Positions 1-64,000 of a stretch of DNA of 64,000 nucleotides are shown one piece after another. The translations under genes were made by a program, and so were the position numbers. Numbering within the stretch: position 1 is the first letter of the stretch; the number at the start of each line of letters is the position of its first letter. The DNA lies in contig NZ_HE997643.1 in NCBI RefSeq assembly GCF_000312485.1, forward strand, positions 548,806-612,805, given 5' to 3'. This DNA is from Yersinia massiliensis CCUG 53443 (GTDB taxonomy: Bacteria > Pseudomonadota > Gammaproteobacteria > Enterobacterales > Enterobacteriaceae). The notes beneath the pieces were generated by a model. That model did no database searches. It had not been told where the DNA came from and saw only the letters and a program-made list of their open reading frames with translations.

Positions 1-1
1 G

Positions 2-1441
2 CTGATGTGGGGGCTGGCTGACGGCTGGACGGTGTCCGGTGGTACCCAGCTTGCCGATCGTTATAGTGCATTCAATCTCGGGATGGCTAAAGATCTGGGC
101 ATTGCCGGTGCCGTGTCGCTGGACATCACCCAAGCCCGAGCCACCCTGCCGGATGACAGCTCGCATCAGGGGCAGTCACTGCGCTTCCTTTATAACAAGG
201 CCCTAAATGAGTGGGGCACCAACCTGCAACTGCTCGGTTACCGTTATTCCACCAGCGGCTATTACAGTCTGGCTGACACCACTTGGAGCCGGATGAATGG
301 CTACAGCGTGGCAACAGATGACGGTATTGTCCAGCTCACGCCGAAGCTCACCGATTACTACAATCTGGCCTACAACAAGCGTGGTCGGTTGCAGATAACG
401 CTAACTCAGCAGGTTGGGGACAATGCGACTTTTTATCTGACCGGCAGTCACCAGACTTATTGGGGGGTTGGTAAGGCAGATGAACAACTTCAGGCCGGTT
501 ACAGCGGCACGCTGGAGGATATCACTTACACCCTCAGCTACAGCCTGACCAAAAATGCCTGGCAGGAGGGACGCGACAATATGTTGGCCTTCAACGTCAG
601 CATCCCGTTCAGCCATTGGCTGCGTTCCGACAACAAGTCCGCTTTCAATCGCTCCACCGTCAGTTACAGCATGTCTGACGATCTGAGCGGCAGGATGACC
701 AATCAGGCTGGGCTATATGGCACGTTACTGGAGGATAACAACCTGAGTTACAACGTGCAGGCCGGTTACGCCGGCGGCGGAATGGGCACTTCAGGCGAGA
801 CGGGGAATACATCGCTGTCTTATCGCGGGGCTTCTGGCAATGCCAACATTGGGTACAGCCGCAGTAGTGGTACCAGCCAACTGTTTTACGGACTGAGCGG
901 CGGCGTGCTGGCGCATGAGAATGGTATCACCCTGAGTCAACCGCTGAACGACACCCTGATCTTGGTCAAAGCGCCGGGGGCAGGCAACGTTTCGGTGGAA
1001 AATCAGAGCGGGATCTATACCGACTGGCGGGGATATGCCGTGCTGCCGTTTGCCATGGATTACCGAGAAAATCGCGTGGCACTGAACCCCAATACGCTGG
1101 CAAACAACGTCGAGTTGGACGAGGCGGTAATCAATGTGGTGCCGAATCACGGCGCCGTGGTGTTGGCCGACTTTAAAACCCGTGTTGGTTTGAAGGTACT
1201 AATGACGCTGACCTATAACGGACAACCCTTGCCGTTCGGATCGGTGGTGTCTTTCGATGATGGCCGTTCTGGCAGCATTGTGGCCGACGGTGGGCAGGTG
1301 TATCTGACCGGTTTGCCGCCAAGTGGTGAAGTGAAAGCCAAATGGGGTGAGGGGGCTGGTGAGCAGTGCGTGGTGAGTTACCAACTGCCGCCGGAAAGTC
1401 AACATCGGGCACTTAGCTATCTAACGGCAGCATGCCGATGA
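2..1441 (+). CDS. fimD: Fimbrial outer-membrane usher FimD, C-terminal part (5' end outside window)
   Basis: About 479 residues are visible and the frame is open at the left edge, so the gene starts upstream. The visible part covers the second half of the beta-barrel (repeated Y/G/S-rich strands such as LSYNVQAGYAGG) and the C-terminal plug-like domains, ending in the usher hallmark of paired cysteines (GEQCVVSYQLP ... LTAACR). Family role: the usher forms the outer-membrane pore through which chaperone-subunit complexes are assembled into a type 1 pilus. It lies directly upstream of two minor pilins and a FimH adhesin, in the order of the E. coli fimDFGH operon. The specific FimD identity rests on that context plus overall resemblance. 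Confidence 0.93.
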   Translation: MMWGLADGWTVSGGTQLADRYSAFNLGMAKDLGIAGAVSLDITQARATLPDDSSHQGQSLRFLYNKALNEWGTNLQLLGYRYSTSGYYSLADTTWSRMNGYSVATDDGIVQLTPKLTDYYNLAYNKRGRLQITLTQQVGDNATFYLTGSHQTYWGVGKADEQLQAGYSGTLEDITYTLSYSLTKNAWQEGRDNMLAFNVSIPFSHWLRSDNKSAFNRSTVSYSMSDDLSGRMTNQAGLYGTLLEDNNLSYNVQAGYAGGGMGTSGETGNTSLSYRGASGNANIGYSRSSGTSQLFYGLSGGVLAHENGITLSQPLNDTLILVKAPGAGNVSVENQSGIYTDWRGYAVLPFAMDYRENRVALNPNTLANNVELDEAVINVVPNHGAVVLADFKTRVGLKVLMTLTYNGQPLPFGSVVSFDDGRSGSIVADGGQVYLTGLPPSGEVKAKWGEGAGEQCVVSYQLPPESQHRALSYLTAACR

Positions 1442-1463
1442 CGTGATGCGGGAGAGGCAAGTA

Positions 1464-1985
1464 ATGAGAACAAAAGTTTATATCCTGTGTCTGCTGGCGC
1501 TGTTTAGCACCAAAGTAACGCAGGCCGCGGACAGCACCATCTCCATTAGCGGCTACGTTAAGGACAATGCCTGCTCTGTTGCACCGGGCTCACAAAGTTT
1601 TGTGGTGGATCTGTTGAGTAATGCGGCCAAGCAGTTGCATCGGGTAGGGGCAACAACGCCGATGATACCGTTCAGCATTGTGCTCGATAATTGCTCGGCG
1701 ATCGCGGTGAAAACGGGTTTCACCGGTGGAGCAGACAGCGACAACCTCAGCCTGCTGAAAATCGACAGTGGTGCCGGTGCGGCGGCCGGCATGGGTATAC
1801 AGATCCTCGATAACAACGGCAATGCCATTGCTCTCAATGAGACATCGAGCGGGCTGAACTGGTCAAGCATAACCGCTGGACAGTCCAATACGCTGTATTT
1901 CTATGCGCGTTTGATGGCGACCGGTACACCGGTGACTGCTGGTCAGGTCAGCGCTACGGCAAACTTTACCCTGGAATTTCAGTAA
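1464..1985 (+). CDS. fimF: Minor fimbrial subunit FimF-like (tip adaptor)
   Basis: A 173-residue pilin beginning MRTKVYILC with a cleavable signal peptide ending near TQA-ADS. The ATG at 1464 is preferred over the GTG at 1443 because a purine-rich GAGGCAAG precedes it and the signal peptide then has normal length. The mature protein starts ADSTISISGYVKDNACSV, keeps the pilin disulfide cysteines, and ends in the usual pilin beta-zipper (ATANFTLEFQ). The N-terminus and the stretch FYARLMATGTPVTAGQ closely resemble E. coli FimF. In type 1 pili FimF links the rod to the FimG-FimH tip. It is cotranscribed with the usher, about 22 bases after its stop. Confidence 0.9.
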   Translation: MRTKVYILCLLALFSTKVTQAADSTISISGYVKDNACSVAPGSQSFVVDLLSNAAKQLHRVGATTPMIPFSIVLDNCSAIAVKTGFTGGADSDNLSLLKIDSGAGAAAGMGIQILDNNGNAIALNETSSGLNWSSITAGQSNTLYFYARLMATGTPVTAGQVSATANFTLEFQ

Positions 1986-1999
1986 CCGGAGAAAGGGCT

Positions 2000-2527
2000 A
2001 TGAACATAAACAAACTGGGGTCGCTCGCTGGGTGGTTACTGATGCTCGTTGGTGGGTTACTGATAACAGTACTCCCTCTGGCACAAGCAGCAGATGTCAC
2101 CATCACTATCAATGGCAAGGTGGTGGCCAAACCTTGCACGGTATCCACCGTATCTACCACGGTAGAACTGGATGATTTGTATACTTTCAACCTGCTAGCG
2201 GTGAATGCGACTTCGCCATGGCATTCGGTGACGTTGAGTCTCACCAACTGCCCGGAAGGGACCACAAAGGTCACCGCGGCCTTTTCTGGCACGGCCGATA
2301 GCACCAACAGTTATTACGCCAATCAGGGCGAGGCCCGCAACATTGCGCTGCAACTGGTCGATAGCGACGGTGTGAATCTGCCCAACGGCAGTACCAAAGT
2401 CGTGGCGGTGAATAATGCCTCATTGTCCGCCAACCTAGTGTTGCAGGTGAGGGCCATCACACCCAGCGGTAATGCGACACAGGGTTCGATTCAATCCCTG
2501 ATCAACGTGACTTACACCTATTCCTGA
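2000..2527 (+). CDS. fimG: Minor fimbrial subunit FimG-like (tip adaptor)
   Basis: A 175-residue pilin with a GGAGAAAGG ribosome site just before the ATG and a hydrophobic signal peptide ending AQA-ADV. The mature N-terminus ADVTITINGKVVAKPCTVST is nearly that of E. coli FimG, as are the DLYTFNLL segment, the NQGEARNIALQL segment and the C-terminus INVTYTYS. In the type 1 pilus FimG donates its N-terminal strand to FimH. It sits 14 bases after fimF and 13 before fimH, so it belongs to the same operon. Normal length, nothing missing. Confidence 0.93.
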   Translation: MNINKLGSLAGWLLMLVGGLLITVLPLAQAADVTITINGKVVAKPCTVSTVSTTVELDDLYTFNLLAVNATSPWHSVTLSLTNCPEGTTKVTAAFSGTADSTNSYYANQGEARNIALQLVDSDGVNLPNGSTKVVAVNNASLSANLVLQVRAITPSGNATQGSIQSLINVTYTYS

Positions 2528-2540
2528 TGATGAAGGACAT

Positions 2541-3461
2541 ATGAAAGACTTAATCCGCGTATTTTTGAAATATCTTGGTGTAGCTGCGATCATGATTGGC
2601 TATTCATCCAATACCCATGCATTTGCTTGCCAAACAGCGACAGGGACGACCATTCCTATTGGCGGCGGCAGCGCCAATGTGTATGTGGATTTGGAGCCAC
2701 AGATCGGGGTGGGCCAAAACTTGGTGGTTGATTTGTCCCGTAGGATCTTCTGTCATAATGATTATCCAGACTCCATGATAGACTACGTTTCTCTGCAAGC
2801 GGGTTCAGCCTATGGTGGCGTACTGGCGAACTTTATGGGGAGTTTTATTTATGACGGTACGCCTTACGCATTCCCGACCACGGCTGAAACCCCCCGGGTG
2901 ATTTATAATTCCAGAACCCCAAAGTCCTGGCCTGCGGTACTTAATCTTACACCGATGGGCACGGCTGGTGGCGTGGCGGTAGAGAACGGCTCGTTAATTG
3001 CTGTGTTAAATATGCATCAGACCAATAATCAAAATGCGGACTCGTTCGCGTATATTTGGAATATCTACGCCAACAATAGTGTGGTGATCCCCACCGGCGG
3101 CTGTGACGTCTCTTCCCGCGACGTCAACGTGAGTCTGCCAGAATATCCGGGAACCGTGTCGATACCGTTGACGATACGTTGTGCCCAGAACCAAAACTTG
3201 GCCTATTACCTGACAGGGCAAACCACGGATCTCGCAAACACGATTTTTGCCAATACCGCCTCTACACCTGTCGCTCAAGGGGTGGGTATTCAGATTGCCA
3301 ACCGCAATGGCGTGATTGCCACTAATCAGAACATCTCGCTGGGTGTCGTTGGCACCTCGTCAACCAGTTTAGGGTTGACCGCCAATTATGCACGAACCAC
3401 CGGCCAAGTCGTGGCCGGTAACGTCAAGTCAGTGGTTGGCGTCACTTTTTTGTATCCGTGA
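2541..3461 (+). CDS. fimH: Type 1 fimbrial tip adhesin FimH (mannose-binding lectin)
   Basis: A 306-residue two-domain adhesin: signal peptide (27 residues, cut before FACQTA), lectin domain (mature 1-158) and pilin domain beginning after the linker PTGGCDVS. Aligned from memory to E. coli FimH without gaps through the lectin domain, the mannose-pocket residues F1, N46, D47, D54, Q133, N135, D140 and F142 are all present. Two residues lining the pocket entrance differ: I52 is Met and Y137 is Gln, while Y48 and I13 are kept. The expected role is adhesion to mannosylated glycoproteins. It is the last structural gene of the fim operon. Confidence in identity is high; the binding preference is inferred. 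Confidence 0.95.
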   Translation: MKDLIRVFLKYLGVAAIMIGYSSNTHAFACQTATGTTIPIGGGSANVYVDLEPQIGVGQNLVVDLSRRIFCHNDYPDSMIDYVSLQAGSAYGGVLANFMGSFIYDGTPYAFPTTAETPRVIYNSRTPKSWPAVLNLTPMGTAGGVAVENGSLIAVLNMHQTNNQNADSFAYIWNIYANNSVVIPTGGCDVSSRDVNVSLPEYPGTVSIPLTIRCAQNQNLAYYLTGQTTDLANTIFANTASTPVAQGVGIQIANRNGVIATNQNISLGVVGTSSTSLGLTANYARTTGQVVAGNVKSVVGVTFLYP

Positions 3462-3599
3462 ATATGCTTGTTAACGTGACATCAAGCCTTGTAGTGATGT
3501 GATGGACGGATTGTGTCGCACTAAGTGGTGTTTGAGTAAACAGGAAACGAACAGGTGTTCAGCGGCTGATTAAGCCAGGTACATATAGGGAATAGTGAT

Positions 3600-3890
3600 A
3601 TGAGCAAGACATCACAAGCGTATACCATTCGAAAATCAAACATGTTAAATGCATTGGCAAGATTGTGCTCAGCACGGATGAGTTCATTCGAGGGGGCGCG
3701 CTTGCCGCCGCCGGAATTGTGGCCTAAAACACGGGAAATGGCTGACCAGTGCGATGAGAATATCTATACGACGCGGACCTTATTGTTGACTCTGGTGAAA
3801 GAAGGAAAGGTCTACATTTCATCTCGCCCTATTAACAATTCTCTTCGCTGGTTTATTTGTACCGAAAGAATATCTCGTAAGCCCCAGTAG
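3600..3890 (+). CDS. PapI/FaeA-like fimbrial regulatory protein (small winged helix)
   Basis: A 96-residue basic protein 138 bases after fimH on the same strand. The segment TREMADQCDENIYTTRTLLLTLVKEGKVYISSRP reads as a small winged helix: a helix-turn-helix whose recognition helix is followed by LVKEGKV and a beta wing ending in an aromatic W-F. This pattern is shared with PapI and FaeA, regulators of pap/K88-type fimbrial operons. I see no other domain. The position beside a fimbrial operon supports a regulatory role, but E. coli fim itself is not controlled by a PapI homologue, so the assignment by fold and context is tentative. Confidence 0.6.
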   Translation: MSKTSQAYTIRKSNMLNALARLCSARMSSFEGARLPPPELWPKTREMADQCDENIYTTRTLLLTLVKEGKVYISSRPINNSLRWFICTERISRKPQ

Positions 3891-3972
3891 GGATATAAAA
3901 CTGTGGCCCATAGATGGGTTGCTTAATACCCCCACTCAATTCGTCTACCCAAAACAACTTCACCCAATACTA

Positions 3973-4002
3973 CCAAATGCAGGAATCGAGTCCTGCATTT
4001 GG
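3973..4002. terminator. Hairpin between convergent genes, probable bidirectional terminator
   Basis: A perfect 12-bp inverted repeat, CCAAATGCAGGA / TCCTGCATTTGG, with a 6-base loop. It lies between the convergent PapI-like gene and the small gene at 4042-4329. No strong T run follows on either strand, so termination is inferred from stem strength and position. Confidence 0.5.
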
Positions 4003-4041
4003 ATGGCTAATAAGCAATGGGATCTGATAAGCATGAGAACT

Positions 4042-4329
4042 CTAGGCTAAATCAAAATTAGCATAATAATGACCCGCTGATTTAGTCACCATAATTTTAG
4101 GATTCTTCTTTACTTTCTCAGCAATAGATTCGGCTAGTTCACCAACGTCAGATGTGGATTTGGTGTCACTTTTATAACTGTATTCGGCGCTTGGAAGTAA
4201 TTTCTTTACACCAGACTCCGTAATGATCACCGTGCGTGAGAAGCCTTTGATTTCCATTTTTTTATGTAGGTCGTCGTAGTCGGCATCTTCTGAATCACGT
4301 AGCTCAACCCTAACAGTAAATTTCGCCAT
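4042..4329 (-). CDS. Small hypothetical protein, 95 residues
   Basis: Starts MAKFTVRVELRDSEDADYDDLHKKMEIKGF and reads as a compact alternating beta/alpha protein, with a first strand, a helix and a second strand (FSRTVIITESG) much like a ferredoxin-type half. There are no signal peptide, membrane segments or cysteines. An AGGGA site precedes the ATG at a suitable distance. I do not recognise a characterised homologue. It may belong to a family of unknown function in enterobacteria (possibly DUF2622, from memory only). It stands alone between the fimbrial cluster and the PTS operon, in opposite orientation to both. Confidence 0.6.
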   Translation of the reverse strand: MAKFTVRVELRDSEDADYDDLHKKMEIKGFSRTVIITESGVKKLLPSAEYSYKSDTKSTSDVGELAESIAEKVKKNPKIMVTKSAGHYYANFDLA

Positions 4330-4578
4330 TTTTTAAATCCCTATATTAATTATGGAATAATCAACATAGCAATTTCCTTCGACTGTGGAAAGAAGGGAAG
4401 TCATGGCTGTTCAGTCATCTCTGCCGAAAGCGCAATCTCACCTTATTACCGGCACCTTGAGTATTTATTCCTTTTTGATGGACAAATTCTGAGCTTTGAA
4501 TCAGGCAGTATTTGGCCTTGATGGTGAGCATGTTGGCATAGTTTGATAGGGGCGTTAAGTGAACCAGGGGTCCAAGCA

Positions 4579-6144
4579 ATGAAATCTAACTTTAAAAACG
4601 AAATACAGACATTCGGACGCTCCCTATTATTGCCTATTGCCGTTTTAGCACCAGTAGGGATGTTAATGGGGATTTGTAGCGCGCTAGGTCAGGCGTATAT
4701 GATAGACAAGCTACCTTTTCTGGGAAATGCGTATTGCAAGGCGATATTGTCTTCTGTGGGTTTAATCAGCAGCGTCGTGTTCCAAAACATTCCGTTGCTA
4801 TTTGCCATGGGGGTTGCCTATGGCATGTCGAAGAAAGAGAAGGGCATTGCCGTTTTCTCATCAGTCATCGCTTATTTGACGCTGTTGATTTCAATGCATG
4901 TGCATTTGAAATTAATGGATCAATTAGTGACGGAGAATATGGCCTTTGTCGGGCAGGGAATGGTTCTCGGTATCCAAACACTCAAAATAGAGGCGTTGGG
5001 AGGGATCATTGCCGGTTTGCTTGCCGCCAAGGTCACGGACCGGTTTTACCGACTGCAACTGCCGTTGGCATTTGCGTTCTTTAGCGGAAAAAAATCGGTC
5101 GCTATCTTGTCCATTGCCTTCACTATTCCGGTCGGGTTGATCATCCCGTTTGTATGGGACGTCTTTACCTATGGGATGAGAAGCATTTCGACCGTCATGA
5201 TGGCGCCGAACATTGGTGCTGGGATTTACATGACTTTAAACCGTTTATTGATTCCATTCGGTTTACATCATGTGTTGAGTTCGACAGTCCGCTTTACCGA
5301 AGCCGGCGGCACTTATCTGATTGATGGGCAAACCTACGTTGGCATTCTGCCGGCCATGAATAAAATCCTGTTTGAACTGGGACCAAATCATCCGGCCTGG
5401 AATGAGTTTATGCCGACACTGTCCAGTTATTTGGCATCATCACAAATGTTGACCACGTTATTTCGTGTTCCGGCTATTGGTTTGGCGATGTATCACATGG
5501 CCTATATTAAGAACAAGAAGTTTGCCAAGGGGATGATCCTAACAGTCGTCTTGACGGCATTCCTCGGCAATATTACTGAGCCGTTGGAGTTCTCTTTCCT
5601 GTTTATTGCACCTAGGCTATTCATCATCTATGCCATATTGTGCGGCCTGTTAACGATTCCACTGCAAATACTTGAAGTCTCGATTGGTTATATTCGTGGC
5701 ACGATATTCGACTTCGGTATCTTCGGATTAATGTACGAAAATACCCATTGGGTGAACCTTATCATTCTGGGTGCGATCAACTTCGTCGTGTTCTATTTTG
5801 TCTTCCGCTACGCCATTGGAAAATTCGATATTAAAACGCCAGGTCGCGAAAATGAAATGGCCGATAGTGCTCTATTAAATAACAAAGAGTATGACAAGGT
5901 GGCGCAATTGGTTGTGGAAGGTTTGGGTGGCAAGAATAATATCAAACGAGTGGAAAACTGTGTGTCACGGCTGCGTATTGATCTCAGTGATCAGAAATTG
6001 GTGAACATGGAATTACTGAAAGAGTCTGGGTCACTGGGGACGTTTATTCCATCCAGCAACCATATTCACGTCGTATTTGGACCGCACGTCGAGTTTGTCC
6101 GCAATGCGGTAGACGATCAACTTGCTGGCATTACACAGCGTTAA
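4579..6144 (+). CDS. PTS sugar permease, fused IIC-IIB of the glucose/N-acetylglucosamine family
   Basis: A protein of 521 residues from the ATG at 4579, where MKSNFKNEIQTFGRSLLLPIAVLAP matches the family's usual N-terminus; an upstream GTG at 4543 would add 12 residues. The N-terminal ~400 residues form a multi-spanning IIC channel with the signature GNITEPLEFSFLFIAP. A IIB domain follows, whose phosphorylated cysteine lies in NCVSRLRIDL (Cys461 from this start). There is no IIA domain, so phosphate probably comes from a separate IIA such as Crr. It imports a sugar or amino sugar as its phosphate. It is first in an operon with a lyase (11-base gap) and a NagA-like enzyme, which points to a modified amino sugar; the substrate is unknown. 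Confidence 0.9.
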   Translation: MKSNFKNEIQTFGRSLLLPIAVLAPVGMLMGICSALGQAYMIDKLPFLGNAYCKAILSSVGLISSVVFQNIPLLFAMGVAYGMSKKEKGIAVFSSVIAYLTLLISMHVHLKLMDQLVTENMAFVGQGMVLGIQTLKIEALGGIIAGLLAAKVTDRFYRLQLPLAFAFFSGKKSVAILSIAFTIPVGLIIPFVWDVFTYGMRSISTVMMAPNIGAGIYMTLNRLLIPFGLHHVLSSTVRFTEAGGTYLIDGQTYVGILPAMNKILFELGPNHPAWNEFMPTLSSYLASSQMLTTLFRVPAIGLAMYHMAYIKNKKFAKGMILTVVLTAFLGNITEPLEFSFLFIAPRLFIIYAILCGLLTIPLQILEVSIGYIRGTIFDFGIFGLMYENTHWVNLIILGAINFVVFYFVFRYAIGKFDIKTPGRENEMADSALLNNKEYDKVAQLVVEGLGGKNNIKRVENCVSRLRIDLSDQKLVNMELLKESGSLGTFIPSSNHIHVVFGPHVEFVRNAVDDQLAGITQR

Positions 6145-6155
6145 GAGGGTACAGC

Positions 6156-7508
6156 ATGCGCGCATTATATGATTCAAAAAGTAAGACCATCGACCATCAA
6201 GGAATGAAAGACCTGTTCACACATGAGGCCAGAGTACAGTCATGGCTTGATGTCGAAGGTGCTCTGGCGATGGCGCAAGCCAAGGTCGGTATGATCCCAA
6301 CGGCTGCGGCGGAAAATATCGCAGCTAACTGCCGGCTTGAGCGCATTGATCTTGCCGAAGTTGATCGGCTGTTGCGCCAGATTGGTCACGGTTTTGTTCC
6401 GGTTATCAAGGTGTTGGTGAAAGCCTGTGATGCACAAAGCGGTAAGTATGTGCATTACGGTGTGACCACCCAGAACATTCAACAGACGGCCCATCTGCTG
6501 ATCGTGAAGAAATTCCACCAAAAGCTGATGAAATTCGTGGATGACACGCTGGTCAATCTAGCGCATCTGGCGAAAGAACATAAAGACACGCTGATGGCGG
6601 GTCGCACGCACGGTAAGCACGCGTTACCCATTACCTACGGCTATAAAGTCTCTGTGTGGATCTATGAACTGCTGGCGGCGGTCGAACGTATGCAGGAAGC
6701 CGAAAAACGCGTGTTTACTGTCATGATGGGCGGTGCCGTAGGCGCTTTTCATGCGACAGGAGAACCGGGCAGAAGGGTACAGGATTTGGTTGCCGAAGAA
6801 CTCGGTATGCATTCGATGTTGGTTCCGTCGCGTAATGCCAGGGTATTTCGTGCCGAGTACATCACCAATCTGTGTCTGCTGGCGACGACCTTGCATAAAA
6901 TCGCTGAGGAGGTTTATCAGACCTCAAGTGAGGAATTTGGTGAAGTGTCAGAGGCATTCACTAAAGGCACCGTAGGCAGCAGTACCATGCCGCAGAAGGT
7001 CAATCCCAAACTCGCGAAAGGCATTATTGCGAACGCGCAAAAGCTGTATTCGGTCCTGACAGCGACACTGTATGTTTGCCCGCGGCCTTTTGAAGCCGAC
7101 AGCTCCGCTTACTTCATTTTTGATGCTAGCCTGCAAGAAAGTATTGAACTGATGGCGGAAATTATCCTGCGCGCCGAGGAGCTAACGCGGACGCTGGTGA
7201 TTAACCCTGAGCGGATGCATGACAATGTCATGCTGACACATGGGTTGATTAACAGTGAGAAAATCATGATGAAACTGATCGATAAATTGGGCAAAGACCC
7301 CGCTCATGAACTGGTTTATAGCATGGCGATGCGCAGTACACATGAGCATCTCGAATACAGCGAAGTACTGAGCAATGATCCAATGATGGCTGATAATTTC
7401 ACGGCTGATGAGATAGCCGAGCTGCTCGATCCCCGCACTTATACCGGACTGTGTGCCGTCATCGCCGCTGAATTGGCTGATCGGGTACTGAGAGGCAGAA
7501 ATGAATAA
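6156..7508 (+). CDS. Fumarase/aspartase-superfamily lyase, adenylosuccinate-lyase-like
   Basis: 450 residues with the three conserved blocks of the superfamily: HYGVTTQNIQQT (His100), GRTHGKHALPITYG (His152/His155) and the mobile-loop signature GSSTMPQKVNP (Ser275/276). Enzymes of this superfamily cleave C-N or C-O bonds by beta-elimination and usually release fumarate; close relatives are PurB and the cycloisomerase PcaB. The gene overlaps the following deacetylase gene by 8 bases and follows the PTS gene by 11, so it is cotranscribed with sugar uptake. It is therefore unlikely to be the housekeeping PurB. I infer that it acts on an imported, phosphorylated conjugate bearing a dicarboxylic group. 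The family is clear, the substrate is not. Confidence 0.85.
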   Translation: MRALYDSKSKTIDHQGMKDLFTHEARVQSWLDVEGALAMAQAKVGMIPTAAAENIAANCRLERIDLAEVDRLLRQIGHGFVPVIKVLVKACDAQSGKYVHYGVTTQNIQQTAHLLIVKKFHQKLMKFVDDTLVNLAHLAKEHKDTLMAGRTHGKHALPITYGYKVSVWIYELLAAVERMQEAEKRVFTVMMGGAVGAFHATGEPGRRVQDLVAEELGMHSMLVPSRNARVFRAEYITNLCLLATTLHKIAEEVYQTSSEEFGEVSEAFTKGTVGSSTMPQKVNPKLAKGIIANAQKLYSVLTATLYVCPRPFEADSSAYFIFDASLQESIELMAEIILRAEELTRTLVINPERMHDNVMLTHGLINSEKIMMKLIDKLGKDPAHELVYSMAMRSTHEHLEYSEVLSNDPMMADNFTADEIAELLDPRTYTGLCAVIAAELADRVLRGRNE

Positions 7509-8721
7509 CCTCCGCTCTGGCGTCATTAAGTCCAACAGGATCGTATTCCCTGATGGGGTCAAGGCCGGTTATTTGTTGGTGCAAGAAGGGAAAATCAGCG
7601 GATTTGAAACCCATTTTTCCGGCGAGCATATCGACTTTAGCGACAAGATTATTATGCCCGGCTTTGTCGATATTCATGTGCACGGCTGGGGGCGGGGCTC
7701 TTTCGCTTATAAGGGAAATAAAGCGGCGCTTAAATGGATGAGTCATGATCTGGTGAAGGTCGGGGTGACGTCATATTTGCCGACGTCTGGGACGATGCCG
7801 AATACATTTCTGGAAGCTTCGCTGGTAGAGGCCGCAGATTATATCGCCACGGCCACCCCCGCCGAGGGGGCGGAGGCGATTGGCATCCATATGGAAGGGC
7901 CTTACATCAGCGAAAAACATCTTGGTATGCAGCGAGCCGATTCGCTACAGCCTCCCAGTATTGGTGGATTTGACCACTTCAATAGGTTGGCTGGCCAGAA
8001 TATCCGCCTGATGACGTTGGCACCAGAACTAGAGGGAGCGCTAGAGCTGATTCGTCACCTACGCGCGAAGGGAATTACCGCGTCGGCAGGGCATACTGAT
8101 GCCACTTTTGCTGAGGTGACGGCGGCGGTTGAAGCTGGATTAAGCCATTTCACTCACGCTTACAGTGGGATGCGTGGTTTTCATCATCGTGAGCTCGGTG
8201 TGGTTGGGGCGCTGATGTACCATCAGGATACTTACGCGGAAGTGGCAAAACAGAGTGGTATCACCATCAAGCCTGAAGCCTTTGATCTGCTTTATCGCCT
8301 TAAACGCGACCGAAGAATGGTTTTGATGAGTGATTGCATGGGTTATGTCGACTTCCCTGAGGGCTATGAGTTTTACCATTATCTGCGCAAAGAGACATTC
8401 CGCATCAAGCAAGGGCAGTTGGAGATTGCCGCGGATAGTGGTGAAACACAGTATGTTTGTCCCTGCGACTATTCATCAGTGAAGCAACTTGAGATGAACT
8501 TCTTGGATTCGGTAAAGAGCATCTTCGATCGTCTGGATAATGGCTGGATATCGGTGGCCAAAATCGCTTGTGAAAACCCGTCGATTCTGGCGGGGGCGCA
8601 GGACAGGAAAGGCTCTCTATGCTCGGGGAAGGATGCTGATATTCTGGTGTTGGATGATGATTTCAATTTGATCGATGTCTATTGTCGCGGGCTGCGCCAG
8701 GTACAACTTCGCGAAGTGTAG
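7501..8721 (+). CDS. NagA-like amidohydrolase (N-acetylhexosamine-6-phosphate deacetylase family)
   Basis: 406 residues (E. coli NagA has 382). Metal and catalytic positions are visible in order: HVH (59-61), HMEGPYIS with Glu132, SAGHTDAT with His198, HFTHAYSGM with His219, and SDCMG with Asp278. The usual C-terminal NagA block G-S-x-L-T-M is absent; that region instead carries an extra segment (about 281-330) with VCPCDYSS. This suggests a different acyl or sugar substrate from N-acetylglucosamine-6-phosphate. Translation is coupled to the upstream lyase by an 8-base overlap. I call the family with confidence and leave the substrate open. Confidence 0.85.
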   Translation: MNNLRSGVIKSNRIVFPDGVKAGYLLVQEGKISGFETHFSGEHIDFSDKIIMPGFVDIHVHGWGRGSFAYKGNKAALKWMSHDLVKVGVTSYLPTSGTMPNTFLEASLVEAADYIATATPAEGAEAIGIHMEGPYISEKHLGMQRADSLQPPSIGGFDHFNRLAGQNIRLMTLAPELEGALELIRHLRAKGITASAGHTDATFAEVTAAVEAGLSHFTHAYSGMRGFHHRELGVVGALMYHQDTYAEVAKQSGITIKPEAFDLLYRLKRDRRMVLMSDCMGYVDFPEGYEFYHYLRKETFRIKQGQLEIAADSGETQYVCPCDYSSVKQLEMNFLDSVKSIFDRLDNGWISVAKIACENPSILAGAQDRKGSLCSGKDADILVLDDDFNLIDVYCRGLRQVQLREV

Positions 8722-8727
8722 TTCCAC

Positions 8728-8758
8728 GCAACAGAACGGTTCACATCCGTTCTGTTGC
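8728..8758. terminator. Hairpin terminator between convergent genes
   Basis: A perfect 12-bp stem, GCAACAGAACGG / CCGTTCTGTTGC, with a 7-base loop begins 7 bases after the deacetylase stop. It also lies just beyond the end of the convergent regulator. No clear T run follows, so it may act on both transcripts or rely on Rho. Confidence 0.6.
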
Positions 8759-8778
8759 CAACAACCCTGTGTTTCGTT

Positions 8779-10326
8779 TTAAATAAAAAAGTCAGGATAC
8801 TTCTGCCCCAACAAGGTTTGCAGTTGCTGATGATCCAACCCCTCTATATCTTGAAGAAATTCCTCGGTAGGGATTTTCTTTTTCGCCCGTGAAAGTCCAT
8901 GTTTGCCAAGCAGCGAGATGTCATCACGGCTCAAATAGAAATTCACTTTAATGTAATCCAACTGATAGTACTTCAGGTAGCTGGATATTTTATTGGTGAA
9001 GGTAATGAGCAAATCAAAAGGCGTCTGTTCCAACGTGTGCAACTCGTTAATATTGACACAGCAAAGGATCTCAATATGGAAGTGCGATTTCAAAACCTCT
9101 TTGAAATAGCCGACCTTACTTTCCGAAGAATTGGTCACAATAATAATGCGTTTCTTATATTCGCTGTGAACCCGATTCTGCAATTCATATTTCTTTAGGA
9201 TTAAGACGAGTGTTGACAGATGCACCGTCGAAAATGTGGTCTGATAATAGTGCGCAACGGCTGAGGTGGCCTGAAACACTGCCTGATATAACAGGGCATG
9301 CCGAGTCTGGACCTCATGCAGTTTTTTGTCGTCGAAGTATAAATTGAACTTGCTTTGTACGATGGTGGAATAGATGAACTGATAAACCTCAGCAAAGAAC
9401 GGCGATGCGTTGTGTATTTCAGCGCGTAATAGCGGGGAAATGTACTCACAAAAATGCCTGACCAGTATGACTAGCTTAGGGTCATAGACATCAAATGGAC
9501 GCCAAGTGTAGGTCAATGAGGAGATCAGAAGATCAAGAAAGCGATTTTCATGTTCATTGTCCAGCAGTGCGAAATCGAGCGACTGAATAAAGTTGAGATT
9601 ATGGCTGTGGGTAATCTCGTGCCCACGCCGCCGACGTTGCAGGGCAATACTCATGTACACCAGAAAATATTTCTTGCTGTTGTAACCTAGCGTGATCTTG
9701 TTGCTTAGTCGTTGCTGATAAATCTCGGCGGCAGTGCGGATCTCCGATTGGCACTCGCTCAGAAACTGCGTCGCAATCGATTTATTGATTGGTTCGTTAG
9801 CTTTGTGTGGCACCAGCAGATGACCTTCACCAATTTCTACGGTTTTGAGAATAGTCAGGCAGATAGCGATACGTAGGTGAATTTCGTCACCCTCTAGCCG
9901 CGACCCTTGTTTGTGAATAGTGGTAATAGCGAGATGGTTGCTCTGCAGAAATGCCAATAGCGGCTGATTATCATTTTTGAGGGTGGTGGGGCTAACATTG
10001 AACTTCCGATAGTATTCGCTTTTATTCACCACATCCCGCAGGGACAATGCCACGCAGAGATCCTTAATGCGTTCCTCCCCAGTGGTTATGTAGCGGTTAA
10101 AAGGAATATGCTCTAGGAAATCGATATATTCTCGATAAGTAATGGCCGTAATGATCGACGCCCCCTCGATATGAAGGTGGTAGGCGGGCTTAAGAAATTC
10201 GTTAATTTCTTTCATTGCTCGCTTTAGTGTCGACGTGGTTTTGCCGAATTTGGTCGTAATATCTTTGATTAATACAGGGCTGTGCTCCTGAATATATTTT
10301 AAGAATGACAGGTCAAAGCTGTTCAT
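8779..10326 (-). CDS. PTS-regulated transcriptional activator (BglG/MtlR type)
   Basis: 515 residues. The N-terminus reads as two helix-turn-helix segments (residues about 5-60 and 85-150, with TTLKNDNQPLLAFLQ). A long helical middle follows, of the kind seen in PRD domains, although the diagnostic conserved histidines are not obvious. The C-terminus (about 390-515) resembles a IIB domain with RIIIVTNSSESKVGYFKEVLK. Relatives such as MtlR and LicR activate PTS operons and are switched by phosphorylation. It faces the PTS-lyase-deacetylase operon tail to tail and is its likely regulator. No RNA-binding CAT domain is evident, so DNA-binding activation is more likely than antitermination. Confidence 0.75.
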   Translation of the reverse strand: MNSFDLSFLKYIQEHSPVLIKDITTKFGKTTSTLKRAMKEINEFLKPAYHLHIEGASIITAITYREYIDFLEHIPFNRYITTGEERIKDLCVALSLRDVVNKSEYYRKFNVSPTTLKNDNQPLLAFLQSNHLAITTIHKQGSRLEGDEIHLRIAICLTILKTVEIGEGHLLVPHKANEPINKSIATQFLSECQSEIRTAAEIYQQRLSNKITLGYNSKKYFLVYMSIALQRRRRGHEITHSHNLNFIQSLDFALLDNEHENRFLDLLISSLTYTWRPFDVYDPKLVILVRHFCEYISPLLRAEIHNASPFFAEVYQFIYSTIVQSKFNLYFDDKKLHEVQTRHALLYQAVFQATSAVAHYYQTTFSTVHLSTLVLILKKYELQNRVHSEYKKRIIIVTNSSESKVGYFKEVLKSHFHIEILCCVNINELHTLEQTPFDLLITFTNKISSYLKYYQLDYIKVNFYLSRDDISLLGKHGLSRAKKKIPTEEFLQDIEGLDHQQLQTLLGQKYPDFFI

Positions 10327-11102
10327 TGTTGCATCTCAACATCGAATCTTACTTCAAAGCCATTTGCGGATATCTGAGAGTACCGAAATTAACAGGTTCT
10401 GTCTGTGAACTCGGTCGGCAGGAAAAATGAACCATCGACAAAAAATCGGCCTTAACACTGGGTTAGAACACGACACGTACGCAGGCGGGGATTTGAATCG
10501 CACAGGGTTTATGCGTGCTCTTGGTCGTCAATCCCGTATTAGTCGTACCTCCGAACAGCCCAAAGAATGAGGCTGCGCTGAAAATATCGATGTATGAAAA
10601 AGCGCACTCCGTTTATCACCGTGGGTTATTTGCTATAGAGTGTGTGGTCATATTATTAATCGTGGTATTAGATGACTGCTTTGAATATCTACCCTACTGA
10701 TATGTAGGTATTCACTTTATAGGAGGAGGCCACAAATGGAGTTGATTTCGTCATGTTTAAGAATATTCTGGTGAGAGTATATTCTCAACTCGTAATTATC
10801 TGAGCGCAATCTAATAATGGATCAGCCCATTGAGGGAGTATTTGGCATCAATAGATTACGATTTGCTATGGAAACCCTGCATGCAGCAGCGTTTTATTTC
10901 ATCATGTCTTAAGCTATGATGTTGGCTTTAATTATAAAAGTTATCATTGCAAGCGAAAGATAAATCGGTAAATTTATATGTATTTTTTTATACTATACAT
11001 TGGTGATTAGATTGTTCTGTATTATGGTGGTCGAATTTACTTGTTGTTTTTCCTTTGATATAATAATATTGAAAAAATTTATTATATTGTGAGAGTGCCG
11101 TA
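10327..11102. other. Intergenic region before the first luxI
   Basis: 776 bases between the divergent PTS regulator and luxI. I see no convincing gene; the short open frames have unlikely composition and no ribosome sites. It holds an imperfect 10-bp inverted repeat, GAATATCTAC (10683-10692) / GTAGGTATTC (10704-10713), and a palindrome CTGCATGCAG at 10877-10886. The 250 bases next to luxI are very A+T-rich. Confidence 0.6.
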
Positions 11103-11807
11103 ATGATGGATTTCTTTGCTTTAGATTATGATTCTTTATCCAAAAGAAAATCGAGTGAGTTATTTTCCCTAAGAAAAAAAACATTTAAAGATCGCCTTAA
11201 CTGGAGAGTAGATTGTGAAGAAAATATGGAATTCGATGGCTATGATAATAAAAACACCACCTACATCTTAGGTGCATATAATGATGCTGTTATCTGCAGT
11301 TTAAGGTTTATAGAAACAAAATTTCCTAATATGATAATCGATACTTTTAGACCTTATTTTAAAAACTTAAGTTTACCGGAAGGGAACTATGTTGAAGCTA
11401 GTCGGTTGTTTATTGATAAAGAGAGGGTAAAATCGCTTTGTCTTCAACAACATCCTATCAGCTTGATTCTTTTTTTATCGATGATCAATTATGCAAAAAA
11501 AATGAGTTATCAAGGTATTTATGCGATTGTTAGCCATCCCATGCTGATTATTTTCCAGCGTTCTGGCTGGCAGATTTCTGTTGTTGAAACGGGGCTTTCA
11601 GAGAAAAACCAAAATATTTATCTAATTTATATGCCTGTGGATGAATATAACCAGCAGATCTTAATCAACCGCATCAATGAAACCCCGTTCATCTTGAATG
11701 GAAATTTAAATGCTTGGCCATTATCATTCAGTAGTAGGGAAAACCGGTCTGATAAGGTTCAATTCGATCCCGAGCCTTATGGCGTGCTTGGCATTGGTAA
11801 CACCTAG
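11103..11807 (+). CDS. LuxI-family N-acyl-homoserine lactone synthase (first pair)
   Basis: 234 residues, with GAGAG seven bases before the ATG. Conserved catalytic-cleft residues are present: LRKKTFKDRLNW (Arg, Phe, Trp), EFDGYDN (acidic pair), SLRFIE and EASRLFID. The enzyme joins an acyl group from acyl-ACP to S-adenosylmethionine to make an AHL signal. It resembles EsaI and YenI/YpsI. At the position equivalent to EsaI Thr140, which favours 3-oxo chains, it has Ala (IYAIVSHPM). The C-terminus runs about 20 residues past the usual family end and overlaps the convergent luxR by 84 bases. Species-specific symbols (ypsI, yenI, yspI) cannot be assigned from the sequence alone. Confidence 0.93.
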   Translation: MMDFFALDYDSLSKRKSSELFSLRKKTFKDRLNWRVDCEENMEFDGYDNKNTTYILGAYNDAVICSLRFIETKFPNMIIDTFRPYFKNLSLPEGNYVEASRLFIDKERVKSLCLQQHPISLILFLSMINYAKKMSYQGIYAIVSHPMLIIFQRSGWQISVVETGLSEKNQNIYLIYMPVDEYNQQILINRINETPFILNGNLNAWPLSFSSRENRSDKVQFDPEPYGVLGIGNT

Positions 11808-12467
11808 TTTTTTGACCGCATTACCAATATGATATTTTACTGTGGTGAGCTTAATGCCTAAAATAAGGGCAATTTCCTGATAGGATTTTCCCATGCTCGC
11901 CCAGTAAAGTATTTCATTTTCACGTTCGGAGAATAACTCTTTGGGGGCTGTTTTCTCTAGATTACTTGCGGCACTAAACTCTTGGTAAAGTGTTAGCAAT
12001 TTCTCGTGCGTTGTTAATAATAACATTTGAAGATCGTTTTTTTTGTCTGCGATTAACGCTTCTATATCATCATCACAAGTGTCATCAATTATCATAGACA
12101 GAACAACAAGGTTATGATGGTGGTCGTGAAGGACAAAGGTATATCCACTAATGACGTTATAATTTTTTGCCATATCAAAAATTTTCGGCATTTTTAACCC
12201 TGAGCTGATCATTAAATTCTCATCCCAAGGGAAGGGGGTAACACGGTACGATGCTGTAATAAGGACAGGGTCTATGAATTGATAATTATTTTTAGTGTAA
12301 AACTCAAACCATTCAGTTCTATTCGATATAATTGCAAAGTTTGTGGGGTTTTTTTTGTTCATTATTGCATAGGCATATTTGATGTTGTTAAAGGGTTTTA
12401 GGTTTTTCTCCAAATAGCTTTTTATGGACGCATTAATATAAGTATTGCTAAAAAATGAACTTGACAC
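11724..12467 (-). CDS. LuxR-family AHL-responsive regulator (first pair)
   Basis: 247 residues from a GTG start with AAGGAG eight bases upstream. The N-terminal autoinducer domain keeps the ligand-pocket residues: W and Y in EWFEFYTKNNY, D-P in FIDPVL, W in FPWDEN and G in [10 protein letters not shown]. The C-terminal LuxR helix-turn-helix is [37 protein letters not shown], split here around the conserved E, L and G. The tail-to-tail overlap with luxI is typical of the EsaR/YenR group, whose members can bind DNA without ligand and are released by the AHL. Repressor behaviour here is inferred from that kinship. Confidence 0.93.
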   Translation of the reverse strand: MSSSFFSNTYINASIKSYLEKNLKPFNNIKYAYAIMNKKNPTNFAIISNRTEWFEFYTKNNYQFIDPVLITASYRVTPFPWDENLMISSGLKMPKIFDMAKNYNVISGYTFVLHDHHHNLVVLSMIIDDTCDDDIEALIADKKNDLQMLLLTTHEKLLTLYQEFSAASNLEKTAPKELFSERENEILYWASMGKSYQEIALILGIKLTTVKYHIGNAVKKLGVTNAKHAIRLGIELNLIRPVFPTTE

Positions 12468-12833
12468 CCGTCATCTCCTTGAACGAAATCCATTATAGTT
12501 TCAATAGTATAACATAAGATTGATACTGTATGAATCTCTCTTCTGACGTCGAGCTGGAATTCATAATATTAGAATGAGGAAGTTATACTAATTGCTTTCG
12601 AGCTATAATGCATGAATATGTCATACAAGTGTTAGTCTCTGTCAAGCAGAGAGGAAGAATAGCCAAATTTGAATATATCTGCTTTAGCATAATCAATATT
12701 GAGTTTGATGAGTGTGTCAGCGCGCCTTGCTATTCCTTTCTTCGGGCGAGCATCATCGACCAAATGATAATTAGCTCGTATTATTTATTAAATAACAATG
12801 GGATAAGTTGCTAGGATTTATGAGTATGCAAAA

Positions 12834-12863
12834 AGTCTCATTCGACTTTCACCGAATGAGACT
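12834..12863 (-). terminator. Rho-independent terminator, minus strand, with no obvious gene upstream
   Basis: An 11-bp perfect stem, AGTCTCATTCG / CGAATGAGACT, with an 8-base loop. Read on the minus strand it is followed by a run of five T. No protein gene lies just upstream on that strand, so it may end an unannotated transcript or be a remnant. Confidence 0.55.
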
Positions 12864-13023
12864 AAAAATTGACAGGTTATTAACTATTAGTAATAATGCT
12901 TAAAAACTTCCTTGGTGTTGGCCAAATTGGCTTCTGAACCTTTAAGTGGGATCAGTTTTTACGGGTAAAACATTTCGTTCTTGTGCGTAAACAATAAGGT
13001 GTTTTGTTAATGAATGCTAGATG

Positions 13024-13056
13024 GATTAAAGTACAGTCAAGCACTGTACTTTAATC
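13024..13056. repeat. 14-bp perfect inverted repeat
   Basis: Arms GATTAAAGTACAGT (13024-13037) and ACTGTACTTTAATC (13043-13056) around a 5-base loop. No T run follows, so it is not a standard terminator. It could be a regulator site, an RNA structure or a mobile-element end. Confidence 0.6.
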
Positions 13057-13948
13057 GATAAACACCTTCAGATCGTACTTTTTCATGCTTCATTAGGTGC
13101 GTCAATTCGGCGTGTTCACCAAGTTTTCAGGTTCTGTTGGCCATCCTCCGTCAGCTCCGTATCGCCACATATTCTTTTGACCTATGTTGTAGTAGGGAAA
13201 GAGGATTCATTATTTTTCTGATAGATATGGCATGCCCGCATACAAAAGCATGGCGTTACTCGGTCAGGATACAAATCATGAAAGCGGCCAAAACCATTTC
13301 AGTTCTATACCACCGCGAATCCCGATTCCCATCAGCAGATGAGTACCACTGCATTGATGTGGACTTTTGATCAACTGTTCTACAACGAGGCCGTATATTA
13401 AAGATAATTGAACAATGGATACTCAGATTTCCATTGTTGTCGGTACTAAAATGACCGATGTTGTTCCCCACAACAGACACATAGTGCTTGCCAAGGCCAT
13501 GGCCAAGATTGACAATTTTTGTGGCAGGTATGACTCGCTCCCATAGCGACGCAAGAGAATGTCGGTGCTGCAATATGTCGGTACAGCAATAGTAAATGAA
13601 AGGATAGCAGGGCCATATTTTATATATCTTAGGAATATTAATACTAAGATTCTATTTTTTATTGGGCATTCTCAATCCAATATATCATTATATTAAAATT
13701 AATCATGGCATCAAACTACAAGTAGCCTTTATTGATGTATGATTGATGGTATATCGGGATAATAGAATGATAGAGTGAGATTGCTATTTAAATTAATAGA
13801 ATTCTGAAGTGATAAAGAGAGTATTACTGTTTTTTTAGACTTACCTGAAATAGCCTAAATAGCTACCATTGGTGTCTTAGCAGGGCGTCATGTTAGTACG
13901 CTATCAGTCAAAATTTCTAATGGCATTTCTTGTTTTAGCTATGAATCA

Positions 13949-14001
13949 ATGCCTCAGTACGACAAACAATGCCTCAGTACCACAAAAAATGCCTCAGTGA
14001 C
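13949..14001 (+). repeat. 20-bp tandem repeat, about 2.6 copies
   Basis: Units start at 13949, 13969 and 13989, each beginning AATGCCTCAGT. The first two continue ACGACAAAC and ACCACAAAA; the third breaks off after the core. The period is exactly 20 bp. There is no spacer structure, so this is not a CRISPR array. Confidence 0.7.
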
Positions 14002-14458
14002 TTTCAACGTTGATTCAAACTCATAGCGATAGTTGCGTAGCGTCGAAGCAATGCTGCTTCTCACATTCTCAATTCAATAATCATCTTTTGTATCTTTCGC
14101 TGCTGAATGGATCACCCACCACGAGAAAAGAGCAATAACCGCCAAAAACGCGACAATAATCAACAATACTATCAATGTCTTATACCTATCTATCTCATGT
14201 CGATAATCTTCATTGTGATTCTTATGACAAATAAAACAGTATCAAATGAATCATTTTTGATGACCGCCCGATAGCAATTATCGATCTCAGGAGAAGAGTA
14301 TAGAGATGTTTTTCAAGAAAATACAAAATTGCACGACATTCAGATAAATCCATCGACTACCTATAAAGAGGTATATCATTGACTTTTATGCAAAAATGTT
14401 TCGCTACAGCGTTTTATTTGAGCTACTTCATAAAAGTGAATACCCACACAAAAATTGT

Positions 14459-14472
14459 TTGATCTAAAACAA
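14459..14472 (+). promoter_or_regulatory. FNR-like site upstream of nrfA
   Basis: TTGATCTAAAACAA matches the FNR consensus TTGAT-N4-ATCAA at 9 of 10 defined positions. It lies about 190 bases before the proposed nrfA start, in the only sizeable upstream space. FNR activation of nrf in low oxygen is established in E. coli; use of this site here is inferred. Confidence 0.55.
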
Positions 14473-14663
14473 GCATTCTCACTACTACAAATCTTTTATG
14501 GCAAAACCTCCTTAATATCGCCTTAACCCAATGGGTGTTATCAGTCTGAGGCTCTCGCTTGGCTGAGCATTTCTCCTCCTATTACGGGTTTAAAAATAAA
14601 AATAACTATCTGGTGCGGACACTGACAGCGTCCGGGATGGAAAAATACACTGGAGTAAATATT

Positions 14664-16082
14664 GTGAGCAAATTGATTAGACAGATGTCGGTAGGGATAT
14701 TGGCTCTTTTGGCGATAGGGTGGGCATTTTCTCTGGCGGCAGCACCGACGCCACCGATTGAGGCCCGCAACGATAAATTCGCTGAGCAGCATATTGATCA
14801 GTTCACTTCTTGGCTAAAAACCAAAGAGAGTGGACCCCGTGAAGATGCCTTAGCAGAAGACCCAAACTTGGTCATCCTTTGGGCGGGTTATCCCTTCGCG
14901 AAAGATTATAACAAGCCTCGTGGACACTATTATGCTGTCACTGATGTGCGGGAAACGTTGCGTACAGCTGCACCGAAAACCGCCGAGGATGGCCCTTTAC
15001 CCATGGCATGTTGGAGTTGTAAAAGCCCGGATGTCGCTCGCTTAATCAATGAACAGGGCGAAGAAGGTTACTTCAAAGGAACATGGGCCAGAGGCGGGCC
15101 GGAAGTGGTCAATCAGTTAGGTTGCGCGGACTGCCATGATACCGCGTCAGCCGATTTTGCGGCGGGCAAACCTGCATTGGTGTTATCTCGCCCTTATGCA
15201 GAGCGCGCGTTGCAATCTATCAATAAGCCTTTCGATCATGCCAGCCGTCTAGACCAACAATCCATGGTTTGCAGTCAGTGCCATGTTGAATATCACTTCG
15301 CGGGTAAAGACAAAGCGGTGAAATTCCCTTGGGACAAAGGCACCGACGTGGAATCAATGGAGAAATATTATGATGAAATCGCATTCTCTGATTGGATTCA
15401 TCCGCTTTCTAAAACCCCAATGTTAAAAGCACAGCATCCTGAGTATGAAACTTGGCGCGCTGGTATTCACGGCAAAAATAATGTCAGTTGTATCGATTGC
15501 CATATGCCGAAAATTCAAAACGCGGCGGGCAAAGTCTATACCGATCACCAAATTCGTAATCCTTTCGAGAGTTTCGAAACCACTTGCGTTAATTGCCATA
15601 CCCAAGACAAAAAAACGTTGCAGGACATCGTCGCTGAACGTAAAGCCAGCATTCAGGAAATGAAACTGAATGTCGAAAAACAACTGGTCCATGCGCATTA
15701 CGAAGCCAAAGCAGCTTGGGATGCCGGCGCGACTGAAGAAGAAATGAAGCCTATCTTGCAAGATATCCGTCATGCGCAGTGGCGTTGGGACTATGCCATC
15801 GCTTCCCACGGCATTCATATGCATGCCCCTGATGTTGGTTTGAAAGTGCTGGGTGGTGCGTTGAATAAAGCCGCCGATGCGCGTACCAAACTGACGCGCC
15901 TGCTCGCAACGAAAGGCATTAGCCACGAGATCCCGTTGCCGGATATTTCGACCAAACTCAATGCGCAAAAAGCGTTGGGAATGGATATGGATAAGCTGAA
16001 TCGCGAGAAACAGGAGTTTCTGCAACAAGTGGTGCCAGCCTGGGATGATCAGGCCCGAAAAGCAGGCCGTTTGAGCCAGTAA
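14664..16082 (+). CDS. nrfA: Cytochrome c552 nitrite reductase, catalytic subunit NrfA
   Basis: 472 residues from a GTG at 14664, chosen because GGAG lies eight bases before it and the protein then opens with a normal signal peptide ([26 protein letters not shown], split by its hydrophobic core). The open frame continues upstream to 14559 but would bury the signal peptide. Five haem sites are visible: the special active-site CWSCK with lysine ligand, then CADCH, CSQCH, CIDCH and CVNCH. The periplasmic enzyme reduces nitrite to ammonium with six electrons. It is near full-length (E. coli has 478 residues) and highly similar throughout. First gene of the nrf operon. Confidence 0.97.
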
Positions 16083-16166
16083 GCGGCGTTCCGGTGAACG
16101 ACTTTCACCGGATCTCTTCTAGGGACAACTGGCTCCATACGGGGCCATAGCAAAGGTGGAATCACT

Positions 16167-16733
16167 ATGCGCGTTTTACGTTCATTCTGTTCAGCAGCGC
16201 TGCTGGCAGTGTTGACCTTGTGCACGCTGCCCAGCCACGCCACAACACAGACCGCACCACCGCAAGCGGCGGATTCGCGTCATGTTGTGACGCCGCAGCG
16301 CGATCCAGATGCGGCTTGCACCCAGTGCCACAAAGAGCAAAAAGATGAGTTACACGGCAAGCATGCGGGAGCCATTAATCCGAATACGCAATTGGCCGTC
16401 ACTTGTACCAACTGTCATGGTAAAGCCTCACTTCTACACAGAAACGGTGTTAAAGATGTGATGCGTTTTAATAGCGATATGCTGAATGCCGATAAAGCGA
16501 TGTTCAGCGTATCGCAACAAAACAGTGTCTGCATGAGTTGTCATCAGCCGGAGAAATTACGAGAGGCATTTTGGCCCCATGATGTGCATATGCTGAAGCT
16601 GTCTTGTGTCAGTTGCCATCAGTTGCACCCAAAAACAGATCCGATGCAGGGTTTGGATGACAAAGGTCGGGTCAAGATCTGCGTGGATTGCCATCGTCGC
16701 CAGCAGGAGCTGATACCGAAGGAAACACCATGA
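16167..16733 (+). CDS. nrfB: Pentahaem cytochrome NrfB, electron donor to NrfA
   Basis: 188 residues with an N-terminal signal peptide ([14 protein letters not shown]) and five CxxCH haem sites: CTQCH, CTNCH, CMSCH, CVSCH and CVDCH. In E. coli NrfB passes electrons from the NrfCD membrane complex to NrfA in the periplasm. It starts 84 bases after nrfA, and its TGA overlaps the nrfC ATG. No defects seen. Confidence 0.95.
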
Positions 16734-17401
16734 AAACCAATCGTCGTCACTTTATCGTCAGTATGGGGGCGCTGATTTTTATGACCGGTTCGATCGGGCG
16801 TTCATTGGCGCTGAGCGGCACTATTGAAGGTGTGCGTTACGGTATGTTGCATGATGAGACACGCTGTATCGGTTGTACTGCGTGTATGGATGCTTGCCGC
16901 GAAGTCAATCACGTCCCTACGGGCGTCTCGCGGCTCAATATCATTCGCAGCCAGCCTATTGGTGAGTTTCCTGCGGTGAAATATCAGTTCTACCGCCACT
17001 CTTGTCAGCATTGCGATAAAGCCCCTTGCGTGGATGTTTGCCCGACGGGCGCATCCTATCGTGATAAGGCAACGGGCATCGTCGATGTTGATCCTGATCT
17101 CTGCGTCGGCTGCCAGTATTGCATCGCAGCGTGTCCCTATCGGGTGCGCTTTATTCACCCCGTGACGAAAACGGCGGATAAATGCGACTTTTGCCGAAAG
17201 ACCAATCTTAAACAAGGAAAACAGCCTGCCTGTGTGCTGTCTTGCCCTACCAAGGCATTGGTTTTTGGCAATCTGGATGATCCTAACAGTGAACTGGTGA
17301 AACTGTTGCATCAGCGGACGATCTATCGTGCCAAGCTACATCTGGGAACACAGCCGAAGCTGTACCGTGTGCCTTTTCAGTATGGGGAGATTACCGGATG
17401 A
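16730..17401 (+). CDS. nrfC: 4Fe-4S ferredoxin-type subunit NrfC
   Basis: 223 residues from the ATG at 16730, which overlaps the nrfB stop as ATGA and fixes the start. The twin-arginine motif ([10 protein letters not shown]) suggests Tat export. Four clusters of cysteines follow: [37 protein letters not shown] and CDFC...CVLSCP, as in DmsB/PhsB-type iron-sulfur proteins. It carries electrons from the quinol-oxidising NrfD to NrfB. Same length as E. coli NrfC. Confidence 0.95.
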
Positions 17402-18363
17402 GTCCTAAACCGAATACGCCGTTCCACTTCGAGTCTTTAGTCTGGGATTGGCCGATTGCGATTTATCTGTTTTTAATCGGCGTCTCTGCTGGGATGGTGG
17501 TGGTGAGTTTATTGGTTAAACGGCGGGTGTTGGGGGATGAAGCCGCTCAGAGTGGGTTGCTTAAATCTACCGCCATCATTGCGCCACTGGCCGTTATCTT
17601 CGGCTTGTTTATCTTGATCTTGCACCTCACTCGGCCATGGACTTTCTGGAAACTGATGTTTTTCTACAGCACCAGCTCGGTGATGTCGTTGGGCGTGATG
17701 CTGTTTCAGGTCTATATGGTGGTTTTGCTGGTCTGGTTGGCGGTGATATTCCGCCACTGGTTAGCGGCATTGATCCAGCCTTATGCCAAATTGAACTGGG
17801 TGAGCACTGTACTCAACAAAATCGCACCATTTGAGCGCAAACTTGAACCTTTTATGCTGTTTCTGGCGGTAGCGCTGGGGGCTTATACCGGTTTTCTGCT
17901 ATCGGCATTAAAGAGCTATCCCTTGCTGAATAATCCTGTCTTACCGGTGTTATTCCTGTTCTCTGGCGTCTCTTCAGGGATAGCGGCGATGGTATTGTGT
18001 GCGGTGACATTTTTTAAAGAGCCGATAGACAGTCCTGCACTGGCATTTGTCCATCGACTGGAAAAACCGGTGGTCTGGCTGGAACTATTTCTGTTGTTGG
18101 CATTCTTTACCGGGCTATGGTTTGGTGGCGGCCAGAAAGAAGTTTCGGTGGCTGTCGCGCTTGGGGGCGGCTTCTGGGCGGCCATGTTTTGGTTCTGGGT
18201 GATTGGCTGCGGCATGGTGCTGCCGATGGCACTAAACCAATATTGCAGCCATCGCATACGCCACCGAGTATCATTCTTGATCACCGTATCCGGCTTCAGT
18301 TTGTTCGGCGTATTCGTTCTACGTTTCTTCATTCTTTATGCCGGACAGATGACGGTGGCGTGA
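17398..18363 (+). CDS. nrfD: Membrane quinol-oxidising subunit NrfD
   Basis: 321 residues, starting within the nrfC stop (ATGA). About eight hydrophobic spans, beginning with FHFESLVWDWPIAIYLFLIGVSAG (split at its aromatic start), place it in the NrfD/PsrC family of polytopic quinol dehydrogenases. It anchors NrfC and feeds electrons from menaquinol. Length agrees with E. coli NrfD (318). Confidence 0.95.
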   Translation: MSPKPNTPFHFESLVWDWPIAIYLFLIGVSAGMVVVSLLVKRRVLGDEAAQSGLLKSTAIIAPLAVIFGLFILILHLTRPWTFWKLMFFYSTSSVMSLGVMLFQVYMVVLLVWLAVIFRHWLAALIQPYAKLNWVSTVLNKIAPFERKLEPFMLFLAVALGAYTGFLLSALKSYPLLNNPVLPVLFLFSGVSSGIAAMVLCAVTFFKEPIDSPALAFVHRLEKPVVWLELFLLLAFFTGLWFGGGQKEVSVAVALGGGFWAAMFWFWVIGCGMVLPMALNQYCSHRIRHRVSFLITVSGFSLFGVFVLRFFILYAGQMTVA

Positions 18364-18376
18364 TGAGTGGGCTGAA

Positions 18377-20269
18377 ATGATCGGTGAATTAGGGCTGTTG
18401 TCATTGCTGGCTGCGGCGTCATTGGCGCTTTTGCTCAGTTGTGTGCCTTTTATTGCTGTGCTTGGGCGGCGGTTGCCCTTGTTGTATTGGTTACCGTCGT
18501 TCAGTTATGGCGTGACGTTATTCTTGGCATTGGCGATATTTTTACTTGGCTGGTGCTTTGTTACTGATGATTTTTCACTTCTGTATGTTGCGCAGCATGC
18601 GAACAGCCAATTGCCGTTGTTTTACAAGATTGCGGCGATATGGGGCGGGCATGAAGGTTCTATGCTGTTCCTGCTTTTTGCGTTGAGCTTGTGGAGCGCC
18701 GCGTTAACCTGTTTTCGCCACCATCTTCCGCTGCGCTTTTTTGCCCGAGCGCAGGGTGTTATGGGTGGATTACTCGTTATCTTGAGTCTATTTATCCTTT
18801 TCTTCTCGAATCCGTTTGAGCGCTTATTCCCCACGTTGGCGGAGGGGCGTGATTTGAACCCAATGCTGCAAGATCTCGCGCTAATATTTCATCCTCCCTT
18901 GCTGTATTTGGGGTATAGCGGTTTTGCCATCAGTTTTGCGTTCGCAATCGCAGCATTGCTCGAGGGGCAAACAGGGAAAAGTATGGCGCGCTATAGTCGC
19001 CCATGGGTATTGGCAGCTTGGTGTTTACTGACCATGGGGATCTTATTGGGTGCTTGGTGGGCGTACAGTGAACTGGGTTGGGGCGGCTGGTGGTTTTGGG
19101 ACCCCGTGGAAAATGCGTCCTTGTTGCCTTGGCTGACGGCCACCGCACTATTACATGTATTGGCGATCAGCCAGCGGCGCGGTTTATATCATCATTGGGG
19201 CATTTTGTTGGGGCTGGTGACATTCCAACTTTGCCTGCTCGGCACCTTTATCGTGCGCTCTGGGGTGTTGACTTCGGTACACGCTTTTGCCGTCGATACC
19301 GCTCGAGGTGAGGCGCTGCTGGCACTGTTTGGTATCGTCACGTTGGCCTCGTTAACCCTGTTTGCGCTGCGAGTGAAGGGGAACCATCGCGCGGCTAATT
19401 TTAGCGTGTTCTCACTGGAAGCGTTACTACTAGCGGCGTTAGTTTTGTTCACTGTGGCAACGGTCACGGTCCTCCTTGGCACGTTATATCCACTGATATT
19501 TAGCATATTAGGTTTGGGCTCGTTGTCTGTCGGCGCACCTTATTTTAATCAGACGTTAACCCCCGTTGTCCTCCTACTGCTTTTGCTGATGGGCATCATG
19601 CCCTTCGCCCGATGGCAACAAAGCCCTAAAGCTGCACTTTGGCGGCTTGCGATACCGGCCTTGCTCGCGATTATCGGTGCGTTGCTCAGTTCGGGATTGG
19701 GGGCATCATCCTGGCAAGTCGGCATGATACCGGGTGTCGCACTGGCGCTTTGGGCCTTACTGGCCCCGCTATTTGCACCAACAATACAATATCGTTCTTG
19801 GCTGTTACATGGTGGTGTCGCCGTCAGTTTATTGGGCATGTTGTTTGCGTCGTATCACTCAGTGGAGCAGGGCAGTCGCATGTCCCCCGGTGAGCAAATT
19901 ACGTTGGCAGGTTACCAATTTACCTATCGCCAAACTGAACGGCAGGTTGGCCCAAATTACACCAGCGAACGGGCACATATTCTGGTCAGCCGACAGGGGC
20001 AACCGATCACCTTGCTATTACCAGAACGACGGCGTTATACCGTGCGTGAAACCTTGATGATTGAACCTGCCATCGCCAGTGGTCCGCTGGCTGATTTCTA
20101 TGCGGTTTTGGGGGATAACTTGGGATCAGGAGAATACAGCGTACGTCTGTATCATAAGCCGCTGGTGAGTTGGATCTGGGGGGGCGCATTAATGATGGTC
20201 TTGGGTGGCGCATTAGCACTTTGGCACCGATTAAAGCAGAGTGATGATGGCATAGGGGAGGAAGGATGA
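18377..20269 (+). CDS. nrfE: NrfE, haem lyase subunit for the CWSCK haem site
   Basis: 630 residues, CcmF-like and strongly hydrophobic with many membrane spans. The haem-handling tryptophan-rich WWFWDPVENASLLPW and the conserved periplasmic histidines are present. With NrfF and NrfG it attaches the lysine-ligated haem to NrfA. It is longer than I recall for E. coli NrfE (about 552) and closer to full CcmF length, because it retains a C-terminal periplasmic domain (about 500-600) and last span. It overlaps the next gene by 4 bases. Confidence 0.93.
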   Translation: MIGELGLLSLLAAASLALLLSCVPFIAVLGRRLPLLYWLPSFSYGVTLFLALAIFLLGWCFVTDDFSLLYVAQHANSQLPLFYKIAAIWGGHEGSMLFLLFALSLWSAALTCFRHHLPLRFFARAQGVMGGLLVILSLFILFFSNPFERLFPTLAEGRDLNPMLQDLALIFHPPLLYLGYSGFAISFAFAIAALLEGQTGKSMARYSRPWVLAAWCLLTMGILLGAWWAYSELGWGGWWFWDPVENASLLPWLTATALLHVLAISQRRGLYHHWGILLGLVTFQLCLLGTFIVRSGVLTSVHAFAVDTARGEALLALFGIVTLASLTLFALRVKGNHRAANFSVFSLEALLLAALVLFTVATVTVLLGTLYPLIFSILGLGSLSVGAPYFNQTLTPVVLLLLLLMGIMPFARWQQSPKAALWRLAIPALLAIIGALLSSGLGASSWQVGMIPGVALALWALLAPLFAPTIQYRSWLLHGGVAVSLLGMLFASYHSVEQGSRMSPGEQITLAGYQFTYRQTERQVGPNYTSERAHILVSRQGQPITLLLPERRRYTVRETLMIEPAIASGPLADFYAVLGDNLGSGEYSVRLYHKPLVSWIWGGALMMVLGGALALWHRLKQSDDGIGEEG

Positions 20270-20814
20270 AACAGCGCTGGCCTTGGTTGATTGTCCCCTT
20301 ACTGGCTTTATTATTAGGCATCGTGCTTTACGGTGGTTTAAAACGCGATCCGCATCGCATCGAGTTAGCAGCGAATGAATTGCCTTTTCCTGACTTTTCG
20401 CTCACACAATTGCAGCGACCTGAACAGCGCATGACGCGAGATCAACTGCTCGGTAAAGTCACGGTGATCAATGTGTGGGCCAGTTGGTGTGCTAGCTGTA
20501 AACAAGAAATGTCTGCATTGGGTGAGATAGCTCGCCAGCATCCGAACGTACAGTTTTATGGATTGAACTACCGAGATGAACGTCAGGCGGCATTGAATAC
20601 GCTCCAACGCTACGGCAATCCTTTCCAAAAAAGTGTGTATGACCCTCAAGGCACTTTAGCACTGGCGATGGGGGTTTATGGTACGCCTGAAACTTGGCTA
20701 ATCGATGCTGCTGGGGTGATTCGTCAACGCTATGCCGGTGAGATGACCCCTGCGATATGGCAGCAACAATTTATGCCGTTGTTGGTGAAATCGACGAAAG
20801 TGGGGGGATCATGA
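20266..20814 (+). CDS. DsbE/CcmG-like membrane-anchored thioredoxin in the nrf operon
   Basis: 182 residues: one N-terminal membrane anchor (WLIVPLLALLLGIVLYGG) and a periplasmic thioredoxin fold with VINVWASWCASCKQE and the cis-proline segment VYGTPETWLI. Family members reduce the CxxC haem sites of apocytochromes before haem ligation. The active site is CASC, without the proline usual in CcmG (for example CEPC or CPTC). It overlaps nrfE and nrfF by 4 bases each, so it is translated as part of the nrf maturation set. E. coli nrfABCDEFG has no such gene at this place. Confidence 0.88.
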   Translation: MKQRWPWLIVPLLALLLGIVLYGGLKRDPHRIELAANELPFPDFSLTQLQRPEQRMTRDQLLGKVTVINVWASWCASCKQEMSALGEIARQHPNVQFYGLNYRDERQAALNTLQRYGNPFQKSVYDPQGTLALAMGVYGTPETWLIDAAGVIRQRYAGEMTPAIWQQQFMPLLVKSTKVGGS

Positions 20815-21221
20815 GAATAATAGTGTTGATGTTATCCCTGTTCTTCTGCGCATGGGCGTCAGCCGATCTGGTGGATACCTATACCTTTAGTTCACCTCAG
20901 CATCAGCAGCAAGCATTGGCACTGGCAAAAGAGCTGCGTTGCCCACAATGTCAAAATCAGAATTTGCTGGAGTCAACATCCCCCATTGCGCAGGACTTAC
21001 GTTTAGAGGTCTACCGTTTGGTCGATGCAGGGCACAGCTCGTCAGAAATCATGACATTGATGACGCAACGCTATGGTGACTTTGTACGCTATCAACCCCC
21101 TTTACGCGGAACAACGCTCGTGCTTTGGTATGGACCAGGTGTGTTGCTGGTGGGATTACTGGTGGGGTTAGTGTGGCGAATACGCACCCGATCCTCTTCA
21201 ACAATAAAAGGTCCACGTTAA
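20811..21221 (+). CDS. nrfF: NrfF, CcmH-like haem-lyase partner
   Basis: 136 residues from the ATG at 20811, which overlaps the preceding stop as ATGA. Signal peptide, then the CcmH signature LRCPQCQNQNLLES and a C-terminal membrane span (YGPGVLLVGLLVGLVW). The CxxC pair handles the apocytochrome thiols during attachment of the special NrfA haem. TAATG overlap with nrfG. Confidence 0.93.
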   Translation: MRIIVLMLSLFFCAWASADLVDTYTFSSPQHQQQALALAKELRCPQCQNQNLLESTSPIAQDLRLEVYRLVDAGHSSSEIMTLMTQRYGDFVRYQPPLRGTTLVLWYGPGVLLVGLLVGLVWRIRTRSSSTIKGPR

Positions 21222-21889
21222 TGGTGTTGGCTATTGGGTTGGCATTCATGTTGTTGCTGATTCTGGCTGGAATTGGTTGGCCTTGGTTTGCCCAATATGG
21301 CCGTATCAGTTGGCGTTGGCCTGTGGGTTTCACACTGGTGGTATTAAGCCTAATGCTGTTGGGATATCAACATCTGGGCCGCTTTACCTTGCTACAACAG
21401 GAAGTGCTAAGGCAACAAGAAGCGATGCGCTTAAATAATATGCTGGATAAGCAAAGTGACGACCCGACCTTATACCGGTTACAACAGCGTATTCGACAGT
21501 CACCGGATAACGGGGGGGGTTGGCTAAGTTTGGCTCAACATTATTTGTATCGAAATGAGTTTGACGATGCGCTATTTGCCTTACAGCAGGCAGAACGACT
21601 ACAGGGTGCAAATGCGGTTCTGGACGCTGCTCGGGCGACCGTACTGTATTACCAAGCGGATAAAAAGATGACCAAAGAGGTGGCTTATTGGTTACAACAG
21701 TCGTTGGCAAAAGAGCCACTGCAATACACCGCGCTTATGCTACAAGCCTCTGATCAATTTACCCATGGGCGCTACGTGGAAGCCATCGCCATCTGGCAGC
21801 AGTTACTGGACAGTGATAATCCTGACGTCGATCGTGCGGTGATTATTCAAGCGCTGGCATTAGCGCGGATGATGCAACACGCCTCCTAG
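21221..21889 (+). CDS. nrfG: NrfG, TPR protein of the haem-lyase complex
   Basis: 222 residues from the ATG at 21221, overlapping the nrfF stop by one base; the longer open frame from 21125 runs through nrfF and is not used. Two membrane spans at the N-terminus are followed by a helical tetratricopeptide-like periplasmic domain (WLSLAQHYLYRNEFDDALFA and repeats, of which 20 residues are shown). NrfG recruits the C-terminus of NrfA to the NrfEF lyase. Last gene of the operon, followed by a hairpin. Confidence 0.92.
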   Translation: MVLAIGLAFMLLLILAGIGWPWFAQYGRISWRWPVGFTLVVLSLMLLGYQHLGRFTLLQQEVLRQQEAMRLNNMLDKQSDDPTLYRLQQRIRQSPDNGGGWLSLAQHYLYRNEFDDALFALQQAERLQGANAVLDAARATVLYYQADKKMTKEVAYWLQQSLAKEPLQYTALMLQASDQFTHGRYVEAIAIWQQLLDSDNPDVDRAVIIQALALARMMQHAS

Positions 21890-21922
21890 CCTCTTCCCAC
21901 CTCGAATTTTAGGTAAAAAAAA

Positions 21923-21948
21923 CCCTTACCAATCTCATTTGGTAAGGG
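21923..21948. terminator. Hairpin after nrfG
   Basis: A 9-bp stem, CCCTTACCA / TGGTAAGGG, with an 8-base loop, 34 bases after the nrfG stop. The A run lies before the stem on the plus strand, so the classic T run is on the minus strand. It could act in both directions or protect the nrf transcript end. Confidence 0.55.
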
Positions 21949-22661
21949 ATGCCAATTCGGCCAACACCAGGGAAACATTATAACCGTTGATTTATCATAC
22001 GATTAATTTCGGTTAGGGACATGACTTAAGTCAAGTTTACCAAGATTACATAAATAAGTTTAATGTTTATATGCGTAAAAAGAATATTTATCAATGGTAA
22101 TTAGAGAATATCGCTCGATTGCGTTTACTGACTGTTTGATTTATGTGCAATATTTGGCGATGTAACCTGTCACATATCATGTGCTGGCATTAACTTTCGC
22201 AAAGAAAACGCAGCATTTTGCAGAGGCAGATTGAAGAAGGGTGACAGACATAATCGGAAGTTGAATGATGGGGATTAACGATTACGGCCATCTAAATGTA
22301 AGGGCATCTAGATGGCTGGGGTAAAGCGGTACTAATGGACTGAGAAAGTCCCCTGGTATTGGCGAAATTTTATTCTTTGCAGACTAACTTTCTTCGCATT
22401 TGTGCGCTAAGATATTAGTTCATTATATTAAAAGCTAATTTTTTAAAGCAAAAACAGTCTAATTAACATGGGGCTATAATAATAGCTATCCTTAGGTCTA
22501 GTTTTAAAAACTAACCTTTAGTCTAGGTTTTCAGTATTTTATTAGGCGGTTTCTGCTCATTTGAGGAATATCTGTAAGACTAGTTATACTCTGAATTGTA
22601 TTGAAAACAATGTAATAAAATTGTATTGTTGCAGGATGTATAAGGGTGAAATTGGTTTGTT
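21949..22661. other. Intergenic region between nrfG and the second luxR
   Basis: About 710 bases with no convincing gene. It contains a 22-bp imperfect palindrome at 22495-22516 and related direct copies of an AGTCTAG-type motif around it, about 150 bases before luxR, plus an 8-bp inverted repeat GCCATCTA / TAGATGGC near 22290-22320. Strongly A+T-rich close to luxR. Confidence 0.6.
22495..22516. repeat. Imperfect palindrome upstream of the second luxR
   Basis: GGTCTAGTTTT / AAAAACTAACC form a 22-bp near-palindrome about 150 bases before luxR. Its size is close to that of a lux box, but it lacks the usual CTG/CAG ends, so an operator role is only a possibility. Confidence 0.35.
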
Positions 22662-23399
22662 ATGATAATTGATTATTTTGACAATGAAAGTATTAATGAA
22701 GACATTAAAAACTATATTCAAAGAAGAATAAAAACCTATGGTGACCTTCGTTATTCGTATCTTGTCATGAATAAGAAAACACCCTTGCACCCGGCTATTA
22801 TTTCTAATTACCCGTTAGATTGGGTGAAGAAGTACAGGCAAAATAGTTACCACCTCATCGATCCCGTCATTTTGACCGCAAAAGATAACGTTGCACCTTT
22901 TGCCTGGGATGACAACTCAGTTATCAATAAAAAATCAACTGACTCCGCTGTGTTTAACTTGGCGAGAGAATATAACATTATTAATGGCTATACTTTTGTT
23001 CTTCACGATAATAACAATAATATGGCCACATTGAACATCTCGAATGGGAGTGATGACAGCATTTCTTTTGATGAAAGTATTGAAACTCATAAAGAAAAAA
23101 TTCAAATGTTGCTTATCTTGACGCATGACAAAATGTTGGGCTTGTATCGGCAAGATTTCAATGCAAACAATGAATTACAAAGAAGTGGTAAGCCGAGAGA
23201 GATATTTTCTCCTCGAGAAAATGAGATTCTCTACTGGGCCAGTGTTGGCAAGACATACTCCGAGATTGCCATTATTTTAGAAATTAAAAGAAGTACAGTG
23301 AAATTTCATATTGGCAATGTGGTCAGAAAACTCGGTGTATTGAATGCCAAGCATGCAATTAGGCTTGGCATTGAATTGAAATTAATTAAACCTATTTGA
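22662..23399 (+). CDS. LuxR-family AHL-responsive regulator (second pair)
   Basis: 245 residues. Ligand-pocket residues are kept: W and Y in [13 protein letters not shown] in LIDPVI, W in FAWDDN and G in [10 protein letters not shown]. The C-terminal helix-turn-helix [21 protein letters not shown]... is closely similar to the first LuxR, and both proteins end with the same [12 protein letters not shown] segment. It is convergent with luxI and overlaps it by 8 bases. The two regulators look like paralogues with fully intact domains; an EsaR/YenR-type mode is inferred. Confidence 0.93.
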
Positions 23400-24036
23400 T
23401 AATATCAGGTATGGCTAACGGCCAATTATCAAGAATTTCAGGTTGTACGTGATGCTTTTTGCATATTTTAGTGATGAGCTTCTGTTGGCTATCAAGATCG
23501 ACCCCCAGGCTTAGTAGGTAGATGACCTCATTTTTTTCTGATTCACCTTGGTTTAAAACAGTGATATTCCAGCCTGAACGCTTCAGTAGTATATACATTC
23601 CTCGGCTTACTACAGTCAAAATACCTTTATATCCGCGGCTTCTAGCATAGTTAACCATTGCCAGAAATAGGACAGTACTCAGTGAGCTATCATTACCGAC
23701 CATATCTCGTGCCAATGCCTTTTCAACAAAGAATCGGCTGGATTCAATAAAGCCCTCAATAGGTAAATTAACATCCGTAAAATAAGGAGAGAATGGACCT
23801 GTAATCATTGTTGGATGTTTCATTTCAATAAATCTGACACTACAAACAATCGTGTCTTCTACTGTACCTAATATATAATGAGTATTCTCATCATCATATT
23901 GATCACTTTCTCTACCATCAATACAAGTCACTTTCCAATCTAAGCGATCTTTGAACGTTATTCTCCGCAGTGTGAAAACTTCGTCCAACTTTCTTTCGGG
24001 CATACTGCTAAATTTTACGTTAAATAGTTTTAACAT
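23392..24036 (-). CDS. LuxI-family N-acyl-homoserine lactone synthase (second pair)
   Basis: 214 residues from the second ATG (MLKLFNVKF), which matches the usual family start; an ATG 12 bases upstream would add MVFI. Catalytic residues are present in [27 protein letters not shown] and ESSRFFVEK. At the EsaI Thr140 position it has Thr (ILTVVSRGM), which predicts preference for 3-oxo acyl chains, unlike the first synthase. Length is standard for the family. A short GTACG-CAT-CGTAC palindrome lies about 28 bases upstream of the start. Confidence 0.93.
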
Positions 24037-24063
24037 AATGAAAACCAAAGTTATTTATTTATA

Positions 24064-24076
24064 GTACGCATCGTAC
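24064..24076. promoter_or_regulatory. Candidate operator upstream of the second luxI
   Basis: GTACG-CAT-CGTAC, a 13-bp perfect inverted repeat, 28 bases before the luxI start. The GTAC arms recall those of EsaR-type boxes, but the spacing is shorter than in a 18-20 bp lux box. Weak evidence. Confidence 0.3.
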
Positions 24077-24338
24077 ACGATCTATGTCTATCAGTGCAAA
24101 CATTGAACGAGTAGGGCCACTGTATGAATATCCAATGAAGAAAAGATGTGCAGTATGATTATTTTGTGAATGAAGAGCGACGGAACAATCTATTTTTTGA
24201 CTCGCATGTTCAATAAGTGCGAAAGGAGTGATTATCGAGATGTTTTTAAGAGAAAAGTGACGTGAGGCGAGACTTTTTGATAGAGAATAGTTATAACGAA
24301 ACATTATTTCATTTTTCTTGTTCGAAAAGGATGTTCAC

Positions 24339-25271
24339 GTGGACCGCAGTTCTCCGCTTTTTACCAATAAAAAATTTGTATTCCTCGTGGCGACCTTCTG
24401 TTGCCTCCTTTGGGGGAGTGCGTACCCTGCGATAAAAAATGGTTATGCGCTATTCCATATCGCCCCTGATGATATTCCGAGCAAAATGGTGTTTGCCGGC
24501 TATCGCTTTCTTTTAGCTGGACTGGTACTGCTGATAGTGGCGATGGTCAGTGGTAAGGCGATTGGCCGCCTCAAAAAGGGCCAATATAAGCAAATAGCGC
24601 TTCTAGGGCTGACTCAAACAACGCTGCAATATGTCTTTTTCTATATTGGTCTTGCATACACCACTGGGGTTAAAGGCTCCATTATGAATGCGACAGGGAC
24701 ATTCTTCAGTGTGCTATTGGCGCATTATATTTATCAAAATGATCGGCTAACCTTCAATAAAGTGATCGGATGCATATTGGGTTTTGCGGGTGTCATGGTG
24801 GTGAACTTTGGCTCAGATTTAATGGATTTTAATTTTTCACTGATGGGGGAAGGCTTTGTCGTGCTAGCGGCATTTATTCTTTCAGCAGCCAGTATTTATG
24901 GAAAACGTATTTCGCAAACCATGGATACCACAGTAATGACCGGTTATCAGTTAGCGATTGGCGGATTGGTGTTAACGGTTGGGGGGTATCTCTTTGGCGG
25001 ACATTTAAATGATGTCGATTGGCGAGCCTTATTGCTATTGGCTTATTTGGTCCTGCTATCCTCTGCGGCGTTTGCGTTGTGGAGCTTGTTACTGAAATAT
25101 AATCGGGTAGGGATGGTCGCGCCGTTCAATTTTCTCATCCCAGTATCGGGTGCCGTGCTTTCTGCGATATTCCTAAACGAAAGCATTTTAGAATGGAAAA
25201 ATGCCGTTGCATTGATACTCGTCTGTGTGGGGATCGTGCTGGTTAATCGAATTAAGCCAAACCGCGTTTAG
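24339..25271 (+). CDS. EamA/DMT-family transporter
   Basis: 310 residues from the GTG at 24339, which has AAAAGG eight bases upstream; a TTG at 24318 would add seven residues. Ten hydrophobic spans in two EamA repeats, the first opening with FLVATFCCLLWGSAYPAIK and the second near GEGFVVLAAFILSAASIYG. Family members export metabolites or drugs. It is divergent from the second luxI and shares its 302-base upstream region, in which no further gene is visible. The substrate is unknown. Confidence 0.85.
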   Translation: MDRSSPLFTNKKFVFLVATFCCLLWGSAYPAIKNGYALFHIAPDDIPSKMVFAGYRFLLAGLVLLIVAMVSGKAIGRLKKGQYKQIALLGLTQTTLQYVFFYIGLAYTTGVKGSIMNATGTFFSVLLAHYIYQNDRLTFNKVIGCILGFAGVMVVNFGSDLMDFNFSLMGEGFVVLAAFILSAASIYGKRISQTMDTTVMTGYQLAIGGLVLTVGGYLFGGHLNDVDWRALLLLAYLVLLSSAAFALWSLLLKYNRVGMVAPFNFLIPVSGAVLSAIFLNESILEWKNAVALILVCVGIVLVNRIKPNRV

Positions 25272-25378
25272 TCACGTGCGTCATTGTCGTCGGGTACTAA
25301 TCAAAAAGTCGGGTGCGCTAATCAAAAGAGAGGGTTAGCGCCCTATCAACGGTGACGGCAGCAACGCTAACGGCAGCA

Positions 25379-27106
25379 TCAGGCTTTATCGGTAACGATT
25401 TTCACCCCCACACGGACGACACGCTCAGCATCCATTTCAGCAATGGTCCAAGTCAAACCATCCCACTCAATCTGATCGCCGATAACCAGTTCGCCACCAA
25501 AAAGATAAAGGACAAATTCACCCAATGTTTGCTGTTTGTCGACACCGGGTTCCAGATTGAGGCCATAGATTTGCGAGATATCATCGAGTTTTGCATCGGC
25601 TTCCAAAATGAAATCACCAAAGAAACGCTCGTCCAACTGAATGCTAGGAGATTGGCTAAAGAGTTTACCCAGTGCCGGTAAGTGATGCTCTTGGCCAATG
25701 ACACATAGAATATCGCCTTCTTTCAGGCGGGTACTGCCCGTCGGATGTAACAAGTCTTTGCCACGAAATAGCGCAGCAATGCGTGTTTCATGCGGCATTT
25801 CCAAATCGCGTAAGGCGGCACCAATACACCATTTGTCGGAACTCAGTTGATAAATAAACTGCTCCCACTGATTATTCTTATCAATATCTAAACCAATTCG
25901 CGCCACGGGTGATAATGCGGGGGGCACCACCAATTTTGTTTTACGCGCCGCATAGGACAGGCTGGTGCCCTGCAACAGCAGTGATACCAATACAACAAAA
26001 AAGGCGACATTAAAGAATAAATTTGCGTTGGGAATGCCGGCCATCATAGGGAATACGGCCAGAATAACGGGCACGGCGCCGCGTAAACCCACCCATGAAA
26101 TAAAGATTCGTTCCCGTAGATTAAAACTTGGGAAAGGCAGCAGACCGATGAAAACGGAGAGCGGTCGAGCGAACAGAATCATCCACAATGAGAGAATTAA
26201 CGCTGGTATCGCAATTGGCAGTAACTCGCTTGGATTAAGGAGCAGCCCCAAGACGAGGAACATACCAATCTGGCTGAGCCAAGCTAGCCCATCAAATGTT
26301 TGTAAGATGCCGGCACGGTTACGGATCGGGCGGTTACCGAGCAGTAAGCCACAGAGGTAGACCGCTAAAATACCACTGCCGTTCATTGCGGTGGTGAGTG
26401 AGAAAACTAAAATCCCGCCACTGACCGCCAGTAATGGGTAGAGCCCGTTTGCCAACTCAATCCGATTGATAAGTAGCAATAGTAACCCACCGCCGCCCAA
26501 CCCGATGATAATTCCCAAACCAAACTGTTGAATCAAATGCACCAAGAACATCCAGCTCAGGCTAGTTTCACCGGCTGAAATCATGGCAATCAAGGTGATG
26601 GTCAAAAAGACAGCCATCGGATCGTTGCTGCCTGATTCAATCTCTAGCGTGGCGCTAACGCGTTCGTTAAGCCCTTTGCCACCTAACAACGAAAACACAG
26701 CGGCGGCATCTGTTGAGCCGATAATCGCGCCAATCAATAATCCTTGAATGATATCCAAATCGAATAGCCAAGCTGCGGCCATTCCTGTTAGGCCAGCAGT
26801 GATCACGACGCCAATGGTTGCCAAAGAAAGTGCAGGCCATAAAGCGACACGAAAAGAAGAGGCTCGAGTACGCATTCCGCCATCGAGTAATATTACGGCT
26901 AATGCAAGGTTGCTGACTAAATATGCAACCGGATAGTTATCAAATGCGATACCCCCAATCCCATCTGTACCTGCCAGCATCCCAATCGCCAGAAAGATAA
27001 CCAAAATAGGGATGCCTAACCGTGACGAGAGCGAACTCAGTAAAATACTGGCACCCACCAGCACTGCGCCGATCAAAAAGAGGCTATTTATCGTGATGGC
27101 GTTCAA
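25379..27106 (-). CDS. nhaP2: K+(Na+)/H+ antiporter NhaP2 (CvrA/YcgO)
   Basis: 575 residues from a TTG start at 27106 with AGGAG ten bases upstream; the protein then begins [17 protein letters not shown] as in the family. About twelve membrane spans form the CPA1 exchanger, with conserved [12 protein letters not shown] and [15 protein letters not shown] (split motif of the ion site). The C-terminal cytoplasmic part holds a TrkA-C-like domain (residues about 400-490, with [16 protein letters not shown]). It closely resembles E. coli CvrA. Role: potassium/proton exchange in cell-volume and ion balance. Confidence 0.93.
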
Positions 27107-27264
27107 GGTGGGTATTCTCCTGAAGTAATACTTAGGCAAATGGGTGGCTAGCGAATGTTAATGCAAAATTATTATACACAGATTTATGGGGGACGATGGG
27201 AGGATATGACCCAATTCAACGTGTTAAGTAACGGGATTGAACTGTTGTATCGCAGAGTACTTCT

Positions 27265-27292
27265 GTGAGAAGGGAAGAGTGAGAAGGGAAGA
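27265..27292 (+). repeat. 14-bp tandem duplication
   Basis: GTGAGAAGGGAAGA is present twice in a row with no mismatch, followed by a further partial AGGAAGAGA. It lies in the spacer upstream of nhaP2. Confidence 0.7.
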
Positions 27293-27302
27293 AGGAAGAG
27301 AT

Positions 27303-27343
27303 CGCTCACCTTTAATCGCCCAGCGGGGAATCAAGGGTGAGCG
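27303..27343. terminator. Hairpin after the 81-residue gene
   Basis: CGCTCACC (27303-27310) pairs with GGTGAGCG (27336-27343) around a partly structured loop. It lies 14 bases beyond the stop of the minus-strand small gene. No long T run. Confidence 0.4.
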
Positions 27344-27356
27344 TTTGTTGATAGAA

Positions 27357-27602
27357 CTAGTCGCGTTTCAGGGTTGCTAACACCCGTTTCAATGCTTCAG
27401 CGGTCACTGCTTTTTCTTGTTCAGGCAAGTTATCGACAGAAAGTTGTGAAAGCTCGTGGACTAAGATACTGCGATCTTTCCCCGTGATTGCACCGTCTAA
27501 TGCGCCACTGAGTCGACCAATCAAGGTCAACAAGGTGGTGAATTCAGTGACAGTTGGCGTCTCAGATTCGGGATTTTTCTCAATAGAAGTTTGTTTCGTC
27601 AT
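27357..27602 (-). CDS. Small hypothetical protein, 81 residues
   Basis: Starts MTKQTSIEKNPES at an ATG with GAGGAA upstream; the longer open frame to 27704 lacks a site. An acidic, Thr/Glu-rich N-terminus precedes a helical body (FTTLLTLIGRLSGALDG ... QEKAVTAEALKRVLATLKRD). There are no cysteines, signal peptide or membrane spans. I do not recognise it. It stands alone between nhaP2 and opgC, all on the minus strand, but with gaps of over 200 bases on both sides, so it is probably transcribed separately. Confidence 0.65.
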   Translation of the reverse strand: MTKQTSIEKNPESETPTVTEFTTLLTLIGRLSGALDGAITGKDRSILVHELSQLSVDNLPEQEKAVTAEALKRVLATLKRD

Positions 27603-27826
27603 CACAATTCCTCTTTTGTTGTCACAGCAAGTGAAACAAATCCTGATAAGGAATCTACAGGATAGTGGCTCTGCAAGCAGAACGTACAGTAAGGCATTCG
27701 CCATCCCGCATCGATATGATGGTAGATCACATGACGGCTAATCAGTGTAGCGGGTTTATTAAGCAAGCGGTATTCAGATATCAATATCACTTAGCAATAA
27801 CATTATTCGTTTGAATAATAATTTGA

Positions 27827-28966
27827 TCACGCAGTTTGCTGCGGTGCTCTGCCCGAAAATAAGAATTTAAGTAAGGGAATTCGACGATGAATCTCATACA
27901 GTAGGAACGAGATGAGGCAAACAAACACCATGCCAACGAAAAAACCAAGGCCGTTATTGCCAATATGCGGCGTCACGAATGCGCCATAAATCAAGGTTAA
28001 TGGGTGATGTACCAGATAGATAAACAGTGATGCATTCACCAAATAAGTGATTCGTGGTGAGGGATAGTTGACGAGTTTGTAGCCAAGGGCAAAAACGACG
28101 TTGGTCATGCTCACGCCCATCAATGCCTTGATGATGAGATCCAGTTCAAAGGCAAAAAATTCAGCAGTATTAGCATGTTGATTTGCAAAGTAAGCTGCGA
28201 ATAACAACAATGAGACGAATAATGCGGCGGGTGAGAATTTAAGAAATACTTGTTTGAGTGGTGGATAGATAAAGCTATAGGCACCAAGAAGAAAGAACGG
28301 AAGATAAAATAGCGTCTCCATAACAGTAAAGTTAAAGATACTATTAAAGAGTATTTCAGGGTTAAGTAGGTATATTATTCTGCGTATTATGGAATAGATA
28401 AATACATATAGAAACACTTGTAGTGAGACTTTTCCTATATTATTCATTCCTTTTATCATGGCCGGAATAGAATGTAGGTTATTCTTTATTCTACTAAACA
28501 GATAAAAACAGATACCCGTCAGTAATGCGAGTGTCAGTAAAAACCACAAATGTGAAATAAATTCCCAAATAGCAATATTTATTTTTTGATAAATTGTAAA
28601 TGAATCCCAATCTTGTAATTTGTTGGTATAATTTTTGAGAAGGAAAAATTGCGGTAAAGTAATAATAGGGATAGCGGCCAGTAAAGGGATAACCACCCGC
28701 TCCAAGCGGACTTGCAGCCAACGGCGACGCTCATATCTCTGATATAACATGAACGAAAAATAGCCGGAAATAACAAAAAACACCTGCATACGAAAGGCGT
28801 GAATGAAGTCATTCAGTAAAGTAAATACCAGTGAGGGATGGCTACTGTTAACCGCCCAATGATGACTAGAGTATATAAGAGAAAGATGAAAAGGAATGCC
28901 GAGTAACATCAAATAGGCGCGAATAGCGTCTAGAAAGTACTCTCTTTGGTTAGTGCTTTTTTTCAT
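27827..28966 (-). CDS. opgC: Glucan succinyltransferase OpgC (MdoC)
   Basis: 379 residues from MKKSTNQREYFLDAIRAYLML; an upstream in-frame start would add 18 residues without family support. About ten membrane spans in the acyltransferase-3 fold, with the typical IRAYLMLLGIPFHLSLIYSSHHWAVN (split) and FRMQVFFVISGYFSFMLYQR near the N-terminus. OpgC adds succinyl groups to osmoregulated periplasmic glucans. It is divergent from opgGH, as in E. coli. The 307-base intergenic region (28967-29273) holds both promoters; I see no further gene there. Confidence 0.9.
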   Translation of the reverse strand: MKKSTNQREYFLDAIRAYLMLLGIPFHLSLIYSSHHWAVNSSHPSLVFTLLNDFIHAFRMQVFFVISGYFSFMLYQRYERRRWLQVRLERVVIPLLAAIPIITLPQFFLLKNYTNKLQDWDSFTIYQKINIAIWEFISHLWFLLTLALLTGICFYLFSRIKNNLHSIPAMIKGMNNIGKVSLQVFLYVFIYSIIRRIIYLLNPEILFNSIFNFTVMETLFYLPFFLLGAYSFIYPPLKQVFLKFSPAALFVSLLLFAAYFANQHANTAEFFAFELDLIIKALMGVSMTNVVFALGYKLVNYPSPRITYLVNASLFIYLVHHPLTLIYGAFVTPHIGNNGLGFFVGMVFVCLISFLLYEIHRRIPLLKFLFSGRAPQQTA

Positions 28967-29273
28967 ACTTATTCGCAAGTTGCTATCAGAAATAGAATAA
29001 CGTATTGGTTTTTTGAGCATTGCTTTTTAATCGCAATCATATCGTTGATAACGATATACGTTATTAATGGATCAGTACGGCGAGAAACACTACTATAAGG
29101 GTTAATAATTTTCCATAGTGTATTTTAATCTGGGTTACCAGGTTTGTGGCTTAGCCACGGGTTTGCGCAATACGCAGGCAGCATAACGCCGGACATAACA
29201 ATCACCTGAGCTTATCTGCTTGGCCTATTGGATAAACCGTCAATAATTTGGCTGTTATGATTTAGGGGGAGAT

Positions 29274-30860
29274 GTGCAAGTTAATATTTTTTCAAATGTA
29301 AATCGTGTGTTAAAACAGGCCGGAGCAAACCAAACCAGATGGTTGGGGGTCACGCTCTTGCTGTCATTATTTGCTTCGCAGGCCATGGCTTTTTCGCTCG
29401 ATGATGTTGCCAAGCAGGCGCAAGCATTAGCAGGTAAAAGTTTTGACGCGCCGAAAAGCAACCTTCCTTCGCAATTTCGCGAGATGAAATTTGCCGATTA
29501 TCAACAGATTCAGTTTAACCACGACAAATCGTATTGGACTAAGCTGGATACGCCATTCAAGTTAGAGTTTTATCATCAAGGAATGTATTTTGACACGCCG
29601 GTACAGATTAACGAAGTGACGGCAACCAGTGTCAAACCTATCAGTTATAGCCCTGATTATTTTAACTTTGGTTCAGTGAAGCACGATCCTGATGCCGTTA
29701 AAAATCTAGGTTTTGCCGGTTTCAAAGTGCTTTATCCGATTAATAAAGCGGATAAGAAAGATGAAATTGTCAGTATGCTCGGTGCTAGCTATTTTCGCGT
29801 GATTGGTAAAGGTCAGGTTTATGGCCTTTCTGCTCGTGGGCTGGCAATTGATACCGCATTGGCTTCCGGTGAGGAATTCCCGCGTTTTCGTGAGTTTTGG
29901 ATTGAGCGACCTAAGCCTAATGATAAACATTTGGTGATTTATGCGTTGCTGGATTCCCCACGTGCCACTGGCGCGTATAAGTTTGTTATCTATCCAGGGC
30001 GCGATACCACTATTGATGTGCAAGCCAAAGTTTTCCTGCGCGATAAAGTGGAGAAATTAGGGATTGCGCCGTTAACCAGCATGTTCTTGTTTGGCCCAAG
30101 CCAACCCTCTACTGTGTTGAACTACCGTCCGGCATTACATGATTCCAATGGCCTTTCTATTCATGCCGGTAATGGCGAATGGATATGGCGACCGCTGAAT
30201 AATCCAAAACACCTGTCTGTCAGTACCTATACCGTTGAAAACCCGAAAGGCTTTGGTCTGCTGCAACGTGGGCGTGAATTCTCGCAATATGAGGATTTAG
30301 ACGATCGTTACGATCTGCGGCCGAGTGCTTGGGTAGAACCTCGTGGTGATTGGGGCAAAGGGAAAGTGGAGTTGGTAGAGATCCCAACGGCGGATGAAAC
30401 CAACGATAATATCGTCGCGTTTTGGAATCCTGACGTGTTGCCCGATGCGAAAAAATCACTCGACCTAAATTACCGCCTGTACTTCACCCGTGATGAAGAG
30501 AAATTGCATTCACCTGATGTGGGCTACGTTAAACAAACACTGCGCTCAACGGGTGATGTTAAACAGTCGAATTTGATTCGTGAGCCTGACGGCAGCGTCG
30601 CGTTCTTGGTTGATTTTGTTGGCCCAGCATTGAAAGCACTTGATGAGAAAACACCGTTAGCGTCTCAGGTCAGTCTTGATGATAACGGTGAACTGATTGA
30701 AAACAGTGTGCGCTATAACCCCGTCACCAAAGGTTGGCGTTTAACACTGCGGTTGAAAGTTAAGGATGCGAAGAAACCAATAGAAATGCGCGCAGCGCTG
30801 GCTAACGGTGATAAAACCCTGACCGAAACTTGGAGCTATCAGTTACCTGCCAATGAATAA
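29274..30860 (+). CDS. opgG: Periplasmic glucan biosynthesis protein OpgG (MdoG)
   Basis: 528 residues beginning at GTG with AGGGGGA close upstream (short spacing). Signal peptide with [15 protein letters not shown], then the family core starting [18 protein letters not shown]. Highly similar to E. coli OpgG throughout, to the shared C-terminus [10 protein letters not shown]. It is a periplasmic glucan-modifying enzyme required for synthesis of osmoregulated periplasmic glucans. Overlaps opgH by 8 bases, so translation is coupled. Confidence 0.95.
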
Positions 30861-33435
30861 GTTAACTCAATCTCCTATTCAGGATTATATGGCGGACTTG
30901 CCCCTGACTGCGCAGCAGCAAGGGGCATTACGTGACGCTTTCCCTGAAGATGTTCTGCTCGATAGCCGCGTGGATGCGATGTCGCTTTTGCATCAACAAC
31001 TGGCGGCTGATACACCAGAACATGCCGTTTTTACTGAAGATGACAGCGCATTGGTATCCGTCAATGCTCGTCTGCAAGCGGCATGGCCGGACGCCGTTAA
31101 AGGCGACAAGGTGCTGGGGAAAGATAGCGAAGGGCGCACGGTGATTCATGCCACGCCGCCTATCAAACGCACTAGCATGGCCCCGCAGGCATGGCGAACC
31201 AATCCTGTTGGTCGCTTTTGGGATTCTTTACTGGGCCGCACACCGGTATCTCGTGCGACAACACACGAGCAGGCGGCAGCAGAAAAGAAATGGCGTAGCG
31301 TCGGGTCCTTGCGTCGATACATCTTGCTGATACTGATCGTGTTGCAAACCGCCATTGCGACCAGCTATATGAAGACCATCCTGCCTTATCAGGGTTGGGC
31401 ACTCCTCGACCCCTTTGAGATTTGGAAACAGAACTGGTTGGTTTCAGTGATGCAATTGCTGCCATATCTGTTACAAACGGGCATTTTGATCCTGTTCGCG
31501 ATTCTGTTCTGCTGGGTGTCAGCGGGCTTCTGGACTGCGCTAATGGGCTTCTTGCAACTGCTAATTGGCAAAGATAAATACAGCATCTCGTCCACCATCA
31601 AAGGGGACGAGCCGCTCAATCCGGCCCATCGCACGGCGTTGATTATGCCGATTTGTAATGAAGACGTGGAACGGGTATTTGCCGGTTTACGTGCGACCTA
31701 CGAATCCGTTGCCGCCACTGGCCAGCTAGAACACTTTGATATCTATGTCCTGAGCGATAGCTATGATCCTGATATCTGTGTTGCAGAGCAAAAGGCTTGG
31801 CTGGAGCTGTGCCGTGATGTCGATGGTCACGGTCGTATTTTCTATCGCCGTCGTCGCCGCCGAGTTAAACGCAAAAGCGGCAATATCGATGACTTTTGCC
31901 GCCGTTGGGGCAGCCAGTACAGCTATATGGTGATTTTGGATGCCGATAGCGTGATGAGTGGCGAGTGTCTGACGGGGTTAGTGCGGCTGATGGAAGCCAA
32001 CACGAATGCAGGGATCATTCAGTCTGCGCCGAAAGCCTCTGGCATGGATACGCTTTACGCTCGTATCCAGCAATTTGCAACGCGGGTTTATGGTCCTTTA
32101 TTTACGGCTGGCCTGCATTATTGGCAGTTGGGTGAATCCCATTACTGGGGCCATAACGCCATCATCAGGGTGAAACCCTTTATTGAAAATTGTGCTTTGG
32201 CGCCATTGCCGGGTGAAGGCTCTTTTGCCGGTTCCATCTTGTCACATGACTTTGTTGAAGCGGCTTTGATGCGCCGTGCGGGTTGGGGAGTGTGGATTGC
32301 TTATGATCTGCCGGGCAGTTACGAAGAATTGCCACCTAACTTGTTAGATGAGTTGAAACGTGATCGCCGCTGGTGCCACGGCAATCTGATGAACTTCCGC
32401 CTATTTTTGGTGAAAGGGATGCATCCGGTTCATCGTGCGGTCTTCCTTACCGGTGTCATGTCGTACCTGTCTGCGCCTTTATGGTTTATGTTCTTGGTGC
32501 TGTGTACCGCATTGCAAGTCGTCCATACCCTGATGGAACCGCAATACTTCCTGCAACCGCGGCAGTTGTTCCCTGTTTGGCCCCAGTGGCGGCCAGAATT
32601 AGCCATTGGGTTGTTCTCCACCACGTTGGTTTTGCTGTTCTTGCCGAAATTACTCAGCATCATTTTGATCTGGGCAAAAGGGGCGAAAGAGTACGGTGGG
32701 GCGATTCGTCTGCTGTTATCCATGCTGGCAGAAATGCTGTTCTCCGTGTTGTTGGCACCGGTGCGAATGTTGTTCCACACAGTATTTGTGGTCAGTGCGT
32801 TCCTCGGCTGGTCAGTACAATGGAATTCACCGCAGCGCGATGATGATGCAACGCCGTGGAGTGAAGCCATGGTGCGCCATGGCCCCCAATTGCTGCTCGG
32901 TGTGGTTTGGGCTGGTGGTGTGGCTTGGCTGGATCTGCTGTTCCTGTGGTGGCTATCCCCGATTGTCTTCTCGCTGATCCTATCCCCGATAGTCTCTGTC
33001 CTGTCTAGCCGCCGTACTCTGGGGCTGGCCAGCAAGCGCGCAAAACTGTTCTTGATTCCGGAAGAGTATGATCCGCCGCGAGAACTGTTGGCGACGGAAA
33101 CTTATTTGAAACTCAATCACCAGCGGGCGCTGAAAAATGGTTTCTTCCATGCCGTGATGAATCCATCGTATAACGCGTTAGCCAGTGCGATGGCAACGGC
33201 TCGCCATCATACTCGCGCGATAATTGAGCAAGTTCGCGCCGAGCGTGTGGCGCTAGCTCTGGAAGCAGGGCCGGATAAGTTGGCTAAATCTCAGCGCTTA
33301 GAGTTGCTCAGCGATCCGGTATTGATTTCTCGCTTGCATCAACACGTCTGGCAGCAACCTGAGCAGTACCGAATCTGGAATGGGTATTATCGTCAACTCG
33401 CACACAATATGAAGGCGTTTCCCGCCGCGAAGTAA
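30853..33435 (+). CDS. opgH: Glucan glucosyltransferase OpgH (MdoH)
   Basis: 860 residues (E. coli 847). An N-terminal cytoplasmic tail precedes membrane spans near 150-230. The family-2 glycosyltransferase domain follows with [27 protein letters not shown] (DxD-type) and the [12 protein letters not shown] motif, and then further spans to about residue 700. It polymerises UDP-glucose into the glucan backbone and threads it across the inner membrane. Forms the opgGH operon. Confidence 0.95.
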
Positions 33436-33553
33436 TGGCATTTTCGTTATCGTATCGTTGACTAAAAACGGGCATACATGATTGTATCGCTCGTTTTTTC
33501 TATCAATTTATTCACTATCATTCTATTTTCTATCAATCTAAAAGAGCGTTTGC

Positions 33554-33823
33554 GTGAGCCCCATGGTTAAACAGATACAGCGGACAAAAAGCGTCATCCG
33601 TATAACGCTATTACTCGTCGGCATGACCCTATTGACGGGATGTGGCAGTATCATCAGCCGCACGGTGCCGGGGCAGGGCCATGGGCATCAATATTATCCC
33701 GGCGTGCAGTGGGACATGCGTGAAGGGCCGTGGAAGTACATCACGGTAATTGACGTTCCGCTGTCAATGATTGTTGATACTTTTATGCTACCCATTGATG
33801 CCCAGCATGGGCCGTATGAATAA
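33554..33823 (+). CDS. yceK: YceK-like lipoprotein
   Basis: 89 residues. A hydrophobic start (ITLLLVGMTLLTGC) ends in a lipobox, LTGC, so the mature lipoprotein begins at Cys. The rest contains GSIISRT and the conserved WDMREGPWKY / VIDVPLSMIVDTFMLPID segments of the YceK (DUF1375) family. Start may be the GTG at 33554 or the ATG at 33563. It follows opgH, the position of yceK in E. coli. Function unknown. Confidence 0.8.
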   Translation: MSPMVKQIQRTKSVIRITLLLVGMTLLTGCGSIISRTVPGQGHGHQYYPGVQWDMREGPWKYITVIDVPLSMIVDTFMLPIDAQHGPYE

Positions 33824-33998
33824 CAGTAGGCAACCTTGATATACCATCTCAGCCGACTAAGTTTTCCGATATTGCTAAAGCAAGCAGTTCACCTAATAGG
33901 CATTCAGCTTAGAATCGATTTATGAAAGATCATTGTTGGCGACTTATTCATGATTACGCCTAATTAATCCATTCACATGAATATTATTAGGAGTCAAC

Positions 33999-34445
33999 AT
34001 GAGCTTCAACATCGCAAGCCTCAGAAGTGCTATTACCACCGCGTCCAGTAACACAAAGGTTGATAATCGTTTTCATAAAGCTGATATGAAATCATTGGCC
34101 GGTATGATGAAAGAAATTAAAAATAGCAACACTTTTACGAAAATGGATAACCAAATCACCCAAAACACTGCCGATGTCCTTACTCAACAAATTGACAGTA
34201 TGATCAGAACGTTAAACGCACAAAGTTCTAATATGAAAGAACAGAAAATGGCTGCGCTGACGGGTTTAAAACATGAATTAACAGCCATAACTCAACAACG
34301 GGATAGTGCAAAAACAGACATACCATCGCGAAAAGAAATTAAAGCGGCTGATAGAAACGCAGAGATAAAAGCCAACGCCAATACTGGTAACTTGTTCAGT
34401 CTTAACGGTAAAGTTGAATCTAACCGTCAGGATGTAATGAACTAA
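33999..34445 (+). CDS. Orphan helical protein, 148 residues
   Basis: Begins MSFNIASLRSAITTASSNTK after a TAGGAG site. Rich in Ser, Thr, Asn, Gln, Lys and Met, with no signal peptide, no membrane span, no cysteine and no tryptophan. The centre (LTQQIDSMIRTLNAQSSNMK, then EQKMAALTGLKHELTAITQQ) looks like one or two long amphipathic helices, possibly coiled coil. I do not recognise a family. The soluble, Ser/Asn-rich N-terminus resembles those of secreted proteins, but nothing in the neighbourhood supports secretion. Single gene with its own space upstream. Confidence 0.65.
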   Translation: MSFNIASLRSAITTASSNTKVDNRFHKADMKSLAGMMKEIKNSNTFTKMDNQITQNTADVLTQQIDSMIRTLNAQSSNMKEQKMAALTGLKHELTAITQQRDSAKTDIPSRKEIKAADRNAEIKANANTGNLFSLNGKVESNRQDVMN

Positions 34446-34509
34446 CCATCCCAGCAAACGCTTATATATGTACTAATGGCTAAAAAATTGTACTGTCGGA
34501 TAAAAGAAA

Positions 34510-34529
34510 ACGGCCCAAAGAAGGGCCGT
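34510..34529 (-). terminator. Terminator of the POT transporter gene
   Basis: A 7-bp G+C-rich stem, ACGGCCC / GGGCCGT, with a 6-base loop. On the minus strand a T-rich run follows, 55 bases after the transporter stop. Confidence 0.75.
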
Positions 34530-34583
34530 CTGGATAGGATGAAAATTGTTGCCTGCTAACTTATGCAGGTTGCACTTTCACCA

Positions 34584-36119
34584 TCAAGCGGTTTTTTGTT
34601 CTTGAGTGTTATTCATCAATCGACGAATTGGCACGATAAGCAATATCAGCACTGCCGCGCAGATGGCTAACGCAATTGAACAACGTGCAAACAAGGTTGG
34701 CAGCATATCAAGCTGATCGGCCTTAACATGACCACCAATGAGACCCGCCGCCAAGTTACCCAGCGAACTGGCACAGAACCATAACCCCATCACTTGACCG
34801 CGCATTCTGTCTGGTGCCAGTAACGTCATGGTCGCCAACCCGATAGGGCTAAGGCAAAGTTCACCCAGCGTCAGTAACAAGATACTCATCACCAGCCACA
34901 GAGGAGAAACGCCCTCGCCACCGCTGTTAAGCACATGCTGAGCCGCATACATCATTACGGCGAAACCGGCAGCAGCACATAAAATACCGATAACGAATTT
35001 TGTGATACTGCTTGGCTGAATTTTTTTCTTCGCTAATGCTGGCCATGCCCAACTGAATACCGGCGCTAAGATAATGATAAACAGCGCATTAATGGATTGG
35101 AACCAAACGGTTGGGATCTCAAAACCCATTATCATGCGGTCGGTATAGTCATTCGCAAACAGGTTAAATGAGGTTGGTTTCTGTTCAAATGCTGACCAAA
35201 AGAAGGCCGCTGAAACCAGTAAAATAAAGCATACGAAGAGCCGCGCGCGATCTTGACGGCTTAATTTAGCGAAGGCGAAGAGATAGACAAAATAGAGTGT
35301 GACTGAGGCGGCAATGACGTAAACCAACAGACTCGCCACCAGCACGGGGTTAATGGGGATTATCCCTTGCGAGACCATTGCGATGATGGCAACCACCACC
35401 ACCATAATGGCGGTCACCCACTTACCCACACCTTGGCGTTTATTCGTTGGTCTATTCCAGCTTGAATCTAACCCGACTTCGGCGTCATAGCGTTTCATTG
35501 AAGGGATAGCGAAGTAACGGAAGATGAGCAATGCCACTAGCATCCCAATCCCGCCGATACCAAAGCCCCAATGCCAGCCGTGGGTTTTAAGCAACCAGCC
35601 AGACAACAGCGGCGCGATAAATGACCCCATATTGATGCCCATGTAAAACAGGGAGAATCCGCCATCACGGCGAGCATCACCTGGTTTATACAGCGTTCCA
35701 ACCATGACCGAAATACAGGTCTTAAACAGCCCCGTACCGAGCACGATAAACACTAAACCGATAAAGAACAGGTCATTGCCAAAGAAGGCGGAAAGCGCGA
35801 TAGACAAATGGCCCAAGGCAATCAGAATCGAGCCATACCAGACTGCGCGTTGTTGACCGAGCCAGTTATCGGCAAGCCAACCACCGGGTAAGGCCGCCAG
35901 ATACATGCTACCGGCAAAGATCCCAACAATTGCCGAGGCTTGTTCACGAGGCAGGCCCATACCACCGTCAAAAACGGTCGCGGCCATAAATAAAATTAAT
36001 AGCGGGCGAATACCGTAGAACGAGAATCGCTCCCACATTTCGGAAAGAAAGAGTCCGCTGAGCGGGTAAGGGTGGCCAAAGAACGTTCGGCTACCTTCAG
36101 ATTTAACAGAGGTTTGCAT
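34584..36119 (-). CDS. POT-family proton-dependent peptide transporter
   Basis: 511 residues with about 14 membrane spans. The POT signature at the N-terminus is present as SEMWERFSFYGIRPLLILFM, with the ExxERFxYY-like arrangement, and FYMGINMGSFIAPLLSG forms the second conserved block. It imports di/tripeptides with protons. It differs clearly from E. coli DtpA in my memory and looks closer to the DtpT-type branch, so no symbol is given. A terminator follows its stop. The 434 bases upstream (36120-36553) are its promoter region and hold no gene. Confidence 0.85.
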   Translation of the reverse strand: MQTSVKSEGSRTFFGHPYPLSGLFLSEMWERFSFYGIRPLLILFMAATVFDGGMGLPREQASAIVGIFAGSMYLAALPGGWLADNWLGQQRAVWYGSILIALGHLSIALSAFFGNDLFFIGLVFIVLGTGLFKTCISVMVGTLYKPGDARRDGGFSLFYMGINMGSFIAPLLSGWLLKTHGWHWGFGIGGIGMLVALLIFRYFAIPSMKRYDAEVGLDSSWNRPTNKRQGVGKWVTAIMVVVVAIIAMVSQGIIPINPVLVASLLVYVIAASVTLYFVYLFAFAKLSRQDRARLFVCFILLVSAAFFWSAFEQKPTSFNLFANDYTDRMIMGFEIPTVWFQSINALFIIILAPVFSWAWPALAKKKIQPSSITKFVIGILCAAAGFAVMMYAAQHVLNSGGEGVSPLWLVMSILLLTLGELCLSPIGLATMTLLAPDRMRGQVMGLWFCASSLGNLAAGLIGGHVKADQLDMLPTLFARCSIALAICAAVLILLIVPIRRLMNNTQEQKTA

Positions 36120-36506
36120 AATGTCTTCTCATATGAATTTAACGCATTAAAAACGTCATTTTTATATTTTCACTCTGGGTTATAGCGTATTTCTAGATGA
36201 AAAGTCGATACTCATAACAATTATCAATCAGTTAAAACCGAATATGATTATTTTTTCAGCTTTCTTATCGAGGATCACACTGATACAGATGAATGCGTCA
36301 GGTCGGGGGAAGGGGCAAAGCGTAAGGTGAAAACGGTTAACTTGCTAAATGTGTGCTTATGGGGAAGTGACACTCACAAGATAATGCTGATTTTTGTTAA
36401 ATTGGGAGGCCAGTTTAGAATTGAGAAGTTTATTTATTCGGCTTATGCAAAACAGAAATAAATGATTGCTAAGGGATGATATCTGATGCAGAAAGCACAT
36501 AAAAAA
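36120..36506. other. Upstream region of the POT transporter
   Basis: Nothing recognisable apart from A+T-rich promoter-like sequence just above the transporter start. Confidence 0.5.
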
Positions 36507-36534
36507 AGCCACTCGCACATTAAGTGGAGTGGCT
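36507..36534 (-). terminator. Terminator of the DoxX-family gene
   Basis: An 8-bp stem, AGCCACTC / GAGTGGCT, with a 12-base loop. On the minus strand seven T follow, 20 bases after the doxX-like stop. Confidence 0.85.
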
Positions 36535-36553
36535 CAATAGGGGCAATTCGTAC

Positions 36554-36988
36554 TTAGCGATACGCTTCGTTTTTGGTAATCGAATAACGGCCGCTGCCCA
36601 GCAACATAATGGCAACGCCACCGAGGAAGTACATGGCTTCGTTTTCCAAACCCCATGCACCTACTTGAGTGAGAGTGAAGAATTTACCGGTGCCGACCAT
36701 CAGTACTGCAACCAACAAGTTAACCGCGTAAATAAATGCCGCAGGGCGCGTGAATAGACCCAAAATAATCAGCACTGGGGTTAAGATTTCACCAATATAA
36801 ACGCCATAAGCAACGAAACCGGGGATACCTTGCGCCTGTAAAGATTCAGCAATCCAACTGGTGCCATGCAGAATTTTTGCCACGCCATGGAACAGCATCA
36901 AAATACCAAAGGTCAGGCGCAATAACAGTTTGCCGCCATCTTGATGATTCGTTAAGCGTGTGAACCAGAGATTTAAACTTCCCAGCAT
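36554..36988 (-). CDS. DoxX-family membrane protein
   Basis: 144 residues with four hydrophobic spans: LLLRLTFGILMLFHGVAKI, IPGFVAYGVYIGEILTPVLI, AAFIYAVNLLVAVLMVGT and MYFLGGVAIMLLGSG. The FHGxxKI and GEILTP segments are typical of the DoxX/YphA family. Members are membrane proteins linked to redox or thiosulfate chemistry in some species, but the role here is unknown. Single gene with its own terminator; the 304 bases upstream (36989-37292) are A+T-rich and hold no gene. Confidence 0.85.
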   Translation of the reverse strand: MLGSLNLWFTRLTNHQDGGKLLLRLTFGILMLFHGVAKILHGTSWIAESLQAQGIPGFVAYGVYIGEILTPVLIILGLFTRPAAFIYAVNLLVAVLMVGTGKFFTLTQVGAWGLENEAMYFLGGVAIMLLGSGRYSITKNEAYR

Positions 36989-37292
36989 GTGTATTTCCTT
37001 CTTAATTGAAGTTGCAGTGTTGTGAGCTGCTCTTATTATCTAAATCATTAACTCTTGTGTGTAAGTCTGTCGGTGCCTGCCAAAAATCCCAATTAGCTTG
37101 GATATACATCTACGTTGGATATCCCCCCTGAGAGAGAAGATAACCATATAATAACTAGGATTAATTACTTTTAATTATCTGTCAGATACCTACTATTCTT
37201 ATAGCGGATAATACTGACAGACTATATCAAATAAACTGATATAGACTAATTCTCATTATCACTTGTGTTATTACATTTCGGTATAAGTTCTG

Positions 37293-38213
37293 CTATTCAT
37301 AGAGCGAAGGTGCGCCCTCTGGACGTGTTTTAAAACGGCGGTGCAGCCACATATACTGATCAGTTGCCTGAGTAATCTCTTTTTCAATCACTTTATTCAT
37401 AAAAGCGGTCGTTGCGAGTTCATCTTCCAACGGGATATTTTCAACCGCCGGCTGCAAGATCAATTCATAACCTTTCCCATTCGGTAAGCGCTTGGGGGTA
37501 AATGGAATCACCGCAGGTTTACCCATTCGCACTAACAGGTAAGTGCCGGTGGTCGTTGCGGCTTGATCGACAGCAAACAACGGCACAAAAACGCTACTGC
37601 GTGGGCCATAGTCGTGATCAGGTGCATACCAAATAATCTCGCCTTGTTTTAGGCTACGGACCATGCCTTTCAGATCCTTGCGGTCCAACATGGCTTTATT
37701 GGAACGCATTCGACCCCAAGTCTGAATCCAGTCCATGGCTTTATTATCATGGGGACGGTAGACACCAATGCCGGGGTTGTAGATGCCAAAGATACGCGCA
37801 CCCAGTTCTAGGGTGAGAAAATGTAAACCGATCAACAGAACGCCTTTTCCCTCATCACGCGCTTTCTGAATATGCTCGAGCCCACTGACACGACACCAGC
37901 GCTCAATGCGCCAGTTTGGCCAAAACCATGCCATGCCGGTTTCAAACAGCCCCATTCCCACTGATTCAAAATTCTTAACCAGCAGTTCGTCACGCTCTGC
38001 TTGCGGCATGTCAGGAAAGCAAAGTTCCAGATTACGTCGAGTTATCCGTAAGCGCCGTTTGAGAAAACGCATAGAAAAACGGCCAAGGGCAGTCCCTATC
38101 GTGTAGATAACGGGGTAGGGGAGCAGGACCAAGAGGTAAAGGATACCTAGGGCGAACCAAGTCAGCCAATAACGTGGGTGCAGTAGTGAGCGATCAAAAG
38201 AAGGAACTTGCAT
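37293..38213 (-). CDS. lpxL: Kdo2-lipid IVA lauroyltransferase LpxL
   Basis: 306 residues from [19 protein letters not shown], the E. coli LpxL/LpxP start; an upstream in-frame ATG would add eight residues. One N-terminal membrane span, then the acyltransferase block with the catalytic H-x4-E pair in [15 protein letters not shown] and [18 protein letters not shown]. The residues [16 protein letters not shown] and the C-terminal [10 protein letters not shown] match LpxL better than the cold-induced LpxP. It adds the secondary laurate-type chain to lipid A at the inner membrane. Single gene on the minus strand. Confidence 0.9.
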
Positions 38214-38472
38214 ATCTGTTCTCAGCATCAATGTCATTTATTCGGACAGTTAACGATTAATCTTGCTGGCGGACATGTGTGCATTAGCGAATCTTGATGG
38301 GCAGTCCATGCCAACCTGTTTAACTGTCTCATCAGTGGTTTAGAATAGACTATTGTCGCATTTTTGGTGTGCAACTGGAAAAAAGACCGCACTAATAAGC
38401 CATTTATTATGTTCTTCGTTTAACATTTAGACAGATAAAATGCAACGTATCCCTAAAAACAGTATGGTTATG

Positions 38473-39045
38473 TTAAGTTTTGAGCAGACTGACCAATTCA
38501 GCCAAACTGTTAACCGCCATCTTCTCCATGACTTTGGCTCGATGTACTTCAACGGTTCTGACGGAAACACAGGCTTTATCAGCGATATCGCGATTTATTA
38601 ATCCTTGCATGACCCATTGCGCGATCATTTGTTCCCGCGATGTCAACGTGGCATAACGCAGTTGGACTTGTCGACGGGTACAGAGCAACTCTGATTGCAG
38701 TAAACCTTGCTGTAAGGCCGCCATCAACGGGGCAGTTGCCACCGGTTTTTGCAAGAAATCTACCGCCCCCAATTTCATTTGCTCAACCGCTTGCGGTATC
38801 TCGCCATGCGCAGTGAGGAATATCACGCCGAGTGTGCTGTTTCGCTCGCGCATCTGTGCATAGACATGCGTCCCCTCTATTTGCGGCATACGAATATCCA
38901 GCAGCAACACGCCGAGTTGATGCAAATCAGCCTGCGCCAGAAATCGTTCGCCGTCGTGCCATGCCTTCACTTTGTAGCCAAGGCTTTCGAGCAAAAAACG
39001 GCAAGCATCGGTGACAGCAATATCGTCATCAACCAAGTGAATCAT
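38473..39045 (-). CDS. ttrR: Tetrathionate response regulator TtrR
   Basis: 190 residues from the ATG MIHLVDDD. Receiver domain with the acidic pair DDD, phosphorylation site LLLDIRMPQ and the conserved Lys in FLQKPVA, then a LuxR-type helix-turn-helix (TSREQMIAQWVMQGLINRDI...). The FixJ-type architecture and the overlap with ttrS by 17 bases identify the two-component system. It activates the divergent ttrBCA operon when TtrS senses tetrathionate. Confidence 0.93.
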   Translation of the reverse strand: MIHLVDDDIAVTDACRFLLESLGYKVKAWHDGERFLAQADLHQLGVLLLDIRMPQIEGTHVYAQMRERNSTLGVIFLTAHGEIPQAVEQMKLGAVDFLQKPVATAPLMAALQQGLLQSELLCTRRQVQLRYATLTSREQMIAQWVMQGLINRDIADKACVSVRTVEVHRAKVMEKMAVNSLAELVSLLKT

Positions 39046-40801
39046 TGACAAAAGTGAGCTCCTTAGGTGAGTTAGGGGGGAGAGTTAGGGTGACTTGCAG
39101 CCCCATTTTGCCGTTAGCCGCGATGAGGTTAAGCAGTGCTAATTCACCGCCCTGACTGCGAATTAATCGTTGGCAAATCACCAAACCTAGTCCTAAACCG
39201 CCATCTTTATTGGAGCGGAAAGGGGTAAAAGGTTGGCTAAGTTGCTCTTTCGTTAAGCCGCCTGCATCATCCTGCAATGTTATTGTGATGCCGCTCGCAT
39301 GCTGATAAGCGCGGCACCATAGCTGGTGTGCGCCAGCCTGCAAGCTATTGGTGATCAGGTTACATAACACTTGATCGATCAAGGTGGGAGGCAAATGTAA
39401 CGTTAATGACAGTGGAAGATCCGCATGGAATTGGCAGTGAGGATAATGCCGCTCGGCCTCGAGTAACTGCCAAAGATGATTCAGTAATTCATGCAATGGT
39501 AGGGTGCGGGTCGCAGGTTTAGTCGCCGAGTGAGCGGCAGGCTGTTTCCCCACCCACAGGCGCAGATTAGCGATGGTATCTGCTCCTCGCTGGGCTTGGT
39601 GGGTGATTTGCCCCAAAATCGGCAATAAGGGGTGGTCAGGTTGTTCTTGTTGTAGGCGGATAGCACAGCCATCAGCATAGTGTTGAATGGCGCTTAGTGG
39701 CTGGTTTAGTTCATGCGCAAATCCGGAGGCCATTTCCCCCAAGATACTCAGGCGCTGCGCGTGTTCCAAGGCATTCTCTCGGCTCCTTAACTGCTGATGC
39801 AACTGCTCTAACTGGCGGCTACGGCGGCGCACTAGGAAAGCGACCCAAATATGATTGGCACCTAATAAAAGTAGAATCAATGTGATAACGGCAATCAATA
39901 GTCGATGCGCTTGTGCCCAATCGACTATCTGCTGCCAAAATTGCGGTTGCTGCGGATGTTGATTGACCGAACGCAACAGACTTTCGACCTGGCTGGTGGA
40001 GGAGGCCGCGCCCCACAGGAGATCCGGTTGACCAGCGGGGCTGAGTAAGATTCGAGTGACATTATCAGCCAATTTATCCGGCACTTGTGATAATGCGGCA
40101 AACGACCAATTAGGATACAGCTCAGTACTGGTCAGGCAGGGGATTGTTGCCGGTTTTGCCAGCAATGGCCGAAAATCGGCGGCATGAATCAATCCTTCGG
40201 CTTGCATATCCTCTAGCAAACACGTGGGAACGATGGCGGCGGAGATAGCGCGATCACGCAGCAAGTAGATTAAGGCATCAACGGGGAAGCCAGAGAAACG
40301 TAACTGAAAGTCTTGTTCGGGCTGAAAACCCGCATCGCGCAACGCTTTATAGCCTAATAAGTATCCGCCAAACGCCTCGGGCGACACGGCACCGACATCG
40401 TTACCAATCAGATTTTGTGGGTGATAGATATCACTGTCGGCACGCACCAAAATCACACTGCCAATCACATTTCGGCTGGTGCTGTCGGGTTCATGGCTGG
40501 ACCGTAACGAAACCAACCAACGCAAAGGATAGTGGTTGTCAATCTGCACATATTGCGCCGGATTGGTGAGTAAGAAGTCGATTCGATTCTGCGCCACCGC
40601 TGTTTTCATCGCCGCCAAATCGAGGGGCAATAACTGGAAATGCTCCTCGGGTAATTGTTGATTCAGCCTCTCAGCCAGTGGTTGCCAATGAGTTTGCGCT
40701 TGTGCATTGCCACGCAACGCCAAGACCCCGATGGTCCACTCGCGAGCATCGGCGGTTGAAATGCCGAAAAACAGCATTATCGTCAGCACTCTAAACAGCA
40801 T
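39029..40801 (-). CDS. ttrS: Tetrathionate sensor kinase TtrS
   Basis: 590 residues. Signal-anchored periplasmic domain of the PhnD-like substrate-binding type (about 20-290), a membrane span (LLIAVITLILLLLGANHIW), a HisKA domain with FAHELNQPLSAIQHY (phospho-His), and an ATPase domain with an N box around CNLITNSLQAG and GLGLGLVICQRL. Architecture as in Salmonella TtrS. It senses tetrathionate in the periplasm and phosphorylates TtrR. Confidence 0.93.
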   Translation of the reverse strand: MLFRVLTIMLFFGISTADAREWTIGVLALRGNAQAQTHWQPLAERLNQQLPEEHFQLLPLDLAAMKTAVAQNRIDFLLTNPAQYVQIDNHYPLRWLVSLRSSHEPDSTSRNVIGSVILVRADSDIYHPQNLIGNDVGAVSPEAFGGYLLGYKALRDAGFQPEQDFQLRFSGFPVDALIYLLRDRAISAAIVPTCLLEDMQAEGLIHAADFRPLLAKPATIPCLTSTELYPNWSFAALSQVPDKLADNVTRILLSPAGQPDLLWGAASSTSQVESLLRSVNQHPQQPQFWQQIVDWAQAHRLLIAVITLILLLLGANHIWVAFLVRRRSRQLEQLHQQLRSRENALEHAQRLSILGEMASGFAHELNQPLSAIQHYADGCAIRLQQEQPDHPLLPILGQITHQAQRGADTIANLRLWVGKQPAAHSATKPATRTLPLHELLNHLWQLLEAERHYPHCQFHADLPLSLTLHLPPTLIDQVLCNLITNSLQAGAHQLWCRAYQHASGITITLQDDAGGLTKEQLSQPFTPFRSNKDGGLGLGLVICQRLIRSQGGELALLNLIAANGKMGLQVTLTLPPNSPKELTFVNDSLG

Positions 40802-40838
40802 GCATGGTCCTTTTTATGATCCCGATCGCGGTGTGCAA

Positions 40839-40852
40839 TTGTCCTGGATCAA
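40839..40852 (+). promoter_or_regulatory. FNR-like site in the ttrS-ttrB intergenic region
   Basis: TTGTCCTGGATCAA matches FNR consensus TTGAT-N4-ATCAA at 8 of 10 positions. It lies about 100 bases upstream of ttrB in the divergent control region. In Salmonella the ttr operon needs FNR (OxrA) and TtrRS; use of this site here is inferred. Confidence 0.5.
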
Positions 40853-40954
40853 GTCCCTAAAGGGAATGTGGAAAACCACAATAGGGCTTCTACGCATAGA
40901 TTTCTACACTGCTCATCACCAAGAAGATTCTTATTAAAAAAGATGAGAAGAAAA

Positions 40955-41689
40955 ATGGATCAAGGGAAAAGAGCATTCTTACAGCGGCTAGGCGTGTTAA
41001 CTGCAGGCGCGACGCTGGTGCCATTGGCGCAAGCGGGCTGGCAAATGGAACCTGTGCGCAAACAGGGCGATATCAAACGGCGTTATGCCATGTTGATTGA
41101 TTTGCGCCGCTGCATCGGTTGTCAGGCTTGCACTGTCAGTTGCGCCATTGAGAACCAGCTCCCTCAGGGGCAGTTTCGTACCACCGTTAATCAGTACCAG
41201 ATTGCGCTGTCGGGTGCCGACAGCGTGACTAACGTGTTGCTGCCACGGCTGTGCAATCATTGTGATAACCCGCCATGCGTGCCAGTTTGCCCTGTGCAAG
41301 CAACTTATCAGCGCCAAGACGGCATTGTAGTTATCGACAATACACGTTGTGTGGGTTGCGCCTATTGCGTGCAAGCATGCCCTTACGAGGCCCGATTTAT
41401 TAATCACAGCACCCAAACTGCCGATAAATGCACATTTTGCGTTCATCGACTGGACGCCGGACTCTTACCGGCCTGTGTTGAGTCTTGCGTCGGCGGTGCA
41501 CGGATCATCGGTGATTTACGTGATGGCAACAGCACATTGCGCCAAATGCTGCTGGCACATGCTACCGATATCAAGGTGCTGAAACCGGAGCAAGGCACGC
41601 ATCCACAGGTATTTTACCTTGGGCTAAATGAAGTTTTCACGCAGCCACTGCAAGGTCAACCCGCACTTTGGCAGGAGGTACATCCATGA
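40955..41689 (+). CDS. ttrB: Tetrathionate reductase iron-sulfur subunit TtrB
   Basis: 244 residues from MDQGKRAFLQRLGVLTAGA, aligned to the Salmonella start; the open frame extends upstream to 40868 without support. Four iron-sulfur cysteine groups: CIGCQACTVSC, CNHCDNPPCVPVCP, CVGCAYCVQACP and CTFCVHRL...CVESC. Transfers electrons from TtrC to TtrA. Its TGA overlaps the ttrC start. Confidence 0.95.
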   Translation: MDQGKRAFLQRLGVLTAGATLVPLAQAGWQMEPVRKQGDIKRRYAMLIDLRRCIGCQACTVSCAIENQLPQGQFRTTVNQYQIALSGADSVTNVLLPRLCNHCDNPPCVPVCPVQATYQRQDGIVVIDNTRCVGCAYCVQACPYEARFINHSTQTADKCTFCVHRLDAGLLPACVESCVGGARIIGDLRDGNSTLRQMLLAHATDIKVLKPEQGTHPQVFYLGLNEVFTQPLQGQPALWQEVHP

Positions 41690-42720
41690 TCCGCGAGATT
41701 TTAGCTCGACCGCAGGATATCGCTTGGTTGCCTTGGGCGGTGCAGTATTTCTTCTTTATTGGGTTGGCGTGTAGTGCGGTGCTATTTGCCGGATGCCAGC
41801 GAGCATTTTCTCGCCAACAACCTAACGTATTAGAGTTTGCGGCACTGATGATAGCCGTGACCGCAGTCATTGTTGCCCCTTTGGCCTTGAATGCGGATCT
41901 TCATCAACCGGCCAGAGTTTGGCATTTTTATGCGCACTTCACCCCATGGTCATGGATGTCTTGGGGATCGCTATTCCTCCCTCTGTTTAGTGTGTTGGTG
42001 GTGACCTATTTTATGGCGCTGACTTACAGCCGCCTGTGGGGGAAAACACGACCACGGCTACTGGCTGCGTTAGCATGGCTCAGCGCGCTTTCTGCCGTTA
42101 GCATCTTGCTTTACACCGGACGAGAGGTATCCGTCTTACGCGCTCAACCGCTGTGGTTCAGTTTGTGGTTACCGCTGGTTATTTTCCTGAGTGCATGGCA
42201 GGCCATCCCGCCCTTACTGGCACTCTGGCTCTGGCGAAAGCCGCAATATCAACTGACGTTGGCGCATTGGCAATTCATTAATTTAGGGGCGCTAGCAGGG
42301 GTAACCTTAATTTGGGCCAGCGGCAGTAACCCCTCCGCACAAGCACTGCGTGACTGGAGCGTGCAATCCCCGGTATTAGCTGCGATCCCTGTGGTGCTGT
42401 GGTTGCTATTGCTCGGGTTGGCTGTGGTCAATAAAGCCAAAAAATTATTGATGCCGATGGTAGTGATACAGGGGGGCGTCGCCCTCAGCCTTTGCTGGTC
42501 AGTCCGTTGGTTACTGCTAATGCAAACTCAAACATTGCCTAAATTCAACATACTCGTGAACACCTACTCTTTGCCGCTGGGTAGCGAAGGTTTGCTGGCG
42601 ATTGTTGGTACATTCGGCCTATGGATAGCGCTAATAATTACTGTTCGCGAAGGTGTCAGGTGGCTTCAACATAAAGTGTCAGATGGAAAATCACTTAAAG
42701 GGGAAATGCGTCATGGTTAA
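41686..42720 (+). CDS. ttrC: Tetrathionate reductase membrane subunit TtrC
   Basis: 344 residues from MIREILARPQDIAWLPWAVQ, overlapping the ttrB stop as ATGA. Nine or so membrane spans, NrfD/PsrC-like quinol dehydrogenase. It resembles Salmonella TtrC in PWAVQYFFFIG and RVWHFYA. It anchors TtrAB on the outer face of the inner membrane and oxidises quinol. Overlaps ttrA by 8 bases. Confidence 0.93.
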   Translation: MIREILARPQDIAWLPWAVQYFFFIGLACSAVLFAGCQRAFSRQQPNVLEFAALMIAVTAVIVAPLALNADLHQPARVWHFYAHFTPWSWMSWGSLFLPLFSVLVVTYFMALTYSRLWGKTRPRLLAALAWLSALSAVSILLYTGREVSVLRAQPLWFSLWLPLVIFLSAWQAIPPLLALWLWRKPQYQLTLAHWQFINLGALAGVTLIWASGSNPSAQALRDWSVQSPVLAAIPVVLWLLLLGLAVVNKAKKLLMPMVVIQGGVALSLCWSVRWLLLMQTQTLPKFNILVNTYSLPLGSEGLLAIVGTFGLWIALIITVREGVRWLQHKVSDGKSLKGEMRHG

Positions 42721-45700
42721 GTCTACTAGACGTCAATGGTTAAAAGGCAGCTTAGCGTTGGGCGGCGTCGTTGCATTTGGTGCCAGCTACCATGCGGTGG
42801 CACGTAAGACGTTGGCAGGGCTGGTGGATGGCAGTGCCGGCAAACTTACGCTCGATCCTATCAGCGCCAATGCTTTGCCAACGGAAGGGCGTATTGGGCC
42901 GCAATGGCAGCCGAATCCGCAACAGGCAGTGTCGATGACGCAATGTTTTGGCTGCTGGACGCTCTGTGGGTTGCGGGTGCGAGTGGATACGCAGCAAAAT
43001 AAAATTCTGCGGATCGCCGGCAATCCTTACCATCCGTTATCCCATGACCATCATTTCCCCTACCCGTTACCGCTGAGTGAAGCACTGCAACGCCTTGGTG
43101 GTGAACAAGGTATGGAAGGGCGCTCAACCGCGTGTGCTCGGGGAGCCACGTTGTTGGAGGGGGTGGATAGCCCCTATCGGATTACGGAGCCGATGAAGCG
43201 GGTAGGGCCACGGGGCGGTGGTCAATGGCAACGGATAAGCTTTGAACAACTGGTGACAGAAGTCACCGAAGGCGGGGATTTGTTTGGCGAAGGGCATGTG
43301 GAAGGGTTACGCGCTATTCGTGATCTGGTGACACCCATCGATGCTCAACAGCCATCTCTTGGCCCAAAAGCCAATCAGCTCTTGGTGACTAATGCAGGTG
43401 ATGATGGCCGCGATGCTTTTATCCGACGTTTTGCTAACCAATCTTTTGGCACTAAGAATCTCGGGAGTCATGGTGCGTATTGTGGGTTGGCATATCGCGC
43501 GGGTTCCGGTGCTCTGATGGGGGATTTAGATAAAAATGCGCACGTCAAACCGGATTGGGATAACGTGCGTTTTGCCCTGTTTCTTGGCACCTCGCCGGCG
43601 CAATCAGGCAACCCATTCAAGCGGCAAGGGCGTCAGTTAGCCAATGCGCGCCAGCGGGATGATTTTAATTATGTGGTCGTCGCACCCGCATTGCCGCTCA
43701 CCACCACATTGGCAAATCAACATAACCGCTGGGTGCCGGTATTACCAGGAACAGACGCCGCATTGGCGATGGGAATGATTCGCTGGATTATTGAACAAGA
43801 GCGTTTTAATCACGATTACTTATCACTGCCCGGTGAAATGGCCATGCAGGCCGCCGGTGAGCGCAGTTGGACCAACGCCAGCCATCTGGTGATTATGACA
43901 CCAACGCATCCATTGGCAGGCCAATTCCTGCGCGAAAACCATATAAGTGGTGAAACGCTGGCCGAGGGGAGCGATAGCCCAGTGATGGTACAAGTCGCCG
44001 AAGAGGCGGCATTACAACCCGCGGCCTCAATGTTGCAAGCACAATTGTTTGTCACGCGGCAGGTGACCTTACATGATGGGCAAGTGGTCGAAGTCCAATC
44101 TGGCATGACTTGCCTACAACAGGCTGCCGCACGTTTTTCCTTGGCAGAATATAGCCAGCAATGCGGCGTGCCGGAGGCCACTATTATTGGATTGGCACGT
44201 GAGTTTACTGCGCATCAACGGCAGGCTGCGGTGATCTCCCATGGTGGAATGATGAGTGGCAATGGTTTCTATGCCACTTGGGCAGTGATGATGCTCAATG
44301 CCCTGATCGGTAACCTGAATCTTAAAGGTGGTGTCTCTGTCGGTGGCGGTAAATTTGATGGATTTGCGGACGGACCTCGTTATCAACTGGCGACTTTTGA
44401 CGGCATGGTCAAGCCGAAGGGCTTGTCGTTATCGCGCAGCAAACAACCTTACGAACAATCAGCGGAGTATCAGCAAAAAATTCAGCAAGGCCAATCGGGT
44501 TATCCTGCTCGTGGCCCTTGGTATCCCTTTGTCGGCGGGCAATTGACCGAGCAACTTGCACCTGCGCTGTCAGGCTACCCCTATCCGTTAAAAGCGTGGA
44601 TCAGCCACATGACCAATCCTTTGTACGGCGTGGCGGGTTTACGTCATCTGATTGCGGAAAAACTGCAAGACCCGCGCCAACTGCCGCTATTTATTGCCAT
44701 CGATGCCTTTATGAATGAAACCACCGCACTGGCGGATTACATCGTGCCGGATACCCACAATTTCGAAAGCTGGGGATTTAGTGCGCCTTGGGCAGGTGTA
44801 TTAGTCAAAGCGAGCACCGCCCGTTGGCCGGTTGTTGCACCACGTACTGCGCGCACAGCCCAAGGCGAACCTGTTGCAATGGAAAGCTTCCTGATTGCGG
44901 TGGCGAAAGCATTACAGTTGCCGGGATTCGGTGCCAATGCCATGCAGGACAATGAAGGTCATTATTACCCGTTGGACAGTGCGGAAGATTACTATTTGCG
45001 CGCAGCAGCTAACATTGCCTATGGCGGTGAAAAGCCCTTGCCCGCCGCGCAAGATGATGAACTCAAGTTAACTGGCGTGGATCGTCTGTGGCCTGCGTTG
45101 CAACGGAGTTTGCTGGTGGATGAACAGCGTCGAGTGGCCTATTTGTTGGCACGTGGCGGGCGTTTTGCGCCTTATGAGAAAAGTTGGAATGGGGAGGCTA
45201 CGGGCCCACAGTGGAAAAAACCACTGCAAATCTGGAATGAGAATGTGGCGAAACATCATCATGCGATGACCGGTGAGCGTTACAGCGGTTGCCCAACATG
45301 GTATCCATCACGCTTGGCCGATGGTTCAGATGTGTTCCAGCATTACCCTGCGGCAGAGTGGCCACTGCGTCTGATGTCATTTAAATCGCATTTGATGAGC
45401 AGTTCAACGGCAATGATTGAGCGGCTACGCGCGGTTAAGCCGACTAACCTCGTCGCCATCAACCCTAGAGATGCGCTCCACTATGGCATTCAACAGGGTG
45501 ATACAGTGCGGTTGATGACGCCAGGTGGTGAGATGACGGTGCAAGTCAGTTTGTTGGATGGTGTAATGCCCGGAGTTGTGGCGATTGAACATGGCTATGG
45601 GCATCGGGAAATGGGCGCCAGAACTCATGTGCTCGACGGGGAAGTGATGGCGTCGGATCCGCGCATCGGCCAAGGCAGCAATCTAAATGACTTAGGGTTT

Positions 45701-45799
45701 GCTGACCCAACACGAGAAATTCCCAATACGTGGTTGGATTGGGTCAGTGGTGCGGCTGTTCGTCAGGGGTTACCGGCAAAATTAATGATAATGAGCTAA
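42713..45799 (+). CDS. ttrA: Tetrathionate reductase catalytic subunit TtrA (molybdopterin)
   Basis: 1028 residues (Salmonella about 1020) from the ATG at 42713 overlapping the ttrC stop. A twin-arginine signal (STRRQWLKGSLALGG) marks Tat export of the folded enzyme. An N-terminal CFGCWTLCGL cluster motif precedes the long molybdopterin-guanine-dinucleotide-binding body typical of the DMSO-reductase family. It reduces tetrathionate to thiosulfate in the periplasm. Last gene of ttrBCA, followed by a terminator. Confidence 0.95.
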   Translation: MVKSTRRQWLKGSLALGGVVAFGASYHAVARKTLAGLVDGSAGKLTLDPISANALPTEGRIGPQWQPNPQQAVSMTQCFGCWTLCGLRVRVDTQQNKILRIAGNPYHPLSHDHHFPYPLPLSEALQRLGGEQGMEGRSTACARGATLLEGVDSPYRITEPMKRVGPRGGGQWQRISFEQLVTEVTEGGDLFGEGHVEGLRAIRDLVTPIDAQQPSLGPKANQLLVTNAGDDGRDAFIRRFANQSFGTKNLGSHGAYCGLAYRAGSGALMGDLDKNAHVKPDWDNVRFALFLGTSPAQSGNPFKRQGRQLANARQRDDFNYVVVAPALPLTTTLANQHNRWVPVLPGTDAALAMGMIRWIIEQERFNHDYLSLPGEMAMQAAGERSWTNASHLVIMTPTHPLAGQFLRENHISGETLAEGSDSPVMVQVAEEAALQPAASMLQAQLFVTRQVTLHDGQVVEVQSGMTCLQQAAARFSLAEYSQQCGVPEATIIGLAREFTAHQRQAAVISHGGMMSGNGFYATWAVMMLNALIGNLNLKGGVSVGGGKFDGFADGPRYQLATFDGMVKPKGLSLSRSKQPYEQSAEYQQKIQQGQSGYPARGPWYPFVGGQLTEQLAPALSGYPYPLKAWISHMTNPLYGVAGLRHLIAEKLQDPRQLPLFIAIDAFMNETTALADYIVPDTHNFESWGFSAPWAGVLVKASTARWPVVAPRTARTAQGEPVAMESFLIAVAKALQLPGFGANAMQDNEGHYYPLDSAEDYYLRAAANIAYGGEKPLPAAQDDELKLTGVDRLWPALQRSLLVDEQRRVAYLLARGGRFAPYEKSWNGEATGPQWKKPLQIWNENVAKHHHAMTGERYSGCPTWYPSRLADGSDVFQHYPAAEWPLRLMSFKSHLMSSSTAMIERLRAVKPTNLVAINPRDALHYGIQQGDTVRLMTPGGEMTVQVSLLDGVMPGVVAIEHGYGHREMGARTHVLDGEVMASDPRIGQGSNLNDLGFADPTREIPNTWLDWVSGAAVRQGLPAKLMIMS

Positions 45800-45838
45800 T
45801 TCATCAAGGTGTTAACACGCCATTGGCTTATCTTGCTT

Positions 45839-45864
45839 AAATCCCTTCACCCTGAAAGGGATTT
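45839..45864 (+). terminator. Terminator of ttrBCA
   Basis: A 9-bp stem, AAATCCCTT / AAGGGATTT, with an 8-base loop, 40 bases after the ttrA stop and followed by a short A/T-rich run. Confidence 0.75.
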
Positions 45865-45932
45865 ATTATTTCTGGGTTATGATTCTTTTGGTGTATAAAT
45901 CATCATCAAGTGTCTTCGGCGGAGCCTAATCC

Positions 45933-46115
45933 ATGTCAGCAGCAAAAATCAGTGCGTGTCTCTTGGTATCCGGCGGTCTTTTAGGCTATTTGGGGGCCTA
46001 TTGGCAGTCAAAGTCATTGTTGATTGCGGCGGGCATTGCTTTACTCGCCGGTATCATTGCCTCTGCTTTCACTGACCGCATTCGATTTACCGATGAGGAT
46101 CGTCGCTGTAAATAG
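45933..46115 (+). CDS. Small membrane protein, 60 residues
   Basis: Two hydrophobic spans: ISACLLVSGGLLGYLGAYW and SLLIAAGIALLAGIIASAF, followed by a charged tail (DRIRFTDEDRRCK). A GGAG lies upstream of the ATG. It overlaps the convergent transporter gene by 29 bases. I do not recognise a named family. The length and two-span pattern are consistent with a real small membrane protein. Confidence 0.6.
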   Translation: MSAAKISACLLVSGGLLGYLGAYWQSKSLLIAAGIALLAGIIASAFTDRIRFTDEDRRCK

Positions 46116-47085
46116 TGGGTACGGTTGGTGCTTTCAGCGTCGTCCGCTGGCCAATAAAGGGTGCGATACTATGCACAATCATACCGACAATCACCAAGCC
46201 TATCCCTAACAGGGATAATCCTGAGGGCAATGCTGCGGCTAACCAAAGCATTTCACCCAACAAAGCAAAAAGCACTTCACCTGATTGGGTTGCTTCGACG
46301 GCAGCCAGCTTCGAATAATCTTGCTTGACCAAATTGGTGGCTGCAAAAAACAGCAATGTCGCGATGACCCCTGAGAATAAGGCCACCAGCAAGGATTGAT
46401 TGACTTGCATCTGTGAAGGCCAGCCCGTTTGCGACCATCCGTAGTACGACAATAATAACCAAAAAGGCAAACTGGCGAGTGTCATATTGAGTACGCGCTG
46501 TAAGGTATCAACATCCCCCTGACATATATCCATCATTTTGCGATTACCCAATGGATACATAAACGCTGCCAATGTGACTGGCAACACGCACCATAACATT
46601 TGTTGCAGATTCAGCGCCTGCGCGTGTTGCCACTGCATCAAACTCACACCAATTAAAATCAATAGTGACCAACGCAGGCCTTTGAATGGAATCTTTCCAC
46701 GCACAGATTTCAACCCGTCGGGTGTCGATATCTCACGCTTAAACAGTGGGGCCAACAGTGAGCCCGCAATAATGGTAATTTGCCATGAACCTGCCACGAG
46801 CCAGCCTTCCCCATAGGCCCCAGCCAGACTAATGGGGGCATAAAACAGGCCAAACCCAACGGTACTCCACAGTAAATAACCCCGCCAATATTGGCGCAGA
46901 TGTTTTAAACTTTGGCTTAATTGACCGCGTAATAACACCAAGAGCAATAGCATCGGTGCCATAAAAATAAATCTCAGCGACGCGCTCCAAATCCAACTCC
47001 CCCCGCCTAGATCCATGGAACGGTTAAGAATAAAAGTAAAAGCAAAAAAGAAAGAAGCGGCAAGGCCATAATAAATCGCGCGCAT
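46087..47085 (-). CDS. DMT-superfamily transporter, EmrE-like (multidrug resistance efflux family)
   Basis: 332 residues from the ATG MRAIYYGLAASFFFAFTF; alternative starts a few codons upstream (ATG 47091, GTG 47094) cannot be excluded. About ten membrane spans with FILNRSMDLGGGSWIWSASL near the N-terminus, characteristic of the ten-span DMT transporters annotated as multidrug resistance efflux. Substrate unknown. It overlaps the small membrane-protein gene by 29 bases on the opposite strand. Confidence 0.8.
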   Translation of the reverse strand: MRAIYYGLAASFFFAFTFILNRSMDLGGGSWIWSASLRFIFMAPMLLLLVLLRGQLSQSLKHLRQYWRGYLLWSTVGFGLFYAPISLAGAYGEGWLVAGSWQITIIAGSLLAPLFKREISTPDGLKSVRGKIPFKGLRWSLLILIGVSLMQWQHAQALNLQQMLWCVLPVTLAAFMYPLGNRKMMDICQGDVDTLQRVLNMTLASLPFWLLLSYYGWSQTGWPSQMQVNQSLLVALFSGVIATLLFFAATNLVKQDYSKLAAVEATQSGEVLFALLGEMLWLAAALPSGLSLLGIGLVIVGMIVHSIAPFIGQRTTLKAPTVPTIYSDDPHR

Positions 47086-47342
47086 TAGCATCACTTGGTC
47101 ACACAGAAAGGAATAAAACAGGAATATCGATAATTGCCGTTGGCGTCAAGTGCTACGCTACACGGGGTGCGCCGCAGGTGGGTTTCAGGTATAATATGCG
47201 CCGCGCTGGAAACCAGGCGCTCGGAATATCCGTTCTATTGCGTGATGAATTATTGCGGTAAGTCTTCTAATCGCCAAAATAACCCATTGAGCAGTAACAC
47301 AATACTTATCAGTAACCTCTTTGAAAGACAGGAACGTACACC

Positions 47343-48413
47343 ATGCCAGTGTTACATAACCGAATTTCTAATGAGGAACTTAAAGCGCGCATGTTGGCTG
47401 AAACCGAACCGCGCACCACAGTTTCTTTTTATAAATATTTCTCGCTAGAAGATGCTAAAACCTTCCGCGATAGCCTCTATAGCCAATTTGTTAAACTCGG
47501 TGTCTTTGGCCGTGTTTATGTGGCGAAAGAGGGGATCAATGCGCAAATCAGTGTACCTGCTAACCGCTATGACGAATTTAAAATTGCGCTGTTCGCCTCA
47601 CATCCTGCACTGGATCAAGTGCGATTAAATGTGGCCCATGAAGATGACGGTAAGTCATTTTGGGTACTGCGGATGAAAGTTCGTGAGCGCATCGTCGCTG
47701 ACGGTATTGATGATGATAGCTTCGATCCCAGCAATGTCGGGCATTATCTGAAAGCGGACCAAGTCAATCAGATGATTGATGACCCAGATACCCTGTTTGT
47801 CGACATGCGTAACCATTATGAGTATGAAGTGGGCCATTTCGAAAACGCGATTGAGGTCCCATCAGATACCTTCCGTGAGCAACTGCCAATGGCGGTTGAT
47901 ATGCTGCAACATGACAAAGATAAAAATATTGTGATGTACTGCACCGGCGGGATCCGCTGTGAGAAAGCCAGCGCCTATATGCTGCACAACGGTTTTAAAA
48001 ATGTGTATCACGTTGAAGGCGGCATCATCGAATATGCCCGTAAAGCGAAAGAACAAGGTTTACCACTGAAGTTTATTGGTAAAAACTTTGTTTTTGATGA
48101 GCGCATGGGGGAGCGAATTTCTGATGATGTCATCGCTCATTGCCATCAGTGCGGTACAGCTTGCGATGCACATACTAATTGTAAGAATGATGGTTGCCAC
48201 TTACTGTTTATTCAGTGTCCAGCTTGTGCAGCTAAATTTGAAGGTTGCTGCAGTCAGATATGCCAAGAAGAATTAAAATTGCCGCAGGAAGAACAACGCT
48301 CTCGCCGAGCAGGGCGTGAAAACGGCATTAAGATTTTTAATAAGTCAAAAGGACTATTGCAAACAACCATGCATATTCCAATGCCAGAAAAGGCTCCGGC
48401 TAATAAAGAGTGA
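47343..48413 (+). CDS. trhO: tRNA uridine 5-hydroxylase TrhO (YceA)
   Basis: 356 residues. An N-terminal ferredoxin-like domain with [17 protein letters not shown] is followed by a rhodanese domain whose active cysteine is in [15 protein letters not shown], and then a C-terminal cysteine-rich segment ([19 protein letters not shown]...). Matches E. coli YceA, now TrhO, which hydroxylates U34 of certain tRNAs in an oxygen-dependent reaction. Single gene; its own terminator follows. Confidence 0.93.
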
Positions 48414-48459
48414 TGCCTAATTAATCTGGTTATTTACCTGTGAGCAGTACTATTAAATC

Positions 48460-48499
48460 AAGACGTTGTCGGTTATTTTATTCGACAGCGTCTTTTTTT
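48460..48499 (+). terminator. Terminator of trhO
   Basis: AAGACGTTGTCG pairs with CGACAGCGTCTT (one G-U pair), an 11-base loop, and a run of seven T. Confidence 0.9.
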
Positions 48500-48538
48500 G
48501 CCATTTGAGTAATGGCGATTCCAAAACAAGGATCGATA

Positions 48539-49582
48539 ATGAAAACACCTATGGTAGGCAACCAAGGGTTACGGCTTGTTGCGATGTTAGCAATGCTGGT
48601 GGTCATTATGGCGGGCATTAAGGCTGCATCGCCTATTGTTGTGCCATTTTTACTGGCGATCTTCCTCGCTATTGTACTGAATCCGTTAGTGAAATTGCTT
48701 GAGAAAATAAGAATTCCCCGCACGTTGGCTATTGTCTTATTAGTGACGTTGATTATTTTACTGATGGCACTTCTTTTCAGCCGGTTAGGTTCTTCATTAA
48801 ATGAATTTGCCCGCTCATTACCGCAATATCGTGGCATGATGCTGGAAAAAATGCGTGACCTGCAAGAATTTGCTATGCGCTTTAATATCGAATTCTCGGT
48901 AGATGACATCATGAAACATGTTGATCCCAGTATGGCGATGAACTTTGTTACTCGGTTGCTTAGCCATCTTTCTGGTGCAATGGCGAGCACATTCTTGTTG
49001 TTAATGACTGTGGTCTTTATGTTATTTGAAGTCGAACGACTGCCTTATAAAATGCAGTTGATGTTTGACAACCCAGAACAAGGTAATGCCATTCTCAAAC
49101 GTGCATTGAATGGTGTCACCCATTATCTCGTGATTAAAACAATTATTAGTATTGCGACGGGGATTGTTATCTGGCTATTTTTGGCTGCGATGGGGGTTAG
49201 ATTTGCCTTCCTATGGGGGCTGTTGGCCTTTGTCTTGAATTACATACCTAATATAGGCTCAGTGCTTGCCGCTATTCCTCCCATCGTTCAGGCGATGCTA
49301 TTTAATGGCTTTGGCGATGCGCTTGCCGTGACTAGCGGTTATATCCTGATAAACTTGATTGGCGGTAATATCATCGATCCACGCATGATGGGCCGCGGCT
49401 TGGGTCTATCGACATTGGTGGTGTTCTTATCCTTGATTTTCTGGGGCTGGCTATTAGGGCCGATAGGTATGCTGCTCTCAGTGCCTTTAACCATTATTGC
49501 CAAGATTGTGCTTGAGTTAACGCCTGCAGGCTATAAATTTGCAGTTTTGCTGAGTGATGGCAAACCCGCCAAAGTTGAGTAA
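48539..49582 (+). CDS. tqsA: AI-2E family transporter TqsA
   Basis: 347 residues from the ATG at 48539, with AAGGA upstream. Eight or so membrane spans; blocks such as VRFAFLWGLLAFVLNYIPNIG (split) and GLGLSTLVVFLSLIFWGW are nearly those of E. coli TqsA, and the end keeps the FAVLLSD pattern. TqsA affects autoinducer-2 export and biofilm traits in E. coli. Whether it matters for the quorum systems in this window is unknown. Confidence 0.9.
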   Translation: MKTPMVGNQGLRLVAMLAMLVVIMAGIKAASPIVVPFLLAIFLAIVLNPLVKLLEKIRIPRTLAIVLLVTLIILLMALLFSRLGSSLNEFARSLPQYRGMMLEKMRDLQEFAMRFNIEFSVDDIMKHVDPSMAMNFVTRLLSHLSGAMASTFLLLMTVVFMLFEVERLPYKMQLMFDNPEQGNAILKRALNGVTHYLVIKTIISIATGIVIWLFLAAMGVRFAFLWGLLAFVLNYIPNIGSVLAAIPPIVQAMLFNGFGDALAVTSGYILINLIGGNIIDPRMMGRGLGLSTLVVFLSLIFWGWLLGPIGMLLSVPLTIIAKIVLELTPAGYKFAVLLSDGKPAKVE

Positions 49583-49674
49583 ATAAAACGCGAAAATATC
49601 GGCTGAGGGCCTTGGGTAAATAGCTACTTATAGGTCCTCAGACGAAGATAGATAGGGATGGGCAGTGAAACAGA

Positions 49675-49788
49675 TTAGTAGAAAAAGAAATAAATATCTA
49701 AAGCCAATAAAATCAACCATAAGCAGATATAGAGCAACAGATGTTCTCGTACGTTATTGATAACTATCGAGAGCAATTTATTTAACAT
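49675..49788 (-). CDS. yceO: Small membrane peptide, YceO-like (DUF2770), 37 residues
   Basis: Translation read from the minus strand: MLNKLLSIVINNVREHLLLY, then a hydrophobic ICLWLILLALDIYFFFY. A short amphipathic start, the conserved N-N-V-R-E-H segment and one membrane span match what I recall of E. coli YceO. The location between trhO/tqsA and solA agrees with yceO's place near solA in E. coli. Too short for a 60-residue threshold. The ribosome site is weak, so confidence is moderate. Confidence 0.65.
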   Translation of the reverse strand: MLNKLLSIVINNVREHLLLYICLWLILLALDIYFFFY

Positions 49789-50121
49789 TCTGACTGCCTG
49801 CGGCTAAAATTTTTGCCCATTATAGGGAGTTTAACTTTAGTAAACAATAAGCTAGCCGAGTAAATTCATGTGTTTGGAAAGGGCGATGTGCAAAGACGGA
49901 TGGGTATAATTATAAAAATAAAAATCTAATAGGTAGAAATATGGATAGGGCATATTAAAAATTTAAATTCAGCGTCAATTTAATCTCTTCTAAATCGTCG
50001 ATTCCGCTCTAATAATATGATTTCGGCTGTGTTTTTTTGCATTAAAGCAGCGTACACATCGATTGCCTTAGCTAATGATGATGTGTACTAGATGCTCTAA
50101 CGATTACATTAATAGCGAGTT
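49789..50121. other. Intergenic region between yceO-like and the RcsA-like gene
   Basis: 333 bases of A+T-rich sequence; no gene or strong hairpin seen. It would hold the promoter of the small peptide gene. Confidence 0.5.
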
Positions 50122-50706
50122 TCAATATAGATATTTAAACACATTATAAATAAAGCATAATTCCAATCTGTTTCTAACTTTTATTTTTTCCGTAATATGC
50201 CGCTTATGTGAATATACCGTACTATCACTGATATTCAATTTACGAGCGATACGATAATTTGGCATTTCCATCATCCAGTAGCACATCACTTTGTGCTCTT
50301 GCGGGCTGAACAACGAGGTTGGATAGGATGTATGTGGTTGGTTTATATCATTTGAAATATCAGAGACTTTTTGTAGCAACTCTGGCAAATGTCTTTTTGC
50401 CAGAATTGAAACTGAATTCGTTAGAGCAATGGGCGTTTCACTGAATGGATAAGAGGCATCCAGATAAATATAAATCTTAGCATGACCGCAACAAGCTAAA
50501 AATTGCTCGAGTAATGGGCAGTGCCCACCGAACCGACAATATTTAGTGAGGTTGATAAATATTATATCTGGAGCGAAATCTTGGATTGATAACGTTGCTT
50601 TCTCAACAGTGGGTAAATCCATTAAGTTAAGCGATGCTGTGCTATTAAAATAAGTGTTTACACCGTATCGGGTATAATAGCATTCATCAATAATTAATAT
50701 TCTCAT
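50122..50706 (-). CDS. RcsA/MatA-like LuxR-type transcriptional regulator
   Basis: 194 residues from MRILIIDECYYTRYGVNTYF; the start at 50706 has AAGGA nine bases upstream, whereas the open frame to 50841 lacks one. A degenerate receiver-like domain without the Asp phosphorylation set is followed by a LuxR-type helix-turn-helix (FSPQEHKVMCYWMMEMPNYRI...LNISDSTVYSHKRHI). That arrangement and the opening resemble RcsA, BglJ and EcpR/MatA, which work as partners of RcsB. Target unknown. It precedes solA on the same strand, at a distance of about 250 bases. Confidence 0.75.
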   Translation of the reverse strand: MRILIIDECYYTRYGVNTYFNSTASLNLMDLPTVEKATLSIQDFAPDIIFINLTKYCRFGGHCPLLEQFLACCGHAKIYIYLDASYPFSETPIALTNSVSILAKRHLPELLQKVSDISNDINQPHTSYPTSLFSPQEHKVMCYWMMEMPNYRIARKLNISDSTVYSHKRHITEKIKVRNRLELCFIYNVFKYLY

Positions 50707-50961
50707 GTGACATAATCCTTGTCTAACTGCAACCGTACCTGGCTGCATACAAGGATAAGTTAATCCTGAGTGGCCTAAAACGTCAACTCGATAATATCGA
50801 TTGATTCTGACGGAAATGACGAACAAATATTCACCCATCATTAATGTGGCGATATTTTATATCATAAAATGAGTGATTATCTATATAAATATAACTTTGC
50901 GATCAATTTATTACTTAATTGATCGCAACTAAAAAAGCCTGATAAATGAGCGGTTACAAAG

Positions 50962-52083
50962 CTAACTTTTCTCGAATCGAGAAAGAGAAAAAGCTGAAAT
51001 ATCAATGGATGACGACTTATTTTGCGCGAAGAGAGCGGCAACTTCACCCAATGCTGTAGCAAATTTAAACCCGTGACCGCTTAGCCCCGTCACGACCATG
51101 ATGTCTTTATTATCGGGCAGTGTATCAATGATGAAGTCTTCATCTGGGCTCATGTCATAACTGCATGCAGCACCACGAAGGCACACACCCACACCCGGTA
51201 AAAAATTGCGTAAAAAATCAAAAACTTCTGTGCCATCTTCTGCATAGCGGCCAAAGGGTTTACGCTGCACAGCCGATTCGATAGGCTGCCCACCATTATG
51301 CTTACCGAGTTTTAGTTCGTCATTCTGTGAGGGAAAACCATAGTAATGAATGTTATCTGGTGTTTCGACGGTAAATGCGGGGAAACGGTTCCCCTCACTG
51401 TAGCGGCCATCGGCATGGTGCCAAGAGAAAACTTTGCGTATTGTCGTCACGGGTAATGTAGGAAGTAGCTCTTTAACCCAAGTCCCGGCAGTGACGACAA
51501 CCTTTTTGGCACTATAGGTACCATCAATAGTCACCACATCAATCCCTTCATTTGTCGGTTCAATCGCGGTAACAGGACAATTGAACAGGATGCCACAACC
51601 GGCCTCAGTGACGGCTTTAATCAGTGTTTTTATCGCAAGCTCAGAGCGCAGGAAGCCTGCTTGTGGCTCGAATACGCCGACGTAATTATCGGGTATGGTA
51701 AATACCGGCCATTTTTGACGGACCTGTTCTGCCGTTAACATCTCGACTGGCAAATTATACTGCCGCGCGCTGAGCTGCGCATTTTGCAGGAAAGTGGAGT
51801 TATCAGGCCCCAAATTAAGCACGCCGCTAGCCTGAAATAACGCCTCGCCAGTTTGGGCCGAGAGTTGATTCCAAAGCGCCTGAGCACGTAAGACTAAAGG
51901 GACATATTTCTCGCCCTCGCCATACGCATGACGAATGATTCGTGTGTCTCCGTGGTGGCTACCGGCTTGATGAGGTGGCATTGCACTGTCAATCATGAGT
52001 ACCTTTAAACCGGCCTGTGTCGCGTAATAACCTGCGGCAGAACCCACCGAACCACTGCCAATGACAATCAAATCATAATCCAT
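50962..52083 (-). CDS. solA: N-methyl-L-tryptophan oxidase SolA
   Basis: 373 residues from [20 protein letters not shown], with GAGGGT upstream; the ATG 39 bases earlier is not used by the family. FAD-binding GxGxxG at the N-terminus, [14 protein letters not shown], and the flavin-linking cysteine region near [16 protein letters not shown] monomeric sarcosine oxidase-type enzyme of 372 residues in E. coli. Oxidises N-methyl amino acids. Confidence 0.93.
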
Positions 52084-52283
52084 ATTGTGTACCCTTGAGG
52101 ATTTCGCTTCTATTTTATTCAATCTATTTTGACGCGGTTACGAGTAATTATCGTGGTCATTGCATGCACTATTAAATTTAACCGGGCGACAGAGACAATA
52201 GAAATTAAGACGATAGTAATAACACGGGAGTGAGGGGAGAAAAAGGGATGTGAACGTTAAAGCGATGGAAGTGGTTAATAAAA

Positions 52284-52311
52284 AGGCACCAAGTGATATT
52301 CACTGGTGCCT
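52284..52311. terminator. Terminator after bssS
   Basis: AGGCACCA(A)GTGA pairs with TCACTGGTGCCT with one bulged base. T-rich runs lie on both sides, so it may serve in both directions. Confidence 0.8.
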
Positions 52312-52349
52312 GTTTTTGCGAGTACTGAAAATAAGTGAATGGACAAAAA

Positions 52350-52604
52350 TTAATGCTTCCGGTGATCAAGAACTTGATATTCTGATGACTCAATTTTAGC
52401 GATGCCTGCTTCTAAAATATTGATTAATTGGCGAGCAACATCAGTTGTCAACCAAAGCGTTCTATCAACAAGTGCATTTTCTGGCAGTTGATCCATAGAA
52501 GACAGGTAATGAAGACGTATCATCATCGCGTCGTATGCATCTACCGTGCTGATATCCCAACCTACAAGCGGGTGAGTCTGAATAACTTCATCATTTCTGT
52601 CCAT
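52350..52604 (-). CDS. bssS: Biofilm regulator BssS
   Basis: 84 residues, the family length. Starts MDRNDEVIQTHPLVGWDIST and contains DAMMIRLHYLS and LWLTTDVARQLI, as in E. coli BssS (YceP). A soluble small protein affecting biofilm formation and signal-responsive genes. Single gene with terminator downstream. Confidence 0.93.
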   Translation of the reverse strand: MDRNDEVIQTHPLVGWDISTVDAYDAMMIRLHYLSSMDQLPENALVDRTLWLTTDVARQLINILEAGIAKIESSEYQVLDHRKH

Positions 52605-52820
52605 AAAGACCCCTTATATAGTAGTTACTGACTGGAGTGACTAACGAGGATCAATGCGGCTCATTATCATGTGAGCTTTTTCAGTATACGCAACAGGTAA
52701 CCAATTTGGTGATTATCCACGAATCTTTACAAATTATTTTTTTATTGATGATAAATTCTATAAAAAACGCGGGACATAAGAGATGGTGCAGAAATAAGGC
52801 TGAGAAGTGAGTATAAAAAA

Positions 52821-52841
52821 GCCGAGGAGCGACTCCCCGGC
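52821..52841 (-). terminator. Terminator of dinI
   Basis: GCCGAGGAG / CTCCCCGGC (one mismatch) around a 3-base loop; six T follow on the minus strand, 20 bases after the dinI stop. Confidence 0.85.
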
Positions 52842-52862
52842 AAAAAACAGCATTCTTGTGGG

Positions 52863-53108
52863 TTAGTTTGCGTCAAACCAGTCGTCAGCGCTTTCCCATA
52901 TTTCTTGTAATATTTCAGAGATCAGATCTTTGTCAGTTTTAGCCCCACCTAAAACAGAAAGATTATTTGCACTGGCATAGCGAACTTGCACACTCGTTGT
53001 TGTGTCTGGGAATTTCGCTTCCAGTTGTTTGCTTAATTCATTGGTTAGCGCTTCGATAGCACCTGCGGGTAACTGATTTTTCTTATCAATGCTCACTTCA
53101 ACACGCAT
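52863..53108 (-). CDS. dinI: DNA damage-inducible protein DinI
   Basis: 81 residues, MRVEVSIDKKNQLPAGAIEAL, with the acidic C-terminal helix (DLISEILQEIWESADDWF) that in E. coli contacts RecA. It stabilises RecA filaments and modulates the SOS response. A LexA-type box lies just upstream. Confidence 0.95.
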   Translation of the reverse strand: MRVEVSIDKKNQLPAGAIEALTNELSKQLEAKFPDTTTSVQVRYASANNLSVLGGAKTDKDLISEILQEIWESADDWFDAN

Positions 53109-53129
53109 ATATGGCCCTCCGAATATTCA

Positions 53130-53149
53130 TACTGGTTATTTATACAGTA
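53130..53149 (-). promoter_or_regulatory. LexA (SOS) box of dinI
   Basis: On the minus strand TACTGTATAAATAACCAGTA fits CTGT-N8-ACAG with one change (CCAG). It is embedded in a larger perfect inverted repeat, GAATATTCATACTG / CAGTATGAATATTC (53121-53158), about 20 bases before the dinI start. Confidence 0.85.
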
Positions 53150-53216
53150 TGAATATTCGAGTTGCAAGTGACTGATCCAAAAATCTTCGAAGCAGTAAAA
53201 AGCCCGTTAATGGACC

Positions 53217-54263
53217 TCAGCTTTTTACTGACCAGTTGATCGTCTGACCTGCGAGATAAGGAACGATGGACTCATTCCCTAACGTGATCTCTTCTGGTTG
53301 TTGGAAGGGGCTGCGAACCAACTCAACATAATCGTCGTTTACTGGCAGGTCATAGAAACGCGGGCCATTTAACGAGCAGAATGCCTCTAAATGTTGTAGC
53401 GCGTTCAGTTCCTCAAACACAGTTGCATAAGCTGGCAGTGCTGATGGTGCGTTAAACACACCTGCGCAGCCACAGGATGACTCTTTGCGGTGTTTGGCAT
53501 GAGGTGCAGAGTCAGTGCCTAGGAAGAATCTATCGGAGCCACTGGCGACCGCTTGACGCAGCGCTTCCTGATGAGTGCTACGTTTCAGTATTGGTAGGCA
53601 GAAGAGATGAGGACGAATCCCACCAACCAGCATGTGGTTACGGTTAAACATCAGGTGCTGTGGGGTGATGGTCGCACCAAGGAAACGATTGCCTGCCAGC
53701 ACATAATCGGCGGCATCTTTGGTCGTAATATGCTCAAAGACAATTTTTAGCTCGGGGAAATGACGGCGTATTGGTTCCATGGCTTGGTCAATAAACCGCG
53801 CTTCGCGATCAAAGATATCCACTGCAGCGTCGGTGACTTCGCCGTGAATAAGCAGTGGCATGCCCATCTTTTGCATTTGCTCAAACAAGGGATATATCGC
53901 CGGGATATCAGATACACCATGATTCGAGTTTGTGGTGGCATTAGCCGGATACAGTTTCGCTGCGGTAAACACACCTTGCTCATAGCCAGCGGTCAGCTCA
54001 TTGATATCAAGTGAGTCGGTGAGGTAACAGGTCATCAACGGCGTAAATTTATGCCCTGCTGGCACGGCTGCCAGAATACGATCCCGATACGCAATAGCAC
54101 TGGATACGGTAGTAATAGGGGGGGCTAGATTCGGCATGACAATCGCTCTGGCAAACACCTCGGAGGTATAAGGCAGCACGGTACTGAGCATTTCGTCATC
54201 ACGTAAGTGAATATGCCAGTCATCTGGGCGGCGAATTTTCAGGGTTTGAGGTTGTGCAGTCAT
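53217..54263 (-). CDS. pyrC: Dihydroorotase PyrC
   Basis: 348 residues, exactly the E. coli length. Metal-site HIHLRDDEM near the N-terminus (the DWHIHLRD motif) and the conserved [14 protein letters not shown] with the carboxylated lysine. Catalyses the third step of pyrimidine synthesis, carbamoyl-aspartate to dihydroorotate. Divergent from the ABM-domain gene. Confidence 0.97.
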
Positions 54264-54512
54264 TCAACGGGCTCCGCAGTCATGATGAGATTTCGGTTTT
54301 TTGTGCTGTTTCCGGCGGGGTGTAAGAATAAGCGGAAAGTGCACAAGATGCATCTGATTGTTAGGGGTAAGTTGAAAACTTTGCTTAGAGTGAGTTGAAA
54401 ATAATGTAAAAAGGGCATCTTATAGACGGGCTATGGATAGAAGCACCCCAAAAATGAGCGGTTGATTAGCCGCAAAATACACGAATTGAATGTACTGTAT
54501 GGGAGAAATACG

Positions 54513-54800
54513 ATGGAAGTCCGTGTCATTGCCAGCTTAGTGGCTAAACCTGAGTTTGTGAATGAAGTCAAAGAAGCTGTTCTTCAGGTGATAGAACCAA
54601 GTCGTGAGGAACAGGGGAATCTGCAATATGACCTCCATGCTGAATATGGTCAAAATGGTTCTTTCGTCTTCTTTGAACGTTGGGAGTCTGATGCAGCATT
54701 AGACAAACATAATAAAACTCAACATTTCGGCGATTTCGTAAAATCGATAGAAGGTAAGTTGGAAAGTATTGAAATAAAGAAAGTAAAACAGATTGCCTGA
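54513..54800 (+). CDS. Antibiotic biosynthesis monooxygenase (ABM) domain protein, YgiN-like
   Basis: 95 residues from the ATG at 54513 with GGAGAA upstream; the open frame continues to 54462 without a better site. Single ABM domain: MEVRVIASLVAKPEFVNEVK, then REEQGNLQYDLH and FVFFERWESDAALDKHNKT. Such small dimeric proteins act on quinones or reactive species (YgiN in E. coli). Specific substrate unknown. Confidence 0.85.
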   Translation: MEVRVIASLVAKPEFVNEVKEAVLQVIEPSREEQGNLQYDLHAEYGQNGSFVFFERWESDAALDKHNKTQHFGDFVKSIEGKLESIEIKKVKQIA

Positions 54801-54823
54801 TAGCTGACATTAGCGCCCAAGAA

Positions 54824-54847
54824 AAACCCGCCGAAGCGGGTTTTTTT
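54824..54847. terminator. Bidirectional terminator between the ABM gene and rne
   Basis: AAACCCGC-CGAA-GCGGGTTT with a T run following on both strands. It lies between two convergent genes. Confidence 0.9.
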
Positions 54848-54873
54848 AATGCTAGTGATTAATGCGATTGCAT

Positions 54874-57800
54874 TTATTCGACTGATTGCGGTTTTGTCGC
54901 TGGTGCTGTTGCCTGAGTCACAGCCGCGTGGCCACCTGCAGATCCTTTTCCTGAGAAATCAAAGGCCGGACGTTCCCAAGAACCTTTGGTTTGCGCTTCT
55001 GGTGCATAATCAGGTGCTGGTGCTTTGGTCATCGGTGCTGACGCAAAATGCTTGAATAGTACGCCCTCAGGATGAGCAACAACAGGCTGTGGAACCGCAG
55101 TCACGACAGCTTCAGTAGTATTAGTCGCTTCAGGTGCCATTGCTTCAGCAGTAACATCAGCTTCAACGTCGATAGGCTCTTTAACCTGCTCTTCATTGAT
55201 AACTGGCTTAGCGACAATCGGTTCATCGACAATTGGTTCATCGACAACCGGCTCATCAACAACCGTTTCCTCAACAACCGTTTCCTCAACTGCCACTTCG
55301 GTAACGGGTGCTTCCGCAGCAGTTACTTCAACAGCGGTTGGTTCAACAACCTCAACGTTTTCAGGCTGGTTTTCTTCAACTGTTGCATCTGGCACGATGG
55401 TGTTTTCGATAACGGCTTCTGCTGCGATAACATCTTCGACAGTAGGCGCGGTTTCATTCACCTCGATAGCTTCATTTGCTTCGATAGGCTCAACTGCTGC
55501 AATAGCTTCAGTGTCTACGACCGGCTCAGCGATGATTGCTGGGGTGACAATCGGTGCACGGCCTGGAACGGCTGCGGCTGAAGATGCAGAACCGCCTTGT
55601 CTATGCTGCGAAACTGGTGCTGCAGCGGTTGCCGTCGCAACAATTGGCGCTGCTATGATTGCAGTCGGGACATTTACCGCAGTTTCAGCATGGGGCGCTT
55701 CTTCCTCGACCTTAGCTGCTTCAACGACCGCTGTGTCTATCGGTGTAATTTCTACCACTGTAGCTTCTACCGCTGTAACTTCTACCGGCGCAACGTCTGC
55801 CGTCGCAGCGTCTACCGTAGTTGCAGCGATTGCGATTGGCGATTGCTCTTCAACCGGATTTTCTACAAAAGCGGCTTGTTCAAATGGTTGAGCGACCGGA
55901 TAACGTACCCACACCTTACCTGATGCCATTTCTGGTGAAGCGAAAGCGCCAGCCAGAGGCATTGCAGATTGGGTAGGATAACGCTCATCACGATAACGGC
56001 GACGACGCTGACCACTAACACGCAAATGGCGAGGTGAACGGCGGGAACGACGAGGCATTCCATTTTCGTTATTGCCATTACGGTCATTCGTTGCGTCGTC
56101 ATCAGCAGCAGTCACTTGAGGTAGTAACTTCACTTCTTCCTGCACAGCAGGTACAGGCAAATTAGCCACAGGCGTGCTAGCAGGGGCTACCTGTAAGGTA
56201 TTTTCCTGATTATTCAGCTCATCGTTCGCCGATTGAATACGGACTTTCTGATTCAACTGGCGGCGCTGACGACGTTGCATAGCCTGCTGACGTTCTTCTT
56301 GCTCAGGCTGCGCTTCATCGACATTAACAGCAGAAACATCAACATTAGCTTTAACATCTTGCTGTGTTTGACGTTTGTCATCTTGACGACGGCGCTGGCG
56401 ATCACCGCGACGTTGCGGCTGATCTTCACGTTGCTCGTTATTGCTGTCAACAACGTCATTTGATGCTTGCGATGCTGTTGCCTGCTGAGCTGGGCGACGG
56501 TTATTACGACGCTGATCATCACGACCTTCGCGATGACTATTGTCGCGGCTGCTGTTGTCACGGCTATTGTTGTCACGAGAGTTGCTGTCACGGCTGTTAT
56601 TGTCACGAGAGCTGTTATCACGAGAATTATTGTCGCGAGAATTGCTGTCACGGTTGCCGTTATCACGACCTTCACGTGGTGTACGGTCCCCACGATCTTT
56701 ACGCCCATTGTTTTGGCGACGTGGATTACGGCGATCATTACGACGATTATCACTTGCTTCGGTTTTCTCAACTTCAACCGGTTTAACTTCGGCTTCAGGT
56801 GATGCACCAAAGATACCCTTCAGCCCGGTGAGCAAACGGCTAAAGAAGCCTGGTTGTTCAGCAGTCGCTGAGGTAGCAGCTTGTGACACCGCAGCAGGTT
56901 TAGTGGCGGCGGTCGCCGGTGTTGATTCCGGTGGTACTTCAGTCGGCAGAGAGAACGTCGCCAGTGCAGGCTGCTCTGGGCGCTTACGTTCAATCGTAGT
57001 TTCTTCCTGCGGCTGCGCCATTTCTGCTTCATGCAGTTGTGGCAGCAGATAGCTCAGGGAAGGAACTTCCTCGCCTTTACGTACCCGAAGAACAGAATAG
57101 TGCGGGGTTTGCATCTGATCGTTTGGCACGATCACTGCACGCACACCACCTTGACGCTTTTCAATGGCATTAACGGATTCACGTTTTTCGTTTAGCAGGT
57201 ACGACGCAATTTGTACCGGCACGATGGCATGAACTTCATGGGTGTTTTCTTTCAGCGCTTCTTCTTCAATCAGGCGCAAAATAGAGAGTGACAGGGATTC
57301 GTTATCACGAACAGTACCCGTGCCGCTACAACGTGGGCACACGTGGTGACTTGATTCACCCAGCGATGGGCTGAGGCGTTGGCGGGACATTTCCAGTAAA
57401 CCGAAACGGGAGATGCGGCCAATCTGGATACGCGCGCGGTCTTGACGAACAGCATCGCGTAAACGGTTTTCAACTTCACGCTGATGACGCACAGGGGTCA
57501 TATCGATGAAGTCGATAACAATCAGACCACCTAAGTCACGTAAACGTAACTGACGAGCAATTTCATCAGCGGCTTCAAGGTTGGTATTGAAGGCTGTTTC
57601 TTCGATATCACCACCGCGGGTTGCTCGTGCGGAGTTAATATCAATCGCGGTCAAGGCTTCGGTGGTATCGATAACGATAGAACCGCCGGATGGCAAACGC
57701 ACTTCACGTTGGAATGCCGATTCAATCTGCGATTCAATTTGATAATGGCTAAACAGAGGGATCTCACCACTGTAGAGCTTAATTTTGCTGCTGAAATCGG

Positions 57801-58548
57801 GGCGACCTAATGCGGCGATATGTTCTTTTGCCAACTCGAGTACTTTCGGGTTGTCGATCAGAATTTCACCGATATCTGGGCGCAGATAATCACGGAAAGC
57901 ACGGACAATCACGTTACTTTCTTGATGGATCAAGAAGGGCGCAGGGCGACCTTCTGCGGCTTTTTTAATCGCATCCCAGTGCTTCAGACGGAATGATAAG
58001 TCCCATTGCAGCGCATCAGCCGATTTACCAACACCAGCAGTACGGACAATCAGACCCATGCCATCAGGCAACTGTAGAGAGGATAGGGCTTCTTTCAATT
58101 CAGTGCGGTCGTCACCCTCGATGCGGCGAGAAATACCACCTGCACGCGGGTTGTTTGGCATCAGAACTAAATAACTGCCAGCCAAGCTGATGAAAGTGGT
58201 GAGTGCAGCACCTTTATTGCCACGCTCTTCTTTATCAACTTGAACAATAACTTCTTGGCCTTCGCGCAACACATCTTTGATGTTTGGGCGGCCATGGGAG
58301 GAATAATTACTAGGGAAATATTCGCGAGAAATTTCTTTTAGGGGAAGGAAACCGTGTCTTTCAGCGCCATAATCAACAAAAGCAGCTTCTAAACTGGGTT
58401 CGATTCGGGTGATTTTACCTTTGTAAATATTCGCTTTTTTCTGTTCATGGCCTGGACTTTCAATATCCAAATCATACAGCCGCTGTCCATCTACAAGGGC
58501 AACACGCAACTCTTCTTGCTGAGTTGCGTTAATCAACATTCTTTTCAT
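54874..58548 (-). CDS. rne: Ribonuclease E
   Basis: 1224 residues (E. coli 1061). Starts [21 protein letters not shown]-terminal catalytic half: S1 domain (about 35-120), 5'-sensor, DNase I-like site with [14 protein letters not shown] and LIVIDFIDM, and the zinc-link CPRCSGTGT. The C-terminal half is a long disordered scaffold for degradosome partners. It contains a repeated SRDNN-type block (about 626-670) and later Val/Glu/Thr-rich repeats (about 930-1120), and ends in the conserved PVVAHPEG...[10 protein letters not shown] segment. Makes and degrades most mRNA, and processes rRNA and tRNA. Confidence 0.97.
56539..56670 (-). repeat. 15-bp coding repeats in rne (SRDNN block)
   Basis: About eight copies of a 5-codon unit, with the pattern SRDN[N/S], in the scaffold half of RNase E. 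The unit varies in one or two bases between copies. Confidence 0.85.
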
Positions 58549-59121
58549 CTTAACTTACTCGTTATTTTTACATTGGCGTTAGAACTGCGGGCAAAATAAC
58601 CTCATGGTCGGGTAAACCGATGACCCCGAGTCTTCTAGCAAAGCCGTCAACCTCACGGTTGTCGCCTGCATAGGGGCGCATTATTTCGGTAAGCCTGTGT
58701 TTCGTTCTGAAAAACAGCACTTTTATATAAAGGGTCGCTTCTGAATATAAGACAACAGAGCGTTACCCACTAGCCGACCAAGCTGCAACCCGCAGCCCGC
58801 TAATTGCTTGATTTCACATTACGTCTTACGCCATTGCTGCGTTTTTGTGTGATCAGGCAAATTTTTATATTCCACAAGTCTCTTGGTCTAACGAGAATCA
58901 ACGCAGAATTAGTGACATTATTCCATTGCTGACACTGATATAGCAAGATGACTTTACCTGTCTACATAAAGATTCTTTTACTGTTATCACAGTGTTTGCG
59001 GCTATCGTTGTCTTATTAAACAATAAATGCACGCAAACGATATCTCTAATTAGTCAGAATGACAGTTAAGCACATAAAAAGGGGTGGCGCTAATTCCTCG
59101 GTGTATTTAGAATCGCGCACC
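58549..59121. promoter_or_regulatory. Divergent rne / rluC control region, including the rne 5' leader
   Basis: 573 bases between the divergent starts. rne normally has a long autoregulatory leader, and this stretch contains G+C-rich stem-forming sequence in the 400 bases above rne, for example CAACC-GTGA-GGTTG on the minus strand near 58650. The rest, close to rluC, is A+T-rich. No gene seen. Confidence 0.55.
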
Positions 59122-60081
59122 ATGAAAACGAATAATCCAGCAGTACAATTAATCACCATCTCTGCCGATGAAGCAGGCCAGAGGATAGATAACTTTTTGC
59201 TTACCAAATTGAAGGGTGTGCCAAAAAGTATGATCTACCGTATCGTGCGTAAAGGTGAGGTTCGCGTGAATAAGGGCCGTATTAAGCCAGAATATAAATT
59301 GGCTGACGGTGATGTGGTGCGTGTTCCTCCAGTACGTGTTGCTGAGCGCGAAGAGGTCCAAGTTTCTGCGAAGCTTGATAAAGTTGCGGCGCTGGCCGAT
59401 TGCATTCTATTCGAGGATGATTATCTCTTAGTGCTGAATAAGCCTTCAGGCACAGCAGTACACGGCGGCAGTGGTTTGAGTTTCGGCGTGATTGAGGCAT
59501 TACGAGCATTGCGCCCTGAAGCCCGTTTTCTGGAGCTAGTTCACCGCCTAGACCGCGATACTTCCGGTGTCTTGTTGGTCGCTAAAAAACGCTCTGCGTT
59601 GCGCTCTTTGCATGAGCAGTTGCGTTTAAAAGGAATGCAGAAGGACTATTTAGCGCTTGTGCGCGGTCAGTGGCAGTCTCACTGCAAAGCGGTACAAGCA
59701 CCTTTGCTGAAAAATATCATGCAAAGTGGCGAACGTGTGGTGAAGGTTAGCAGTGAAGGTAAACCTTCAGAAACACGGTTCAAAGTGGAAGAACGTTTTG
59801 AGCATGCGACGCTGGTTAAAGCTAGCCCCATTACAGGTCGGACTCATCAGATTCGTGTTCATGCGTTACATGCAGGGCACCCAATAGCTTTTGATGACCG
59901 CTACGGTGACCGTGAGTTTGATCAGCAATTGCAGGGAACAGGTCTGCATCGTTTATTCTTGCATGCTGCGGCTTTACGTTTTGAGCACCCAAATACCGGT
60001 GAAACAATGCGTATTGAGGCCCCTCTCGATAATCAGTTACGTCATTGCTTACTGATATTGCGCAAAAAAATGGCAGTTTAA
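59122..60081 (+). CDS. rluC: 23S rRNA pseudouridine synthase RluC
   Basis: 319 residues from [20 protein letters not shown], the E. coli start; the open frame continues upstream to 59059. N-terminal S4 domain ([20 protein letters not shown], shown to 20 residues) and the RluA-type catalytic block [15 protein letters not shown] with the catalytic Asp. Modifies U955, U2504 and U2580 of 23S rRNA in E. coli. Divergent from rne. Confidence 0.96.
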
Positions 60082-60132
60082 TATGGGCGCATGAGAAAAT
60101 TGCCATTCGTCATTTTTTTCAAAACACTCACG

Positions 60133-60179
60133 TTCTAACATCATTATTAAACATTTATTGTTAAATAGTGATGTTAGAA
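60133..60179. terminator. Long hairpin between rluC and yceF
   Basis: TTCTAACATCATTATT-type arm pairs with AATAGTGATGTTAGAA with few mismatches around a short loop. It lies between the convergent genes and probably ends both transcripts. Confidence 0.75.
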
Positions 60180-60187
60180 AAATTTGC

Positions 60188-60769
60188 CTACAGTAATGGA
60201 TTTATCCCTTGTTCAATTAACATTTGGGTGAGGGCAATGAGCGGCAGGCCGATTAAGGTATTTGGGTCACGGCCCGACAACCGTTCAAATAATGTGATAC
60301 CCAACCCTTCACTTTTAAAACTACCGGCACAATCCCACGGTTGCTCTCGCGTTAAATAGCCATTTATTTCGGCTTCGCTTAAGATTCGAAAATAAACATC
60401 AAAGGTTTCGCAAACACAATTGACGTGACCTGTTGCGGTGTTGACTAGCGCCAGTCCGGTATAAAAAGTGACACATTGCCCACTGGCTTGCTGTAATTGT
60501 TTCAGCGCATTTACATGGTTATGGGGCTTTCCGACGATTTTATTGTTAATGACGCACACTTGATCTGAACCAATAATCACATGTTGTGGGTAACATTCAG
60601 CCAGTGCTTGGGCTTTGGCGAGCGCCAATCGCTGCACCAGCGCATCAGCCATTTCTCCCCCCAAGGGTGTTTCATCGGCCTTTGGCGCTGCGCTAATAAA
60701 GGGCAATTGCAGTTTTTCGAGCAGGGCGCGACGATAAGAAGACGTTGAGGCTAGAACAAGTTGCGGCAT
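60188..60769 (-). CDS. yceF: Maf-family nucleotide pyrophosphatase YceF (m7GTP-type)
   Basis: 193 residues from [20 protein letters not shown]; an ATG four codons upstream is less likely. Maf signature [14 protein letters not shown], ADETP, IIGSDQV, and GSFKSEG...[13 protein letters not shown], as in E. coli YceF, which hydrolyses 7-methyl-GTP. Divergent from yceD. Confidence 0.93.
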
Positions 60770-60910
60770 AATATTTTCCATAAACCGTGGCGAAATTTAA
60801 TCAGGCATCTTAAACTGTCCGCCGCTTCGGAAGCGAATATTGGTGAAAGGTGCGGTAAAACGGCCTTTTTCTTTGACTCTATGTCGTTACAAAGTTAATA
60901 TGCGCGCCCT

Positions 60911-61435
60911 ATGCAAAAGGTAAAATTACCCCTGACCATTGATGCGGTTCGTACCGCTCAGAAACGTTTAGACTACGCAGGTATCTATTCGCCTGAGCAG
61001 GTTACACGAGTAGCCGATTCAGTGGTAAGTGTGGACAGCGATGTCGTGGCCTCATTATCGTTTAATATCGATAATCAGCGCCTGGCGGTTATTACAGGTC
61101 ATGCGGATGTCGATGTCACATTGATGTGCCAGCGCTGCAATAACACGTTTGCACACCATGTTCATACAACGTATTGTTTTAGCCCGATCGTCAATGATGA
61201 GCAGGCTGAAGCATTACCGGAAGCGTACGAGCCGATTGAAGTCGACGAATTTGGCGAAGTTGATCTGCTGGCAATGATTGAAGACGAAATTATTCTTTCA
61301 CTGCCTGTCGTTCCGGTACATGATTCTGAACACTGTGAAGTGTCCGAGGCGGACATGGTATTTGGTAAACTGCCTGCAGAGGTGGAGAAACCTAATCCAT
61401 TTGCCGTATTAGCCAGTTTAAAGAAAAGTAATTAA
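60911..61435 (+). CDS. yceD: YceD (23S rRNA accumulation protein)
   Basis: 174 residues, the usual family length. [20 protein letters not shown] at the start and the paired cysteines of [12 protein letters not shown] in the middle; the acidic C-terminal part and [12 protein letters not shown] follow. Cotranscribed with rpmF (12-base gap), as in other enterobacteria. DUF177 family. Confidence 0.93.
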
Positions 61436-61615
<180 letters not shown>

Positions 61616-61648
61616 GTAGTACTTGCTAATCTTTAGCAAGGCGATACC

Positions 61649-62683
61649 TTGACTTGTCTAACCCTGGCGTTAGATGCAATGGGTGGGGACTTCGGTCCCT
61701 GCGTCACAGTGCCTGCTTCATTGCAGGCACTGGCCTCTAATCCACAGCTAAAACTCTTGCTGGTCGGGAATCCCGACACTCTCAATCCGTTACTTGTCAA
61801 TGCCACTCCTTTGTTGCTGGAGAGGTTACAAGTGATTCCTGCTGAGCATGTTATTGCCAGCGATGCTAAACTCTCACAAGCCATTCGTGCCAGCCGCGGG
61901 ACTTCTATGCGTATCGCATTGGAGCTGGTCAAAAACGGTGATGCCCAAGCTTGTGTTAGTGCAGGGAATACCGGGGTATTGATGGGGTTGGCGAAGATGA
62001 TGCTTACGCCACTGGACGGAATAGAACGCCCAGCGCTGATGACTGTCATTCCTAACCAACAGCGTAGTAAGACTGTGGTATTAGATTTAGGCGCTAACGT
62101 TGAATGTGATAGTACAATGTTGGTGCAATTTGCTGTCATGGGATCGGTGATGGCAGAAGAAGTTGTTGGAATAACGAACCCACGTGTTGCTTTGCTCAAT
62201 ATCGGCGAAGAGGAAACTAAGGGGCTAGATAATATCCGCGAAGCCGCCGCAGTATTAAAAAATACACCGGCAATCAATTATATTGGCTATCTGGAAGGCA
62301 ATGATTTGCTGACTGGAAAGACTGATGTAATGGTTTGTGACGGCTTCGTGGGTAACGTCACTCTAAAGACCATGGAAGGTGTGATAAGAATGTTCTTGTC
62401 ACTGCTCAAATCATCGGGCGAAAGCGGTAAGCAATCCTGGTGGCTTAAACTCATTGGGCGTTGGCTGCAAAAACGTGTGGCAAAGCGGTTCGGTCATTTG
62501 AACCCCGACCAGTATAATGGTGCATGTCTGTTAGGATTACGGGGCATCGTAATCAAGAGCCACGGTGCGGCGAATCAACGCGCATTTGCCGTCGCCATCG
62601 AACAGGCTGTGCAGGCGGTGCAGCGGCAAGTTCCTCAACGAATTGCCGCGCGCCTTGAAGCGGTATTACCCAAGAGTGACTGA
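61649..62683 (+). CDS. plsX: Phosphate acyltransferase PlsX
   Basis: 344 residues from a TTG with AAGG upstream; the protein then reads [20 protein letters not shown] as in the family. Conserved [12 protein letters not shown] and [14 protein letters not shown]. Makes acyl-phosphate from acyl-ACP for phospholipid synthesis. Follows rpmF by 33 bases and precedes fabH by 6. Confidence 0.95.
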
Positions 62684-62689
62684 TCGTAC

Positions 62690-63643
62690 ATGTATACTAA
62701 GATTCTCGGTACGGGGAGTTATCTGCCCGTACAAGTGCGCAGTAATGCTGATTTAGAAAAAATGGTGGATACGTCGGACGAGTGGATTGTCACTCGGACA
62801 GGTATTCGTGAGCGGCGTATCGCTGGTCTGGATGAAACAGTGGCGACTATGGGTTTCCACGCGGCTGAAAAAGCGCTGGAAATGGCTGGCATCGATAAAA
62901 ACGACATCGGGCTGATCATTGTTGCGACCACTTCCTCAAGTCATGCTTTCCCAAGCTCTGCCTGTCAGGTGCAGCAAATGCTGGGCATCAAAGATGCTGC
63001 TTCTTTCGATCTGGCTGCGGCCTGTGCAGGTTTCACCTACGCATTGAGCGTTGCAGATCAGTATGTCAAAAGTGGTGCGGTCAAGCATGCCATCGTTATC
63101 GGTTCAGATGTATTATCACGCGCACTGAATCCAGAAGACCGTGGCACAATTATTCTGTTTGGCGATGGCGCTGGCGCTGTCGTCTTGGGCGCATCTGAAC
63201 AACAGGGCATCATTTCGACCCATCTGCATGCTGATGGTCGTTATGGCGAATTACTCGCATTGCCGTATCAAGATCGCCAACAGCAAGATCAACCTGCCTA
63301 CGTGACGATGGCAGGGAATGAAGTCTTTAAAGTGGCAGTGACTGAGCTTGCTCACATAGTGGATGAGACATTGCAGGCCAATAATCTGGATCGCTCAGCG
63401 CTGGATTGGCTGGTGCCGCATCAAGCCAACCTGCGTATTATTAGCGCAACGGCTAAAAAGCTCGGCATGGGGATGGATAAAGTGGTGATCACGCTTGATC
63501 GTCACGGCAACACCTCTGCGGCATCGGTACCTGCGGCGTTAGATGAAGCAGTACGAGATGGCCGCATTCAACGCGGGCAGTTAGTGTTGTTGGAAGCATT
63601 TGGCGGCGGCTTCACTTGGGGCTCTGCGTTGGTTCGTTTTTAA
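62690..63643 (+). CDS. fabH: Beta-ketoacyl-ACP synthase III FabH
   Basis: 317 residues, [20 protein letters not shown]. Catalytic Cys in [15 protein letters not shown], His in [11 protein letters not shown] and Asn in [15 protein letters not shown]. Starts fatty-acid chains by condensing acetyl-CoA with malonyl-ACP. Same operon as plsX. Confidence 0.96.
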
Positions 63644-63679
63644 GCCTATAGCGATTCTTTTGATTTAACAGGAATGCAG

Positions 63680-64000
63680 AATGTCGAAATTTGCAATGGT
63701 ATTTCCAGGCCAAGGGTCTCAATCCCTCGGCATGCTGGCTGATTTGGCCGCACAATTTCCGATAGTTGAAGCAACCTTCAGTGAAGCATCATCGGTCTTG
63801 GGTTACGATTTGTGGCAGTTAGTGCAGCAAGGCCCAGCAGAAGAACTGAATAAAACGTGGCAAACACAACCTGCATTGTTGACGGCATCCGTTGCTATCT
63901 GGCGTGTTTGGCAGCATCAAGGTGGTAAACTGCCTACGTTGATGGCTGGCCATAGCTTGGGTGAATACTCAGCGTTGGTTTGTGCGGGTGTACTGGATTT
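63680..64000 (+). CDS. fabD: Malonyl-CoA-ACP transacylase FabD, 5' part (continues past window)
   Basis: The first 107 residues are present: MSKFAMVFPGQGSQSLGMLA at the start, and the catalytic serine motif GHSLGEYSALVCAG near the window edge. An AGGA site lies before the ATG. Loads malonyl groups onto ACP. Truncated only by the window. Confidence 0.95.

Follow-up and report, generated by a model that had tools for sequence, protein, structure and literature searches.

What does an enzyme of the adenylosuccinate lyase type do between a sugar permease and a putative deacetylase? The question is raised by a locus in the window, by which we mean the whole 64,000-nucleotide stretch of Yersinia massiliensis DNA that was analyzed. 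We put the probability at roughly 70% that the operon serves PTS-linked catabolism of an amino sugar joined to a C4 dicarboxylate, and the decisive evidence comes from the fumarase, malic enzyme and nagB genes of its relatives. The operon occurs in many gut and environmental bacteria. The fumarase evidence points to an overlooked nutrient that joins an amino sugar to a C4 acid, and the enzyme named as adenylosuccinate lyase family in databases very probably has another function. The preliminary description knew of no pathway with this gene set, and a search of open-access titles and abstracts likewise found no paper on the gene set or pathway, which is a weak negative.

The operon lies on the forward strand and opens with a glucose-superfamily IICB permease (4579..6144), whose start was taken as the ATG at 4579, a further in-frame TTG being located upstream at 4543. 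It contains the Pfam domains PTS_EIIC (PF02378; E-value 4.5e-53) and PTS_EIIB (PF00367; 6.5e-11). The second gene (6156..7508) encodes a fumarate-lyase-superfamily enzyme of the PurB/CMLE branch with Lyase_1 (4e-41) and ADSL_C (2.8e-16) domains, and the third (7501..8721) a NagA-like amidohydrolase and putative N-deacetylase with an Amidohydro_1 domain (8.1e-16). The tight arrangement described earlier was confirmed exactly, with a gap of 11 bases and an overlap of 8 bases, as was the opposing regulator, an Mga-type gene (8779..10326, reverse strand; Mga HTH, 8.4e-10) that converges on the operon with 57 bases between the two genes. The EIIB phospho-cysteine of the permease (C461, found in at least 97% of 98 aligned rows) and its GNxTEP motif are kept across the family. 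Its nearest models are those of MalX, all of them below cutoff (TIGR02004, 388.8 vs 632.2). No EIIA domain was found in the window IICB, which would probably borrow EIIA-Glc; an EIIA gene is nearby in 19 of 107 relatives. A role in anti-phage defense was rejected after no PADLOC match was obtained for the four window proteins. Carriage by E. coli was likewise rejected, as blastn with the lyase and NagA-like DNA returned 0 matches at E 1e-20 in 5,426 genomes.

The database name of the lyase homologues, 'adenylosuccinate lyase family protein', might suggest an extra housekeeping adenylosuccinate lyase with chance PTS and NagA neighbors, but the window genome encodes its own PurB elsewhere (801 bits; G000:C1:647633-648997), which excludes housekeeping purB identity and sets the lyase apart from that gene. 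The lyase moreover scores under the PurB cutoffs (TIGR00928, 278.8 vs 326.2; NF006500, 341 vs 626) and is linked to IICB throughout its relatives, so that we consider this explanation extremely improbable. With the PurB/3-carboxymuconate cycloisomerase branch it shares the Pfam family, the signature regions and the active-site His, Ser, Lys and Asn, and differs in its sub-cutoff scores, its PTS linkage and two marks of its own, an N-terminal ALYDSKSK-type start and K288. Residues H78, H100, H152, S275, K281 and N283, which we take to be the superfamily catalytic set by correspondence to B. subtilis, are invariant in 104 aligned rows, a count from which the lyase of locus L163 was left out. In the same rows the PTS-linked family keeps the basic residues R2 (93/104), K8 (99/104), K10 (95/104) and K288 (104/104), which are candidates for a phosphate site. 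K8, K10 and K288 are absent from five aligned alphaproteobacterial relatives, as expected of such a site in a PTS-linked family.

With the lyase as the sole query, at least 107 distinct loci were obtained in Gammaproteobacteria and Firmicutes, after 8 of 115 had been removed as duplicates (one of these, L096, represents another species sharing the same lyase segment). The set took in 78 loci from the best 80 of 84 relatives of a genome scan, and these include Proteus, Providencia, Morganella, Citrobacter, Kluyvera, Serratia, Vagococcus, Tetragenococcus, Oceanobacillus and gut Firmicutes. Many loci come from related species, so 107 loci are not 107 independent cases. A homologous IICB, at least 50% identical to that of the window, lies directly upstream and co-directional in 100/107 loci, and since the loci were found by the lyase only, the link exceeds chance. 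The genome-neighborhood search suggested in the preliminary description did not uphold the trio as a unit. Of the 107 loci, 38 have a NagA-like gene close to the lyase, and in the other 69, some of which are clipped by contig ends, none was found near it. A same-family relative 74% identical has none nearby, and the best NagA-like protein in its whole genome is at most 34% identical. These two observations rule out an obligate trio; the core unit is IICB, lyase and regulator.

Genes beside the lyase were labeled by their best BLASTP match, at E 1e-8 or better, within a set of 16 reference proteins, and for nine of ten neighbors checked against NCBIfam the model agreed with the class given by eye. 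Four of these pass the curated cutoff (NagB, HAD and the two class I fumarase subunits), and two malic enzymes, the FumC of L088, the ChbG of L055 and the RpiR of L066 fall below it. A fumarase is present in 13/107 loci (12 of class II and one of the unrelated class I), with none nearby in the other 94, and a malic enzyme in 9/107. Class II FumC and malic enzyme occur together in Vagococcus and related genomes; in the FumC-bearing locus L155 a malic-enzyme-family protein is encoded upstream of IICB; and L049 combines a two-subunit class I fumarase with a malic enzyme (NF004885, 356.9 vs 276; NF005310, 246 vs 238). The number of independent fumarase events is small, because Lactobacillales contribute all but one of the 13 fumarase loci. 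On the lyase tree the two unrelated fumarase types account for five changes of state, a count that, like the direction of transfer, is approximate given that this quick tree is midpoint-rooted, with 39 of 102 forks open and a long branch at L163 (three of the 107 lyases, shorter than 400 aa, were left out). Seventeen of 20 lyase-positive Lactobacillales have one class II fumarase (matches at E <= 1e-150), and for 12 of these 17 it is part of the lyase locus. Such an enzyme also occurs in 6 of 20 control genomes that lack the lyase. The fumarase and malic enzyme of the sister loci, together with this placement of the single fumarases, indicate by gene context that the lyase very probably releases fumarate, as had been proposed, and they make the reaction directly testable. 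An enzyme that makes no fumarate, such as a decarboxylase, isomerase or carbon-sulfur lyase, would fit the nearest solved relatives, which include trans-aconitate decarboxylase and 3-carboxymuconate cycloisomerase, and the NCBIfam match to the 3-sulfopropionylcysteine synthase XcbD (326 vs a cutoff of 600). It would, however, make passengers of two unrelated fumarases, of the malic-enzyme-family proteins and of the only fumarase in 12 of 17 genomes, which is hard to accept, and we judge it improbable.

The sugar part probably ends as GlcNAc- or GlcN-6-phosphate, again by gene context, and the amino sugar suggested earlier is upheld by a nagB gene in two loci, beside L043 (TIGR00502, 421 vs 236.9) and near L052, and by a deacetylase near the lyase in 42/107 loci (38 NagA-like, 6 ChbG-like, 2 with both), the remaining 65 having none nearby. 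NagB was found in 14/14 lyase genomes tested (12 over cutoff) and NagA over cutoff in 30/30, which is weak evidence because control genomes carry them as well (4/14 and 7/14, respectively). The window NagA-like protein scores marginally under the cutoff for NagA (TIGR00221, 223.9 vs 225.65). Like the GlcNAc-6-P deacetylase NagA, it is an amidohydrolase with the metal ligands (H59, H61, E132, H198 and H219, in 35/35 rows) and the catalytic Asp (D278, 34/35); proteins under 370 aa were left out of this count, which used 34 of the 38 loci. Of the presumed phosphate contacts of E. coli NagA (N219, R227 and H251), R227 is retained as R230. The other two, unlike those of NagA, are substituted in the subfamily by S222 (34/35) and T255 (35/35), and since residues expected to hold the 6-phosphate are replaced, the acyl substrate may differ from a plain sugar 6-phosphate.

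In the proposed pathway, IICB would import and phosphorylate the conjugate, a first step for which genomic context upholds the earlier claim of PTS uptake. The lyase would then release the sugar phosphate by beta-elimination, leaving the succinyl skeleton as free fumarate, a NagA-like or ChbG-like deacetylase would strip the acetyl group before or after that step, and NagA and NagB would convert GlcNAc-6-P or GlcN-6-P to fructose-6-P. As the likeliest substrate we tentatively name N-acetylglucosaminyl- or glucosaminyl-alpha-L-malate, the bacillithiol core, which is the best single candidate because it would also account for the deacetylases and for a GH4 enzyme in 7 family operons. The one GH4 tested is nearest to solved 6-phospho-alpha-glucosidases and matched no NCBIfam 6-phospho-alpha-glucosidase model; GH4 genes near L090 and L161 were not counted, as they belong to a different sugar cluster whose IICB is 26-29% identical to that of the window. 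It counts against the malate glycoside that a lyase able to split it unaided would leave GH4 redundant. GlcNAc-malate and GlcN-malate, the kind of compound proposed here, belong to bacillithiol metabolism (BshA/BshB/Bca), whose enzymes, unlike those of the window, are biosynthetic or amidases, with no lyase or PTS mentioned in the consulted portions of the two sources (PMC4101496, PMC8301015). It is possible, though rather doubtful, that this is the first catabolism of the bacillithiol core, with GlcN(Ac)-malate released by Bacilli and related bacteria being scavenged, phosphorylated and split; that the lyase is a new fumarate-releasing enzyme which cleaves an O-glycoside through elimination rather than hydrolysis; and that most users are themselves non-makers of bacillithiol. 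No BshA match was found in the window genome.

An N-linked aspartate conjugate is a less likely but serious candidate for the substrate. The lyase would in this case cut the C-N bond of a Heyns or Amadori product, such as N-(glucos-2-yl)- or N-fructosyl-aspartate, to yield fumarate and GlcN-6-P or 1-aminofructose-6-P. The PurB branch classically performs just such a cleavage on N-substituted aspartates, as in adenylosuccinate lyase. Distant alphaproteobacterial lyase relatives adjoin peptide-type ABC transporters, an arrangement that N-linked aspartate-type substrates would also fit. In Cereibacter, a 46% identical relative shares one run of genes with another lyase, a class II fumarase and such a transporter. 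The Salmonella fra fructose-asparagine pathway shares a phosphorylated sugar-aspartate intermediate, 6-phosphofructose-aspartate, but employs the kinase FraD and deglycase FraB in place of a PTS and a proposed fumarate-releasing lyase. An N-linked conjugate, however, leaves the deacetylases of 42/107 loci and the GH4 of 7 operons unexplained. As for a deglycase, inspection by eye showed a single SIS-type sugar-isomerase ORF (upstream in L094), besides the SIS parts of RpiR proteins. GlcNAc-asparagine was dropped as a substrate, because an aspartase-like cut would leave unusable fumaramide.

Of similar probability is an ether of malate or another dicarboxylate elsewhere on GlcNAc, in analogy to muramic acid, or another undescribed amino-sugar conjugate. 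It would follow the logic of MurNAc use (PTS, ether-removing enzyme, GlcNAc-6-P) and suit the IICB and lyase core, but a GH4 of the 6-phospho-alpha-glucosidase type favors an alpha-glycoside, and we know of no natural ether of this kind. The MurP/MurQ/MurR system shares an IICB without EIIA, a single acid-stripping enzyme that turns a sugar 6-phosphate into GlcNAc-6-P, and an RpiR-type regulator, which is present in 47/107 of our loci. Its enzyme MurQ is an etherase with a SIS domain, and the acid set free is lactate. In contrast, a fumarate-lyase-superfamily protein is found here, with fumarate metabolism genes in some relatives; no SIS-domain MurQ-type etherase was found beside the PTS gene, and the window operon encodes enzymes of the Lyase_1 and Amidohydro_1 families.

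The pathway would be controlled by a regulator of the Mga or RpiR type; the PTS control and activator role given to the window protein in the preliminary description are putative. That of the window matches the Mga helix-turn-helix (PF05043) with 39.5 against a cutoff of 21.1, and its score for the Pfam PRD is 12.2 against a cutoff of 23, which a homologue in L154 exceeds at 24.1. Its predicted fold matches AtxA/Mga-family proteins in Foldseek (E 7e-10 to 7e-9), with TM-scores of only 0.40-0.48. It is plausible that the regulator is of the predicted PRD-containing, Mga-type kind.

We consider it probable, at roughly 0.7, that the Yersinia massiliensis operon imports a conjugate of an amino sugar and a C4 dicarboxylate through the phosphotransferase system (PTS), and that its lyase splits this into fumarate and a sugar phosphate. 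As the preliminary description had proposed, the forward strand carries a PTS IICB (4579-6144; PTS_EIIC/EIIB in family searches), a PurB-superfamily lyase (6156-7508; Lyase_1 and ADSL_C) and a NagA-like amidohydrolase (7501-8721; Amidohydro_1), facing a convergent regulator on the reverse strand (10326-8779; Mga HTH). For all three operon enzymes, whole-protein scores against specific NCBIfam enzyme models stayed below the curated cutoffs: IICB scored 388.8 against MalX (cutoff 632.2), the lyase 278.8 against PurB (326.2) and the NagA-like protein 223.9 against NagA (225.65). The purB of this genome is a separate gene elsewhere (801 bits). The operon is real and conserved, and it is probably mis-named in databases. 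Two further PurB-superfamily paralogues occur in the genome (G000:C1:82576-83850 and C1:1385463-1386728; 32% and 27% identical). The structure model of the regulator (mean pLDDT 87.8) was matched by Foldseek to AtxA and Mga-family regulators (E 7e-10 to 7e-9); because TM-scores were 0.40-0.48 and the rmsd was large, the modelled likeness holds at the domain level.

In a set of 60 genomes that counts the window's own, orthologues above 70% identity were listed only for the window genome, one of 24 others of the genus (99%) and one of the same family (74%); the operon is patchy in occurrence. In the 74% relative, IICB and lyase again come with the convergent regulator, but the NagA-like gene is absent from the operon; the best NagA-like proteins of this relative are 30-34% identical. 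GTDB species genomes were scanned with two short lyase peptides, and the best 80 of 84 relatives gave 78 loci. At an E limit of 1e-100 or 1e-110, lyase-positive genomes numbered 22 of 395 in the order of Vagococcus lutrae, 2 of 392 in that of Clostridium asparagiforme, 6 of 294 in that of an Erysipelotrichaceae and 11 of 159 in the family of an Oceanobacillus. Wider neighbourhoods were retrieved for 35 places. The locus set, including L009 and L010, came to 115, or 107 after removal of eight duplicates and with the window itself excluded. Loci were found by the lyase alone, so neighbour counts are free of selection; many loci come from related species.

Counted anywhere in the locus, an IICB with 50% identity or more to that of the window occurs in 103 of the 107 loci, and a regulator of Mga or RpiR type was near in 101. 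Of the three-gene neighbourhood first suggested, the IICB-lyase pairing was borne out, IICB being directly upstream and co-directional in 100/107, whereas the NagA-like gene (near in 38/107) is not a constant member. In the Proteus/Providencia/Morganella clade (27 rows, three metagenomic), none of the tracked accessory genes was near, and 26 rows had an RpiR regulator. On the midpoint-rooted lyase tree this clade nests within Lactobacillales and away from the clade of the window, a placement suggesting that the operon entered Gammaproteobacteria on separate occasions. IICB and lyase seem sufficient as a unit, and a single lyase step should therefore yield products usable by central metabolism. 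The operon core (regulator, EIIC and a 56% lyase) also occurs on Klebsiella aerogenes plasmid pC9_001 (L186), typed as conjugative. IICB appears in several pieces in Candidatus Symbiopectobacterium endolongispinus (L023), and Kluyvera genomosp. 3 (L095) shows the same for IICB, lyase and regulator, through either decay or sequencing error.

The strongest result of the analysis is a fumarase control that took 20 of the 22 lyase-positive and 20 of the 373 lyase-negative genomes from the Vagococcus lutrae order scan. One class II fumarase (E <= 1e-150) was found in 17/20 lyase-positive genomes and in 6/20 controls, and in 12 of those 17 the single enzyme sits inside the lyase locus; these include the distant L163 of G275, with a 38% lyase. 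Across the 107 loci, 13 hold a fumarase, with five state changes on the lyase tree, and nine a malic enzyme. Twelve of the 13 fumarases are class II FumC, that of L088 scoring 642.8 against TIGR00979 (cutoff 664.75); L049 instead has a class I two-subunit enzyme, unrelated to FumC, with both subunits over cutoff. In the FumC-bearing L155, a malic-enzyme-family protein, malolactic in look by eye, lies 535 bases upstream of IICB.

Six superfamily catalytic positions of the lyase are invariant in 104 rows. K8, K10 and K288, putative phosphate-binding residues, are conserved throughout, or almost throughout, the PTS-linked rows and are missing from the five aligned alphaproteobacterial relatives. 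Around three alphaproteobacterial lyases (L183, L184, L185; 39-46% identical) no PTS gene was annotated or seen (L184 by eye); peptide-type ABC transporter genes lie beside two, and mandelate-racemase-family genes occur in two. In Cereibacter, the other genes of the run that holds the relative encode a second lyase, a class II fumarase and a peptide-type ABC transporter; the release of fumarate may thus predate the link to a PTS.

On the sugar side, NagB adjoins or lies close at L043 (TIGR00502 421, cutoff 236.9) and L052. All 14 of the lyase genomes tested for NagB had it, with a score over cutoff in 12 (controls 4/14 over cutoff), and NagA exceeded its cutoff in 30/30 (controls 7/14). A deacetylase is near in 42/107 loci (NagA-like 38, ChbG-like 6, both 2), and the recurrence of two unrelated families points to an N-acetyl group on the substrate. 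Within the NagA-like family the metal site is conserved, as is the catalytic Asp in 34/35 rows; S222 (34/35) and T255 (35/35) stand at two of the three positions where E. coli NagA contacts phosphate, so the substrate of this family may differ from free GlcNAc-6-P. A GH4 enzyme is also encoded in seven Lachnospiraceae/Erysipelotrichaceae operons; that of L058, searched against the PDB, matched 6-phospho-alpha-glucosidases best.

GlcN(Ac)-alpha-L-malate, the core of bacillithiol, is consistent with the combination of amino sugar, N-acetyl group, alpha-glycosidic hint, MalX-like permease and fumarate, and we advance it as a tentative candidate with the odds somewhat against it. Bacillithiol is described, in a passage of one source, as cysteinyl-glucosamine and L-malic acid joined as an alpha-anomeric glycoside (PMC8301015), and a passage of another presumes GlcN-malate recycling after Bca action, printing 'maleate' (PMC4101496). 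BshA exceeded its cutoff in 7/30 lyase genomes tested and had no match in the window's genome; most carriers would therefore be scavengers if this were the substrate. Against it, GH4 would be redundant, and the literature excerpts searched yielded no demonstration of free GlcN-malate as a nutrient. N-linked aspartate conjugates would lie closer to classical chemistry, being nearer to the usual reaction of this lyase branch than GlcN(Ac)-malate. Searches of the open-access literature found no description of the use of such a conjugate. For the import-and-cleavage mechanism as a whole, MurP/MurQ likewise combines a PTS with an acid-stripping enzyme, and the window operon is a variant on the same plan.

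Upstream of the operon (5-3461) lie genes for a fimbrial usher (PF00577) and for a mannose-binding protein of FimH-like type (PF09160), between which two ORFs look subunit-like by eye, and a small reverse-strand protein (4042-4329) weakly resembles the YmfI phage family (40.9, cutoff 140). The product encoded at 14559-16082 belongs to the cytochrome c552 family (PF02335, 587 bits) and is presumably a nitrite reductase. Near the operon, an autoinducer synthase gene (PF00765; 11103-11807, forward) overlaps and converges with that of a LuxR-type receptor (PF03472 and GerE; 11724-12467, reverse).
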